Of a stretch of DNA of 64,000 nt, positions 1-64,000 are shown piece by piece. A program made the position numbers and the translations under genes. Below the pieces are notes generated by a model. It saw nothing but the letters and a program-made list of their open reading frames with translations. It searched no databases and was not told the origin of the DNA. Where the stretch lies: positions 8,879,832 through 8,943,831 of the forward strand of contig OZ038458.1 of NCBI GenBank assembly GCA_964036195.1, given 5' to 3'. This DNA comes from Sphaerolaimus hirsutus. Taxonomy: Eukaryota; Nematoda; Chromadorea; Monhysterida; Sphaerolaimidae. The stretch's first letter is position 1. Every line of letters starts with the position of its first letter.

Positions 1-494
1 TGGGCGCATACTTTGCGGTCCGCCGAGTATACACAGAGTATTATTGTGTTGTTCATCAGCATTTTCATGAAAGTCTGTTTTTCATTTACTCATGAATAAA
101 GTAAATATTTCAAACTTGAAATTTTAAGTGGAGTAGCTCCACAAACCAGTTGATATTCAGCTCTGATCACTGTGATGTGTTGAAATAATACATCATTATT
201 GTTGCGTGCATCCTTTAACCAACACTACTCGCTCAGCATTTCCATTTTTCAATTTCCATTTGTATTCCATGTGTCAATTAGGTCCTGGGCACTCTCACTG
301 TTTTTTTATGTTGTCTTTATGTTTTATGTTACATTGTCTAAACTTCTCCATATTACATTCTACATCATTTACATTCTCATTACACTCAGTTCAGTGGGAT
401 CAAGGGTGGATTTTTCTCAGCTCACACAAACCTGGGGCTATTTCAATGGGTGGGGGGTATTCAAGGCAATATGATAACTCTAATATTCCCGCAG

Positions 495-2468
495 GCATTA
501 ATCTTTGTCTCTGTGGCCAGTTGGTTGCTGTATGGCAACCCAAGGTTGCTGCTGGATATGCTCCTTGTGCTAGTTGCCATTAGGTGCCTTCCTGATGTGG
601 CGCATTGTGTGGATGGCACTTTGCTTCTTGTGGCTGGTATGTGGGGGATAAGGCTTAACTATATTTTTTTAGCCTGGATGACTACAAATTACCGTATTTC
701 CACGAAATACCCCCGGGGGGTTTATTTTTTCAGAGTGCTAATTTTAAGGGGGGTATTGCGAGGGGGTATTATTTACCAGGAAATTTTTGAGACAGATCGT
801 AGTAAAGATGGGCTTTTACGTACCCAAAACTGGTAATAAAAGTGACAAAACAGGATATATTTAAATGTATCGACATGGGTAGATGGCTACACAAACTAGT
901 CTCATGTGTAGCATGATGTACCTTTTTCCAGACGGGGGTATTTTGAGGGGGTTATTTTTTCCTCTTCTCAAAAAGTCCTGGGGGTATTTCGAGAAAATAC
1001 GGTAGACAGAATTCACCCTTAGCCCAAGGGGTGTTTTGTGGTAAATGGTTTGTTTAACTATCATGGTAAATAATTTGCAAAATAATGAATACCATATATC
1101 CTTGAATAAGTACCCTGGGGAGTTATTTTTTCACCAGAATTTTTTCAAGGAGGGGGGTTATTTTTCGAAAGAAAATCCAGGAAAGTTTCCAATTGATTTG
1201 TAGTGTGAACAGGTTAAATTAAATTCATCTATATATTTTATTATGCATTCATAATAACTTTACACCACCAATGACTAAAATTTGTGCTCATCATAGGGAT
1301 GGCCAAAAAATGTTTTTTTAATGACCCTGATTTAAAAATAAAAAAAACGTGGGTTTTTTTAAAAAGCTCCCAAATATGGTTATGGGTCAACATATACAGG
1401 TATATCAGACAATTGCCAGTACTTTGTGATGCTAAATATAGCCATGGAATGGCTGTGGAGCCATGGGATATCATTACACATGGCTATTTCTGTCAAAAAA
1501 TATCCATTTTTTGTCGACTTGTTACTTAAATAGGTATATCGCCTTTCGTGACTTCAAGTCAAGTTTCACATGGAATAGTGCTTGAATAAGGTTATAAAAG
1601 AAGGCTAATACATTGACAGTGATGTTTCACACTGTATGTGTTTGTGGGAGCACATTGGCTGGATATTATATACTACACTAACATATCACGGCTTACTATT
1701 ACACAATAGCATGAACAAAGTTTTCACACTAAAAATGCTTCAAAACCAATGAAAACAATCACCAATGGTAAAGTGTATGTGAAATTGCGCGCTTGCGCGC
1801 AAAAAAATTGCAAATACCTAGTACATAGTACAAAAAATTTTGGTTGACGTTTTTTTTATTTAAAAAAAACCGGTTTCGATGTCTCTGTTTTAAAAAAAAA
1901 ACAAAAAACATTTCTTAAAGGACGGTTAAAAAACATCGGCCATCCCTAGTTCATCGGCATCGGAATCATTCAAATACACAACATCCATACACATACTTTT
2001 GAGAAAAAAAAATTATATTTAGGAAGAACGTTCTTTTGTGTTTACCTACGCTGCATTCGACGAAAAGCAGATCATGGGTTTTTGGTCTGTTTTGCTTCAT
2101 CGAAACATTTTCTTGTTGTGATACGACTCATTTGTAGTATAGATCATAAGGGGGGGTTATTTGAGTATGAGTTGTTTTTCTCACGTTCGCAAGAGGGAGG
2201 GGCTAATCGTGGGAGGTGGGGCTTATTCGAGGATATACGGTATGTACCTAGTGAAGTTTCTAAACTTGAACAACTTATCTAAACATTGTTTCTGGTATGC
2301 GAATGTTTAGCTGAATATTTTAGGAGATATATTTTGTTTAACAACTGCACCTCCAAATTTTCAGGGGCCATAGTTCTGCCAGTTGCTCTGGCGGCGACTA
2401 TGACGAGCCCATCCCCTGTGTGGATTGAATGTGTATGTGTATTTTTCATATTTTACTGTTTTTGTTGA
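495..2468 (+). CDS. Unidentified membrane protein, two C-terminal exons (partial)
   Basis: Two exons join in phase. Exon 495-636 follows a TATTCCCGCAG acceptor and ends in G before GTATGT (phase 1). Exon 2365-2468 follows TTTTCAG and restores the frame, running to a stop at 2466-2468. The joined peptide is strongly hydrophobic, with segments such as ALIFVSVASWLLYG, LLLDMLLVLVAIRC and LLLVAGAIVLPVALAATM, so it should be an integral membrane protein with about three helices here. The N-terminal part lies before the window. The last exon may instead splice out at GAA before TGTGTATG. The intron (637-2364) is mostly transposon: copies at 690-1004 and 1090-2242, the second holding a nested hAT-type element. 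I do not recognise the family. The phase match and good splice sites are the main support. Confidence 0.5.
690..1004. mobile_element. TACCGTATT-family MITE (GGGGGTATTTCGAGG type)
   Basis: The ends are inverted copies of TACCGTATTTCCNCGAAATA. Inside are further GGGGGTATT-like repeats and a TTATTTTTTC tract. The flanking TA is the likely target duplication. It lies in the intron of the 495-2468 gene. Confidence 0.8.
1090..2242. mobile_element. TACCGTATT-family MITE (CCTCGAATAA subtype), split by a nested element
   Basis: The left end reads TACCATATATCCTTGAATAAG and the right end TTATTCGAGGATATACGGTA, which are inverted copies. A hAT-type element at 1294-1948 has inserted into it. Confidence 0.7.
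1294..1948. mobile_element. hAT-type MITE with TAGGGATGGCC ends
   Basis: The terminal inverted repeats TAGGGATGGCC and GGCCATCCCTA bound 655 bp. The flanking octamers GCTCATCA (1286-1293) and GTTCATCG (1949-1956) match at 6 of 8 positions, consistent with a worn 8-bp hAT target duplication. It has no transposase frame. It contains the GCGCGCTTGCGCGC hairpin at 1787-1800. A related element begins at 61481. Confidence 0.8.
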
Positions 2469-3250
2469 TAAATAATTATCTGCCTGTATTGAATTGTTTA
2501 CTGTTCAAAAAGAAATACCCTCCTTTCCAAATTGGAAATTCTATGGGAGCTTGGTATGAGCAGTGCTGGGTAATTTATTACATTTTGTTGTCGCAACTGG
2601 CTCAAAAACTTAGAAATTTGACCCAAATACCCTGATTATGTATAGTTATATGTAAATATGACCTAAATTTCTACGTGACAATAATTGATATTGATGAACA
2701 AATTTTTACCTCCTTTGGACGATTCGCTTTGAAAAGTTTTTTGGGTAGCTCAAATTCACCACATTAGTCTTAGCATTGAACCTGAATAAATAGCAGCTTT
2801 TTGATCCAGAATATGGGAATGTAGAAACCGGTTGCTCGTATTTGCCACCAATTTTTATTTCCCCCTAAAACGTTGGATGAACGTTGGATAACTTTGGATG
2901 AACCCTAAGATTTATCTGACTCAAAAAAAACCGGATGTTTAAACAGTTTGCAATTTTAAGTACGCGTTTGAAGTGTCTACTTCTAAGTCGCTAACTCCAA
3001 AATTTTGAAAAATTGAGCTAACCATGAAAACGACATAGAATTGGCACCACATATGGGTATTTGACAAATTTCAAAAAATTCAATGTCACTTTTTTAAATC
3101 GAATTTTGACATGTTTAGAACTTCCGCGTCAACTTTTTGGAGTTCTTGACTTTTTGTACCACATTGAAGTTGTCGTTACTTTTATAGCGCTTTCAACCTT
3201 TTGCTCGGACACATTTTCATTTGTTTTTGTTTTTCTACCATTCACGCATC
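2469..3250. other. No feature recognised
   Basis: AT-rich sequence after the 495-2468 gene. I see no convincing exon, RNA gene or bounded repeat. Confidence 0.5.
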
Positions 3251-3391
3251 CAGTGGGCAGTCCCGTAAGCCCTGTAAAGTGTAAAGTAAAGTGTCAAATG
3301 TCATGTAGAATGTCAATCAAAACAAAAAACGAAAAGATTTTATTACTGAAATTTGCATGATAATTGACATTTTACAGGACGACTGCCACCA
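3251..3391. mobile_element. Palindromic introner-like MITE, diverged
   Basis: The left end GGGCAGTCCCGTAAGCCCTG and the right end CATTTTACAGGACGACTGCC are diverged inverted copies. Arms carry AAAGTGTCAAATGTCATG-type motifs like the copy at 51740-51930. Confidence 0.6.
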
Positions 3392-4674
3392 AGTGGATTG
3401 TGGTTGGTATTGTGTCGGTATTACGCATGCATTTGCCACCGAAAAAATATCTAATTTATTTTTGATTTTTAGAAGAAATTCTATTGTATGAATCCCTTAT
3501 TATGATTTCTACATTCTGCAAAAAATGTTATGTTTGCCACCATTAAATTAGTTTTCAAGTATCGCATTGTTCCATTTCATTCCGTCTTTCACTTTTTATT
3601 CCCGTTTTGTATACTCATAATTACGTCCGTTTTTTATTTGAGATATTTTTCGTATAAATTAGTTGCACTTGATGTAGGTTTTTGTTGACTTTTTCATTTC
3701 CTGTAATTTTTATCTTTATTTTCACATTTTTATGTTAAAGATAAGTACTGTAAAATTTGCGGGATATTTAGATTTCATGACTTCAGCATTCCATAAACTG
3801 TCGTGATATATTGAAACCCATCTGAGCTTTTATTATTTGTTTGCATCAGAAAAATTCCAAAATAGCAAAACACCAATGAATAAATGCCTACTCAAACTGC
3901 AGTCTATCCAGTTAAATATTTAATAACAGACCCTGTGCGATCAAAGTCAAACAGTAAAGTGTGCACAGTTCAAACACGCACTTTGCTCGTTGAAATAACT
4001 CAACCCGCTCTGCGTGAACGCCGATCGAGTCGCCGCAACCAAAACTTCTCTGTTCCGCGTCTCATTTGCGCAAAGGACTGCATGCGCTCGCGCGGCGCTG
4101 CGGGTGGGTCGCTGCCGCGCTGCGGCGACGCCGCGCCGCTGCACTCGTGCTGCGTGATCGATGCGGCCGGCCTGTTGGTTTTGGTTGCGGCCATTTCATT
4201 GCGCGATTAATGCGTTTTTGGGGCGAATGGTTGGTTTTTTTGTCTTGCCTGGTTAATTCCGGCCGTTCCGAGTTTATTGGCGTTGTCGCCGTGTCGTTCT
4301 CTTGTGCTGCCTGATGTTACGGTGATGGCAAACAACTTTGTTCTCCATAATCAGTTGTCAAATTGGCGATAATCGCTGATTGGTTGTTTTACTACACTGT
4401 TTTGTCAACTCTCCGGGAACTGCACCCTAACCATTTATCATTTCGCATCTGCACAAATATTTTACAGGCACGTTTTCACCGGTTCAGCACTGTGGGGGTG
4501 CGCTGTGCCGCGCTGCCACCCACTGTTTGTTGACAGACCAAGGCGCAAAGTTTTCTTTGCTGTTTATAATTGTATATTGACGCGATGAAAGGCTTTTTAA
4601 TGAGCTCCCGACGTTTTATGGTAAAACGGTTGTCAGGTATTGCGATCTAGATCCAGTTATCAGATGTTACGATG
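3392..4674. other. Intergenic; CpG-rich stretch 4000-4550, nothing else recognised
   Basis: The stretch 4000-4550 is unusually CpG-rich for this region, with short reading frames open on both strands but no splice-consistent exon. It might be regulatory DNA. Confidence 0.35.
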
Positions 4675-4801
4675 TGGGGGCACTCCCAGACCCCGTAAAA
4701 TGTAAAATGTCATGCACTTTGCCATTTTCCAGGGCATTTTACATGACTTTTGACACTTTGCATGACATTTGACATTTTACAGGGTCTGGGAGTGACACCT
4801 G
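4675..4801 (-). mobile_element. Palindromic introner-like MITE
   Basis: A compact palindrome whose arms carry CCCAGACCC(C/T)GTAAAATG and internal TGACATTTTAC and CATGACTTTTGACA motifs. On the minus strand it runs from CAGGTGTCACTCCCAGACCC to GGGAGTGCCCCCAC, so the 5' CAGGTG is kept and the 3' AG is lost. Confidence 0.75.
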
Positions 4802-5579
4802 AGTCCGATTCTGTTACGTTGCCAGTCGTGAATGGCGGAGGGTATACAAATTTCAGCGGTCAAGTGACAGGAAAAGTTTTGATAAAAAGTAGTGTAAAAT
4901 ATTTTCCTATTGGCAGGCCATACATAAGTGTGTGGGACACTAATAAAGCAATTTCATTTTCTTGTAACTTTTGTTCCCAATATTATCTCTTTCCACACCT
5001 TGCAAATTTATTGTCCCTCGCGGGTGCAGAATTAACCCCTCTATAATTTTATTGTCATGCAGTTTGTCGTGCGCTGCGTCACCACGACACGATTTAACCT
5101 AGGACTCTTTAGTAGCCGCTGAATGTTCGATATCAAAAGTACCTGAAAACGTCTCGACGACCGCTGGGCGATTTCAAACAGCGGCGACAATTTTTGCACG
5201 CTTGAATTGACGCGCAGCGCAAACAACGCATGGGATTCACGGTCATCCGTAAAAGGCGTCATAAAAGGTGCTTGTAAAATCGCACAAATTCAATAGTGTT
5301 CATGCATTATCACCGGGGGGAATGTTTGCCTTCGAAAAAAGCGATTAAATTCATTTCGTGATTTCGTCTCGGTTTTCATCCGTTTGGTGTTTAGTTTGGG
5401 CCGCGCCGATGGGCGGCGCTTTAAACGCCGTAAAAATGACATCATTATTGTGATGCGTTCAAGGGTGAGTGCCACTGTAATGGCACCATTTCGAAGGTGA
5501 AAGTACACCTGCCACATTTTTTTATGTCAAGACGGCATGGCAATCCTTTGGCACAGAATAACTGAAGAACCAGGCGACT

Positions 5580-6130
5580 GTAAACATTGTGGTTTTACGG
5601 CCGCCCGCTTGTGTGTTTTTATGCGCCCGCCTACAGTATGATAACAATAGTGGATCGCTTGATTAGTGCAAGCATGAATGTCGCCCGGCCGGCTGTCACG
5701 TCAATGCCCCCAGCCAGCGATACGAATCAATTATTCATCATGCGGCACGCGCGCCGCCACGTCAAGATCAAATATTGTCTCAGATGCACGCGAGCGGCAG
5801 CTACGGGGACCATGGAATTAGCTGTCGCCGCGGCGGCGGCGCCGCTCTCTGCGCACGCGCGTCGATCTTCTAAATTAGATTTGCCGCTTCCACCTTGGCC
5901 GGGCTTACAAATGTCACAATGTCAACTGCGGCCATCGCGAGAGATTGGTGACATGCGCGCGGCCCGCATGCCCGCAGTGACGTCTTTACATTGCGTCGCC
6001 GCGCCGCGCCGCCGCACCAACACAAACGGCCGATTGGCCCGGTTAGCGGCGCGCGGCAGATGCATCGCTGCTTGTATCTTCATGGCACGACCGTTGTCTT
6101 TGTGGGCACGCGCCGTTACATAGCCGCTAA
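5580..6130. other. CpG-rich island 3' of FoxB
   Basis: A GC- and CpG-rich block containing GCCGCGGCGGCGGC-like runs and scattered TAATTA and AAATATT motifs. A 178-codon frame is open on the plus strand (5587-6123), but its composition (Ala, Arg, Met) and lack of recognisable motifs do not look like a protein. A cis-regulatory block for FoxB is one possibility. Confidence 0.3.
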
Positions 6131-6357
6131 TTAATTAGTAAAGCACGTTTATAAATATTTTCTGATGTGTCTGTGGATACTTAAATAATATATATATCAT
6201 GATGATACGGATGCTGGAAAATAAAAATGTGGAACAAAGGGGAAAATAGTGCTCTGGGCGAATGTAAATACACACGACTCGGTAAACAAACAACTAAAAT
6301 AATCGAAATGGTGTTTAGGTATCTTTTAAAAAATATTCAGGTAAATGGTTTGTACAA

Positions 6358-6530
6358 TACTGTATTTCCTCGAAATCCCCTCCCTTGAATTAACCACCCC
6401 CTCGGAATACCCGCAGGTGTTTTTGAGTTGGGGAAAGAATACCCGTCACCCCCCCCCCTAGAAATACCCCCCTCAAAATTTCCACTCTGAAAAAATAACC
6501 CCCCTGGGGGTATGTCGAGGAAATACGGTA
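6358..6530. mobile_element. TACCGTATT-family MITE, short copy
   Basis: The inverted ends TACTGTATTTCCTCGAAATC and TGTCGAGGAAATACGGTA enclose C-rich GAAATACCCCCC repeats. It lies just 3' of the FoxB stop codon. Confidence 0.75.
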
Positions 6531-6602
6531 CATGCCTTTCAGATCATAACAAATCACGTAGGTAATCACATTGGGACAACTTCATGCAACTCGTAGAAGA
6601 TT

Positions 6603-9519
6603 TCATGCAGACCGCAAAATATCAGTGATAGAAAATCTCGAAGACGATTCACTTGTGTGCGCTGTTGAGCCGTGCGTCGTGGTCGCACAGGGCACCGGCT
6701 GCGGCGGCTCAAACTTTTGCCGGATCGACTGCAAAAACTGCTGCGGCTGTTGCATCGTCTGCGTTGATGTTTATCGAGCGTGATGGCTAAATAGTATGTA
6801 CTTAGTAACTACCGTATTTCTTCTAATATAACGGCGGTTTACTAATAGAAGGGCGTCTTCAATGGCGCCACACAAGCTAGTTTTCATGGTTCCAATTTGA
6901 AAACTCTATCGAAATCTTGTCGATCTGCTTAAACAGTGGTTCATGGACTGATCGTTTCTGTAAGCTAATAATTGCATCATAATACTAGTGCGCCAAGTCT
7001 AAGTGATCGGTTACGGGATGGTGGAAGCGTCAATCAGCGTTCGTGTCCCCATCCGAGTTTGAACGAGTTCTCAAATTGGAACCATGAAAACTAGCTTGTA
7101 TGGCCAGAATAGAAGGTAGGTACACTTCTTCGAAAAAATTTTGGCCACCAAATAAATAGAAGGGCGGGTTTAAAGACTGACAATAAAATAAAAGTGCGTC
7201 CTTCTATTCGAAGAAATACAGTAGGACGACTAAAAACTAAAAAGATATCTGCAAAAGAAACTAACCACGAACGAGCTAGTAGCTCGTGGCTGCGGGTGGC
7301 GGAACGCAGCGGCAGCAGCAAAAGCCGCCTGCTGCCTGAGCAGGAGCTGGATGGCAGCCTGGTGGCGCACCTGCGCCAGCAGCAAGCCCACGGGTGGCGG
7401 CGGCGGCCGCACTTGCTGCTGCGGCGGCACGTTGGCTCCACTGGTGCTGGGCGGCAGCTTGGCGTCCGGCTGCGGCCACAGCACGGGCGGGCGCCAGTTG
7501 CCCGCGGTCACCACGGTGCCAGCGCCGACAGTTGAACGACTTCCTGCGGGCGGGTGCGGCTGCAGTCGCGGCGGGTTGGTGTGCGTCGGTCTGGTGAAAG
7601 CTTCCTGCAGCGCGCTGCATGCGGGCGCGTCGACGGACTGAGACCCGCGGCTGAAATTTGGTGTACTCAGTAGACAATGATTCTGATTTCTCAGGTCTGA
7701 ATTCTTTGACGTGCAATTGTAAGATACCAACACGGAAGCGGCGTCGCTGCTAGACTTTGTCAAGTTGAGTGCTGTCGCGTCGCCCTCGCTCTGCGTCGAT
7801 TTCATTTTTGCGCCGCCGCTGCCGGCGCGCTCCAGCTGCAAAAAAGACGTACACAATTAAATTTACATCCATGAAATGATTATGATCGGCCATATCACCA
7901 GACCAGTTGAAAGACAATTACCCACCTTGAATCTCTTTCTCCTTCTGAGCGCGGAGCCGTTTTCGAACATGGCCAGCGCGTTCGGGTGCACCGCCCAGTA
8001 GCTGCCCTTGCCCGGGCGGTCCGACCGCCGCGGCACCTGCTTTGTGGGTAACGGAATGATCACATTGGGAAAATGGTGATATATATTCCTGGAGAATCCC
8101 AAGTATTGTATAATACTAGACAGTGCAGTGGGTTCGGAAATCCAACAAAGACTTATTCACATTCATATTTAGATTGGCTCTAACCACACTACCTTAAATC
8201 CTCGAATAAGATCCCAAGGGGTTATTTTTTCGTCAGTTTTTTGAGTGGGAGTTATTCAAGGAAGAGTTTTTTCCTCAGAAGTTTCAGGAAAACATGGAGA
8301 AAAACATAGTATCCATTTTAAAATTCGTGTTCATCCTTCCAGGCGTAGATTAATTTTGCCTTTCTGTCTACATAAATCGTTTATGGGGGGTATTCAAGAG
8401 GGTGAATATGTTTAATGAGAGAGTTATTTTTTCCTCACCATTATTCAAGAGGGGTTATTCAAGGGGAATTTATTGAAGGGGGTTTTATACGAGGATTTGC
8501 GGTAGTTTACAACCGAAAGTTTGAAAACTCATAAATCATTCTTGAACGCATATGAGTTTACCGGAATGAAGTGTCCGTCAACTAATGGGGATTGAAAAAA
8601 TGAGTGAGCTGATTTATGAGTTTTCAAAATTTTCCTAGCAAGCTAGTGTGTGTAGGCACATGAGTGTAATTTCGAAAAGTTATGTTCTGGCCGACTGCAT
8701 TGACTTTAAGAATCAGCGGGCGCCAAAGCGGTGAAACGACAACTAAGTTTTTTTCAACTACCTATTATACACACAGCACTTTTGACACCATATTCACATT
8801 ATCCCACAGCCCATCCCACGCTAAATAGTAATTGTTGCCATGAAGGATTGTTCATGAAAGACCGCCACTTGACAAGAAGATGACTTAAAGATGTCTTAAT
8901 AGTGGCCGAATGATTTACGTCGTTCCAGTTAGGCAACGACGCCCAAATGTTTTTAAAGGAGTTGACGCACTGCGCCCGTCGGCAGCAAGATAACTCCTGT
9001 CACTTAGCGTCCACACACACTAGTTGACATCAAAATTGGTGTCAACTAAATGTGGTTAATTATGTGATTTCAACTTTCCTATGTGATCATCATCAGTGTG
9101 AGATCATCATCCACGTAATCATCAGCATATTTTACCTAGTTTTTTTCATTAATTGATATTGTTTCTGTTAATTGTGATGCTTCAAGAATTTTCTTATTTT
9201 TTGACATTCAGTTGACATTTATTAGCGATGTCAACTAGTGTGTGGGCCCTTACTCGAAAAAAAAGTCCAACCAAAGTCACCACAAAGTAACCGAGCAAAC
9301 TTTTATGAAGCAATCATTAAAGCTGAGATTGTGCCGCAGCGAATTCTGCCAACGCTGGGTGTTCTTCCTATAAAACGGGAACTGGTCCATGATAAACTTG
9401 TAGATGTCGCTCAGCGGCAGTTGCTTGTCCTGCGACGACTGTATAGCCATGTAGGTCAGCCAAATGTACGAGTAGGGCGGCTTTTGTTCTTCGTAGGAAT
9501 GCTTGCCCGGTCGCGGCAT
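6603..9519 (-). CDS. FoxB: Forkhead box B transcription factor (FoxB)
   Basis: DNA-binding nuclear transcription factor. Four exons (minus): 9301-9519, 7926-8036, 7266-7835 and 6603-6758, joined by phase-0 GT-AG introns, give about 351 residues. The start [20 protein letters not shown] is the FoxB-type N-terminus. The forkhead domain spans about residues 12-110: recognition helix [19 protein letters not shown] (exon 1), then the wing region [17 protein letters not shown] and [15 protein letters not shown] (exon 2). Intron 1 cuts the domain right after the recognition helix. Exon 3 is rich in Pro, Gln and Ala. Exon 4 begins with TMQQPQQ and ends with an eh1-like repressor motif, FSITDIL, three residues from the stop. 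Intron 3 (507 bp) is mostly a nested pair of MITEs. The exon 3-4 junction is the least certain part. Confidence 0.88.
6810..7223. mobile_element. TACCGTATT-family MITE (TTCTAATAGAAG subtype) in FoxB intron 3
   Basis: The ends TACCGTATTTCTTCTAATA and TTCTATTCGAAGAAATACAG are inverted copies. Internal motifs repeat the TCTAATAGAAGGGCG theme. Another MITE (6869-7102) is nested inside. Together they fill about four fifths of the intron. Confidence 0.75.
6869..7102. mobile_element. Nested MITE with ACAAGCTAGTTTTCATGG ends
   Basis: Inverted repeats of about 33 bp (ACAAGCTAGTTTTCATGGTT at the left, its reverse complement at the right) bound this element inside the 6810-7223 MITE. No coding frame. 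Confidence 0.7.
8190..8504. mobile_element. TACCGTATT-family MITE (CCTCGAATAA subtype) in FoxB intron 1
   Basis: The left end TACCTTAAATCCTCGAATAA and right end ATACGAGGATTTGCGGTA are diverged inverted copies. GGGGGTTATTCAAG-type repeats lie between them. Confidence 0.65.
9010..9249. mobile_element. MITE with CACACACTAGTTGACATC ends in FoxB intron 1
   Basis: The left end CCACACACACTAGTTGACAT and right end GATGTCAACTAGTGTGTGGG are inverted copies. Related ends recur at 14050-14249 and 63114-63136. Confidence 0.65.
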
Positions 9520-10100
9520 GGCGGCAAATATCGAACTCTGATAATAAATTTAGACAATGAGCCAGCCGCAAAAGCAATTGGTGCGAAGCGGTGAACTGGC
9601 ACGAACGCATGCACTTCAGCCGGCCCGCCTCCAAACCTACGGCCGACCAATCAGCGTGCAGTTGCGCTATCGATGCGGCCGCCGCGTGTAATGGTCGCGC
9701 ATGAAATGTCCGCGCTGCGGCGGCGCGGCCGGTCGCCGCGTCGGCAATGAGACGAGATCACTCAACCAATATTTGAGGCGGCGCTAAGCTGACGGCATTA
9801 ACTGCGGGATCAGTGGACGGCGTTCAGCTCAGGTCAATGTTATGCTTGCAACTGATTAGGGAGATGACCGCATTCTTATTGTCATGCCAATTGATAAACA
9901 AGACACGTGCGCAGGCCCAATGTGTGTTATTTCGATTGCGTGCCGCATGAGCCTTTGTGCATGAAGGCCGGGCACATGCACGCAATGGAAAAGCGCAAAG
10001 TAATCATGCTCACCGCGGCGCCGATAGCTTATCAGCTTAGCCCGCACTGCGCACTTTAACCGTGTAATTAATTGCACAACAAGAATGACGATTGTCGTCT
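9520..10100 (-). promoter_or_regulatory. Probable FoxB promoter and 5' region
   Basis: GC-rich, CpG-dense DNA directly upstream of the FoxB start codon, containing a CCAAT-box-like CTGATTGG on the minus strand near 9646-9653. I cannot place the transcription start. Confidence 0.35.
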
Positions 10101-11234
10101 GCCGACGCGGCGCGGGTCTTACCCCGATGTCAACAGCGAGAGCGGCGCAGAGCAATCTTTCACAAGTAATCAAGTTTCACACGTCACGAGAGTACACAAC
10201 GACACGCTTAAAGTTGATAAAGTACCGGTACTTTTTGAAAGGTAAACGTAAACGCGAAAAATTATGTCAAATACTTGAGTAGATGCGGAAAATGTTGGTA
10301 TTTCTATAACTAAGAAGACTCACTTTTTCTTCACATTATTCGTGTTCCGGGTACAAATATTATCTTTAGTTTTCATCTCAATCTAGTCACAATTTTGCTG
10401 CATTGCATGGGCCAGATTCATCATACTGATGCGTGCTGTACGGAAAACACAGCTTCGGTATTAAGTACAGAATTGCCGCCTTTTCAATCCTTTCAGTATC
10501 CGGGTATATTCGCAGGAAAATGAAAAATATATATGAATATTTACGGAAAAGGTAAACCTAAAGGTATTTACATTTAGTGGAAGGGTAAACTTCCCCGAAA
10601 TTTTCCCAACTGTGTGCGCTCATTTCATGCTTACAAGTTTACAATCCGTGCAGATTAGAGCGATTTAGCCAAGCAGAGTGCAGCAAAACCAAGTAATAAT
10701 AATCATGAGAAAATCAAAGTCTCACCACACCCATTCATTCGATTTCCCGCATTTAATTATACCTTGCATGCCCTGGGGAATATTACAAGTGATATAATAT
10801 TGACTTCAGTTCAATTGAAACTGTCATGTTAAGTATATTTCTATTTACCGTAATCGTGGTGAAATAATATATTTAATAACCGTATGAATAATCACCTTTA
10901 ATAAGCTTTAGTGAGCACATGGATAAACCGTTTTGCGCGAACATAACAATGCAGCAGATCACCAAAATCACACCCAAGAGCGGAGAATTTCGTCACAAAG
11001 ACACCAACAATACCTAATCCTACTCCTACCCAATCCTAAAATGCACTTCAAGTGACGAGAAAAGTTACAAAAGTGGCAGATTATAGTCTTTTTAGTATTC
11101 ACTTCACCAATAGCGTCGTTTTTCATCACCTTCACCTATCAAATGAACATTTTCCCTTCATTACCTTTCTTGTCACTTGAAAATCTGCGGAATTGAACTC
11201 CCTATTCAAAAGCATTTTAGAGATAGCATCAGCC
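10101..11234. other. Intergenic between FoxB and SOD1, nothing recognised
   Basis: AT-rich sequence without a convincing exon or bounded repeat. It should include the SOD1 3' UTR at its upper end. Confidence 0.4.
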
Positions 11235-13717
11235 TCAATTGGCAGCCGCCCAGCCGATGATGCCGCAGCCGAGACGCGGTCCGGCGTTGCCTGTTTTCTT
11301 GCTCTCTTCCGCCTGGTCGCCAGTGCCGCGGCCTGAAATGACGTTTCGTCATAAGTATTTTGTTGGGGTTCAACATCAGGGTTCTTCAATGAGTAAGAGG
11401 CAAAACAAGCGCAAAAATAAATAGCTACTCCCATGACAGACCACGTGCCAATCCCACACCCTGTAAAATGCCCTGTAAATCGTCAAATGTCATGCGATGT
11501 GTCAAAATTGAACGAACTCCGAACGGAGTCTCCAACTATATCATGGAAAATGCCCTGCAAAATGGCGACTCGGTTGCCATTTTGCAGGGCATTTTCCATG
11601 ATATTTGACATTTTACAGGATCTGGGACTGTCCCCACGGCCCCCACTCCACCCGTAGCCCAAATCGGGAGTGGCATTTTTAGGGGCAGTTTTAGTCCCCA
11701 CGCAGTTAAAACTTAAGAAAAACCTGTAGATTGATGAATTGTGAATTGTTGTAATTTGAATATGATATGGTTTCATGTGGGGTTCAAACAGGATTGATAT
11801 TTCGGGATCGAGACTGGGATTGAATTTTTGGGATCTGGATTCAGGTCACGGGATCAGGGCTGGTTTTTTTTTATAATTTTAGAAATAGGTATCGCGGTCG
11901 CGATTGTTTTTTTAAATTTTCGAGTTCGGTATCAGGGTCGGGCTTGGCGTCACGGGATCGGAACTGGCAGTTATCCGAATCGGGATTAGTTTCGGGATGA
12001 GGGATCAGTTCTGGGGTTTTCTCCAAGTTTACACAAAAAGTCCTAAAAATACAGGATGTGGCATAAGTTGCACGCTGGTGTTTTCCATTCAGTTTTCCAG
12101 TAATGAATCCATCACAAATCAGTCGGCCCATCGAAAAAGCCACTACAAATGAAAGAATGGGCACGCACTCACCCAAATCATCCTCTTTCTCGTGCACGAC
12201 CATGCTGCGACCCACGACGGACTTGTCGCCGATGAGCTGCACCTGCTTGTCCATCATGTCCACCTTGGCCACGCCGGACGCGTCCGCCACCACGTTGCCC
12301 AGGTCGCCCACGTGCCTGAAGCGGTAACAGGTGTAAGGTGCGAGTAAGCGCATGAAATTCTTGTAAAAAAAGTTATTGTGCTCGCTTTTACGTATACTTT
12401 TTGAAAGTAATCGAGTAGGGAAAACGTATTTCTGATGGGCTTCTGATGGGCGTGTATAGGTTTTTCCAAGGCATGGAAGGGAACAAATAGATAAAAATGC
12501 AGAAAAATACACACAAAATGGCTATAAAAGATCATAAATTGCCAAAAAAGCAGAAAATAGGTGAATTTTAAGATTATAATGGGCTAAAAAATGAACATTG
12601 AATATTTTGAGTCAAAATTAGAGCTAAATTTCTCAAAAATACTCACTATTACATTTTCCGAGGAGAAAGTATCATGAGTAAAAGTAAAAAATCGACTTCA
12701 TGTTTTCTGTGCTCGGGGTGTATAAAAACAAATACTTTACGATCACGTCTACTTTAAATAAGGTAAAATTAGCCATTTTTCTATTAGCCAGTAAAATTAG
12801 CTACTTTAAAATAGCCATTTTTCACTGTTTTTCACTTGACACATTTTCTTTCAGATATGAGTGAAGTGAAAAAAGTTCACTAATGTCATTGCGCAGCGTT
12901 TTTCACTTCACTCATATCTGAAAATCACTTGGAAAAGTGTCAAGTGAAAAAAAACGGGCAAATGTGCGTATCAGGCAGATGTGCGTATCAGGCCTGCCCA
13001 CTTTTAACAACTATGGTTACGCCACGACTCGCAGCCTAACTCGCTTACATTTAACTGTCACTTTCATCTTCCATAAGCACCCAACAAGGTTGGAAAATGA
13101 CCACCAGTCCAATAAAACCCAACCCAATCCCCTAAACGCACCTAACATCATCCTCCGGCCCAGCGTGGGTCTGCTTGGCGGGGTTGAAGTGGGCGCCGGC
13201 GCTGACGCACCCGTTCGTGTTGTCGCCGTACTCGTGCACGTGGAAGCCGTGCTTGCCCGCCGTCAGACCGGTGATGCTGCCAAAGATGTGCGTCGGGGCG
13301 CCGGCAGATTCCTGGTTGTTTAGAAGTGGGAAGGTTAAAAGATAAGTCAGTTTACTTACAAAATATCAGCGTGATGAAAAAATGCGGGAAAATGTGCCTA
13401 CATGAGAATCGGCACAAGGTTGGATACATCCCCGCAAAAATGTCATTTTTCGGGGGGGTGGGTGGATCACCGTATAAAAATGCATTATTAGAAATCGTCA
13501 AAGCGGTTTCGCTTGCAGCAACCGCGCCGGAAACTAATAAGCCCTAAATAGCGGACAAGGGCCACAAAAAGAATCCAAAACATAATAAGCCTCTAAAAAA
13601 ACCCGACTGCGACCACGAAGGTACGGTGCAAAAAAACCGGGAAAAAGTTACCTGTTTGAAACGGATGACCCCATTGACAGTGTCACCCTTGATAACGCAG
13701 ATCGCGTGTGCTGCCAT
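11235..13717 (-). CDS. SOD1: Copper/zinc superoxide dismutase, cytosolic type
   Basis: Catalyses dismutation of superoxide to oxygen and hydrogen peroxide. Four exons (minus): 13652-13717, 13142-13311, 12173-12315 and 11235-11332, all with GT-AG splice sites and matching phases, give 158 residues, close to the usual 153 or so. It starts [20 protein letters not shown] with no signal peptide. Copper and zinc ligands are present in [17 protein letters not shown], the H after [11 protein letters not shown] and SMVVHEK. Both disulphide cysteines (NGC and LGCG) and the active-site arginine (GPRLGCG) are there. It ends GWAAAN. Intron 3 holds a palindromic MITE at 11445-11636 in the opposite orientation, and intron 2 holds a palindrome at 12829-12952. 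I see no damage. Confidence 0.96.
11445..11636 (+). mobile_element. Palindromic introner-like MITE in SOD1 intron 3
   Basis: The left end GTGCCAATCCCACACCCTG and right end CAGGATCTGGGACTGTCCCC bound arms with TGTCAAATGTCATG and GCATTTTCCATGATATTTGA motifs. It is antisense to SOD1, so its internal splice-like ends would not be read in the gene. Confidence 0.8.
12829..12952. repeat. Inverted repeat in SOD1 intron 2
   Basis: Arms TTTTTCACTTGACACATTTT and its near reverse complement, each also containing CAGATATGAGTGAAGTG, flank a short spacer. Probably a foldback MITE. Confidence 0.65.
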
Positions 13718-13820
13718 TTTGCGAGACTGGTGAGAAGAGTTAAGTCGATATAGCCTAATAAAAATTCGCGAGGAATGTTCTTCTGTTAAAATGTAAAATA
13801 GGCATACATGCAATAATCGG

Positions 13821-13996
13821 GAGGCACTCCCAGACCCTGTAAAATGTCAAATGTCATGCAAAGTGTCAAAAGTCATGGAAAATGCCCTGCAAAATGGTAA
13901 ACGTACGTTTGCAATTTTGCAGTAAATTTTCCACTACTTTTGACACTCTGCATGACATTTGACAATTTTACAGGGTCTGGGACTGGGAAGCACCCC
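13821..13996. mobile_element. Palindromic introner-like MITE upstream of SOD1
   Basis: The ends CTCCCAGACCCTGTAAAATG and TTACAGGGTCTGGGACTGGG are inverted copies. It sits about 100 bp upstream of the SOD1 start codon. Confidence 0.75.
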
Positions 13997-14049
13997 GGCT
14001 CCGTACAGCAACGAATGAGCAACGTAGAGAAAATCAAAGCAATGGTCCC

Positions 14050-14249
14050 TACGCACACTAGTTTGCAACGTGACTTCGGTGAAAACTGAAATGACCACAT
14101 GTCGCTATCCAGTGTACAATTATTGTATCCGTGTTTTAGTTATCAAATTTTCAAATGTAAATTTTCGTCAATTTACCGAGTTGATTAATTTGAATTTGGT
14201 TTAAATTCCAGTTTTCACCACTGACAGTGCAAACTAGTGTGCGCAGCGC
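14050..14249. mobile_element. MITE with GCACACTAGTTTGCA ends
   Basis: GCACACTAGTTTGCA at the left and TGCAAACTAGTGTGCGC at the right form inverted ends, with GTGAAAACTG and CAGTTTTCAC as a second inverted pair inside. It lies between SOD1 and SREK1. Confidence 0.6.
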
Positions 14250-14411
14250 CATCAACACAGCGAGATTAGCGAAACCATAAGCGAGACTTCATCGCAATTT
14301 CATTATCCCAAATCAAAGTGTTCACTCAAAAACAACATTTGAGAAAAATTACAGAAGTATCCCTCATCAACATAATCCAAAATCAGGGCGCGTCCAAATA
14401 AATAACATTAT

Positions 14412-17400
14412 CTATTCACTTGGAGATTGAGATCTAGCCCTTTTTGAATCGTGTTCATCCGCCGGCGCTGGGGCTTTGCGTTTCTGTTGACTGGGCGAAG
14501 ATTGGTTGGACTTGTCGTCGCTGAAAATAAGAATAAATCGGTTTGAATAACATGAATGTGATTAAAACATTACGGCACATGGTAATATTGAATTTTAGGG
14601 TGCTTGGACTGTTAAGCTCAGCGCTTATGAATAGTGCTTTCAAACTGTGATGGGCGAAAATGCAAAATCTTATCGAAAAAAATGGTGCAAATACTTGACC
14701 AAAACTCAAATAACAAGAAACACTTTGGAATATCTCACAACGCCACGAACTTCAACTGAAATTCTTTCGAAACTTCAAGAGAACAACGGTAAACGTCATG
14801 AATACCTACTTTTCATGATCATCCTTCACAGAATCTGCGCTCTCATCTTCCTTTGCTTTCCTTTCCATTTTCTCCAAAAGGCGCTCCCTCAATGCTAATT
14901 CATCCTCTTCAGACATTGATGAGCCACCCTGCAGGAAATGATAAAGTTATAAGACAACAAAAGAGAGTTCCTTGCATGCCAAATTTACTGACAAAAATAG
15001 TGATTTTTGGTCGGCACTAGGATTGGAACAAAATCCATTTTTTCTAGAAAAAAGTTGACCAAACTTTTTTGAATGACCCAAAAATACCCTTTTGAAAAAA
15101 TAAACTGGCGCATTAAAAAGTGGCACATAAAGCTATACCGTATTTCTTCACGTAGAAAAGCGCCGTTTTTTCGTCAACCTCCAATAGAACGGCAGGTAAA
15201 CAAGTTGACAAAAACAATAGAATGGTGCTCTTCTATAAGAAGAAATACGGTATTCATACTTTGACAAAAAAACGTTCGAACTTATTTTTAAAATCGATGT
15301 GTGTGGAGCGCCAATGTGTTAAATGTTATGTAAACTGTGGACATATAATTGCTGTGGAGCCATGGGATGGCATTATCAGTTGTGAATTCTGCCCAAAAGC
15401 ATTAAATTGAAGTAAATTGACCAACCATGAGATCCTGGACAATATTGCCAGCCTTCCCAGAACCAGTGGCAGTCTTTTCTGTGTCCTCCACAATCGCTAC
15501 ATCTGGCTCATTCTTAACTTTTGCTTCAGGGGGCTTTTTCTCTGAATCATTACTATCTTTGACCGACTTGCTTGATTTAGACTTTTCAGCGGATTTTGGG
15601 GATGCTGAACGACGTTTTTTGCTGGACGACGATGTGGTTGACTTGTCCTTGTCTTTGTCCTTGTCGCGGCGCCGACTCGAATCTCGATCACGGCTGCAAA
15701 AGACATAGCGCATGTCCACCAGAAGTTTTGTTTTGATAAAAATAACATAAAAATCAGTTTCCACCCAGTGATAAAAACTGATTTTTTTTAACAGTTGAAA
15801 AAAGCAAGGGCCATCCTTAGTCCGAATGATGCAGGAAAGCACTGGATTAAGATAGGTAGGTAATTGTGCAATAACCAGCGACTAAACTCACTCGCTTTTG
15901 CGGTCCTTCTCCCTACGATCTTCCTTGTCACGATCCTTGTCCTTATGCTTGTCCTTGTCTTTCTCCTTAATTTTGTCATCCTCCTTTCTCTTATCCCGAT
16001 CCTTACTTTTCACTTTATCACCTTTATCCTTTTCAGTTGGTTCCTTCTTTATATCCTTATCTTTTTCCTTGTGTTTATCCTTATCCTTATCACGATCCTT
16101 ATCCCTATCTGATCGCCTGGAACGATCCCTGTCCCTGTCGCGGTCCTTGGAGCGACTGCGGCGAGACGAACGTTCTTTTTCCTTAGAACGACTGCGGCGC
16201 GAGGAACGATCCCTGCGGATTTGAGTTTGGTTTTAAGAAACGAAGGAATGGTAGACGGTAAATTAAATTGGCGAGAAAGGTATACACATACACATTTACA
16301 GAAAGGTATACACATTTTTGAACGGCGCCGTATTTTTTATCAATGTGTCAGCAGTCAGCACCCCTTCTGTGTTCTTGGATGGAGCTGTACAACCCTTGCG
16401 CCTTTTTGAAGTGCGTTTCATTGTTCTATAATGCAAAAAGCCGGCAAAACAAGATTTCATAGTGAAGCGTGCGGCACTATTGGGAAAAAAATACAGTGGG
16501 GGAGAAACACACGCTAATCATCAAAGCATCCACAAAAAAAAACCATCCCAAGCGCACCTCTCCCTACTCTTCTCAGCCCGAGCCTTCCTTAAAGGACTCC
16601 TACTACCCCTCCTGGCAGGACTTCTACTGCCCCTCCTAACTGGGCTCCTACTGCCCTGGGTCCTGCGCATGGGACTCCTGCTACCCCTCCTCAAAGGCGA
16701 CATGCCGCGCAACGGCGACCTGGTGGGCGAGCGGCGGCGCGACGCGAATCTGTCGCCGCGGCTGCGCGATCGACTGCGCCGGCGGCGTGAACGAGATCGA
16801 GAGCGCGACCGAGATGTGAAAGAGTCGTAAGCACCTGCGTGGGTTGGGTATCAGATAGGTGAGTGTGTGGTTAGAGACGAATAGATAGATAGATAGATGT
16901 GAGGATAGATAAATAGATAGCTGAGCGGCCTCCCAGGGAAAGTAGATAGCCGGTCGGTTTGAGGGGGGACTACCCCCATTGGAGACCTCTGTAAAATTGG
17001 AGGGAGATTTAGAGTATTTTTCAGACGCGTTCATCTTACGAGGAAATTTGTCGGGGGTGCCCTACATCCTAATTGAGAAAGTTGCCAGGAGAGAATACGG
17101 AGAAGTTCTGCAAAATAATGCAATGATTTTGCAAAATACACGGCGAACACGAACAAAAATTTTCAACTGTCATCTTCCCACTCAACTAAACACTTTCGAG
17201 CGGCCGTCTGCCGACCAATGAACACAAAGCAAGCGCCAACAACGCGCACAAACCAACCGCCAGTTTTGATGCCCAGCGACTGCGCGGTGTTCGATCCAAG
17301 ATTCATGGCGGAGCTTACGACGGACGCGCCGCCGCTGCCCAGGCGCACCGCCTCCTCCACCTCCTGCTTGGCCATGGCCGCCGTTTTCGCCTGCGGTTTG

Positions 17401-20400
17401 AGTATGGCCACGCGCGAATGCTGGATGCTGAGCAATTCAGTTGAAATTAGCGTATTTTTAATTGGAAGGGATCCAGTGGTCAAGATGAGATGGGGGTGGC
17501 ACGTGATAGCCCAAACAGATTTTCTAGCCATTCAGTACTTTTGAGAGAATTGCGCGATAAAGAGAGTAGAAAGTGTGAATGTCTCTACTTGTGGCCTGAA
17601 CGTATACCTGAATCGGAATGGCCGAGGTTTTGGTTAAAATTTTTTTGTAAAGGGTCGTAAAAACGGTTTTTCCATCCCCACAAAAACGGTTTTCCAATCC
17701 CCACAATTACTGTTGAAACTGTTACGTTGGGCCCTAATTTTTCCCACGCCCTAATTCTCCATACCAGCTATCCTACTTAGTCACTCAGCATTCCGAAATG
17801 TAATAACCCTCAAATATCCCTGACAGTCACGGGCAAGGACGCATCCAGACCGGCGGGGGGGGGGGGGGGTCTCGAAAAATAAACAAATCAAACGTACGTC
17901 AACGGCACCCCCTCAAAAGCCACGCCGTCGTTCTGCAGCGCCGTCGGCACAGACGACTGCGCTGAAAACTCCACGTACGCATAGCGGCACGGCAAGTTGT
18001 CGCCGCCGGCCATTCGCAAATACATCACCTGTAAGAATGTGATGATTTCATCAGAGTAGTCGTTTGGTGGTTATTACATGGGATCACAATTGGACAAATG
18101 GTCCCCAATTGCGGGGCCACGAAACAAATGGTGAACTACAGAGACCCAACACAGTACCCCCTAGGGTTGGGACGATATGACTTTTCGATATCGATATTCG
18201 ATATTCGATATTTTTTTCTGAAACTCGATATTCGATATCGATACGATATGGACCCTCGATATCGATATTCGATATTCGATATTAAAAAATGCTCGATATT
18301 CGATATCGATATTTCGATATTTTCGATATTTCGATATTTTGCTTTTGGTATAGCAGGGCATCTCTCATTTGGCATATTGCATTTCCATTTGATCACAAAC
18401 CCAACTGATCATCTCTACTGAAAAGTAGACGATACAAATTTAAATGGCACACAATGATCAAAATGAGAAAATGATTTAAAAATGTGACAGATGTGGTAAG
18501 GAAAAGGTGCCAGCCCCATTTATAGGTGCCATGCCATGGTGCCATTGATGTTTCCATGGTGTAAGTAGTTATTAAACATACATATACTCTTATGTGAACA
18601 TCTGAGAGAGCATTTGCACAAGATTTGATACTGCCGCAAGTGCTGAAACAAAAATACCTGTCATGTGAGAAGAAAGTGCGCGCTTGCGCGCAAAATTTGT
18701 TAAAATTGCTTATGAAATCGCCTTCTAATAGTGCCATTCCTGGCTTATTTGAAGGCAGGCCCAGGGAGTATAGAATATCGAAAATATCGAAAAAATGGTC
18801 GATATTCGATATCGATATTCGATATTTTTTCAAAATTTTCGATATCGATATTCGATATGAAAAAATAGTCGATATCCGATATTCGATATTCGATACGATA
18901 TATCGTCCCAACCCTAGTACCCCCCCCCCAGAACACCGCTCAAAAACAGAAGATCTTATAACAGGTGTCCTCATTTCAGGGACGTATCCAGGATTTTTGA
19001 GCGGGGGGGGGCTGTTTGTTTACGGAGCCTCGCGAACGGGGGGGGGCTCAGCCCCCCCCCTAAAGTTTTGCCTACAGAGTGACGGAATGACGCCATGGCG
19101 CTGGCGCCATTCGTAGGCGCCACGCCATGGCACCATTGGCGTTGGCGCTGGCAGCAAGAGCCGCTGTGTATGTATGTAAATATACATATATACACAGCGG
19201 CAGGCACACCTAAATGGCATTTTCAGCGATATGCATGTGCAGAGGGCGATCCGCTGAAGAAACCTTATGTGTAATGGAAGACTGCGCGCTTGCGCGCGAA
19301 AATTTTTATAGGTACCTTCCAAATTCCACCCCAAAATCGCTATTTCCGGGACTTTTATGGTCTCACCCCGGGAAGGGGGGGGGCTGAAGCCCCCCCCCCG
19401 CCCCCCCTGGATACGTCCTTGCCTCATTTCAATGCAAAACAAACCAACCTCCCCAATATAATCATTGAAGAACTTCAACAGCTCCTCCGGGACGGCATCC
19501 TTGGGTATATTCCCCACATAAATGGTCCGTCTAATTTCTTCAATTTTGCCAGCGTCCGTATTCGCAGCCAGCGGCGGGTAAGGGGGCAGGCCCAAAGCAG
19601 CCAACCGGGGATCGATTGTGACCACAACTTGCTGCTCGCCCATTGGCTGCACCTGGGACAAAAGAATTGGGTCAAGAAAGGACAAAATTGTACAGGTGCC
19701 CACGTACATGAATAATTTCATCAAAATCTGAGGAATCGAGATGACAGTTCCGGTCCCGAAAAAATAAATCGCACGTGACCCTAGATAAGTGTACAACAAT
19801 TGAGGCATCTAGTTCCGTATGTCGGTAAGGACCAAAATAACAAAAAATGAGTTAGGTGCAGATCTGATATATGCATAGATATTTGTTCATTATAGAAAAA
19901 ATTTTTTCTCAGTATCTCACTCCATTCCCGAGATACAGAGACACCGATTCTTGAAAAAAATAAAAAAAATCATCCGAATGTCGGTATGTCCACCCTGAAA
20001 TTGATGAAATTTCACTCGAATCTCGGTATGTCCAATAAAAGCCAACATTTATTTCACTCGAAACTCGGTATCTCCACTGCCAGAAATCTATTTCCGAATT
20101 ACGGTATAGAATTGCACGGATTGGTCTAAAACCCCATACAAAATTGGAAAAATCATCCGAATTACGGTATAAAAATCTGAACGTGTTTTTTGAAAAAATC
20201 ACTCGAAACTCGTTATCTCCAAAAAAACTTTTTCCGAATGTCGGTATCTCCAAAAAATCTTTGTCCGAATGTCGGTATGTCCACTCATAGATTTACTCTC
20301 AGATGACACCATTTTTATAGGGTGGCTTCTTATGGAGTGGCGCCATGGGCATGAAACGGCGCCATTTTTATGGAGTGGCGCCATGGATATGGAAACGGCG

Positions 20401-23400
20401 CCATTTTTATGGAGTGGCGCCATGGACTAGGGAATGGCGCCATTTTTATGGAGTGGCGCCATGGACTAGGAAATGGCGCCATTTTTATTGAGTGGCGCCA
20501 TGGACTAGGAAATGGCGCCATTTTTATTGAGTGGCGCCATGGATATGGAAACGGCGCCATTTTTATGGAGTGGCACCATGGACTAGGGAATGGCGCCATT
20601 TTTATTGAGTGGCACCATGGATATGGAAATGGCGCCATTTTTATGGAGTGGCGCCATGGACTAGCAAGTGGCACCATTTTTATTGAGTGGTGCCATGGAT
20701 ATGGAAACAGCGCCATTTTTATGGAGTGGCGCCAAGGATATGGAAACAGCACCATTTTTATGGAGTGGCGCCATGGACTAGGGAATGGCGCCATTTTAAC
20801 GGAGTGGCGCCATGGACTAGGAAATGGCGCCATTTTTACGGAGTGGCGCCATGGATATGGAAACGGCGCCATTTTAACGGAGTGGTGCCATGGACTAGGG
20901 AATGGCGCCATTTTTATGGAGTGGCGCCATGGACTAGGAAATGGCGCCATTTTTATTGAGTGGCGCCATGGATATGGAAACGGTGCCATTTTTATGGAGT
21001 GGCGCCATGGACTAGGGAATGGCGCCAATTTTATGGAGTGGCGCCATGGACTAGGAAATGGCGCCATTTTTATGGAGTGGTGCCATGGACTAGGGAATGG
21101 CGCCATTTTTATGGAGTGGCGCCATGGACTAGGAAATGGCGCCATTTTTATTGAGTGGCGCCATGGATATGGAAACGGCGCCATTTTTATGGAGTGGCGC
21201 CATGGACTAGGGAATGGCGCCAATTTTATGGAGTGGCGCCATGGACTAGGAAATGGCGCCATTTTTATTGAGTGGCGCCATGGACTCGGAAATGGCACCA
21301 TTTTTATTGAGTGGCGCCATGGACTCGGAAATGGCGCCATTTTTATGGAGTGGCGCCATGGACTCGGAAATGGCGCCATTTTTATGGAGTGGCGCCATGG
21401 ACTCGGAAATGGTGCCATTTTTATGGAGTGGCGCCATGGACTCCAAAATGGTGCCATTTTTATAGAGTGGTGCTATGGACTCCAAAATGGTGCCATTTTT
21501 ATAGAGTGGCGCTATGGACTCCAAAATGGTGCCATTGTTATGGAGTTGCGCCATGGACTCCAAAATGGTGCCATTTTAATGAAGTGGTGCCATGGACTCT
21601 AAAATGGTGCCATTTTTATGGAGTGGCGCCATGGACTTGGAAATGGCGCCATTTTTATGAAGTGGCGCCATGGACTTGGAAGTGGCAGCATTTTTATGGA
21701 GTGGCACCATGGACTCCAAAATGGTGCCATTTTAATGAAGTGGTGCCATGGACTCCAAAATGGTGCCATTTTTATGGAGTGGCGCCATGGACTCAGAAAT
21801 GGCACCATTTTTATGAAGTGGCACCATGGACTAGGGAATGGCGCCATTTTTATTGAGTGGCACCATGGATATGGAAATGGCGCCATTTTTATGGAGTGGC
21901 GCCATGGACTAGCAAATGGCACCATTTTTATTGAGTGGCACCATGGATATGGAAATGGCGCCATTTTTATGGAGTGGCGCCATGGACTAGCAAGTGGCAC
22001 CATTTTTATTGAGTGGTGCCATGGATATGGAAACAGCGCCATTTTTATGGAGTGGCGCCAAGGATATGGAAACAGCACCATTTTTATGGAGTGGCGCCAT
22101 GGACTAGGGAATGGCGCCATTTTAACGGAGTGGCGCCATGGACTAGGAAATGGCGCCATTTTTACGGAGTGGCGCCATGGATATGGAAACGGCGCCATTT
22201 TAACGGAGTGGTGCCATGGACTAGGGAATGGCGCCATTTTTATGGAGTGGCGCCATGGACTAGGAAATGGCGCCATTTTTATTGAGTGGCGCCATGGATA
22301 TGGAAACGGTGCCATTTTTATGGAGTGGCGCCATGGACTAGGGAATGGCGCCAATTTTATGGAGTGGCGCCATGGACTAGGAAATGGCGCCATTTTTATG
22401 GAGTGGTGCCATGGACTAGGGAATGGCGCCATTTTTATGGAGTGGCGCCATGGACTAGGAAATGGCGCCATTTTTATTGAGTGGCGCCATGGATATGGAA
22501 ACGGCGCCATTTTTATGGAGTGGCGCCATGGACTAGGGAATGGCGCCAATTTTATGGAGTGGCGCCATGGACTAGGAAATGGCGCCATTTTTATTGAGTG
22601 GCGCCATGGACTCGGAAATGGCACCATTTTTATTGAGTGGCGCCATGGACTCGGAAATGGCGCCATTTTTATGGAGTGGCGCCATGGACTCGGAAATGGC
22701 GCCATTTTTATGGAGTGGCGCCATGGACTCGGAAATGGTGCCATTTTTATGGAGTGGCGCCATGGACTCCAAAATGGTGCCATTTTTATAGAGTGGTGCT
22801 ATGGACTCCAAAATGGTGCCATTTTTATAGAGTGGCGCTATGGACTCCAAAATGGTGCCATTGTTATGGAGTTGCGCCATGGACTCCAAAATGGTGCCAT
22901 TTTAATGAAGTGGTGCCATGGACTCTAAAATGGTGCCATTTTTATGGAGTGGCGCCATGGACTTGGAAATGGCGCCATTTTTATGAAGTGGCGCCATGGA
23001 CTTGGAAGTGGCAGCATTTTTATGGAGTGGCACCATGGACTCCAAAATGGTGCCATTTTAATGAAGTGGTGCCATGGACTCCAAAATGGTGCCATTTTTA
23101 TGGAGTGGCGCCATGGACTCAGAAATGGCACCATTTTTATGAAGTGGCACCATGGACTAGGGAATGGCGCCATTTTTATTGAGTGGCACCATGGATATGG
23201 AAATGGCGCCATTTTTATGGAGTGGCGCCATGGACTAGCAAATGGCACCATTTTTATTGAGTGGCACCATGGATATGGAAATGGCGCCATTTTTATGGAG
23301 TGGCGCCATGGACTAGCAAATGGCACCATTTTTATTGAGTGGCGCCATGGACTAGGGAATGGCGCCATTTTTATGGAGTGGCGCCATGGACTAGGAAATG

Positions 23401-26400
23401 GTGCCATTTTTATTGAGTGGCGCCATGGACTAGGAAATGGCGCCATTTTTATCGAGTGGCGCCATGGATATGGAAACGGCGCCATTTTTATGGAGTGGCA
23501 CCATGGACTAGGGAATGGCGCCATTTTTATTGAGTGGCACCATGGATATGGAAATGGCGCCATTTTTATGGAGTGGCGCCATGGACTAGCAAATGGCACC
23601 ATTTTTATTGAGTGGCGCCATGGATATGGAAACGGCGCCATTTTTATGGAGTGGCGCCATGGACTAGGGAATGGTGCCAATTTTATGGAGTGGCGCCATG
23701 GACTAGGAAATGGCGCCATTTTTATTGAGTGGCGCCATGGACTCGGAAATGGCACCATTTTTATTGAGTGGCACCATGGACTCGGAAATGGCACCATTTT
23801 TATGGAGTGGCGCCATGGACTCGGAAATGGCACCATTTTTATGAAGTGGCGCCATGGACTCAGAAATGGCACCATTTTTATGAAGTGGCACCATGGACTT
23901 GGAAATGGCACCATTTTTATGGAGTGGCACCATGGACTTGGAAACGATGCTATTTTTATGGAGTGGTGCCATGGACTCCAAAATGGTGCCATTTTTATGG
24001 AGTGGTGCCATGGACTCCAAAATGGCACCATTTTTATGGAGTCGCACCATGGAGATGGAAATGACACTATTTTTATGGAGTGGTGCCATGGACTCCAAAA
24101 TGGTGCCATTTTTATGGAGTGGTGCTATGGACTCCAAAATATCGCCATTTGTATGGAGTGGCACCATGGACTCCAAAACTCTTGATCAGCAGATGGTTAT
24201 TCTGGTGATGTTTCACAGCAATTTTGAAAACAAATTTTTAACAAGTGAAATATATGTCAAATTGGTTCTTCTTGATCAGCAGATGTTTATTCTGGTGACG
24301 TTTCACAGCAATTTTGAAAAAAATTTTTTAACAAAAGTGAATTATATGTCAAATTGGTTCTGCTTGATCAGCAGATGATTATTCTGGTGATGTTTCACAG
24401 CAATTTTGAAAAAAATTTTTTAACAAAAGTGATTATATGTCAAATTGGTTCTGCTTGATCAGCAGATGATTATTCTGGTGATGTTTCACAGCAATTTTGA
24501 AAAATTTTTTTTAACAAAAGTGAATTATATGTCAAATTGGTTCTGCTTGATCAGCAGATGATTATTCTGGTGATGTTTCACAGCAATTTTGAAAAAATTT
24601 TTTTAACAAATGTGAATTATACGTCAAATTGGTTCTGCTTGATCAGCAGATGATTATTCTGGTGATGTTTCACAGCAATTTTGAAAAAAATTTTTTAACA
24701 ACAGTGAATTATATGTCAAATTGGTAAAAAAATTTTTTTCAAAATTGCTGTGGAACATCACCAGAATAATCATTGCTGATCAAGCAGAACCAATTTTACA
24801 TATATTTCAGTTTTGTAAGAATTTTTGTCAAAATTGCTGTGAAACGTCACCAGAATAATCATCTGCTGATCCAGACGAATCAATTTGACATATATTTATG
24901 TTGTTAAAAATTTTTTCTTCAAAATTGCTGTGAAACATCACCAGAATAATCATCTGCTGATCAAGCAGAACCAATTTTACATATATTTCACTTTTGTAAG
25001 AATATTTTTCAAAATTGCTGTGAAACATCACCAGAATAACCATCTGCTGATCAAGCAGAACCAATTTTAAATATATTTAATTTTGTTGATTTTTTTTCAA
25101 AATTGGTTTGAAACATCTCCAGAATAACCTGAGTTTTGGAGTCCATGGCGCCACTCCATAAAAATGGTGATATTTTGGAGTCCATGGCACCACTCCATAA
25201 AAATGGCACCATTTTGGAGTCCATGGCACCACCCCATAAAAGTAACACCGTTTTGGAGTCCATGGTGCCACTCCATAAAAATGGCACTGTTTCTGAGTCC
25301 ATGGCGCCACTCAATAAAAATAGTGCCATTTCAGAGTCCATGGCACCACTCCTAAAAATGGCGCCATTTCTGAGTCCATTCCGAGTACATGGTGCCACTC
25401 CATAAAAATGGCGCTGTTTCCAAGTCCAAGGCGCCACTCCATAAAAATGGCACCGTTTCCGAGTCTATTCCGAGTCCATGGTGCCACTCCATAAAAATGG
25501 CGCGGTTTCCAAGTCCATGACGCTACTCCATAAAAATGGCACCGTTTCTGAGTCCATGACGCCACTCCATAAAAATGGCGCCATTTCCGACTCCATGGCG
25601 CCACCATATAAAAATAGTGCCATTTCAGAGTCCATGGCACCACTCCTAAAAATGGCACCGTTTCCGTGTCCATGCTGCCACTCCATAACAATGGCTCTGT
25701 TTCCTAGTCCATGGCGCCACTCCATAAAAATGGCGCCGTTTCCGAGTCCATAGCACCACTCCATTAAAATGGCACCGTTTCCGAGTCCATAGCGCCACTC
25801 CATAAAAATGGCACCATTTCCGAGTCCATGGCGCCACTCCAAAAAATGGCGCCGTTTCTGACTCCATGGCGCCACTCCATAAAAATAGTGCCATTTCAGA
25901 GTCCATGGCACCACTCCTAAAAATGGCACCGTTTCCGAGTCCATTCCAAGTCCATGGCGCCACTCCATAAAAATGGAGCTGTTTCCGAGTCCATGGCGCT
26001 ACTCCATAAAAATGCCCCGTTTCTGAGTCCATTCCAAGTCCATGGCGCCACTCCATAAAAATGGCACCGTTTCTGAGTCCATGGCACCACTCCATGAAAA
26101 TGGCGCCATTTCCGAGTCCATGGCGCCACTCCATAAAAATGGCGCAGTTTCCGAGTCCATGGCGCCAGTCCATAAAAATGGCGCAATTTCTGAGTCCATG
26201 GCGCCACTCCATAAAAATGGCACCATTTCCGAGTCCATGGCACCACTCTATAAAAATGGCGCCGTTTCCAAGTCCATGGCGCCAATCCATAAAAATGGCG
26301 CCATTTCTGACTCCATGGCACCACTCCATAAAAATAGCGCCATTTCAGAGTCCATGGTGCCACTCCATAAAAATGGCGCTGTTTCCGAGTCCATGGCACC

Positions 26401-28667
26401 ACTCCATAAAAATGGCGCCGTTTCCAAGTCTGTGGCGCCACTCCATAAAAATGGCACCCCATGGCGCCACTCCATAAAAATGGCGCCGTTTCCGAGTCCA
26501 TGGCGCAAGTCCATAAAAATGGCGCCATTTCCGAGTCCATGGCGCCACTCCATAAAAATGGTGCCATTTTGGAGTCCATGGCGCCACTCCATAAAAATGG
26601 CGCAATTTTGGAGTCCATGGCGCCACTCCATAAAAATGGCACCGTTTCTGAGTCCATGGCGCCACTCCATAAAAATGGCGCCATTTTGGAGTCCATGGCG
26701 CCACTCCATAAAAATGGCGCCATTTTGGAGTCCATGGCGCCACTCCATAAAAATGGCGCCGTTTGGAGCCACTACATGAAAAAGGCATAATTTCCCCACC
26801 ATTAATGCTATACATAGCAAGTCCTTTGTGTAGTATGCCAGCATCAATATATGAATTTTAACACCTTATAGATACGGTATGATGAGGTGGAACAGGTAAT
26901 AGATAGGAAGTGGAGATACCGACATTCGAGTGAAATTTCACCCGAAACTCGTTATCTCCACTGAATCTGCTGAGGTGATGTCAAAAAACTCATCATAACT
27001 ATGAGTATATATTCCGGCCAGAGGGTTTAAAATATGGAAAATGTAGACAAATTCATAAGCTTTTCAAAAAGTTTTGGGCAAGACTTGTCACTTTAAAGTT
27101 GCCTGCTCGGGCCAACTTTGAAATTTCAAATGCAATTTTGAAAAAACCCAAAATGATGGACTTAACGACATTCGGAACTAGATGCCTCAATTTCTATAAC
27201 AATCTTGCATGCACAACACAATTGAGGCGTCTAATTCTAAACGTCGACAAGTCCACAAAATGCGATTTTGCGTAAATCACATTTTAAGTTTCATATCCAA
27301 TTCCAGGTCCGTGGCGCGTGTCCAATGGGGCTCTCTCATGCTCAACATTAAGTTCCAAATGTTAACAATAAAGTGTCAAATTTTCAGCACCTGCTCTCAA
27401 CGTATATGTGAAAAATTGGGAGTCTAACAAATTCTACTCAGACAGAACAAAACCGTTTTTGGGGGGAAATGGACTTGTCGACTCCTTGCACTCGAGAACA
27501 TTTTTGTTCCCGCTCCAATCGCGCCTGCCTTATGGGAAATTTATGGACTTGTCAACTTTTAGAAATCGGTGTCCATGATGGACTTATCACATTTCTTGCG
27601 TTTTTTCCCATAAAAAAGGCAGCGGAAGGTGGACTTTTAGCCCAAAACTAAGTGGACTTGTCGACTTCTTGCCCAATTGTTTTGCATTTTTCCCAAAAAT
27701 GTCAAATTTGGCACTTTGCCATATGGACATGTGAGGTCAAAAAATTTATGGAAAATTATGAAAAAGGTGCGGGAGGTGCCCCAGATGACGTTTCCAGGCC
27801 AAACTCCAAATTTTAATATTTTGGACTTGTCGACTTTTAGAATTGGACGCCTCAATCATCTTATCAAATAAAGCTATGGTTTCAGGTAGCGAACGGGAAG
27901 TCATCACATTTTAGGCTACCGAAAAACAGAACAGTGCACATTTTGCCGGCGAAATGATATCGATTTACTACCATTCGTCGACCCACCCAGCACGAACCTG
28001 ATTAACCAAAGTCGGCGGCAAGTGTCTCTGTCCAGGAAACGAGGGGCCACCCCTCGCAAGGGCAGTTTCCTCGTCAGGAATGACCCCTTCCAAAACAGGC
28101 ACGCAAATTATGGCCCTGTCAATCAGAACAGTGTTTGTTAAATGCAGCGACGCGGCCACGCATTCGGATTCGTCAAAGCGTAGATACGCGTGCTTTTGGG
28201 TGGCTGATGAGTATGCCATGCTGCTCTCGCGGGGGTACATCTGCATGCGAAAGGGGGGGGGGGGGGTTAGGGGTGCAGGGGGGAATTGTTTGATGAGACA
28301 AATTGTTTGATGGATAAGCGATTCGAGAGCTAGTGGAAGAGATCTTATCTGAAATCTTATCGAATATACTCTTATATATTGAAGCGTTTTATCGTAAAAT
28401 TTATCGCATACGGACAAACCCCGTGTCGAATGTACGATCGGCACTTCATCGAAAGGATGCATCTTCTCCACAAAACCCATCCAAAAACAGCAAAACCACC
28501 TGCAATTCCTCGATCCTGCCCAGCAAGGCGAACATCTGGTAGATCTGCTCCCTGGTGACCGTCATGGATATGTTGGACACGTGCACCACCCTGGTGTCGG
28601 GCGCGGGCGGGCCCACGCTGCCGCGGTCGCGCGACCCGCGCTCGCGGTGCCCGTCGGACGGAGCCAT
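14412..28667 (-). CDS. SREK1: SREK1-type splicing regulator (two RRMs, RS and Lys/Glu-rich tail)
   Basis: RNA-binding nuclear regulator of alternative splicing. Ten exons (minus): 28500-28667, 27998-28240, 19449-19652, 17898-18028, 17258-17427, 16558-16834, 15892-16212, 15426-15693, 14810-14928 and 14412-14520. All junctions keep phase and sum to 669 residues. RRM1 (about 26-105) has VVHVSNI and KHAYLRF and ends with DRAIICVPVLEGVIPDE. RRM2 (about 178-250) has RRTIYVGNI and RYAYVEF. The linker FSAQ...VPLTIQHSRVAILKPQAKT leads to EVEEA, then an RS domain with RRGSRSP repeats (exon 6) and a KDRDKDKDK-type charged region (exons 7-8). The C-terminus is SKRARSQSPSE. This order and these motifs fit SREK1 (SRrp86). 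Intron 2 (8.3 kb) is nearly all transposon, and intron 3 is mostly two hAT-type MITEs. The exon 5-6 junction is the weakest. Confidence 0.93.
15136..15252. mobile_element. TACCGTATT-family MITE (TTCTAATAGAAG subtype) in SREK1 intron 8
   Basis: The ends TACCGTATTTCTTCACGTAG and CTATAAGAAGAAATACGGTA bound 117 bp containing CAATAGAACGGCAGG-type repeats. Confidence 0.75.
16880..16920. repeat. GATA microsatellite in SREK1 intron 5
   Basis: A short imperfect run of ATAG/GATA units. Confidence 0.8.
18162..18916. mobile_element. hAT-type MITE with TAGGGTTGGGACGATA ends, SREK1 intron 3
   Basis: Terminal repeats TAGGGTTGGGACGATAT and ATATCGTCCCAACCCTA enclose 755 bp. The flanking octamer GTACCCCC is identical on both sides (18154-18161 and 18917-18924). 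Subterminal arrays of CGATATTCGATATCGATA run inward from both ends. It carries the GCGCGCTTGCGCGC hairpin at 18678-18691. No transposase. Confidence 0.93.
18977..19421. mobile_element. hAT-type MITE with CARGGACGTATCC ends, SREK1 intron 3
   Basis: Terminal repeats CAGGGACGTATCCAGG and CCTGGATACGTCCTTG enclose 445 bp. The flanking octamer CCTCATTT is identical on both sides (18969-18976 and 19422-19429). Subterminal G and C runs flank a core with the GCGCGCTTGCGCGC hairpin at 19284-19297. Its end is 28 bp from the splice donor of SREK1 exon 3. Confidence 0.93.
19912..20288. repeat. Left subterminal repeats of the foldback element
   Basis: Diverged copies of TTCACTCGAAACTCGGTATC and TCCGAATGTCGGTATCTCCA, about 20-25 bp each. 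Matching inverted copies occur at 26880-26962. Confidence 0.7.
20328..24176 (+). repeat. 39-bp satellite array, left arm (about 98 units)
   Basis: The unit runs from GAGTGGCGCCATGGACTAGG through AAATGGCGCCATTTTTATT, 39 bp. Common variants change the centre to GATATGG, ACTCGG or ACTCCA. Each unit holds two TGGCGCCA-type palindromes. Since 39 is a multiple of 3, most frames on both strands stay open for hundreds of codons, which is an arithmetic effect and not evidence of protein. A 34-unit (1326-bp) higher-order copy repeats within it. Confidence 0.95.
24178..25100. repeat. 92-bp tandem repeat, direct then inverted, at the centre of the foldback
   Basis: About six copies of a unit beginning CTTGATCAGCAGATGATTAT run forward to about 24726. 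About four copies then run in reverse complement (ATCATCTGCTGATCAAGCAG). This is the turning point of the large inverted repeat. Confidence 0.92.
25131..26768 (-). repeat. 39-bp satellite array, right arm, inverted (about 42 units)
   Basis: Reverse complement of the left array: units read GAGTCCATGGCGCCACTCCA and TAAAAATGGCGCC. It is shorter than the left arm and more often shows GTTTCCGAG or GTTTCTGAG centres. Confidence 0.93.
27221..27856. mobile_element. Short relative of the foldback element (ATTGAGGCGTC ends)
   Basis: Ends ATTGAGGCGTCTAATTCTAA and TTAGAATTGGACGCCTCAAT are inverted copies enclosing 636 bp. GGACTTGTCGACTTTT-type motifs repeat near the ends, mirroring the layout of the large neighbour. 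Fragments with the same end appear near 34563 and 43543. Confidence 0.75.
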
Positions 28668-28699
28668 TCGAGTTCGAAATCGGTTTATCTTTTTGTGTT

Positions 28700-29570
28700 C
28701 GAGTTAACGCGAACGCGAGTATTGTACTCAGTTGTGCTCTCGGAGATAACCCTTATGAGAAGTTGGCAGCTGGCCAAAAGTTTCGAAATGGCAAAATATA
28801 AAAATAGACTGAAAATAGGTATATAACCATGTATATAGACCGTAATAGCGATTATGAATTTTTAAATTTGGTATTACGGAACAATTTTGTTAGAGATTTC
28901 AAGCAAAAATAGGGCTTTCACTCTCGTTCGTACAATACGCAACTAATAACTTGGACGTAAGCCAACTTGTCATAAGTGACCCGATCGGTGGTGCTTTTTA
29001 TCGAGGTCATAAATATGAATAAAATGCCGTGCCATGCCGTATGAGGACTTGGCAGGTGTGCCAAGATTTCGAAACCAGAAATAAATATGAATAAAATAGG
29101 CTAACACTAGCTATATGATCATGTATATAAACGGAAATAGCGATTATGAAGGTGGGAATTGGCAAAGTGGAGCAAATTTTAGCGATTTTGAGCTAATTTG
29201 AAGCTTTTACGCTCATTCGTATAATACGCAAGTGGTAACTTTGGCTCATGGGCAAGTCCTCATACGTGGTGCGATCCATAAATATCTATTACTTTACTAG
29301 GGACTTATGTCTGTTTGTATAAAACTAGAAGTGGAAACTTATTAAACTGAAAATTAACACCTACAATATTTTAATCTTCCTCAATCTTATAGCACATTGA
29401 AGACTCGCCATAATGAACGAGATTTATATTCAAATTACAAGTTAAATAAAATACGTGACGTCATTCAAATACTTAAGGTTGTGTCTGGTTACGGTCAACA
29501 CATTTCGAATGGAAGGCTGTTTCTTAAGCGTTTAAGTTCGCGATTTCCGCATTTTGCCATGTCTGCCCAT
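28700..29570. other. SREK1 5' flank, nothing else recognised
   Basis: Two similar stretches (about 28740-28980 and 29030-29280) share GGCAGNTGNCCAA and CGAAATAGCGATTATGAA-like phrases, so this may be an old tandem duplication. I see no exon. Confidence 0.35.
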
Positions 29571-29678
29571 ATTATGGGTGGGTCGCTTGCGCCCTCCCTC
29601 GGCAGCGAGGGATGGCGCTGGCGCGCCCACCCGATATGGTAGATTCTAATGTAAAGTGTACTGTCGCTGGGTTATAAG

Positions 29679-29769
29679 TAGTGGTGGAATGGCGCCGTTT
29701 AATGGCGCCAAAGGGAGTCAGCGGCATGGCGCCATTGGCGCCATTTTCCCTGGCGCTTTTCCATCACTA
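29679..29769. mobile_element. 91-bp hAT-type MITE, TAGTGRTGGA ends
   Basis: TAGTGGTGGAATGGCGCC at the left and GGCGCTTTTCCATCACTA at the right match the ends of the 2.66-kb element at 34702-37364. The flanking octamers (GTTATAAG, GTATATTG) no longer match. Confidence 0.7.
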
Positions 29770-29961
29770 GTATATTGAATAATAATCTTTGCCTAGCATA
29801 AATAATGAGCGCTCAGGTATACTCAGCCCAGCCTTTTTTTGCATGTAAACTGATGCTTTTATCCCTGCAGAATGGATAACATTACGAGTTAATGTTGGGG
29901 TTTTCACTGCCTTTGGTGTAAACATAAATATCAGATCAGATGTCATAACAATCCACGATCC

Positions 29962-29969
29962 TTTAAATA
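29962..29969 (+). promoter_or_regulatory. TATA-like box of the small peptide gene
   Basis: TTTAAATA lies 56 bp upstream of the ATG at 30025, a plausible distance for a short 5' UTR. Confidence 0.4.
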
Positions 29970-30024
29970 GTGTTTGCTCACACAGTCCGCCAAAAAGTTC
30001 AGCGTCGAAAAAAGCCACCTCACT

Positions 30025-30240
30025 ATGGTTTGGAAATCTCTCCTAGTGCTGAGCATAGTCCTCTTGCATTCGGCTGTGGGCCGAAGACACCCTCTAGAAG
30101 CTTTCGCCAGAAATCTACTGCGAGATGGATCCCCTTTTCTTAATTACAATGACGAAAACGTCCGATCAACACTCGGAATGATGGGTGTCTGCCCGGTTGC
30201 GTTTAGACAATACTGCTCTGATTTTTGCAGCATCATTTAA
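30025..30240 (+). CDS. Small secreted cysteine-containing peptide (unrecognised)
   Basis: A 71-residue single-exon frame. MVWKSLLVLSIVLLHSAVG is a clear signal peptide. The mature part begins RRHPLEAFARNLLRDG and ends with three cysteines in CPVAFRQYCSDFC, two residues before the C-terminus. I chose the ATG at 30025 because the signal peptide starts there; the frame upstream is open but has no ATG. A TATA-like box precedes it and an AATAAA lies at about 30385. An odd number of cysteines suggests a dimer or a free thiol. It could be a peptide hormone, antimicrobial or other secreted factor, and I cannot say which. The gene is compact and has no repeats inside it, unlike its surroundings. Confidence 0.6.
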   Translation: MVWKSLLVLSIVLLHSAVGRRHPLEAFARNLLRDGSPFLNYNDENVRSTLGMMGVCPVAFRQYCSDFCSII

Positions 30241-32437
30241 ATTCAAGATTCAAATCATTGAAAAAGCACTCATAAAGCATGATTGATGCGCTCTAATATC
30301 TGAAGGATATTTCTCTATTCAATAGCAATATACTGAGTATAGATACCTATATTGTAGAATTAGTGTTGAAAACATATTTAGGTAAATAAATGTAAAAGTA
30401 CTTTGTCAGGACAATGTAAAAGGATGTATTTTTCAATTACTTTTTACTCGTGAAAATTTATTCATTTAGACTCATTTAGATTTTAAAGAACATTTTTCAA
30501 ACATGAAATAGGTCCACCAAATAGTCAGTTTTTTTTCCATAAAAATCAGTAACGATGGCAAACCCTCCGAAAAAAAGTATTGAAAATTTTTAAGTGTTGA
30601 AGCTTGAAACGCAGAATTTGGACTGTTTTGGAAGTGGCTATACTCAGCAGATGTGATACTCTACAAATAGATATGATTTGTGTCTTCAGCTGGCAGACAG
30701 CCAACCAAAAACTTGTGAACCGACTCCCCACTAGGTTGGGAATTTCAAAATTTTTGGGTTTGGGTATCGGGTATCGGGTCCTAAAATTTTCGGGTTTGGT
30801 ATCGGGTATCGGTGCCAAAAATTTTGCGGGTATCGGGTTTGCGTTCGGGTTTTGAGGTCAAGTATTGGGTTGGGTTTTCAGGTCAAAATGTCAGGTATCG
30901 GGTAATAGAACTGTCGGGTATCGGGTAATAGAATTGTTGGGTATCAGGTAATAAAATCATCTGGTATTGGATTTAACAACGAAAATACAGCATCTATCAC
31001 AAGGTGTATAACTAAATGCAAATAGACATGGAGATGCAATGGTTATTCCAAAAAAATCACCTTGCACAAGAAAAAGCATGGTCATTGAATTGTGATTTAA
31101 AACAACCCCATTTGTTGTGGGAAGATTAGTTTCCAGTGTAACCTCAACTTGCTTGGGTAATAAGTGCCAAAGCCATTGCACTGTGAAAGTGAATCTAAAA
31201 TAAATATGTTTCAATGATTCTTAGTAGTCATTTCCAATTGAAGCACCAATTTCCAATTGAGCTTTACCAGAATTAATTGACTAAACCTTGAGCTTAATTT
31301 ACTAAACCCACCAAAAGGTTTCAATAGTGCTTGAAACATTTTAGTTAATGGTAGCAGGATTCCAGTGCCATTCACAGGATTGCAACTGTTGGCACACTCA
31401 GAATATCAATTCTCATTGCCTGATTACAAAACAGTTGCAAACTCAACTGTGTGGAAATTCTGCAGTTGAGCAAACAACTTCTTCAGTTGCTCTGACACTG
31501 TACCTGGCAGTGCACCCAGTCAGACTGTCTACCTCACTGAACCAGTGCAACTGAACAAACCCTTAGGAGAAAACTGGAATCAAGCAGAGTTGTGAAATAC
31601 CGGTATTTTTGGAAAGCGTAAGCGTAAGCGTAAATACACTTTCTAAATTTTGAGTGTGGATACTAAAAGCGTAAGGTATTTCTTAAATACCTGGGAAAGC
31701 GTAATATAAATCGTAAGCGTAAAAAATTTCCAGGGAGTTTTTGCCAGTGAATTTGTTCCAAATCAAGCTTTCAGCGACATTTTTCGGATGTCCACCTGTA
31801 GTCTGGCCTTAGATGTTGATGGCAATTAATTGGCAGCAAGAGTTAACTCCTTTTCATTTTCGAACTCTGACTTTATGCTGTCGAGTTTTGCGATGTATTC
31901 TCATAAATACTTACCGTATTTCTTCTAACAGCGTAAACATAAGATACAGTCAAGTCATCTTCATTTTCGAACTAGGACGTGTGCATTTTGGCCCCAAAAT
32001 TTATATTCTAAAGACATTGCCATCTAAAGCCATATAAATTTTTGTTGGAGTGCTAAATTTGGAGCCAGAAAATGCTGATATGCTATTTTTTGCAAAATGC
32101 TCTTAAGCAATTAGGTTATAAGTATGAACCATAGTTGTTTAAACGTATTTACGTGTACTCAAAAAATACGTATACTCACTGAGTAAATACATTTACGTAT
32201 ACTTTGAAAAAAGTAGCTGTACTCGCTTTTACGTATACTTTTTGAAAGTACTCGAGTACAGAATACGTATTTCCGATAGGCTTTTTGTAGGCTTTTTCGA
32301 GGGCATAGATGGGAAAAAGGCTGAGAAAAAGCGAAAAATAGAAAAAATGGCTAAATATAGGCACATAACACATGTGCTTGTGAATTTGAAGGTCAAAATG
32401 GTCAAAAAGGTACGAAAAATGTGAAAATGGCTAACAT

Positions 32438-32528
32438 ACTTGCCATTTTCCACAGCATTTCCATGACTTTAGACACTTTGCATAACATTTGACATTTCAC
32501 AGAGCATTTTACAGGTGTCTGGGACTAC
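32438..32528. mobile_element. Half of a palindromic introner-like MITE
   Basis: It contains GCCATTTTCCACAGCATTTC, CATAACATTTGACATTTCAC and ACAGGTGTCTGGGACTACGC, which match one arm of the family. The other arm is missing. Confidence 0.55.
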
Positions 32529-33103
32529 GCATAGGAACTACACATATTTATAAGTAAAAGAGATGTGATCAAAAATTATAAGAGTGGTTTCGCGTATTGG
32601 TTTGAGAAGTACCGTATTTTGTGAAGCACTGTATGCACTGAGTACGCTCAGTGTGCTATACTGGGGTGACATTACACCCTACATTTTTCTGGGGGTAACA
32701 CTCCATCATGACGTCAAAACCGCAGTCCGCAGTGAACTTACGGCTGACTGAACCGGTTCCAAGTCAGGATTAAGTGGAGTGGAGTGGGGAATCGGTTCAC
32801 AAGTTTTCGGTTGGCTGTCTGCCAGCTGAACACATAAATCATATCTATTTGTAAAGTATCACGTCTGCCGAGTATAGGCACTCCCAAAACAGTCCAAATT
32901 CTGTGTTTAAAGCTTCAGATTCAATATTTTTCCCAAAAAAATTCAAAAATTATTTGAAAAAATTTGAAAAATAGCCAAAAAATTCAAAAATAGCGAAAAA
33001 AGATTCAAAAATTAGAAAATTAAATTCAAAATTCAAAAATTAATTTCAGGAAAAATTAGAAAATACGAAAAACAATTTTGTAAAAAACACTTTAAACTTT
33101 AAA

Positions 33104-33526
33104 TACCGTATATCCTCGAAAACGTCCCCCCCCTCTCGAATAACTCCCCCTCGAATAAGTCCCCCCTCTTGTGAGTGTGAGGAAACAATAACCCCCCCTC
33201 GAATAACTCCCCCCCACTTTGATAGATAGAAAACATTTGACAGCATTTCACCCTTATTAAAAACGTTTTGTGTAGTTTGTATCTAAATATATGTATGTAT
33301 CATCTTGCAGCTAGAGTTAACTAACATTGATTTCACTGCTTGAATTGTGAATTTTGTAATCCTACAAATGATTTATGTTACCAAATTTACCCCATTTGTG
33401 CAGTAAATCAATCATACATTTTACTGAAAATTCTGATGAAAAAATAACTCCCCCTGAATAACTCCCCCTTCAAAAACTTCTGATGAAAAATAACTCCCCG
33501 GGGGACTTATTCGAGGATATACCGTA
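33104..33526. mobile_element. TACCGTATT-family MITE (CCTCGAATAA subtype)
   Basis: The left end TACCGTATATCCTCGAAAAC and right end CTTATTCGAGGATATACCGT bound repeated CGAATAACTCCCCCC motifs. Confidence 0.75.
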
Positions 33527-33864
33527 CTTGTTTTTGGAGGGTTTGCCATCATTAGTCGGCGGACAATTTTTCATCCAACGTTTTTCATTCAAATTCGAAG
33601 TTAACATCTGCCATATGATTAATTTTTATTCAAATTTGAGTATTGAACATGAATTTTGAATAAAAAACTTGAAAACATGAAAAGAATGCATTTATCGGTG
33701 ATATTTTATTTGTTGTATCACCTTCTATTTATCGTTGTGCTGTAAATATCCCTTAACGATTGTCCCCTGAGTATACTTATTTCATTGGTGCAGATGCTGT
33801 GTTTTATCGTTATTCCATTTGTGCGATGTGAAATCAGCTCGGTATTGTCTGAGCGTCGTCTCAG

Positions 33865-36800
33865 GAAGCCGTCGACTGCGTCATAGATCAAATCAAAATT
33901 TTCCATCTGAAGAATCTTGATCTTTTTGTGGAGCGAAGTACATCACTACCAGATGAAATTGACAGGGACGCTATGATTGATGCCTTCGTAGAAACCTTCT
34001 GCCAGTCGGTGCTTTGTTTTAAATGCTTATTATATTACATAAATTTAATATATTATATAAATATTTATATACTACGCGGCAGGGGTCTCCAGAATTTTGC
34101 CCCTCGCGGGATTTGATAGAGAGCAAATCGCTCCGCCGGAGTAGAAAAAAATAGTTGAAAAAAGTTGGGGTTGCTGGGTGCGTTGCTACAATGCGCTAAA
34201 ATGGACATAAAAATTATTTAAAAACAGCTTAATAAGCAATATAGCCTAATATAAACCAAAATATGTACCTTAATGTTAAAAATCTTAGAAAATATCTCAA
34301 AAATATAATTCAATCTTTCTGTAAAATAAGTGAAAAATATTAATATTTTAGATCAGATAAGTGGAAAATATGAATTTTCGGATGTTTAATATTTCAGATC
34401 AGCGAAAAATGTGTCATCGCATTGCATTTCCCAGTGCCCCTCTGGGTCGCCTGAAGCAGACAGCCTGTTTTCCGTGTTCAATTCGCTGAATGATTTCGCT
34501 TGTGGTGATAGGCTTGAAGGTCAGTATATTTTTGCATTGTCGCAAACAGCTTTTTGAAGTTTGAAAATGAGGCATCTAATACTTAAAGTCGATTCCTAAA
34601 AGTCGACTTCTTATACTAAAAACCTGATCTAGGACCCACCCAATTTTTACTACTTTCCCAACTACACTCCCACTTTTGCATAGGGACAAGAAAGTGTCAA
34701 GTAGTGATGGAGTTGCGCCATGGCGCTGTCGCCCTTTAATGACGCCAAAGGGCGCCAGCGCGATTGCGCCATTGGCGCTTTACGCCCTTTTCTCTGGCGC
34801 CATCTGGCGCCTGGCGCCATTATTTCGAATGGCGCCATGGCGCGCTTGGCGCCATTTTTCCTGGCGCCAATTGGGCGCCCGGCGCCATTGTTTTGGATGG
34901 CGCCAGAAAGGGCGCCAAGATGTTCTGTGATAGTTTTCTTTTTACCCTTCACAAGTGCATCTGCAGAATGATAAATATCACAAATTGACATTTAAGCAGT
35001 TTACATCAGTTTTGTGACACATTTTAGATTCAATCTCTACATGCTAGCATGTATGATGAGTGAGAGTAATATTTGGTATTTAGTACACAAAGTCAAGCCA
35101 ACGTCCATTTAAAATATGAAACATCACTCATCAACTCATCTTGTCTTCTGGGGGCAGTCCCAAGCCCTGTAAAGTGTAAAGTAAAGTATCAAATGTAAAG
35201 TCAAATGCAAAGTAAAGTGTCAATCAAAACAAAAAGAAAGTATTTTATTACTGAACTTTGCATGACAATTGACATTTGACTTTGCATTTGACTTTACATT
35301 TGACACTTTACTTTACACTTTACAGGGCTTGGGATTGGCACCTGGCCTATTCTAAACACTTATGCAAAATACAACATGAAGGTACTTTTTGAGCACAAAA
35401 TGTAAAAAGGAGTACTTTTGACAATTTTTGACAAAGAATAAACGTAAGAATTACTTTTCCAGATAAATGTAAAACTGAGTAGCTTTAAAAAAATTTCACT
35501 ACTGAATTTTTGGTCATTTTTTGTGTACAAAAATAAAAAAAAACATTTGCCAGTACATTTTCAGAGAACATTTGCCAATATTTCAACAAATTTTCTAAAC
35601 ATGCTGTAAGTACATGATTTTTTGCTAAATACCTATATACCGTATTTCCTCGAAATACCACCGGGGGGTGATTGTTTCATAGTGGTCCCGAGAGGGGGGC
35701 GTTAAACGAGGGGGGAGTATTTCGAGGGGGGGGGGGTATTATTTCGCCAGAACACAAACTGCAGTATTTGTCATGTACGTTCTCTTTACACTCAATCTGG
35801 GGGGTGGGGTATTTCGAGGGGGGTGATTGTTTCATAGTGGTCTCGAGAGGGGGGGGTCAAACGAGGGGGGGATTTCGAGGGGGGTATTTCGAGGAAATAC
35901 GGTAGTCAAACAACATGAAAAACATGTCACCTGTACTTGAAAATTGAGATAAGGATTGCTTTGAGATTGAGATACTTTCAAAAACTATACGTAAAACAGA
36001 TTACAGATACTTTTTGGGACAAAATGTAAATGCATTCACATACAATACAAAGTACTCAAGCTTAAGTTTTTCCAACTGGAATTTCTAGCAGCTTTACTAA
36101 AATATTTTTTCGTGACATGATCGATTGCTTACCGTATTTCCTCGAAATACCCCCGGGGGGTTTATTTTTTCAAAGTGAGAATTTTGAGGGGGGGGTTAAA
36201 CGAGGGGGGGGGTATTTCGAGGGGGGGTTATTATTTCGCCAGAAATTTTTTGAAAACCAAGTACTAAATTGTCGTCTAAAACGTACGCAGACGTTGAAAA
36301 TGCAACAAAAATCGCCATTTATAAGACTCTAAAGACTTGTATAAGTGTGTAGACGTATAATCACTGTTCTCACATAACAGAGTCATCGTTTTTAACGTGT
36401 GTTTTGCATTACCCAGATGACAAACCGCTGCCTTTGTCATTTACGTTCTCTATACACTAAATTGGGGGGGGGGGGGTTTATAAGTTCATAGTGTCCATTT
36501 TGAGGGGGGGGGGGTATTTCGAGGGGGGTATTTCGAGGAATTACGGTATTTACAATTTTAGTATTTCATAAAAATATTTGAGTGACTATGCTTTCAGGAT
36601 GCTTTTTGAGAAAACTTGTTTGATTGTTTGAAAATGCGCTTATTGACATTGATTGATTGGTGATCAGGGTTGGCAAAATCTCAGAAAAAAATAAAAATAA
36701 AATAAAAATAAAATAGAAAATTAAAGAATAAAATAAAAATAAAATGTAAAATTGAAGAATAAAATAAAAATAAAATACAATTTTAATAAAAATAAAATAC

Positions 36801-39614
36801 AATTTTAGTAAAAAGAATTTTACTTAAATCAATCCTGGTCACGAACTAAAATAAAAAATAAAAATAAAATAAAAATAAAATGAAAAATTGAAGAATAAAA
36901 TAAAAATAAAATGGAAAATTGAAGAATAAAATAAAAATAAAATACAATTTTAATAAAAATAAAATACAATTTTAGTAAAAAGAATTTTACTAAAACCAAC
37001 CCTGTTGGTGATTGATAGTTTCTTAAGTTGCCAAAACTATACTTATGTGATACCTTATTTATGGTACAAAATTGTTCTAGCAGAATGTAAATACTACCCC
37101 CTTCAAAAAATTGCTGCTTTTTTACTACCAGGAACATGGTATGATACATTATTTACTCTTCTAAAAATGCTTCTGTGATGATCTACATGCTGAAAAATGT
37201 ATTTTATTGTTGGCGCCATTTTGGCGGCTGGCGCCATTGTTTCTGGCGCCCTTTGGCGCCTGGCGCCATGTTTTCAGATGGCGCCGTGGCGCCATTGGCG
37301 CCCTTTTGGCGCCGGCGCCATTATTTTGAATGGCGCCATTTTTCCTGGCGCTTTTCCATCACTAGTGTCAAGGCAAGTCGTAATCATGTGTCAAGCGTTA
37401 CCAGTAAAATTATTCTTCACTTAAATCCGTAACAAATACGCAGTTGAGAAACAATTCCACCCCCACAGATTTCAAGGAAGCAATGAAATGTGGTCGTGCC
37501 ATGAATCTATTTGACGGCCATGATTTAGATCGATTTTATCAACCGTGCGGTGATCCAGATCTTGTGGCTGGAAGCAAATGGCGGGTAATCAATCGTATGA
37601 GCATAAATGGAACAGAACTCAAGTATTTAGCGGATAAAATTTTTGGAGACGATGGTGCTTTGACAGAGTGGTGCAGGTGCGCTGGAATTTTTATTATTTT
37701 CTATCGGTTCCAAGAATCAATACCGTATTTATTACCTGGGATTAGCTCCCGGGGTGTTATTTTTTCACCACAATGTAGTTACTAGGGTCCAATTCAAGGG
37801 GTCTTATTGTTTCAATGTCATTTTGACTTAATCCAATTATATGCAGTGTTGGATTTGAGGGTTGAGTGGTTTTGGTTGGTTAGTACTTCATAGTGTTCTC
37901 GCTATGACTGCTATCACACAGTTATATAAGATCAAATAAGGAAGTAGTTGCATTGAACAAACATCGCAATTCCCAACATATTCCCCCTTTTCTCCCTTAA
38001 GAAAAGGATAATAAGTTTAGGGATAAGTTAAGTTAAGGGAGAACAGGGTTAACCAAAACCATCACACTTTTGCTCTCTCTCTGGCGAGGCCACTGCAAGC
38101 AACTGACTGGTACCTGCCTTGCCAGTGTGCTCTTTTGTTTGTCTGGATCACTCTGGTGTGACAGTGGACACCGCGAGCTGACAGCACTGAAGGAGACCTC
38201 TTTCCCACCTGTGAAGTGTTTCTGCTGTGTGCCCAGCGGATGGGTGAGCAGGTGCTGTAGGTGTGGGTTCCTTTGAAGCTGGATAAAAGCAGCTTGTTAG
38301 CACTGGTTCTGCTGTGTGCCCAGTGGATGGGTGAGCAGGTGCCAATGAAGAGCTTAGTAGGTCAGCACAGCCATTCAGCAATGATGCAGCCATCCCCTCA
38401 GCATTGAATACGATTTAGGTTGTCCACCATGTTGGATTTGAGAGTTGAGTGGTTTTGGTTGGTTAGTACTTCATAGTCTTCTCTCTATGGCTGCTATCAC
38501 AGCTATATTCTATCAGATGTGGAAGTAGTATCACAGAACAAACATCATGATTCCCAACAGCAGATTTATAGCCTTCTTCATTGTGAAAGTGCAAATTTAT
38601 CAACAAACAAATTGAATACAAAAACAACAGCATTGTCATCATTCCAGTTAGATTTTTCAGTCTAGGCTAGGGTGTCAAAAAAATTTTTTTACGGAAAACA
38701 ATTTTCAGCGGCCGGAAAAGGGAACGGAAAACAGAAAAAATGTGCACTTGGCAGAAAACAGAAACGGAAATGGAAAAAAAATTTCAGCGGCCAGAAAACG
38801 GAAACAGAAAAATCAAATTTGCACGGAAATGGAAAAACTTGCTGAAATTTTGCCAGAAAATGGATAAAATATGCTGAAATTTTGCTGGAAGTGGAAAAAA
38901 TTGCAGTAATTTTGCTGGAAACAGAAAATTTTTACATCATTGACAATCTGCATGAATTTTTACCAGTTTGGCTGATCAGAAAACAGAAAGTTGAGTCAGA
39001 AAAAGGTAAAATGAGGCGGAAAAATGGAAAATTGAGGCGGAAAAACTGGAAATTGAGGCGGAAAATGGAAAAAGGCGGAAAAATGGAAACGGAAAAAAAG
39101 TTGCCGGAAAACGGAACGGTAAACGGAAAAAAATTTCAGCAGCCGGAAAACGGACTGGAAAACGGAAAAACTTTGCCTGCAGAAAAAAGAAATTTGACAC
39201 CCTAGTCTGGGCACTCTTTCATTTTCCTTTACCTTTTTAGACGTTGCGGATGGCCTTTAAAATATCTTTAAACTAGTATTCTAGGGGGTGTTTTTCGGCA
39301 CTTTTTACTGTGCGCATGGATCTACTCGTGCTTTGTCTCTCGATCAACACCTGAGCTTGCCTTTGAATCATTCACCACTTCATAAAACCTATATTCCCAC
39401 ATTTTGTAAACCAAAATTTCATCACATTTTTTACAGTATGATGTCGTGCTACCTGGACGAACTAGCTGTGGCAACGGAGCAAACTTGTGGTGACAGAAAA
39501 CACGGAGAATTTGCTCGTGACATGCTTAACGTTTTTATACCGAAGTTTGGCAAGTTTTTGGACAGGGTCTACGTTGGTTGTCTTATACCAAAACAATGCA
39601 AGCAGCCCTGGTGA
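33865..39614 (+). CDS. Cysteine-containing protein, copy A (exons; possibly broken)
   Basis: Exon blocks: 33865 to about 34040 (EAVDCVIDQIKIF...FVETFCQSVLCFKC), about 34400-34515 (CISQCPSGSPEADSLFSVF...ACGDRLEG), about 37443-37676 (TDFKEAMKCGRAMNLF...CGDPDLVAGSKW...LTEWCR) and 39437-39614 (MMSCYLDELAVATEQTCGDR...CLIPKQCKQPW, stop). The last junction is clean (AG before GTGCGC; phase 2). Regular cysteines suggest an extracellular protein. A signal-peptide exon was not found, although a MLCFIVIPFVRC-like stretch precedes the first block. Compared with copy B, the donor ATAG/GTAAAT after the first block has become ATAAATTT, so copy A may be a pseudogene. The family is unrecognised. Confidence 0.5.
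35148..35345 (-). mobile_element. Palindromic introner-like MITE
   Basis: On the minus strand it starts CAGGTGCCAATCCCAAGCCC and ends GGGACTGCCCCCAG. Both ends are complete and splice-site-like. The arms carry repeated ACACTTTACTTTACAC and GACATTTGACTTTGCAT. Confidence 0.85.
35638..35904. mobile_element. TACCGTATT-family MITE
   Basis: The ends TACCGTATTTCCTCGAAATA and TATTTCGAGGAAATACGGTA bound internal repeats of GGGGGTATTTCGAGG and GATTGTTTCATAGTGGT. Confidence 0.85.
36130..36548. mobile_element. TACCGTATT-family MITE
   Basis: The ends TACCGTATTTCCTCGAAATA and TATTTCGAGGAATTACGGTA are inverted copies, with several GGGGGTATTTCGAGG motifs inside. Confidence 0.85.
36665..37004. mobile_element. 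340-bp hAT-type MITE with CAGGGTTGG ends
   Basis: CAGGGTTGG and CCAACCCTG ends are flanked by a perfect 8-bp duplication TTGGTGAT (36657-36664 and 37005-37012). The body is repeated AAAATAAAAATAAAAT. It is nested in the 34702-37364 element. Confidence 0.92.
37847..38559. mobile_element. LTR miniature (TRIM-like), 713 bp
   Basis: Direct repeats of about 131 bp at 37847-37978 and 38430-38559 both begin TGTTGGATTTGAG and end ATTCCCAACA. The repeat ends TGTTGG and CCAACA are typical of LTRs. The flanks carry GCAG on both sides (37843-37846 and 38560-38563). Copy B has an uninterrupted ATATGCAGATTTATAG, so the insertion is proved by an empty site. The 451-bp interior has no coding frame. I did not identify a primer-binding site. 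Confidence 0.88.
38668..39204. mobile_element. hAT-type MITE with TAGGGTGTCAAA ends
   Basis: TAGGGTGTCAAA and TTTGACACCCTA ends are flanked by GTCTAGGC (38660-38667) and GTCTGGGC (39205-39212). Copy B has one intact GTCTGGGC with no insertion. The body is a run of GGAAAACGGAAAAA-type motifs. A fragment of the same family lies at about 62760-63016. Confidence 0.92.
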
Positions 39615-39818
39615 AATGGTAACATTTTTATGCCGAAGTTCTTCTGACTGATCTTCTGAGATTTGAAACCTGTGAAATTTTTCTTTGAGCTCAGTGAAAA
39701 TCCGCATATTGTAGCCATTTTTGTTATCTATTGGCGTCCCGCACAGTAGTTGACATTTGTGTGTCAAGTGGTTTATGTCGACTGCATTTTTCAGCTCACG
39801 TGTCGCAGAGCGATCTCC

Positions 39819-40018
39819 NNNNNNNNNNNNNNNNNNNNNNNNNNNNNNNNNNNNNNNNNNNNNNNNNNNNNNNNNNNNNNNNNNNNNNNNNNNNNNNNNN
39901 NNNNNNNNNNNNNNNNNNNNNNNNNNNNNNNNNNNNNNNNNNNNNNNNNNNNNNNNNNNNNNNNNNNNNNNNNNNNNNNNNNNNNNNNNNNNNNNNNNNN
40001 NNNNNNNNNNNNNNNNNN
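39819..40018. other. Scaffold gap (200 N)
   Basis: Exactly 200 undetermined bases, which is probably a standard gap size. It abuts a long palindrome, a likely reason for the break. Confidence 0.99.
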
Positions 40019-40019
40019 A

Positions 40020-41361
40020 ATATCTCTGTTCATGGGTGTGTTATAAAGCTGAAACTTTGTATATATAAAGTTGTAAGACCCCTCTACTCCCCAACAATGG
40101 GGGAGGTGCGGCGACTCACTACAGGGTGGGTCGCCCTACATGCAACATTTTTTTTGGCGTTTTTGGTGTCCCAATCAAGTTCACCACCCACTTGATTGGC
40201 TACACTATGAGAGACATATCTCCAGCTGTGATGGCGGTATGAAGCTGAAATTTGGGGGATGTCTCACCAACAACCCCCCTCACAATACACCAGTGGGGCG
40301 GCTGCCGACGACCCACTAAAGCATGGGTCACTGCATATGAAGTTGACCATTTTCTGAAAACAGCCCAAGTGTCCCAAAACAAGTTCATCACCCAACTGCA
40401 TTAAAAAAATGTTGCAACAACATACCTAATATAAAACTAAATCGGGTTGGAACCCTATTTCAGCCAAAAAAAATTTTTTCAGTAGGGCACCCACCCTGTC
40501 CCATAAACGATAGACCGAAAATTTCACTTTAAACCAATTTTTTGTTTCACACTTAAAAAGTTGGTTTACAAAGTTCACTAGAGAATGGTCTAAGGTTCAA
40601 AGTTATGTAAACAACATCACCTCTAAAATGCTTCCATGAGGAAATTTATTTGGGGTGAATGAAAAAGTGAAAATTTTGTCAAATTTTGTTCCTGCAATGA
40701 CATCATTTTGACATCATAGAATTCACCCCAAGTAAATTTCCTTATAGAGGCATTTTAGAGGTTATGTTGTTTACATAACTTTGAACCTTAGTTCATTCTC
40801 TAGTGAACTTTGTAAACCAACTTTTTAAGTGTGAAACAAAAAATTTGTTTAAAGTAAAATTTTTGGTCTACCGTTTATGGGACAGGGTGGGTGCCCTACT
40901 GAAAAAATTTTTTTTGGCTGAACTATGGTTCCAACCCGATTCAGTTTTATATTAGGTATGTTGTTGCTACATTTTTTTTAATGCAGTTGGGTGATGAACT
41001 TGTTCTGGGACACTTGGGCTGTTTTTAGAAAATGGTCAACTTTATATGCCCGTGCTTTAGTGGGTCGTCGGCAGCCGCCCCGCTGGTGTTTTGTGAGGGG
41101 GGTTGTTGGCAAGACATCCCCCAAATTTCAGCTTTATACCGCCATCACAGCTGGAGATATGGCTCTTGTAGTGTAGCCGATCAAGTGGGTGGTGAACTTG
41201 ATTGGGACACCAAAAACGCCAAAAAAAATGTTGCACATAGGGCAACCCACCCTGTAGTGAGTCGCCGCACCTCCCCTATTGTTGGGGAGTAGAGGGGTCT
41301 TACAACTTATTATATACAAAGTTTCAGCTTTATAACACCCCCATGGACGGAGATATTGCAT
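40020..41361. repeat. Long palindrome (arms about 640 bp, loop about 60 bp)
   Basis: The left arm runs to 40660 and the right arm starts at 40721 (ATTCACCCCAAGTAAATTTC against its complement). The arms align back to the gap edge and out to ATATCTC(T/C)G near 41361. The left end is cut by the gap. Short frames such as MMNLFWDTWAVFRKW appear in both arms because they are the same sequence. No transposase was seen. Confidence 0.85.
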
Positions 41362-42020
41362 TCGGAGTGAAATAAAAAAATGGGTGGTGAACTTGTCTGG
41401 GAAGGTGTTTATATGGATGGGAGGGAAAGTTTGATGCGCTATAACTTTTGATTGGAAAGAGATATTGAATTCATTTTTGTTTTATATCAGTTCTCGTCGT
41501 CTAAAGTATATGATAGCATGTTCAAATAACAAAATTTGCTCAAAATTTGGCATTCAGAAATTGGGTCAAATCGATATGATCGCAATTGTACATCACCAAA
41601 ATGACCGCAAAAATGGAATCTCCAAAGATTTTTCTTCATTTTAGAAGTTAAATGAACAAAATCGGCCGTGAAATAACGGAGTTATTGACATTCACATTTC
41701 GCGTGTTTGGGGCGACAGCGAAAAAATCTAAAAATGTGCCTTTTTTCAGACCCACCCTATCTCGGGTCAGGGGGGTTGATTTCGATTTTCAATACCGCCC
41801 CGACCTGAAACCTCATTATGTGAAATTTTCGTCAAATTTCGCCAAGCGGTTACAGAGTTATAGCCATGCGTACTTTGGCGGACCCCCCCCCCCCCCAAAT
41901 CGCTACCCAGAAAATCCCAGAAAAGGCCATGTGCGTGTTGTGTTTGTGACGGGGCACCCCAACATTACCCCCCCCCCCAGCAGCACAACGAGTTCTCAAC
42001 GTTCAAATGAGTTTTCAACA
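41362..42020. other. No gene recognised
   Basis: A 135-codon frame (41652-42059, plus) crosses this stretch, but I see no motif or splice context. Runs of C near 41883 and 41971 look like low-complexity sequence. Confidence 0.35.
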
Positions 42021-42422
42021 TACCGTATTACCTCGAATTATCCCCCCCCCTTGAATTAACCCCCCCTCAAAATGGGCTGGGGAAATAATAAACCCCCCCT
42101 CGAAATACCCCCCCTTTGGAATGATGTACATCATGTATGCAATGTACATGATGTATTTATTACTACTTATTTGCATCGCAGCTACACTTACACGCTCATT
42201 TGTGTACAATTGTACTTCTATAGCCCCAATATAACCTATTTTCTCACGTTTATTACCGTTTTTGTGTAAGAAAAAGCGCATTCTTTACTATGAAATTCAC
42301 GAAAATTTCTGACGAAATAATAATAAAAAACCTCGAATAAACCCCCCCTCGAATTAACCCCCCCTCAAATTTTGCTGGCGAAATAATAAACCCCCATGGC
42401 GGTATTTCGAGGTAATACGGTA
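42021..42422. mobile_element. TACCGTATT-family MITE
   Basis: The ends TACCGTATTACCTCGAATTA and TTTCGAGGTAATACGGTA bound repeated CGAATTAACCCCCCC motifs. Confidence 0.85.
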
Positions 42423-42776
42423 CTTTTTTATCTTTTTAAGTGAAAATGTGAAACGTAAAGTTACTTGTCACATTACTTATACTTTTTTCACTTGAAAAAA
42501 CTGCTGCTGCTGGGGGGGGGGGGGGTGATTTGGGGTACACGGTCACAAGCACGACGCGAACATAGGCCCGTTTCGCACATAGCATCAGTTATGTGCGAAA
42601 TGGGGCCTATGTGCGGTCTGGGTTTCATCCATGTGCGAAATGTAATCCATACAATCGAAATAATTGTAGATATCCCCTGAGTAAAATTATTACGTTGGTG
42701 CAGATGCTGTGTTTTATCGTTATTCCATTTGTGCGATGTGAAATCAGCTCGGTATTGTCTGAACGCCGTCTCACAG

Positions 42777-45018
42777 GAAGCCGTTGACTGCGTCATAGAT
42801 GAAACCAAAATTTTCGAGCAGAAGAGGCATGATCTTATTGTGGAGCGAGGTGCATTACCACCAAACGAGTATGACAGGGACGGTATGATTGATGCTCTCG
42901 TAGATACCTTCTGCCAGTCGGTGCCCTGTTTAAAATGCTTATTATATTACATAGGTAAATATATTATTGTATTATATTATATCTTTATATACTTCACGGC
43001 AGGGGTCTCCAGAATTTTGACCCTTTGCAGGGTTACCCTTTGCAGGGCCACGCCCGGCGCCAATTTTTTGAATGGTGCCATGGCGCCATTGGCGCCTGGC
43101 GCCATTTTTCCTGGCGCTTTTCCATCACTACCTGAGAGTAAAAAGTACATACTTTACGTTTACATTTACTTTTGAAAAAGTTCAGTACTTTTAACAACTC
43201 TGGTGGGTTGCTACAAGTCGCTAAAAATGTCAAAGAATAAAAAAAACAGCAATATAGCCTCATATAGACGAAAATATGTAGCTTACGAGTTTATTGTTTA
43301 AAATATCTCAAAAATATAATATAATCTTTCTGTAAAATAAGTGGAAAATATGAATTTTCGGATGTTTAATATTTCAGATCAGCGAAAAATGTGTCATCGC
43401 ATTGCATTTCCCAGTGCCCCTCTGGGTCGCCTGAAGCAGACAGCCTGTTTTCCGTGTTCAATCCGCTGAATGATTTCGCTTGTGGTGATAGGCTTGAAGG
43501 TCAGTATATTTTGCATTGTCGCAAGCAGCTTTTTGAAGTTTGAAAATGAGGCATCTAATACAAAAAGTCGATTTTGCAAGGGACAAGAAAGTGTCAAGGC
43601 AAGTCGTAATCATGTGTCAAGCGTTCCCAGCAAAATTATTCTTGACTTAAATCCGTAACAAATCGGCAGTTGAGAAACAATTTCACGCCCACAGATTTCA
43701 AGGAAGCAGTGAAATGTGGTCGTGCTATGAACCTAGAAGATCTATTTAACGGCCATGATTTAGATCGATTTTATCAAGCGTGCGGTGATCCAGATCTTGT
43801 GGCTGGAAGCAAATGGCGGGTAATCTATCGTATGAGCATAAATGGAACAGAACTCAAGTATTTAGCGGATGAAATTTTTGGAGACGATGGTGCTTTGACA
43901 GAGTGGTGCAGGTGTGCTGGAAATTTTATTCTTTTCTATCGGTTCCAAGAATCTAGATACATACTGTATTTATTTCCTGGGATTAGCTCCCAGGGGGGTT
44001 ATTTTTCACCACAATGTTTTTACTAGGGTCCAATTCGAGGGGTCTTATTGTTTCAATGTCATTTTGACTTAAATGCAATTATATGCAGATTTATAGCCTA
44101 CTTCATTGTGAAATTGCAAATTTATCAACAAACAAAATGAATACAAAAACAACAGCATTGTCATCATTCCAGTTAGATTTTTCAGTCTGGGCACTCTTTC
44201 ATTTTCCTTTACCTTTTTAGACGTTGCGGATGGCCTTTAAAATATTTTTAAACTAGTATTCTAGGGGGTGTTTTTCGTCACTTTATACTGTGCGCATGGA
44301 TCTATTCGTGCCTTTTCTCTCGATCAACACCTGAGCTTGCCTTCGAATCATTCACCACTTTATACCGTATTACCTCGAAATACCCCCAGGGAGTTTATTT
44401 TTTCGCCAGCAAAATTTGAGGGGGGATAATTCGAGGGGGGGTTTATTCCAGGGGGGTCTATTATTTCGCCTGAAATTTTCGGAGATAACCCATACTCAGA
44501 CGTAGAAAAATCAAACAATTATTTACATAGATGTATGTGTGTTTATAGGCATACATAACTGTATATACACATAAACCCTGCCCCTCACGTCACTCAATCA
44601 TCAGTTTTAACGTGTGTTCTGCATTGTACAGATGACAAACTGCGGTATTTGTCATGTACGTTCTCTTTACACGCAATTTTAGGGGGGGTATTTCGAGGGG
44701 GGGTTATTATTTCCTCAGCCGAATTTTCGGGGGGTATTTCGAGGGGGGGGTTAATTCAAGGAGGGGGTTAATTCGAGGTAATACGGTAAAACCTAAATTC
44801 CCACATTTTGTAAAACCAAATTTCAACACATTTTTTACAGTATGATGTCGTGCTACCTGGACGAACTAGTTGCGGAAACGGAGCAAACTTGTGGTGACAG
44901 AAAACACGGAGAATTTGCCCGTGAAATGCTTAACGTTTTTATACCGAAGTTTGGCAAGTTTTTGGACAGGGTCTACATTGGTTGTCTTATACCAAAACAA
45001 TGCAAGCAGCCCTGGTGA
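42777..45018 (+). CDS. Cysteine-containing protein, copy B (exons)
   Basis: Exon blocks: 42777 to about 42954 (EAVDCVIDETKIFEQ...LPPNEYDRDGMIDA...FCQSVPCLKC) with donor ATAG/GTAAAT; about 43385-43503 (CISQCPSGSPEADSLFSVF...FACGDRLEG); about 43669-43911 (NNFTPTDFKEAVKCGRAM...CGDPDLVAGSKW...GALTEWCR); and 44841-45018 (MMSCYLDELVAETEQTCGDR...VYIGCLIPKQCKQPW, stop). The last junction is phase 2 with good sites. It keeps EDLF-N, which copy A lacks as a 9-bp in-frame difference. The cysteine spacing suggests a secreted protein. The first exon was not found and I do not recognise the family. It is more likely intact than copy A. Confidence 0.55.
43040..43131. mobile_element. Truncated TAGTGATGG-family hAT end
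   Basis: TGGCGCCA-rich sequence ending GGCGCTTTTCCATCACTA. It lies in copy B only; the left end is missing. Confidence 0.6.
44363..44788. mobile_element. TACCGTATT-family MITE with proven TA duplication
   Basis: The ends TACCGTATTACCTCGAAATA and AATTCGAGGTAATACGGTA bound it. Copy A has CACTTCATAAAACCT at the matching point where copy B has CACTTTA, then the element, then TAAAACCT. The target is therefore TA and the element proper starts CCGTATT. Confidence 0.93.
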
Positions 45019-45352
45019 AATGGTAACGTTGCAGTTGGAAGTTATTCTGACTGATCCTCAGAGATTTAAAACATGTGGAAAATTTTATTTGAGTTCAGTG
45101 AAAATCTACAAAAATAGTGTCGGCATTTTTGTTAGCTAATGGTGTTAATTCACTGCGAAAGATGATAAGTTTTGCATAATAACATTCGTCATCATTGCAT
45201 ATTTTGCATTTCACTGAGATAAACGACGAAATAACACTTGTTTGTGATTTATTTAAAGGGATGTTTTGTTCACGTTCATGCACGCCAGAAACAATAGAAA
45301 TCAAATAGATTTTCTCCTTCTGAAATTATGCCATAAGCAAAAATGTTTCCCA

Positions 45353-48300
45353 TCACAGTCTCATAATCAGTTTGGCGCCCAAAATCAGTGAGGCGATGTA
45401 GCAGCCGCCGCTGGAAAACTGCCAGGATGCATTTCCCGCCACTATTTTCTGCTTGTGTGACGGCGAATGCATGTGCTTGATTTTCTTATGGTCAGGTCGT
45501 GGTAGTAAATCGTTGCCAGTTGTTTGCCCGGCAACTTGTGTCGCATCCGTGCACGATTCTGTATTTAGATTTGATTTCACGTAAAAAGAAGTACCGTATT
45601 TCCACGAAATACCCCCTCATGAATTAGCCCTCCTCGAAATACACCAGGTCTGAGGGAGCTGAGGAAGAATAAACCCCCTCGAAATACCCCAGGTGCCAAT
45701 CCCAGACCCTGTAAAATGTCAAATGTCATGCAAATTGTCAAAATTCATATAAAATCCCCCCGAAAATGGCAAACGTATGGCATTTTCCATGACTTTTGAC
45801 ATTTTGCTGGGTCTGGGACTGCCCCCCGTGTCTGCGGGAGCTGAGGAAAAATAACCCCCTCGAAATCCCCCCCCCGTCTGGAATAAGCTACATCATGTAT
45901 GCAACGTACATGATGCACTTATTGTTGTCAATTTGCATCGCAGCTATACATAGACCTAGTATAGCTGTCTACCTTCATATGTAAATATAAACATATCCTG
46001 TTAGGTCAGATTTACTACGAGTTTTGGGTAAGACAAAGGCCATTATTTAGTACCACACTCCACGAAAATTTCTAGCGAAATTACCCCCCTCGAATACCAC
46101 CCTCAAAATACCCATCCTCAAAATTTGCACTCTAAAAAAATAAACCGCCTGTGGGTATTTCTAGGAAATACGGTACATTGGACGGACAGAACGCTATACA
46201 ATGAATTCTACTATATTTTGATGAACAAGTTTACGTGAAAAATCGCGCACCAAACTCACTGAAAGTGGAGCAATGTGAACGGATGAGAAAACATTTTTAT
46301 GTCTGTTCGTTTATTCAGATGGGATATGGTAGATTTCATTGTAAGGTGCATCGTCAGTAGACTATATTTTTTAAACTCCATTCCAAACACACCCGTTTGT
46401 CTCAAGTGCATGACCTGATATTCTGCAGTGCCGCCGGACAAGTCTACATCGCGTTCGCAGCGGCCGTCCAGCAACGACAAACTTATTTCCTTGACTTGAC
46501 TTTTGGATGCCTGTTCGTTCGGTTGTTGCCACTAACGGTACAGTAGATGACTGTCGGTCAATTGAAGATAATAGTCAACTAAAAACGCTGTTTTACAAAC
46601 ATGGTTTTATTTTGGCGTAGACATAGTATTTTTAAACATAGTCAGGCGAAAAGTGATATGTGGAATGCGTTCAAAAAGATCGTGCAGTATAAACGCTAAA
46701 ATAGCTCAGTTGACCGACAGTCAGCCAGTGGGCGCAGCGCCATTCAACTCGATTTATTTAGAACGAACTGATTTATTTGTAAATCTAAACCAACCATGCA
46801 CTTCATTTGTTTGGTGGTCGAACGTTCCAAGATGGTGTAGCGTACTCCGAACCAGAGTTGAGAAAGCGTAATTACGCTTACCCGAAATACCCGGGTAAAT
46901 GGGTATTTATACTTACGCTTACGCTTACGCTTTCATAAAATACCCGTACGCTTTTTTACGCTTTCCTAGCCAAAATACCCGGGTACAAAAAGCGTAAAAA
47001 AAGCTTTTCACACGGTTCAGTTTTACACTTTTGAAAAAGCATAAAACCACAAAAAAGAGTGAACGAAACTGCGTACCAAAAAATTACTGTGTGCGTGCAG
47101 TAATGTGCTGGAAATAGTGGCACATTTACAAATTGTGTCGCAGTATGAATGTCTTGCCAATACTATGTCGTCGAGCAAAATCGTGGCTTCAGATAAGAAA
47201 TTTTGGGCTGAAAATGGATTCCGAGACGTACGATGTTGTCGCCGTCGACAGCACTAACTCCAAGTTGGAAGATAAAATCATGACTTGCCATGTTTCGTCT
47301 AATAGAACGGCAGCCCCCAATAGAACGGCACCCCCCATAGAATGGCAGGCAAAAAAAGTAGAGAAGAAATACGGTAAGTGTCGCTGCCGATGAATTTCCA
47401 AACAACATATGACGGCAGACTACTAAGTGGACATCCGAAAAATGTTGCTGAGAGCTTGATTTGGAAAGAATTCACTGAGAAAACATCTCTTATAATTTTT
47501 TTATGCTTACGCTTTTATTTACGCTTTCCCAGGTATTTTAAAAATACCTTACACTTTAAGTATCCATACTGAAAATTTGGAAAGTGTATTTACGCTTACG
47601 CTTACGCTTTCCAAAAATACCGGTATTTTAACAACTCTGCTCCGAACTCCGTCCAACCCGCCTTGCAGTCGTATCGATTCGCTAAGGGTTTTTAAAACGC
47701 TTTTAAAGAGCGGAAAAGAAAGTATGAACAGGTAAAAACTTTTCACCGTCAATTATAGCGCCGCTGGCACAGTGGAAAAGTGTGAAGTGCACGGTGAATG
47801 GATTGTCGCAGCTGATGGACATGTTCTGGCACTGTCCTTGTCCCTTGCCCACCCTTGGCATTGTTGTGGTTGACATCCATTTGCCTTTGTACGGACACTC
47901 GACGGGCAGCGATAGAAAGTCACTCTTTTCTGCGTTAATCGTTAGCACTACCAGTCGACACTCTGCCCAAAGCATTCATCCAATAGCGAAAAAAGCTCCT
48001 ACAACAAACTGGTTAAAATGTGCCACGGTCGGCCGGCGTACGCGAGCGCGTCGCCGCACTGCCGAATGGCGGCTGGAGTGGCCGGCACGATTGCGCTGTA
48101 GCGGATTTCCGCGATGTTGGTGCTGCGCTGCACCGTCCATATGCACTGCACGCCCAGCCGCCGGCCGCTGCGCCCGGTGCAGTGCGGTTATGTGTGACTG
48201 TTTTTGGGCTACATTAAACCGGAAGAGCCCGGTCAGCGGGTACAAATCCTTACAAGCGTAAAGGTATTTTATAAAAGCGTAAGCGTAAGCATAAGTATAA

Positions 48301-51300
48301 ATACCCAAATACCTGGGCATTTTGGGTAAGAGTAAATACGATTTTGCAAATATGGTGATCGGTTCAAATTCCAACGCACCAGTGGCTAGTAACAGTCATT
48401 GCAAACACTCCATCCACCAACTGCTCCACGCACTGCGCCGTCACTCGACCAACTTCATTCTGCCTAAACTTCAACACGTTTTTGTCGTCGGTGGTGAAGT
48501 CGCTGTAACCGGACGCGTTCAACCAAGCGCCCCGTAGCCACAGAGGAAAGTTGCATTTGCCAGTTGCGAAGGACCAGGGTGGGGGAGAGTCTGGAAGTTG
48601 TGTCGGCTTTGTTTGAAACGGAGTTTTTGGGAAGGAAAGTTATTCAAACGGACAGAAACGAATGTGCAGTGTTTCGTAGCCGTGTGTACTGTTTATTAGG
48701 AGACTGCTACAGGAAGAATCGTTCGACAGTGACAACCACAGATCACGGGCGGATAATTTGTAGACCTGTAAAATGATAAATCTCCATATGCAGCGTAATA
48801 TAAAATTTATAAAAAATAAAATATAAAAAATAAGTGTTGAAGGATCGAATAGGTAGCTGTATAATTCCTCGCGGAATGTTTTTATTTCTTTTTATATCTT
48901 ATTCTAAGAAATACTGTTTATATTGATGTATTTTTATATTTATCTTTATAAATGTTTTGTATATTTTATGAAAAATAAATAATTAGGTAAGTATAAAAAG
49001 TAAAGAAAATTTTGATGAAATGGAAGGTGCTGAAATTGTTGCAACGCAACGTTTAACGGCAAACCGAACACGTTTCGGCAGATATCGTTGCGAAACATCG
49101 AACTAACGCCGCATCTGTACTGGCCGGTGGTGGTGTCCAACATGGCGATGTAATGTTCGGCCAGTCCGCCGCCGGCGCGCCACGCCCCCAGGCAGTCCAG
49201 ACGCAGCGCTGCGATGAACCGGATAATCACTCGTATTGCGCATCGTAATTAGCATTCAAAAAATAACCCGTGATTTATATTTTCGAAAATCACAATAAAT
49301 ATAAATAACCCGTGATTTATATATAGGTATTTATATTTTTTCCAAATTCTGAGTGATATATTTATATATATTTTTAAAATTTGAAAAAAATCACTGAGAA
49401 AATCACTCATACTAGATACATTGTGGTGTAATGATTGCACTATATGACTAAAACATGTAATCTGTTCAAGAGAAATCTGAAATTTTTTGAGAAATTTTCT
49501 CCAGAATTCTCTCTGCTCATTATTGGGTTAAAATAGTATTTGAAGCAGGTAAATATTGTGCCTACACACACTAGTTTTCACCCTGACTTTTTTGAAAACT
49601 GAAATGACCAGATATGGTGACATGTTTCCATCAAGTTTTCCAATACTGAATGCTTTATATGTTCAGTTTTCATAAATGGCATGAATTTTGGTGGGGTGGT
49701 GTTGGCAAATCACTACTTTGATCACTCAAACTCAAACTCAAATGATGACAAATGGTGACATCACCATCAATTTGTTTTCATTTTGTATGTGACAAAGATG
49801 TAAACTGTTTTAGTAATTTTTTTATGTCATGCTGCTATGAATTCTATGGTTACGTTTTAGGTAAAAGCATCTCTCTATTTTATAACATAATTTTCTGAAA
49901 TAAAACATGACTTTGAATCAAAAAATATTATCAATTTCATGTGATCATAATTTATCTACAGTGATTGAAGGCTCAGTTTACCATTTTTGAAAACTGACAA
50001 TGCATGGTGACATGCACCGACGTTAGCTGTTTTCAAATATGGGGAACACAGTGGAAAACTGTCACCATGGTGTCACCAGTGCCACCAGTGTCATCACAAT
50101 GTTGCCAAAATGTAGCCATGTGCCCAAAAAATGAGTTTTCAAAGCACACCACCATAGAAAAGTGCTGAGCATGAGCACCTATTTAGTCAAACATCCATTG
50201 CCACAACCAGATGCTAAATGTTTGCAGTGCAAACTATTTTTGAAGTACCGTATTTACTCGAATAATCCCCCCGGGGAATTATTTTTTCGTCAGACATTTT
50301 TGAGGGGGGAACTATTCAAGGGGGGGAATTATTCAAGTGGGGGGATTATTATTTCATCAAAATTTTTAGCCATGTTTCTATCACACTCAATACACATTCT
50401 GTTTCCATTGGTAGTGCACATCACCACATGCATCTTTGAACACCGGATGTACTGCATTTGCATTCGGTGAATCTAACCACACACAGCTCTTTTGCTTGGG
50501 TTGACTTCATCGATTGTTTTTTTAATAAATGTACATTAACTACCTTCCATCATTGGGGGGATTATTCAAGTGGGGGAATTATATTTTCCTCACTCTCCTA
50601 ACAGGGGGGAATTATTCGAGTGGGGGAATTATTCAAGTGGGGGGAATTATTCGAGTAAATACGGTAGTCATTGAGGTTAAATCGAAGGTTTAATTTTTCT
50701 GTGATATTTGCTTGATGTTTTCACTTTTAAAATATTGTATAAATGAATACTGCTTGTGGAATGATAATAAATGGACTATAGACTGTGGTATATTACAGTA
50801 TATTTTTTGTGCTTGCAAATGGTCAAATAAAGCCTAGAATATCGCTTGAAATTCAAATAAAGCACAAGTGATTTTTTGAGATTTTTTGTGAGCTTAGAGT
50901 TATTTTTTCAGTAATTTAATTATATTTTCTGGAGACCTAGAGTGATATAGGTATATATATATTTATATTTTTTCCAATGTTGGAGTGATATATTTATATA
51001 TATTTTTCCGAAAAATCGGTGATTTTTTCGAATGCTAATCGTAATACACAGCGACTACCGTATTTTTTCTAATAGAAGAGCGCCGTTCTATTTTTTCGTC
51101 AAATTTTTTACCTGCCGTTCTAGTGGAGGCTGCCGTTATATTGATTTCGTGAGTGCAAAAAAGTGCCAAAACCTGCAGTTCTATTGGAGGTGCCATTCTA
51201 TTGGAGGTATGCCGTTCTATTAGAAGAAATACGGTATATTCAATCACGTACATCTATCAACCAGCACCTCGCAGCCGGCAAACAGCAGCGACAGCGAGTG

Positions 51301-52112
51301 CGGCGTGTCGCACGTGTGCACGGCGACGCGACTGCAGCTGGCCGTCGGCGCGGCCAGAGTCAACTGTCGCTGAGTGTACTCGGCGGCGCCGTGGCCGCTG
51401 AACGGGCAGTCGGAGGGTATGGCGGGCTGACGCCACAGCAGCACGCCGGCGCCCGCGTGCCGCATGCTCTCCGGCCCGTCGATGCACGAGCCGCGCGCAC
51501 TCGCCGCACTCGCGTAACATATCGACTCTGCGGGGGGAACAGTGCAGATTCAAATAATGTTGCGAAAATTTTGGCGCCACGGCGCCATGGAGCTTTTACA
51601 TCACCAGCCGTAAATAAAAGATCTCACCATCAGCCACGAGCACTTGCAAAACAGCCAGGGCGCGCTGAACGAACGCAAAGCACCGATAACAGACGAGCGT
51701 ACCGGCAGAGTCCTGAATAGCGAGCACGTACACGGCCACCTGGGGCAGTCCCGGACCCTGTAAAATTCCCTGTAAAATGTCAGATATCATGCAATGTGTC
51801 AAGAGTCATGTAAAATGCCCTGCAGAATGGTAACCGTGTTGCCATTTTGCAGGGCATTTTCCATGACCTTTGACACTTTGCATGACATTTGACATTTGAC
51901 AGGGCATTTGACAGGGTCTAAGATCAACACCTGCGGCGTGGCGCGGACGCGCTGCACACACTTTCCCCACGGCTCAACGCGGTCGACCCGCATTTGCACG
52001 GCCGTGTAGAAGTACCCGTCGCCCGGCTGGGCGCCAGAAGCAGCGCGCGACTGCCGCACGTAGCTGCCGCGCAGCCGCGGCGGCAGGCGGCAAGCGCCGC
52101 TGGCTTTGTTGA
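45353..52112 (-). CDS. Multi-domain cysteine-rich extracellular protein (5' end missing)
   Basis: Nine exons (minus): 51931-52112, 51628-51739, 51252-51527, 49108-49208, 48380-48590, 48010-48167, 47747-47929, 46393-46494 and 45353-45558. Phases agree at every junction except 49108/48590, which I could not resolve. In order: ACRLPPRLRGSYV; LVCYRCFAFVQRALAVLQ; DCPFSGHGAAEYTQ with CSRVAVHTCDTPHSLSLLFAGC; RLDCLGAWRAGG...GQYRCG; KCNFPLWLRGAWLN; VQCIWTVQRSTN...IRQCGDALAYAG; VECPYKGKWM...GQCQNMSISCDNPF; and a hydrophobic C-terminus, possibly a GPI signal. The CxFPxWLxGxW and CPFxG patterns recall the arthropod DUF7042-7045 families, from memory. The intron 51740-51930 is a transposon copy. The signal-peptide exon was not found. 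Confidence 0.72.
45592..46175. mobile_element. TACCGTATT-family MITE with a nested palindromic MITE
   Basis: The ends TACCGTATTTCCACGAAATA and TATTTCTAGGAAATACGGTA enclose a palindromic element at 45690-45828. It lies in the last intron of the 45353-52112 gene. Confidence 0.8.
45690..45828 (+). mobile_element. Palindromic introner-like MITE (nested)
   Basis: Runs from CAGGTGCCAATCCCAGACCC to GGGTCTGGGACTGCCCCC. It is antisense to the host gene and nested in the 45592-46175 MITE. Confidence 0.85.
46853..47639. mobile_element. hAT-type MITE with CAGAGTTG ends and TTACGC arrays
   Basis: CAGAGTTG and CAACTCTG ends are flanked by a perfect 8-bp duplication CTCCGAAC (46845-46852 and 47640-47647). 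Subterminal arrays of AAGCGT/ACGCTT hexamers run in from both ends. A partial TTCTAATAGAAG-type MITE is nested near 47297-47373. The element lies in an intron of the 45353-52112 gene. Fragments are seen near 31587 and 48254. Confidence 0.93.
50246..50666. mobile_element. TACCGTATT-family MITE (TACTCGAATAAT subtype)
   Basis: The ends TACCGTATTTACTCGAATAA and TTATTCGAGTAAATACGGTA bound repeated GGGGGGAATTATTCAAG motifs. It lies in the intron 49209-51251. Confidence 0.88.
51056..51236. mobile_element. TACCGTATT-family MITE (TTCTAATAGAAG subtype)
   Basis: The ends TACCGTATTTTTTCTAATAG and CTATTAGAAGAAATACGGTA bound 181 bp of GCCGTTCTATT(G/A)GA repeats. The right end is only 15 bp from an exon edge at 51252. 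Confidence 0.88.
51740..51930 (-). mobile_element. Palindromic MITE that is exactly an intron (introner)
   Basis: This 191-bp intron of the 45353-52112 gene begins GTGTTGATCTTAGACCCTG and ends GGGTCCGGGACTGCCCCAG on the minus strand. That is the whole palindromic element, end to end, with arms of TGTCAAATGTCATGCAAAG type. Exons on both sides are in phase 0 (ATPQ then VAVYVLAIQD). The element supplies both the GT and the AG. Confidence 0.85.
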
Positions 52113-52302
52113 CTTGGGAAGATGGGGTGGTGAGTGAACTGGCAGTGGGTAGATAATGACGTCCATGTTGCTGGTGGTGACCGGCTCCGTTTCCGGCTGG
52201 TGAAGTGACTGAATGAGTGGGGGATTGGATGTTGATGAATTGGGTAGGGTGCCGAGCCGCCAAGTGTCTTTGATTTAGATTTTATGCTGTTCTTATCGAC
52301 AG

Positions 52303-52756
52303 TACCGTATTACCTCCAATATAAGGCATCCCTCTAATATTTATAAGGTACCCTCTAATATAAGGTATAACTTTTGGCTATTTTGAATGCGATGAAATAA
52401 ACATAAGGTACCCTCTAATATAAGGCATACCTCTAATAAGGCACAGCTGGCTGTGTGCCAAACCACGCAAAAAAATAAAAACGGTTGGTAAACATGGCAA
52501 GAATGATGAAAATGGTGCCGAAGGGCACTGCGATGGCTCTTCGTCGACTTCCGCCGCTGAAAAGTGTGTCAGTTTACGGCGGCACTATTCACTCGAAGAG
52601 AAACTTTGAATTGTTGACCAGATGAAAATCTGGTGAACAAAATTGAAGGTACCCTCTAATATAAGGTACCCTCTAATATAAGGTACCCTCCAATACAAGG
52701 TATAACTTTTGGCTTTATAAATCTGACGAAAACCTTATATTAGAGGTAATACGGTA
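52303..52756. mobile_element. TACCGTATT-family MITE (CTCTAATATAAGG subtype)
   Basis: The ends TACCGTATTACCTCCAATAT and ATATTAGAGGTAATACGGTA bound about ten copies of ACCCTCTAATATAAGGTA. Confidence 0.88.
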
Positions 52757-52838
52757 TTTACATTTGATGTCAGTGTATTAGCACTCTAATATCTACCTTA
52801 ACATATTCGTTGTTTTTTTATAACTTTCAACGACTCAC

Positions 52839-53196
52839 CTCCGAAGAATGTTTGGTTTGAAGTAGCGCCGTAACACGATGGAACGCAGAGAATAACCATC
52901 GAAAGGTATGAAAATCCAATGAGCATTTCGTCTAGTCCAGCAAATGTGGTCATTCGGTATTTGGCAAAAAGCATGCACAATAAAAGAGAGTGAATGGTAT
53001 CGCATTGTGTCAGAATTGATGTCGCCGCAATTGTGACAAGGTGGAAAAATTTATTATTGGCTCGATTCCAGATTTCATTCTGGTCATTGTTGACATATGC
53101 CAACAGAAAAATTACATTGCTGAGGGCACTTGAACCGCGGTTCGAAATGCACGTGATTTTGTGCAAATCCCAAGTGATTTGCGAAACGTCCAGCAC
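52839..53196 (-). CDS. Candidate multi-pass membrane protein exon (chemoreceptor-like?)
   Basis: Opens after a TTTAATTAG acceptor and closes at GGAG before GTGAGT (phase 1). The 119-codon frame (LDVSQITWDLHKITC... to ...TFFGG) has hydrophobic stretches ALSNVIFLLAY, HLVTIAATSILT, HSLLLCMLFA and FSYLSMVILCV. The pattern resembles an arthropod gustatory receptor, but the TYxxxxxQF signature is not present, so this is a guess. Its donor phase would also fit the exon at 52112, but fusing it to the extracellular protein seems unlikely. Confidence 0.4.
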
Positions 53197-53442
53197 CTAA
53201 TTAAACAGGTGTGTGCGCGCGTCGAAACGACGCCAGGTGTTGTGACATTCAGGGTCGATTGTCGAATGATTTTTTGTGCCAATGCATTCTATTCACTTTG
53301 CGCTGCGCCGATGAGAGTGCTTGTGTAATGTCAATGGGCGAAATTAAATTCAATCATGGATAGTGCTATAGAAGGATTGCAACATAAATATATCGAACAA
53401 AGTGTAGGTAGTTCATTGCACTGCTGTTGCAAAAGATCAACA

Positions 53443-53639
53443 TCAACGAAGGCATTTAGACAGAACAGGAAGGGGCGCATGATAGCAAATTTCAGGCAAA
53501 ACATTGTTCAAACAGTCGAGGTACAACTTCACACTAACAATCTGCAGTGTCAGAAGTCGACGCATCGTCGGTAGCCACACAAGAATCCCCGTCGACACGA
53601 AAACCATGACAACAACACTTGCACGTGTCGCCACCAGCG
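53443..53639 (-). CDS. Candidate exon upstream in the same membrane protein
   Basis: It follows a TTATTTTGCAG acceptor and reads LVATRASVVVMVFVSTGILV, a membrane segment, then WLPTMRRLLTLQ and LYLDCLNNVLPEICYHAP. The donor is undefined; the frame stops at 53443. It may join the 52839-53196 exon. Confidence 0.35.
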
Positions 53640-54311
53640 CTGCAAAATAATATCATAATTTCATGTGCATAGTTTTTGAGCTTCGCTGACACAAATTCTC
53701 TCAAGTGAAAATTTTTGGAGAAAGTATCATATTTGTAATACTATAAAATACCAGGTAAGTTTCCACATGTACCTAGCTTTCATTGGCATGCCAAGTGATC
53801 TGCACATACAATACCAGATGCCGCATGTTCCCGTTCATCTAAAAGTTCCCTTGTAAATATTTGTCACTTGACGCGGCACTTAACACGGTGCCCAGGAAAA
53901 AAGACCCTAATCGTCAAGGTAAGAAAACGAACGGGACGCAGTTCATGGTTGGCCTTGTTGTCCCCAAAAGTTGGCATATTGGTGTGCGCACAAACTGAAA
54001 AGCTGGTCCCGTGTGCAAAATGTTCAACTCAACATCAATCCATGGGCCAAAATCACACTTGTTTTTCATCGTTACATTGGCCCTGGGCAAATCCTACAAG
54101 AATGAAATTATGATGCATCCATTGCTTTTTGTCACGGAAGTGCCAAAACGCGCACCGGGTACCATTCGCTGTGCATTGTCTCGATTTCCTCCTGTGTGAG
54201 CGGTCGGACATCGCACGGCGTTCCAGCGTCATCGTTTGAACACAATCGTGAACGAAACGATTGTGTAAGAAATGATCGCGATCTCCTGGAAAATAAGTTC
54301 ACTTCAACACA

Positions 54312-54563
54312 CTGGGGGCAGTCCCAGACCCTGTGAAGTGTAGAGTAAAGTGTCTAATGTCATGTAAAATGTGGATCAAAACATTTAAAAAACGAAATAT
54401 TTTTTGCATGACAATTGACACTTTGCTTGAATTTTCTCATGGCAATTGACACGTTGCTTGAATTTTCTCATGGCAATTGACACTTTGCATGCCACTTTGC
54501 ATGACATTTTACATGACATTTGACACTTTACCTTACACTTTACAGTGTCTGGGATTTTCACCC
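54312..54563 (-). mobile_element. Palindromic introner-like MITE, long copy
   Basis: On the minus strand it ends GGGTCTGGGACTGCCCCCAG. Arms contain AAAGTGTCAAATGTCATG and a tandem pair of GCAATTGACACNTTGC units. The 5' end is diverged (GGGTGAAAATCCCAG). Confidence 0.75.
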
Positions 54564-55323
54564 AATTCACTCTCTCTCTCACCTGCAACAACTAGCCTCC
54601 CTGCCACAAAAGCCGCAGCTCTGGTTCGGCACCCTCTGATACAGGGGATGCCTCAAATATCTGCTGCCCTCTTCAGTATCCAGGGCTTTGAGCCCGGCCC
54701 TCACCAAAGTCTCGTGTGGCACTTTGCAACCGTGGCGTACGGCTTCACCCAGAAATCTAGTCAAAACTTGTCTGAGATCGCCACGCGGCCATGTGCAGCG
54801 TGTCCAGCCAGAGTAGCGGTTTTGGTGTTCTGGGGGGTTTTTTTGGGGGGGGGGGAATTAATTTGGTGGTGTGCTTGTTTGCCATTCTGCGCGGAAGAAA
54901 TACATATGTCGTGCTCGTGAGATGGGTAATAAAAATAAGTCAACTCTGAAAAAACTTAGGTATAAGTGTGAGATTTGCAGATAAATCACTAGTGCAGACT
55001 ACTAAGTCAAGAAGCCCAAAGGATAGAAGCTAGAAAGAACACTTCTCGATCACACAACGGAAATTTTCGCCAAATGAGTGATATTTTGCTTATGTTTCTA
55101 TTTGTAATCAAGATGATGCATATATTTATGTGAATATATTTAGTGACACTACCTATACCACTATATTTACATATTTATATGTGTCTTAATCACTTGACTT
55201 TGAACCACAAGCTAAAGTCAAACCGGATCAGTAAAATAAATAATTAAATTATTTATGTCGATAAAAAACCGGCAGAAGGTAACAGGAGTGATTATAGGCA
55301 ACACGAGTACCAAATTGACCTAC

Positions 55324-55432
55324 TTTCGCACGAAACGCTGAAGATCTTGGGGCCCAGCTGCTGGAACAAGCTCGCCATGTCCGAGCTGCACACGCTCAAC
55401 GCCGCCGTGCCGCACAGCAGCGCCAACGTAAC
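55324..55432 (-). CDS. Candidate exon, signal peptide or membrane segment
   Basis: GC-rich island with strong third-position GC bias in the frame VTLALLCGTAALSVCSSDMA, SLFQQLGPKIFSVSCE. TTCCAG precedes it and A/GTAGGT follows (phase 1). Its gene is unknown; it could be the 5' part of either minus-strand gene below it. Confidence 0.4.
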
Positions 55433-55976
55433 TGGAACAGTGCCAAACTTTTGGCAAGCCGTCGCGAGCGGAAATTAAAATCAATCATTTTACTAACCGA
55501 ATGCGCGCATTTTTTCCTATTTTTGTGTGAGGCAATAATGCACCCAAACAAGTGCCCAATGAACTGATGAATCTAAAAAATTTAGAAGCTTTTTTTTGGT
55601 GATAAGTGAAGTTCAAAATTTCGGAAAAAGTGTTTGGGGGAATTAAAAACACGGGATTACTAAAGGATTTAGGCTGAAATTTGGCACTTAACAGAACATT
55701 TTACAAAGTACAGGTTTGGTAAGGCTGGTGGTGTGGTCAGTGGAGTCGAGTGAGGTTTTACAACATTTTTTACACAAACAGTCATGATAGTGGCTGATAA
55801 GAAACGGAAGCCACATCATAATATGCTGAAATCTCGACGCCCCCACACGTGACATAGATTCAACTGAACACATCGCAGCTACTTTTATTTTTAGTGCTAG
55901 TTGCAAAATAAAAATAATTTGCGTTAGATAAACACTATGCGTACCCTCATATTCAACCGGAGTATATTGAACAAAA

Positions 55977-56298
55977 AACATCCTTGAATAAGACCGTCTT
56001 AAATACCCCCCCCCCCCCCTGTTGGCCAGGTGAGGAAAAATTCCCCCTTGAATAACTCCCCCTCCATAAAGTGAATCTGAATGATTCGGATGCCGATGAA
56101 CATGAATTTTAGTTTAATACCTTGTTTTTGTTCCTGTTAGACGGTTAAATACCTGGATTACATGAGTTGCCGAAATGCATTCATGCAATGAATAAAGTGC
56201 AAATACTGAGGAAAAAACATCTTCGCTTGAAAAACTCCCCTTGCAGAGTTCTGACGAAATAATAACTCCCCTGGAGTCTTATTCGAGGATATACGGTA
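55977..56298. mobile_element. TACCGTATT-family MITE (CCTCGAATAA subtype)
   Basis: The left end is diverged (CATCCTTGAATAAG); the right end CTTATTCGAGGATATACGGT is intact. Another partial member starts at about 56311 (TACTGTATTTCCTTGAAATA). Confidence 0.65.
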
Positions 56299-56419
56299 TA
56301 CTTTTTACAATACTGTATTTCCTTGAAATACCCCCAGCACCAGGGGTTATTTTTTTTGGCGAGCTCACTCAGAAATGGGGGTAATTCGATAGGTAAAATA
56401 ATCAAATGCCCACATTTAA

Positions 56420-58990
56420 AAGTAAAATGTATGAATTGTTACACAACTCACTCAATGTATAGCTGCGATGCAAGATGGTAGCCAAAAATACAGCATGTTT
56501 TCACTTCTCATTTATTTATCTCACTTCTCTCAGATTTATCAGTTTCCGAAAATTTCGGCATTAAACTGGCGTGCGTGGGGCCTTTGCTCGCTACTTGTAA
56601 CTTTATTAAAAATTTTCATCATCGTGCACCAGCCATATAAATATTTATTCATGTAGCCATTTTCATTTGCAGTTTTACATGGTTTGTACATAACTGTTCC
56701 AGTAAATACAGCGGCTTTTTGCGTCCTTTTGCTTACGCTTTGATTGCAGTGCTGCGATATTCTAGCAGCACCTGCCGCCACGTTCCATGCTGCTTGCACA
56801 TGTGATTTTTTAATGCTAGTTTCACATTTCAAAAACAGATGTGTTTTTCTGTGTTATTTCATTCGATTACGCCCAATTTTTCGATGTTACAAAAAGAGTT
56901 ACTCCGACCGAGCTACTTTATAAGCCAGTTCTAATCTATGCGAACAGTTGTCGGACAGTGGAATTCCGCCATCATCAGTGTAAAGTAGTTTTACAAAGCT
57001 ACTCAATAAAGTACACGTTGAGGAAGAGTAGAAGTTGGTAATTGTAGCCGCACACGCTACTCAGTTTACTAACATAAGTAAACTCAAATTAGTTGCTCAT
57101 AAATCCGCTTTGAAAGTATTTGAGTTTACTAGAATCAGTTATTTTAAATCTCCGTCAACTGTAGTTGACATACACTTCATTCAGGTAAACTCAGATGTGT
57201 TCAAATCCGTATTATGAGTTTACCAAAATCCGAATCTACTGGCAGTAAACTAATGTGCGCACGCGCAGCGCCAATAAAGAGTTTGTAGCAGGCGTTCGCC
57301 AGGCGGATATGGAGTGTGCTTGCACCCAAATACTCTAGCTATTCTACTTTATACATTTCCCCCGAGTTTTAGCGATCAAAAATACATAAATAGGGATATA
57401 TCAATATAAAGTCATTGACTCCAACAGCTACCTAATTTTTTACCTATTCCGAGAGCCCCCAGCTATCAGATGTAGGTACTTAAATAGCCACTCAGGGGTA
57501 CAAAATCTCCGAACCCTGGTTTTGAGAGTTACCTATACGCGACATGCACAGAATATGCTCAGAATTTTCACAAAATAGATTACCTAAATGTGGTACCATT
57601 CACAACCAAATGTCAGATACCTGTGAATACTATTTTCTCAGTGTTTGTGTCTCGCTATCTTGTTTACTTTTCTTCTGGCACTTTTCACACAGCCCAAACG
57701 TACCTAGGAAAATTTAAAGTACACATTCACATTCGCATATAGTACACATGCAAGTAAATATGCATGTATACTAGACAGTGTCCAATGAAATGTGCTGTAA
57801 TTGTAAATATTGAAATTTTTGCATAGTGATGCGTATAATATCAGATTGCGCCAGCGCATTTCCACGATCGTTACGGTTTTACGGCAATCAATATTCATCC
57901 AACTTGTGCAATCACTTTAGTGTTTGTTTTTGCACACTGGCAGATGCGTTAAAAGCTTTTTATAAATTGTATGTAATAAAAAAGTGTTATGTCCATTTTT
58001 TGTGATATGCATGTAAATGTACCAGGGTATTTAGAATTCCACGTTGAGGACTAAAAATAAGTGGGATACTAAGGCGAGATCATTGCGATATTCCATTTTC
58101 CTCCATAATTAGTTATTTTTTACAAAGCGCCGTAAGTTCAATATTAAACTATTCGTTAGTGCAAAAACCCGTAAACTCAGCGGACATGAAACGAATCAGC
58201 GATTCGGCCCTTCGTTACCAATGACGAATGTTTTTTAATTCGAACTTGAATGGACGGATTCCATTCGGTTCACGATATATTTGATTCAATCCCTCTTTTT
58301 ATGCGAGAACGATGTGAATTTGATAGACAAATCGTTATAGTAAGTCGGATTGTTGGGTCTTAGGTAAGATCTTATCGTCGCAGTCCCGACAAATTCATTC
58401 AAAAAATTACGTATGAACTTACCGCTGCATCCAACTTACTGTTGCGTTTTATACGAACGAAGTAAAAGACGCATGATTTCCGATCGCGTCAACGATAATG
58501 ACCGCAGAATGCAATTAAGTCAACACAAGTGTCAACTCGTGTGTGGGCTGCCATTAGCGACCAATTGCGGTCGCTGAATCGCATTCCGCAGCCATTTTGG
58601 TTGACGCTGACGGAAATCCTGCGTCTTTCATACTTGGTAACATTCTCGCAAACGGTAACTTGGACGTGTGCCAACTAAGAATATACGCAGTCGTACGAAA
58701 ATTCCTTAGACCATTGACTTCTATAATGTCCGTCGAGTTTATCCACGTTACCAACTGCCTGCAGCATAATATAGCGAGTAGCGACACATATTCTAGGTAT
58801 ACGCGGCGGACATCACACTTAAGTATAAAAACCTACCATAACCTATCTGAATAACGAACCTATCATAGTAGGTGCGCTGTCCGCCGAGTATATGTACACC
58901 CTGAAGTAACACTACTGTACTTCGCGTCACATTTTCCACACTGCATGATTCAGCGATATGTGAGCAAAAATCACTATTAGGAAGACATCC
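56420..58990. other. Long stretch without a recognised gene
   Basis: Short frames only. About 57030-57262 has a foldback pattern of AAACTCA and TGAGTTTAC repeats, related to 60634-60790. No exon with good splice sites was seen. Confidence 0.4.
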
Positions 58991-59011
58991 GCTCATATTA
59001 AAAATCACCCT

Positions 59012-59148
59012 GGTGCCCGTCCCAGACCCTGTCAAATGCCCTGTAAAATACGTACGTACGTTTGCCATTTTGCCGTGCATTTTACATGACTTTTGACACT
59101 TTCATGACATTTTACAGGGCATTTTACAGGGTCCGGTACTGCCCCCTG
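59012..59148 (+). mobile_element. Palindromic introner-like MITE upstream of the EXPERA-like gene
   Basis: Runs from GGTGCCCGTCCCAGACCCTG to CAGGGTCCGGTACTGCCCCC. The 3' AG is lost (CCCCCTG). It ends about 70 bp before the start codon at 59219. Confidence 0.8.
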
Positions 59149-59218
59149 TATGACTCGTTAACCCAGTCGCTTATCCATACCAAACTGCAGTCAAAACCCA
59201 CCCGACGCTACAACAAAG

Positions 59219-61101
59219 ATGTTCTGCACGTGCTACTGCAACCGCTACCTGCCCACCTGGGTGCAGCTGTGGCTGGTCGTGTCGGCTGTGATCTGCGCCG
59301 GCGACGTGTTCTACACGTTGATGCGGCCCGACACGCTCAGGGGCGGTCCCATGGATGAAGCCATGATGCCATGTGAGTGTGGGGGACTTGGAGAAAATTC
59401 TGGGGTCGATTTAGTTACCGTATTACCTCGAAATACCCCCAGGGGGTTTATTATTTCGCCAGCAAAATTTGAGGGGGGATAATTCGAGGGGGGGGGGTAT
59501 TCGAGGGGGGGGGGTCTATTATTTCGCCAGAAATTTTCGGAAATTCCCCATACGCAGACGTAGAAAAATCGAACAATCACATAGATTTATATGTGTTTAT
59601 AGGCATATATTACTGTATATACACAAAAACCCTTCCCTAACGTCACTTAATCATCAGTTTTAACGTGTGTTCCGCATAGTACAGATCACAAACTGCGGTA
59701 TTTGTCATGTACGTTCACGTTACACTCTATTTTAGGGGGGTATTTCGAGGGGGTGTTTATTATTTCCTCAGCCGAAATTTAGGGGGGTATTTCGAGGGGG
59801 GGTTGATTCAAGGGGGGATAATTCGAGGTAATACGGTATTTGTCAAGTGACAAGTGAATTTGTAAGTGACAAGTAAATATATTAATGAAAATGTTGACTC
59901 TGTCAATGACTGATCACTTTTTTTACGTTGCCACTTGTCTACTTGCGAGATTACCTCCCTCCCGGGGATCAGTGAACAGTAGAGGGCAGTCCTGCACCAA
60001 TTGTCAAATGTCATGTTAAATGGCATGAATTTGTCAAATGTCAGTAAAATTATTTTCTAATTTTTTTAAATTGAGACTTTGCATGGCAGGTCAAAATTTA
60101 CATGAAACATAACATGGTGCCACCTTTACTGCCACCAGGGAATCGCCACCCACTTTTTATAATTTGGCAACCAAAACCCTTGATTGAAAATGCATCGCCA
60201 CGCGCAGGGCACATCTACAGCGACGTGGACTTGCGATACAACTCCACCACCGACCCGGTAACCAACGCAACTCAGAGGCTCATGGTAGCAGAGATAGTGC
60301 TCAACGTGGTCGCTGTACTTCTGGTAGGTCACACAAAACTTGGCCCAATTGGGAAGGACCCACTATTTTACCTAACGCCCTCTCGTAGTGCTGGATGCCT
60401 TGCGCGTTCGCGGCCAATTCAACGGTGATCGCGTTCACGTCCAGCTGCATGACCTTCTGGAAGACGCTGCTCTACCTCAATCTGTACATTCTGCCGCCGC
60501 CAGGTGAGAAAACTGCTAGAGAAAAATGACAGCCGGTTGAGAGTCGGTATTTTCACAGTTCAAATCCGAAAACCTATCCGGAGTTGAAAATATCTTTCGA
60601 CATTGTGCCGACACATATTAAAGATACGTTTGCAACAGAAATTTTATGAACCAGCTATGAACGCATTTGAGTTTTCTAGAATGAGTCATTCGTAATCTCC
60701 GCCAACTGATTGACTCTAGAAAACTCAAATGCGTTCAAAGCGGATTCGTTTTCCAAATTTTGGTTGAAAACTAGTGTGCATCAGCACATAGCCGCACGCG
60801 CACCAGAAAATTGCCCCGAACCCGTCAACTAAAATCGGCCGTGAAACGGAAACAAGCATGGCCAGTTGACAGTGTAGCGCAAATCCGAACTACACAACCC
60901 CACACCCCAGGTTCACCCAGCTACCTGGTCGACCCCAGTTCGCTGAAGACCATAGGCGTTTTCTGGGTCATGGATAGCATCTGGGTGGTGTTGCCGCTGC
61001 TCGTCATGCTCAGATTGTGGCCCAAGTTGACCAATTCAGTTGCCGCGAACTCACTCATACTGAAGCAGGATTATCGGTATGTAGACGATAACCCATACTG
61101 A
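59219..61101 (+). CDS. EXPERA-like multi-pass membrane protein
   Basis: Four exons, 59219-59372, 60208-60323, 60389-60503 and 60911-61101, join with matching phases into 191 residues. There are four or five membrane helices. Features shared with the emopamil-binding/EXPERA-type family as I recall it: an acidic residue after helix 1 and an RPDTLRGG loop, WHIYSDVDLRYN, TNATQRLMVAEIVLN in helix 2, FTSSCMTFWKTLLYLNLYI, and IGVFWVMDSIWVVLPLLVML near the end. The C-terminus is QDYRYVDDNPY. The catalytic role is unknown; relatives include sterol isomerases and sigma-2-type ER proteins. An AATAAA lies at 61298. Intron 1 holds a TACCGTATT MITE. The start is the first ATG of exon 1. Confidence 0.75.
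59416..59838. mobile_element. TACCGTATT-family MITE in intron 1 of the EXPERA-like gene
   Basis: The ends TACCGTATTACCTCGAAATA and AATTCGAGGTAATACGGTA bound it; the body is close to the copy at 44363-44788. Confidence 0.9.
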
Positions 61102-61297
61102 TGTGTGCGAGGGGATGTGTGAAAGGCGACAGTTAGATTGTAGATTATTCTTGGCTGTTTTATGATGTATATCTTTTCTGTCATGTATTTATCTTGTCTA
61201 TGTAAATGCAAATATTTTGCCGGCAAGTCAACTTTTTTGATTTGAGTTGTTTTCGAATGTATTCCTTTTGTGTTGGTTGGAAGACGTACGGCGAACA

Positions 61298-61303
61298 ATA
61301 AAG
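61298..61303 (+). terminator. Poly(A) signal, EXPERA-like gene
   Basis: AATAAA about 200 bp after the stop codon at 61101. Confidence 0.5.
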
Positions 61304-61480
61304 TAAATCTTTTAAGGTATTGACCGTCTCATTCGTAGAACAGTCTAATGAAATCGTCGCAAATATTGTGTCTGATTCCCAATCAAATCGATACAAAGCG
61401 CTCTAAAGCTGGGATTACAGCTCAGCGTAAAATGATGACGTAAAGTGAAGTCGTAAAATTAATTTAAAAACGGTGTGGAC

Positions 61481-62380
61481 TAGGGATGGCCGAAAAATGT
61501 TTTTTTCAACGACGGTTTTTCTGAGAGAAAAAAAACACGTTTATTTTTCAAAAACAGGGTTTTATTTTAAAATAAAAACGTTTTTTTTCTTCAAAAGCTC
61601 CCAGACATGATCATGAGTCAACATATACAGGTAAATCAGACATGTGACAGTACTTTGTGATGTTATATATAGCCATAGAATGGCTGTGGAGTTATGGGAA
61701 TGCATTATAAGTGGTGATTTCTGTCAAAAATATCCGCTTTATGTCGAACGTTATGTATATCACCTTTGGCCGAACATTCATGACTTCAAGTGAATTCTTA
61801 CATGAAATAGTGCTTAAATAAAGTTATAACAAAGGCTAATTCATTGTCAGTGATGTTTCGCACTGTAAAAGTATGTGGGGGCACATTGGAATTGGATGTA
61901 TATTATATACTACCAGGGGTCTCGAATGGGGGGGGGGGGGGTTCCCCCCCCCCAACCCCGCCCCCATTCGAGCTATTTCGGTTTTGATAATTTGAGCTAT
62001 TTTACACCTACTTTTAGCGATTTTTCTCCCTTTTCTTCCTTCTATGCCCCGAAAAAGCCTATATATCGAACCACCACAACCCCCCCCCCCCAGAAAATTT
62101 TTCAGCTATTTATCCCTCCGGAGGAGCGATTTGCTATCTATCCAACCACTCGGAGGGTCAAAATTCAAGATACCCCTGTATACTACACTAGCATATTATG
62201 GCTTATTATGACACAATAACACAAACAAATGGAAGCTTTTACACTAAAAATGCCTCAAAACCAATAAAAACCACCACAAATGGTAATGTGAAATTGTGCG
62301 CTTGCGCGCAAAAAAAATGCAAAATACCTAGTGCTTAGTACTAAATTTTTGGCTGAGTTAAAAAACGGTTTTGATGGTTG
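61481..62380. mobile_element. hAT-type MITE (TAGGGATGGCC), right end missing
   Basis: It starts TAGGGATGGCCGAAAAATG and follows the element at 1294-1948 through much of its length (for example CAACATATACAGGTA and AATGGCTGTGGAG). It is interrupted by a nested element at 61914-62178. The right terminal repeat was not found; the end is approximate. Confidence 0.75.
61914..62178. mobile_element. 265-bp hAT-type MITE with CAGGGGT ends, nested
   Basis: CAGGGGTCTC and GATACCCCTG ends are flanked by a perfect 8-bp duplication TATACTAC (61906-61913 and 62179-62186). The uninterrupted version is seen in the element at 1294-1948. Fragments starting CAGGGGTCTCCAGAATTTTG occur in both duplication copies near 34081 and 43003. 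Confidence 0.95.
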
Positions 62381-62759
62381 GTTTTTCTTTATTAGGCGGC
62401 GTTTACACGGATTTCATGGCTACGACAAATCTTTTTTTTAAAGTTCCATAACTCCGGAATAAAGTTCCATATTCACGAGTAAAAATGGTTGAGTATATAT
62501 CATACTTAGTTGTATGTGTGTGTGTAAATTCAGTTCAATCGGCTTAGTCATTAAATAGTTATGGACCTTTAATTTTTTTTTATTCCGCCTGGCCTTCCGA
62601 CAGCTTTCCGACAAATCTGAAAAAACTCCATTTTCACGCTGCGACAGTGTGACGATCACAGATAGTCGTCACGCACAGCATGCGACAAATCGTCAAAATT
62701 GTTGATAACTGTCAAAAGCTGTGAACGTGTTTTTTATGTGACGACAATGTGACTTATAT

Positions 62760-63016
62760 AGAAAACAGAAAGTTGAGCCAGAAAAATAAAAAAATGAGGT
62801 GGAAAAACAGAAAATTGAGGCAGAAAATGGAAAAAAGCAGAAAAACTGGGAATTGAGCCGGAAAATGGAAAAAGGCAGAAAAACTAAAAATTTGGCCAGA
62901 AAACGGAAATGAGCCAGAAAACGAAAACAGAAAATTTAGTGGCTAGAAAAAATTTCAACGGCCGGAAAACGGAAAAAATTTGCCTGCGGAACATGGAAAA
63001 CAGAAATTTTACACCC
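62760..63016. mobile_element. Fragment of the TAGGGTGTCAAA hAT-type MITE
   Basis: Runs of GAAAACGGAAA and GTTGAGCCAGAAAA-type motifs ending GAAATTTTACACCCTTA, as in 38668-39204. Its left end is missing. Confidence 0.6.
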
Positions 63017-63267
63017 TTATCATGACACTTTATTAGCATTCTTTCTGTTAACTGTGATGCTTTTAAAATTGTTTTTGTATTATTTAGTTGACATTGAGTT
63101 GACACAAATTTGCGATGTCAACTAGCGTGTGTGGGCCCAATCAGCCAGCTATCTGTCTATCTATCTGGGGCGATTTTTTAAAAATTTTGCCCAAATTTTT
63201 GCTCAAAATTGATTTTTTTGTACTTTTTTATAGTTTTTCACCTTCAAAATCGCTATTTCATGTGTAG

Positions 63268-63480
63268 TGATGTAAAAGCGCCATGGCGCTGGCGCCTGGC
63301 GCTAGCGCCAATGCAAAGCGCCATGGCGCTTTTGGCGCTAAAATGCTCTGGCGCCATTGGCGCTTGGCGCCATGCTTCCGAAAGGCGCCATGGCGCTTTT
63401 GGCGCTTGGCGCTATTTTCTGGTGGCGCCATTGGCGCTTGGCGCTAGCATTTTAAAAAGCGCCAAAAAAGCGCCAGAGAA
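63268..63480. mobile_element. GGCGCCA-rich hAT-type end region
   Basis: It begins TAGTGATGTAAAAGCGCCAT and carries a dozen GCGCCA/TGGCGC motifs. Another GGCGCCA block starts near 63939 and runs out of the window. Confidence 0.6.
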
Positions 63481-63600
63481 TGAAAAATTTACGCTGCGAT
63501 AACTGACTGCGAATTGCATAAGCTTGATGGCCAATTCATTTTATGGCTATTTTTTATTCTTATGAATGAAGTGTGCATCATCCTACCGGTCTAATAAGTC

Positions 63601-63796
63601 TTAAAAGTCATGTAAAATGCCCTGTAAAATGTGAAACATATTGAAATTTGACATTCTACGCGGTCTTTCAAATGACATTTTACAGAATATGTTACATGAC
63701 ATTTGACATTTTACGGGGGTATTTTTACAAAACTTTTGGCATTTTACATCTAATTTGACACTTAACAGAGTTTTACAAGGTCTGGGAGTGTCCCCA
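63601..63796. mobile_element. Palindromic introner-like MITE, degenerate
   Basis: The arms contain CATGTAAAATGCCCTGTAAA and TTACATGACATTTGACATTT. The right end AAGGTCTGGGAGTGTCCCCA is recognisable; the left end is worn. Confidence 0.6.
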
Positions 63797-64000
63797 GGTG
63801 GAATTACTACCTTTAGTGTTAAGCAAGAAAGCTTTTTGGCTTTCATTTGGTTACTATTACGTTCTGGGAAACGATAGAAGTCATAAGGTGATGAAACTGA
63901 TAGGTGAACTGTGCCTGCGTCATAAAAGGAAAATATTTTGGCGCTGGCGCCATTGGCGTTTGGCGCCATAGCCTCCTGGCGCCATTGGCGCTTGGCGCCG

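Follow-up and report, generated by a model that had tools for sequence, protein, structure and literature searches.

DNA-transposon-like introners have been described by Gozashti et al. 2022 (PMC9860276), and the part of that paper drawn on here includes a class, found in Chrysochromulina, that carries its own 5' splice site and obtains its 3' site from the duplicate. For animals together with land plants, the same part gives only two groups with introners, both of them animal, and copepods are named in its introduction. For the larvacean Fritillaria, the authors of PMC13326754, in the sections used here, consider introner transposons with weak splice sites a possible source of introns. Single GT-TG and GT-GG introns have also been reported in vertebrates including humans, and at the BANP site fish have AG, whereas GG is found in most of the other vertebrates (PMC4176328, in the part consulted). 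We found no animal introner with AG or TG acceptors set by the target among the open-licence papers listed, and a literature search for a CWG target duplicate gave nothing on the subject, as judged by title.

The locus described here lies in the window, i.e., the whole 64,000-nucleotide stretch of Sphaerolaimus hirsutus DNA that was analysed. From its sequence and that of the genome, we consider it very probable that an intron in this window was born by the insertion of a MITE, that the MITE family is an introner, and that the same has been repeated genome-wide, apparently with GT-TG forms included. The intron is 191 nt long (51740-51930, minus strand, GTGTTG...CCCCAG) and consists of a 188-nt palindromic MITE copy (51743-51930), which brings the GT donor, and a 3-nt target-site duplicate CAG (51740-51742), which is the source of the AG, while the left, exonic duplicate CAG occupies positions 51931-51933. 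The minus-strand sequence across the site is ...CGCCGCAG|GTGTTGATCTTAGACCCTG...CAGGGTCCGGGACTGCCCCAG|GTGGCCGTG..., with CAG ending both the left exon and the intron. The element edges were set from other genome copies, in which GTGCCAGTCCC...GGGACTGCCCC is flanked by 3-bp CWG duplicates, and the window copy, aligned with these copies and with the consensus, is one C short on its right side. The preliminary description of this DNA had the intron bounded exactly by a palindromic MITE with nothing left over at the edges, which agrees with the genome copies once the right CAG duplicate is counted with the element; of its further statement that the element supplies both GT and AG, the GT is indeed the element's own, and the AG comes from the duplicated target. 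The RNA of the window element is predicted to form a single long hairpin (-111.5 kcal/mol, z = -14.9 relative to 200 shuffled sequences).

The two exons join in phase 0 through a domain that the preliminary description called conserved-looking and that corresponds to DUF7044 (PF23071), the upstream exon (51931-52112, minus strand) matching profile positions 2-41 and the downstream exon (51628-51739, minus strand) positions 49-74. The phase-0 join scores 43.8 bits over positions 2-73, whereas a join in the wrong frame gives 22.4 bits and reading the first exon through into the element gives 27.6 bits; one joined peptide of this test contained a few intron-derived residues at the third-exon join. 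Splicing at these edges is what we infer from the in-frame join that restores DUF7044. The window intron also passes the coding test, its weaker-flank score being higher antisense (11.0) than sense (6.0) and its summed flank scores higher sense (41.7) than antisense (32.1), and the sense strand was chosen because the DUF7044 match decides. The next intron of the gene (51528-51627, minus strand, GTGAGA...AG) looks ordinary as read from the sequence. A genome search for a paralogue of the window gene returned only the gene itself. A separate repeat of ACCTCTAATATAAGG units in both orientations occupies positions 52300-52760, just upstream of the DUF7044 exon.

The genome comprises 348 Mb in 762 contigs, and a first look gave 4047 candidates. 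Forty of these were scored, and the 39 that lie outside the window were aligned as a first sample. An exact search with the 34-nt left end (CNG followed by 31 bases) gave 437 occurrences, and the reversed control gave 0; a second sample, picked regardless of context, consisted of 80 of the 100 occurrences listed. Both ends were called in 57 of 60 and 18 of 20 of these, giving 75 independent copies and, with the first 39, 114 copies in all. The right end was sought within about 340 nt, so that three of the 60 (L091, L098, L107) and two of the 20 (L121, L125) were dropped. For L052, L114 and L115, which contain inner insertions, the right duplicate that was counted is wrong and a CAG lies further on, as it does in L107 and L125. 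Further insertions or inner repeats were seen in L107, L125, L114, L115 and L091, which span 320-600 nt with unchanged ends. Some copies are hosted by recently duplicated genes (L096, L097 and L098; L123 and L124; L092 and L093), and in L092 and L093 both ends are GTGCC (the right one reading GGCAC), a symmetric form.

The family has a consensus of 189 bp (69 copies of 183-198 nt; median divergence 7.2%) and the end sequences GTGCCAGTCCC / GGGGCAGTCCC. The consensus is its own reverse complement apart from the target duplicate, the three loop bases and two position pairs, 2/188 and 4/186. With the mismatches confined to these pairs, the palindrome is, loop aside, broken only at its ends, which read GTGCC on the left, where position 2 is the T of the GT, and CCCC on the right. 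In exact form, the mirror end GGGGC is found after CWG 323 times, a count not strictly comparable with that of the left end, for which CNG was allowed; this number does not point to a large symmetric GG/GG family. The family is short, with inverted repeats, a CWG target duplicate and many copies, as in MITEs. A second, related family begins GTGGCAGTCCCAAGCCCTGTAAAGTG and was seen at L058 and within the element at L052, where it stands after a CAG within a main-family copy, so that one introner-like element appears nested in another; the copy at 35151-35341 in the window has similar inner bases.

About ten other copies had been claimed for the window, and an end-motif scan placed eight, one of them with a single end, plus fragments; none of the eight received a coding call. 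That at 35151-35341 (minus strand) has matching CAG duplicates and the ends of the related variant CCCAAGCCC, and the one at 59013-59145 (plus strand) has matching CTG duplicates. CAC duplicates flank the copy at 11445-11634 (plus strand), left CAG and right CCG that at 45693-45825 (plus strand), and left CAG and right CAC that at 4677-4798 (minus strand). A longer copy at 54315-54561 (minus strand) has left TGG and right CAG, and the one at 13821-13989, to which no strand was assigned, has no clear GT end or matching duplicate.

In a search for an autonomous partner, PF13359 gave 163 matches, and the element ends were absent from the four loci read. The PF07592 transposase had no genome match in a search whose controls gave none either, and this result is accordingly weak. 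PIF/Harbinger elements make a three-base TWA target duplicate; the family does not fit this class, the duplicate here being CWG and not TWA, and the element ends being absent at the four DDE_Tnp_4 transposase loci read. The DDE_Tnp_4 family itself has many near-identical matches, at L134-L137 and about 130 further places. Most of the matches listed are 633 bases long and contain four in-frame TGA, pointing to an intron or some other interruption common to the copies.

The coincidence of other copies with introns was assessed with a codon model trained iteratively on the joined flanks, with both strands treated alike and neither strand nor frame built in; because it was trained on those joined flanks, its calls are not independent of the coding hypothesis. 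Minus-strand calls were 9 of 44 in the first codon model and 2 of 51 (L085, L094) after retraining, most having moved to plus frames. A search for further copies coinciding exactly with introns, as proposed in the preliminary description, was positive, similar sequences filling many introns from boundary to boundary: 51 of the 114 copies with both ends lie at a coding-frame join, and the GT end is upstream on the sense strand in 49 of these 51 (p = 1e-12). Both flanks passed a stricter limit in 44 copies, 36 of which scored best in sense on both sides and eight of which had at least one flank best on the minus strand. The frame was common to both flanks in 32 of the 36 sense-coding copies (one third expected, p = 7e-12). 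Among the independent copies, removal of the element and one target copy restored the reading frame in 31 of 75, while the same frame test was positive at 151 of 1626 control CWG sites in the window (9.3%) and at 57 of 594 control sites in the same loci but distant from the join (p = 1e-12). The 49 coding copies comprise 32 introns of phase 0, 16 of phase 2 and one of phase 1. Retention of the element as coding sequence was rejected, with an in-frame stop in 47 of the 49 and a frameshift in the other two.

The genes split by these copies include matches to PAX, Kir, Cys-loop receptor, calpain and Piwi families, a set that points to an animal host. Matches span the junction for Piwi (L112), a leucine-rich repeat (L050) and ankyrin (L023); a sterol-sensing domain crosses the junction of L015 by three residues, and a TOG domain across that of L016 falls just below the cut-off (27.0 bits vs 27.1). 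Of 30 further joined peptides searched against Pfam, 11 had a family above the cut-off (6/10, 4/10 and 9/10 without one per batch), and the 19 without a family mean that domain support covers only part of the set; in three of the ten peptides of one batch a few residues at the left end, at a distance from the junction, were wrong. In the Kir gene at L044, the element splits the protein between VL and AG, and four other Kir matches in the genome run unbroken past this site, two of which are possibly recent duplicates, since their scores are equal. In a fifth Kir paralogue, an intron unrelated to the element and read as GC-AG lies 4 nt downstream of the element site. Taken with the exact target duplicates and the restored frame, the Kir paralogues without the element are as expected if insertion into an exon created the intron. 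The same claim in the preliminary description gains support from the frame sharing in 32 of 36 copies and from the Kir matches that are unbroken at the site of one such intron.

The target is CWG, the left duplicate being CAG in 50 and CTG in 44 of the copies with a CNG right copy, so that nearly half of the insertions end in TG rather than AG. In 109 copies, with flank duplicates removed, the left/right pairs are CAG/CAG (46), CTG/CTG (26), CTG/CAG (12), CTG/CCG (4), CTG/CGG (2), CAG/CCG (2), CAG/CGG (1), CAG/CTG (1) and pairs with other letters (15). CTG/CTG copies have no AG at the element's end and make up 12 of the 47 coding copies with a left CAG or CTG. The two target copies are not identical in 18 of 44 cases with a left CTG and in 4 of 50 with a left CAG (p = 2e-4), and left-to-right changes from CTG to CAG outnumber the reverse by 12 to 1 (p = 0.003). 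This bias is 6 to 1 in coding copies and 6 to 0 in copies without a coding call, the latter reflecting either missed exons or another cause. Median divergence from the consensus is 10.6% for CTG/CAG, 8.8% for CAG/CAG and 7.9% for CTG/CTG. We read the excess of CTG to CAG changes as what selection for AG after insertion would leave behind, TG and sometimes GG or CG being apparently tolerated; that insertion came first and AG later is an order which we infer.

Four other explanations have to be weighed. The CTG-type copies might be spliced at nearby ordinary GT-AG sites, with residues gained or lost and no TG acceptor, which we regard as possible and on the whole doubtful. A frame-keeping, stop-free GT-AG pair does exist inside the element in 11 of 13 coding TG copies, those in IFT70 and Kir included, and would add residues (9 to 75 extra bases among the pairs listed), and several exons have an in-frame AG downstream. 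Against this, alignments to solved proteins are ungapped over the exact CTG joins at L105 (IFT70-like, 81.4 bits), L065 (BCKDHA-like, 52.7 bits) and L044 (Kir2.2, 59.9 bits); use of a downstream AG would cost the aligned stretch 7 residues at L044 and 19 at L105; and the BCKDHA locus has no frame-keeping GT-AG pair in the stretches scanned, its first exonic AG being out of frame. It is also improbable that the exonic CTG-type copies are young, harmful, gene-breaking insertions still to be removed. The slightly lower divergence of CTG/CTG than of CTG/CAG copies (medians given above) points in that direction, yet 7.9% is not recent, the frames are intact on both sides, and CTG/CTG accounts for the said 12 of 47 coding copies.

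For the window intron and its kind, an old, ordinary intron could have received the MITE later, its original sequence being replaced or hidden, and the lack of a coding call in the eight other window copies and in 44 of the 75 independent copies indicates that most insertions need not make introns. Nothing lies, however, between the exons and the element with its duplicate; the frame is regained in the 31 independent copies mentioned when the element is removed at these same edges, coding copies share one orientation in 49 of 51 cases, and the four Kir matches have no intron, which makes a later arrival very improbable. Exact removal leaving one target copy would suit excision from somatic DNA just as well as splicing, and such excision, comparable to that of the sequences eliminated in ciliates, has no need of an AG. 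Excision of a near-perfect palindrome from DNA should, however, ignore the strand of the gene, and with the GT upstream in all but two of the coding copies we consider it extremely improbable.

Based on these observations, we propose that a non-autonomous MITE of the cut-and-paste type, about 189 bp long, would insert after an exonic CAG and duplicate it, the first two bases of the element serving as the GT 5' splice site and the duplicated CAG behind its C-rich end as the AG 3' splice site. Splicing out the element and one CAG would restore the old message exactly, and the same MITE family would have repeated such insertions many times in this genome and may represent a recent intron source. 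Insertions at CTG appear to be spliced as GT-TG introns, some of which would later mutate to AG. We take the TTTTAC about 24 nt before the intron end to be the likely branch site; the AG directly after it is presumably too near for use, which would leave the terminal CNG as the first acceptor. The long hairpin predicted for the RNA would bring the splice sites together. U1 is present in the genome (25 of 26 matches above the cut-off), with the 5' stretch ACTTACCTG in three of four loci read.

Beyond the window intron, we have moderate confidence in a broader reading, namely that an animal mobile element mass-produces introns; that a CAG or CTG target sets GT-AG or GT-TG, both of which persist in conserved genes together with GG and CG ends; that non-canonical ends turn into AG by mutation; and that a palindrome broken, loop aside, only at its ends gives GT to one strand. 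If this is true, paired target duplicates record the birth of an intron as well as the maturation of its splice site, the exonic one keeping the starting state and the intronic one showing later changes of the 3' splice site. The origin of introns is a long-standing question, and here a single family offers numerous insertions whose relative ages can be ordered. With two target copies per insertion, an animal system becomes available for testing the stringency of the AG requirement in a new intron and the way in which such an intron is improved once it has arisen.

As far as the parts of the cited papers used here describe them, the introners of PMC9860276 and this family share repeated edge-to-edge introns, terminal inverted repeats and target duplicates, whereas the present case differs in its animal host, in a CWG target that leads to AG and TG ends, and in its near-perfect palindrome. 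The Amoebophrya introners (PMC7789003, likewise in part) resemble it in their hairpin-forming inverted repeats, short direct repeats at the exon borders and many non-canonical ends; there, however, both ends vary, no U1 was detected and repeats specific to a family are missing, according to the part used, whereas the present introns retain GT at the 5' end, occur in a genome with U1 and trace to a single sequence family. Fritillaria too is an animal in which many introns break the GT-AG rule, but 95% of its introns are non-GT-AG in the portion of PMC13326754 considered, while here the neighbours in the window gene look canonical and only the 3' end of one element family departs. With the vertebrate GT-TG and GT-GG introns (PMC4176328, in the sections cited) this family would share a spliceosomal intron ending in TG or GG; those cases are isolated, whereas here a mobile element would make such introns repeatedly through its choice of target. 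Overall, this is an introner of an already known kind, and its different features are the AG and TG acceptors set by the target and the near-perfect palindrome.
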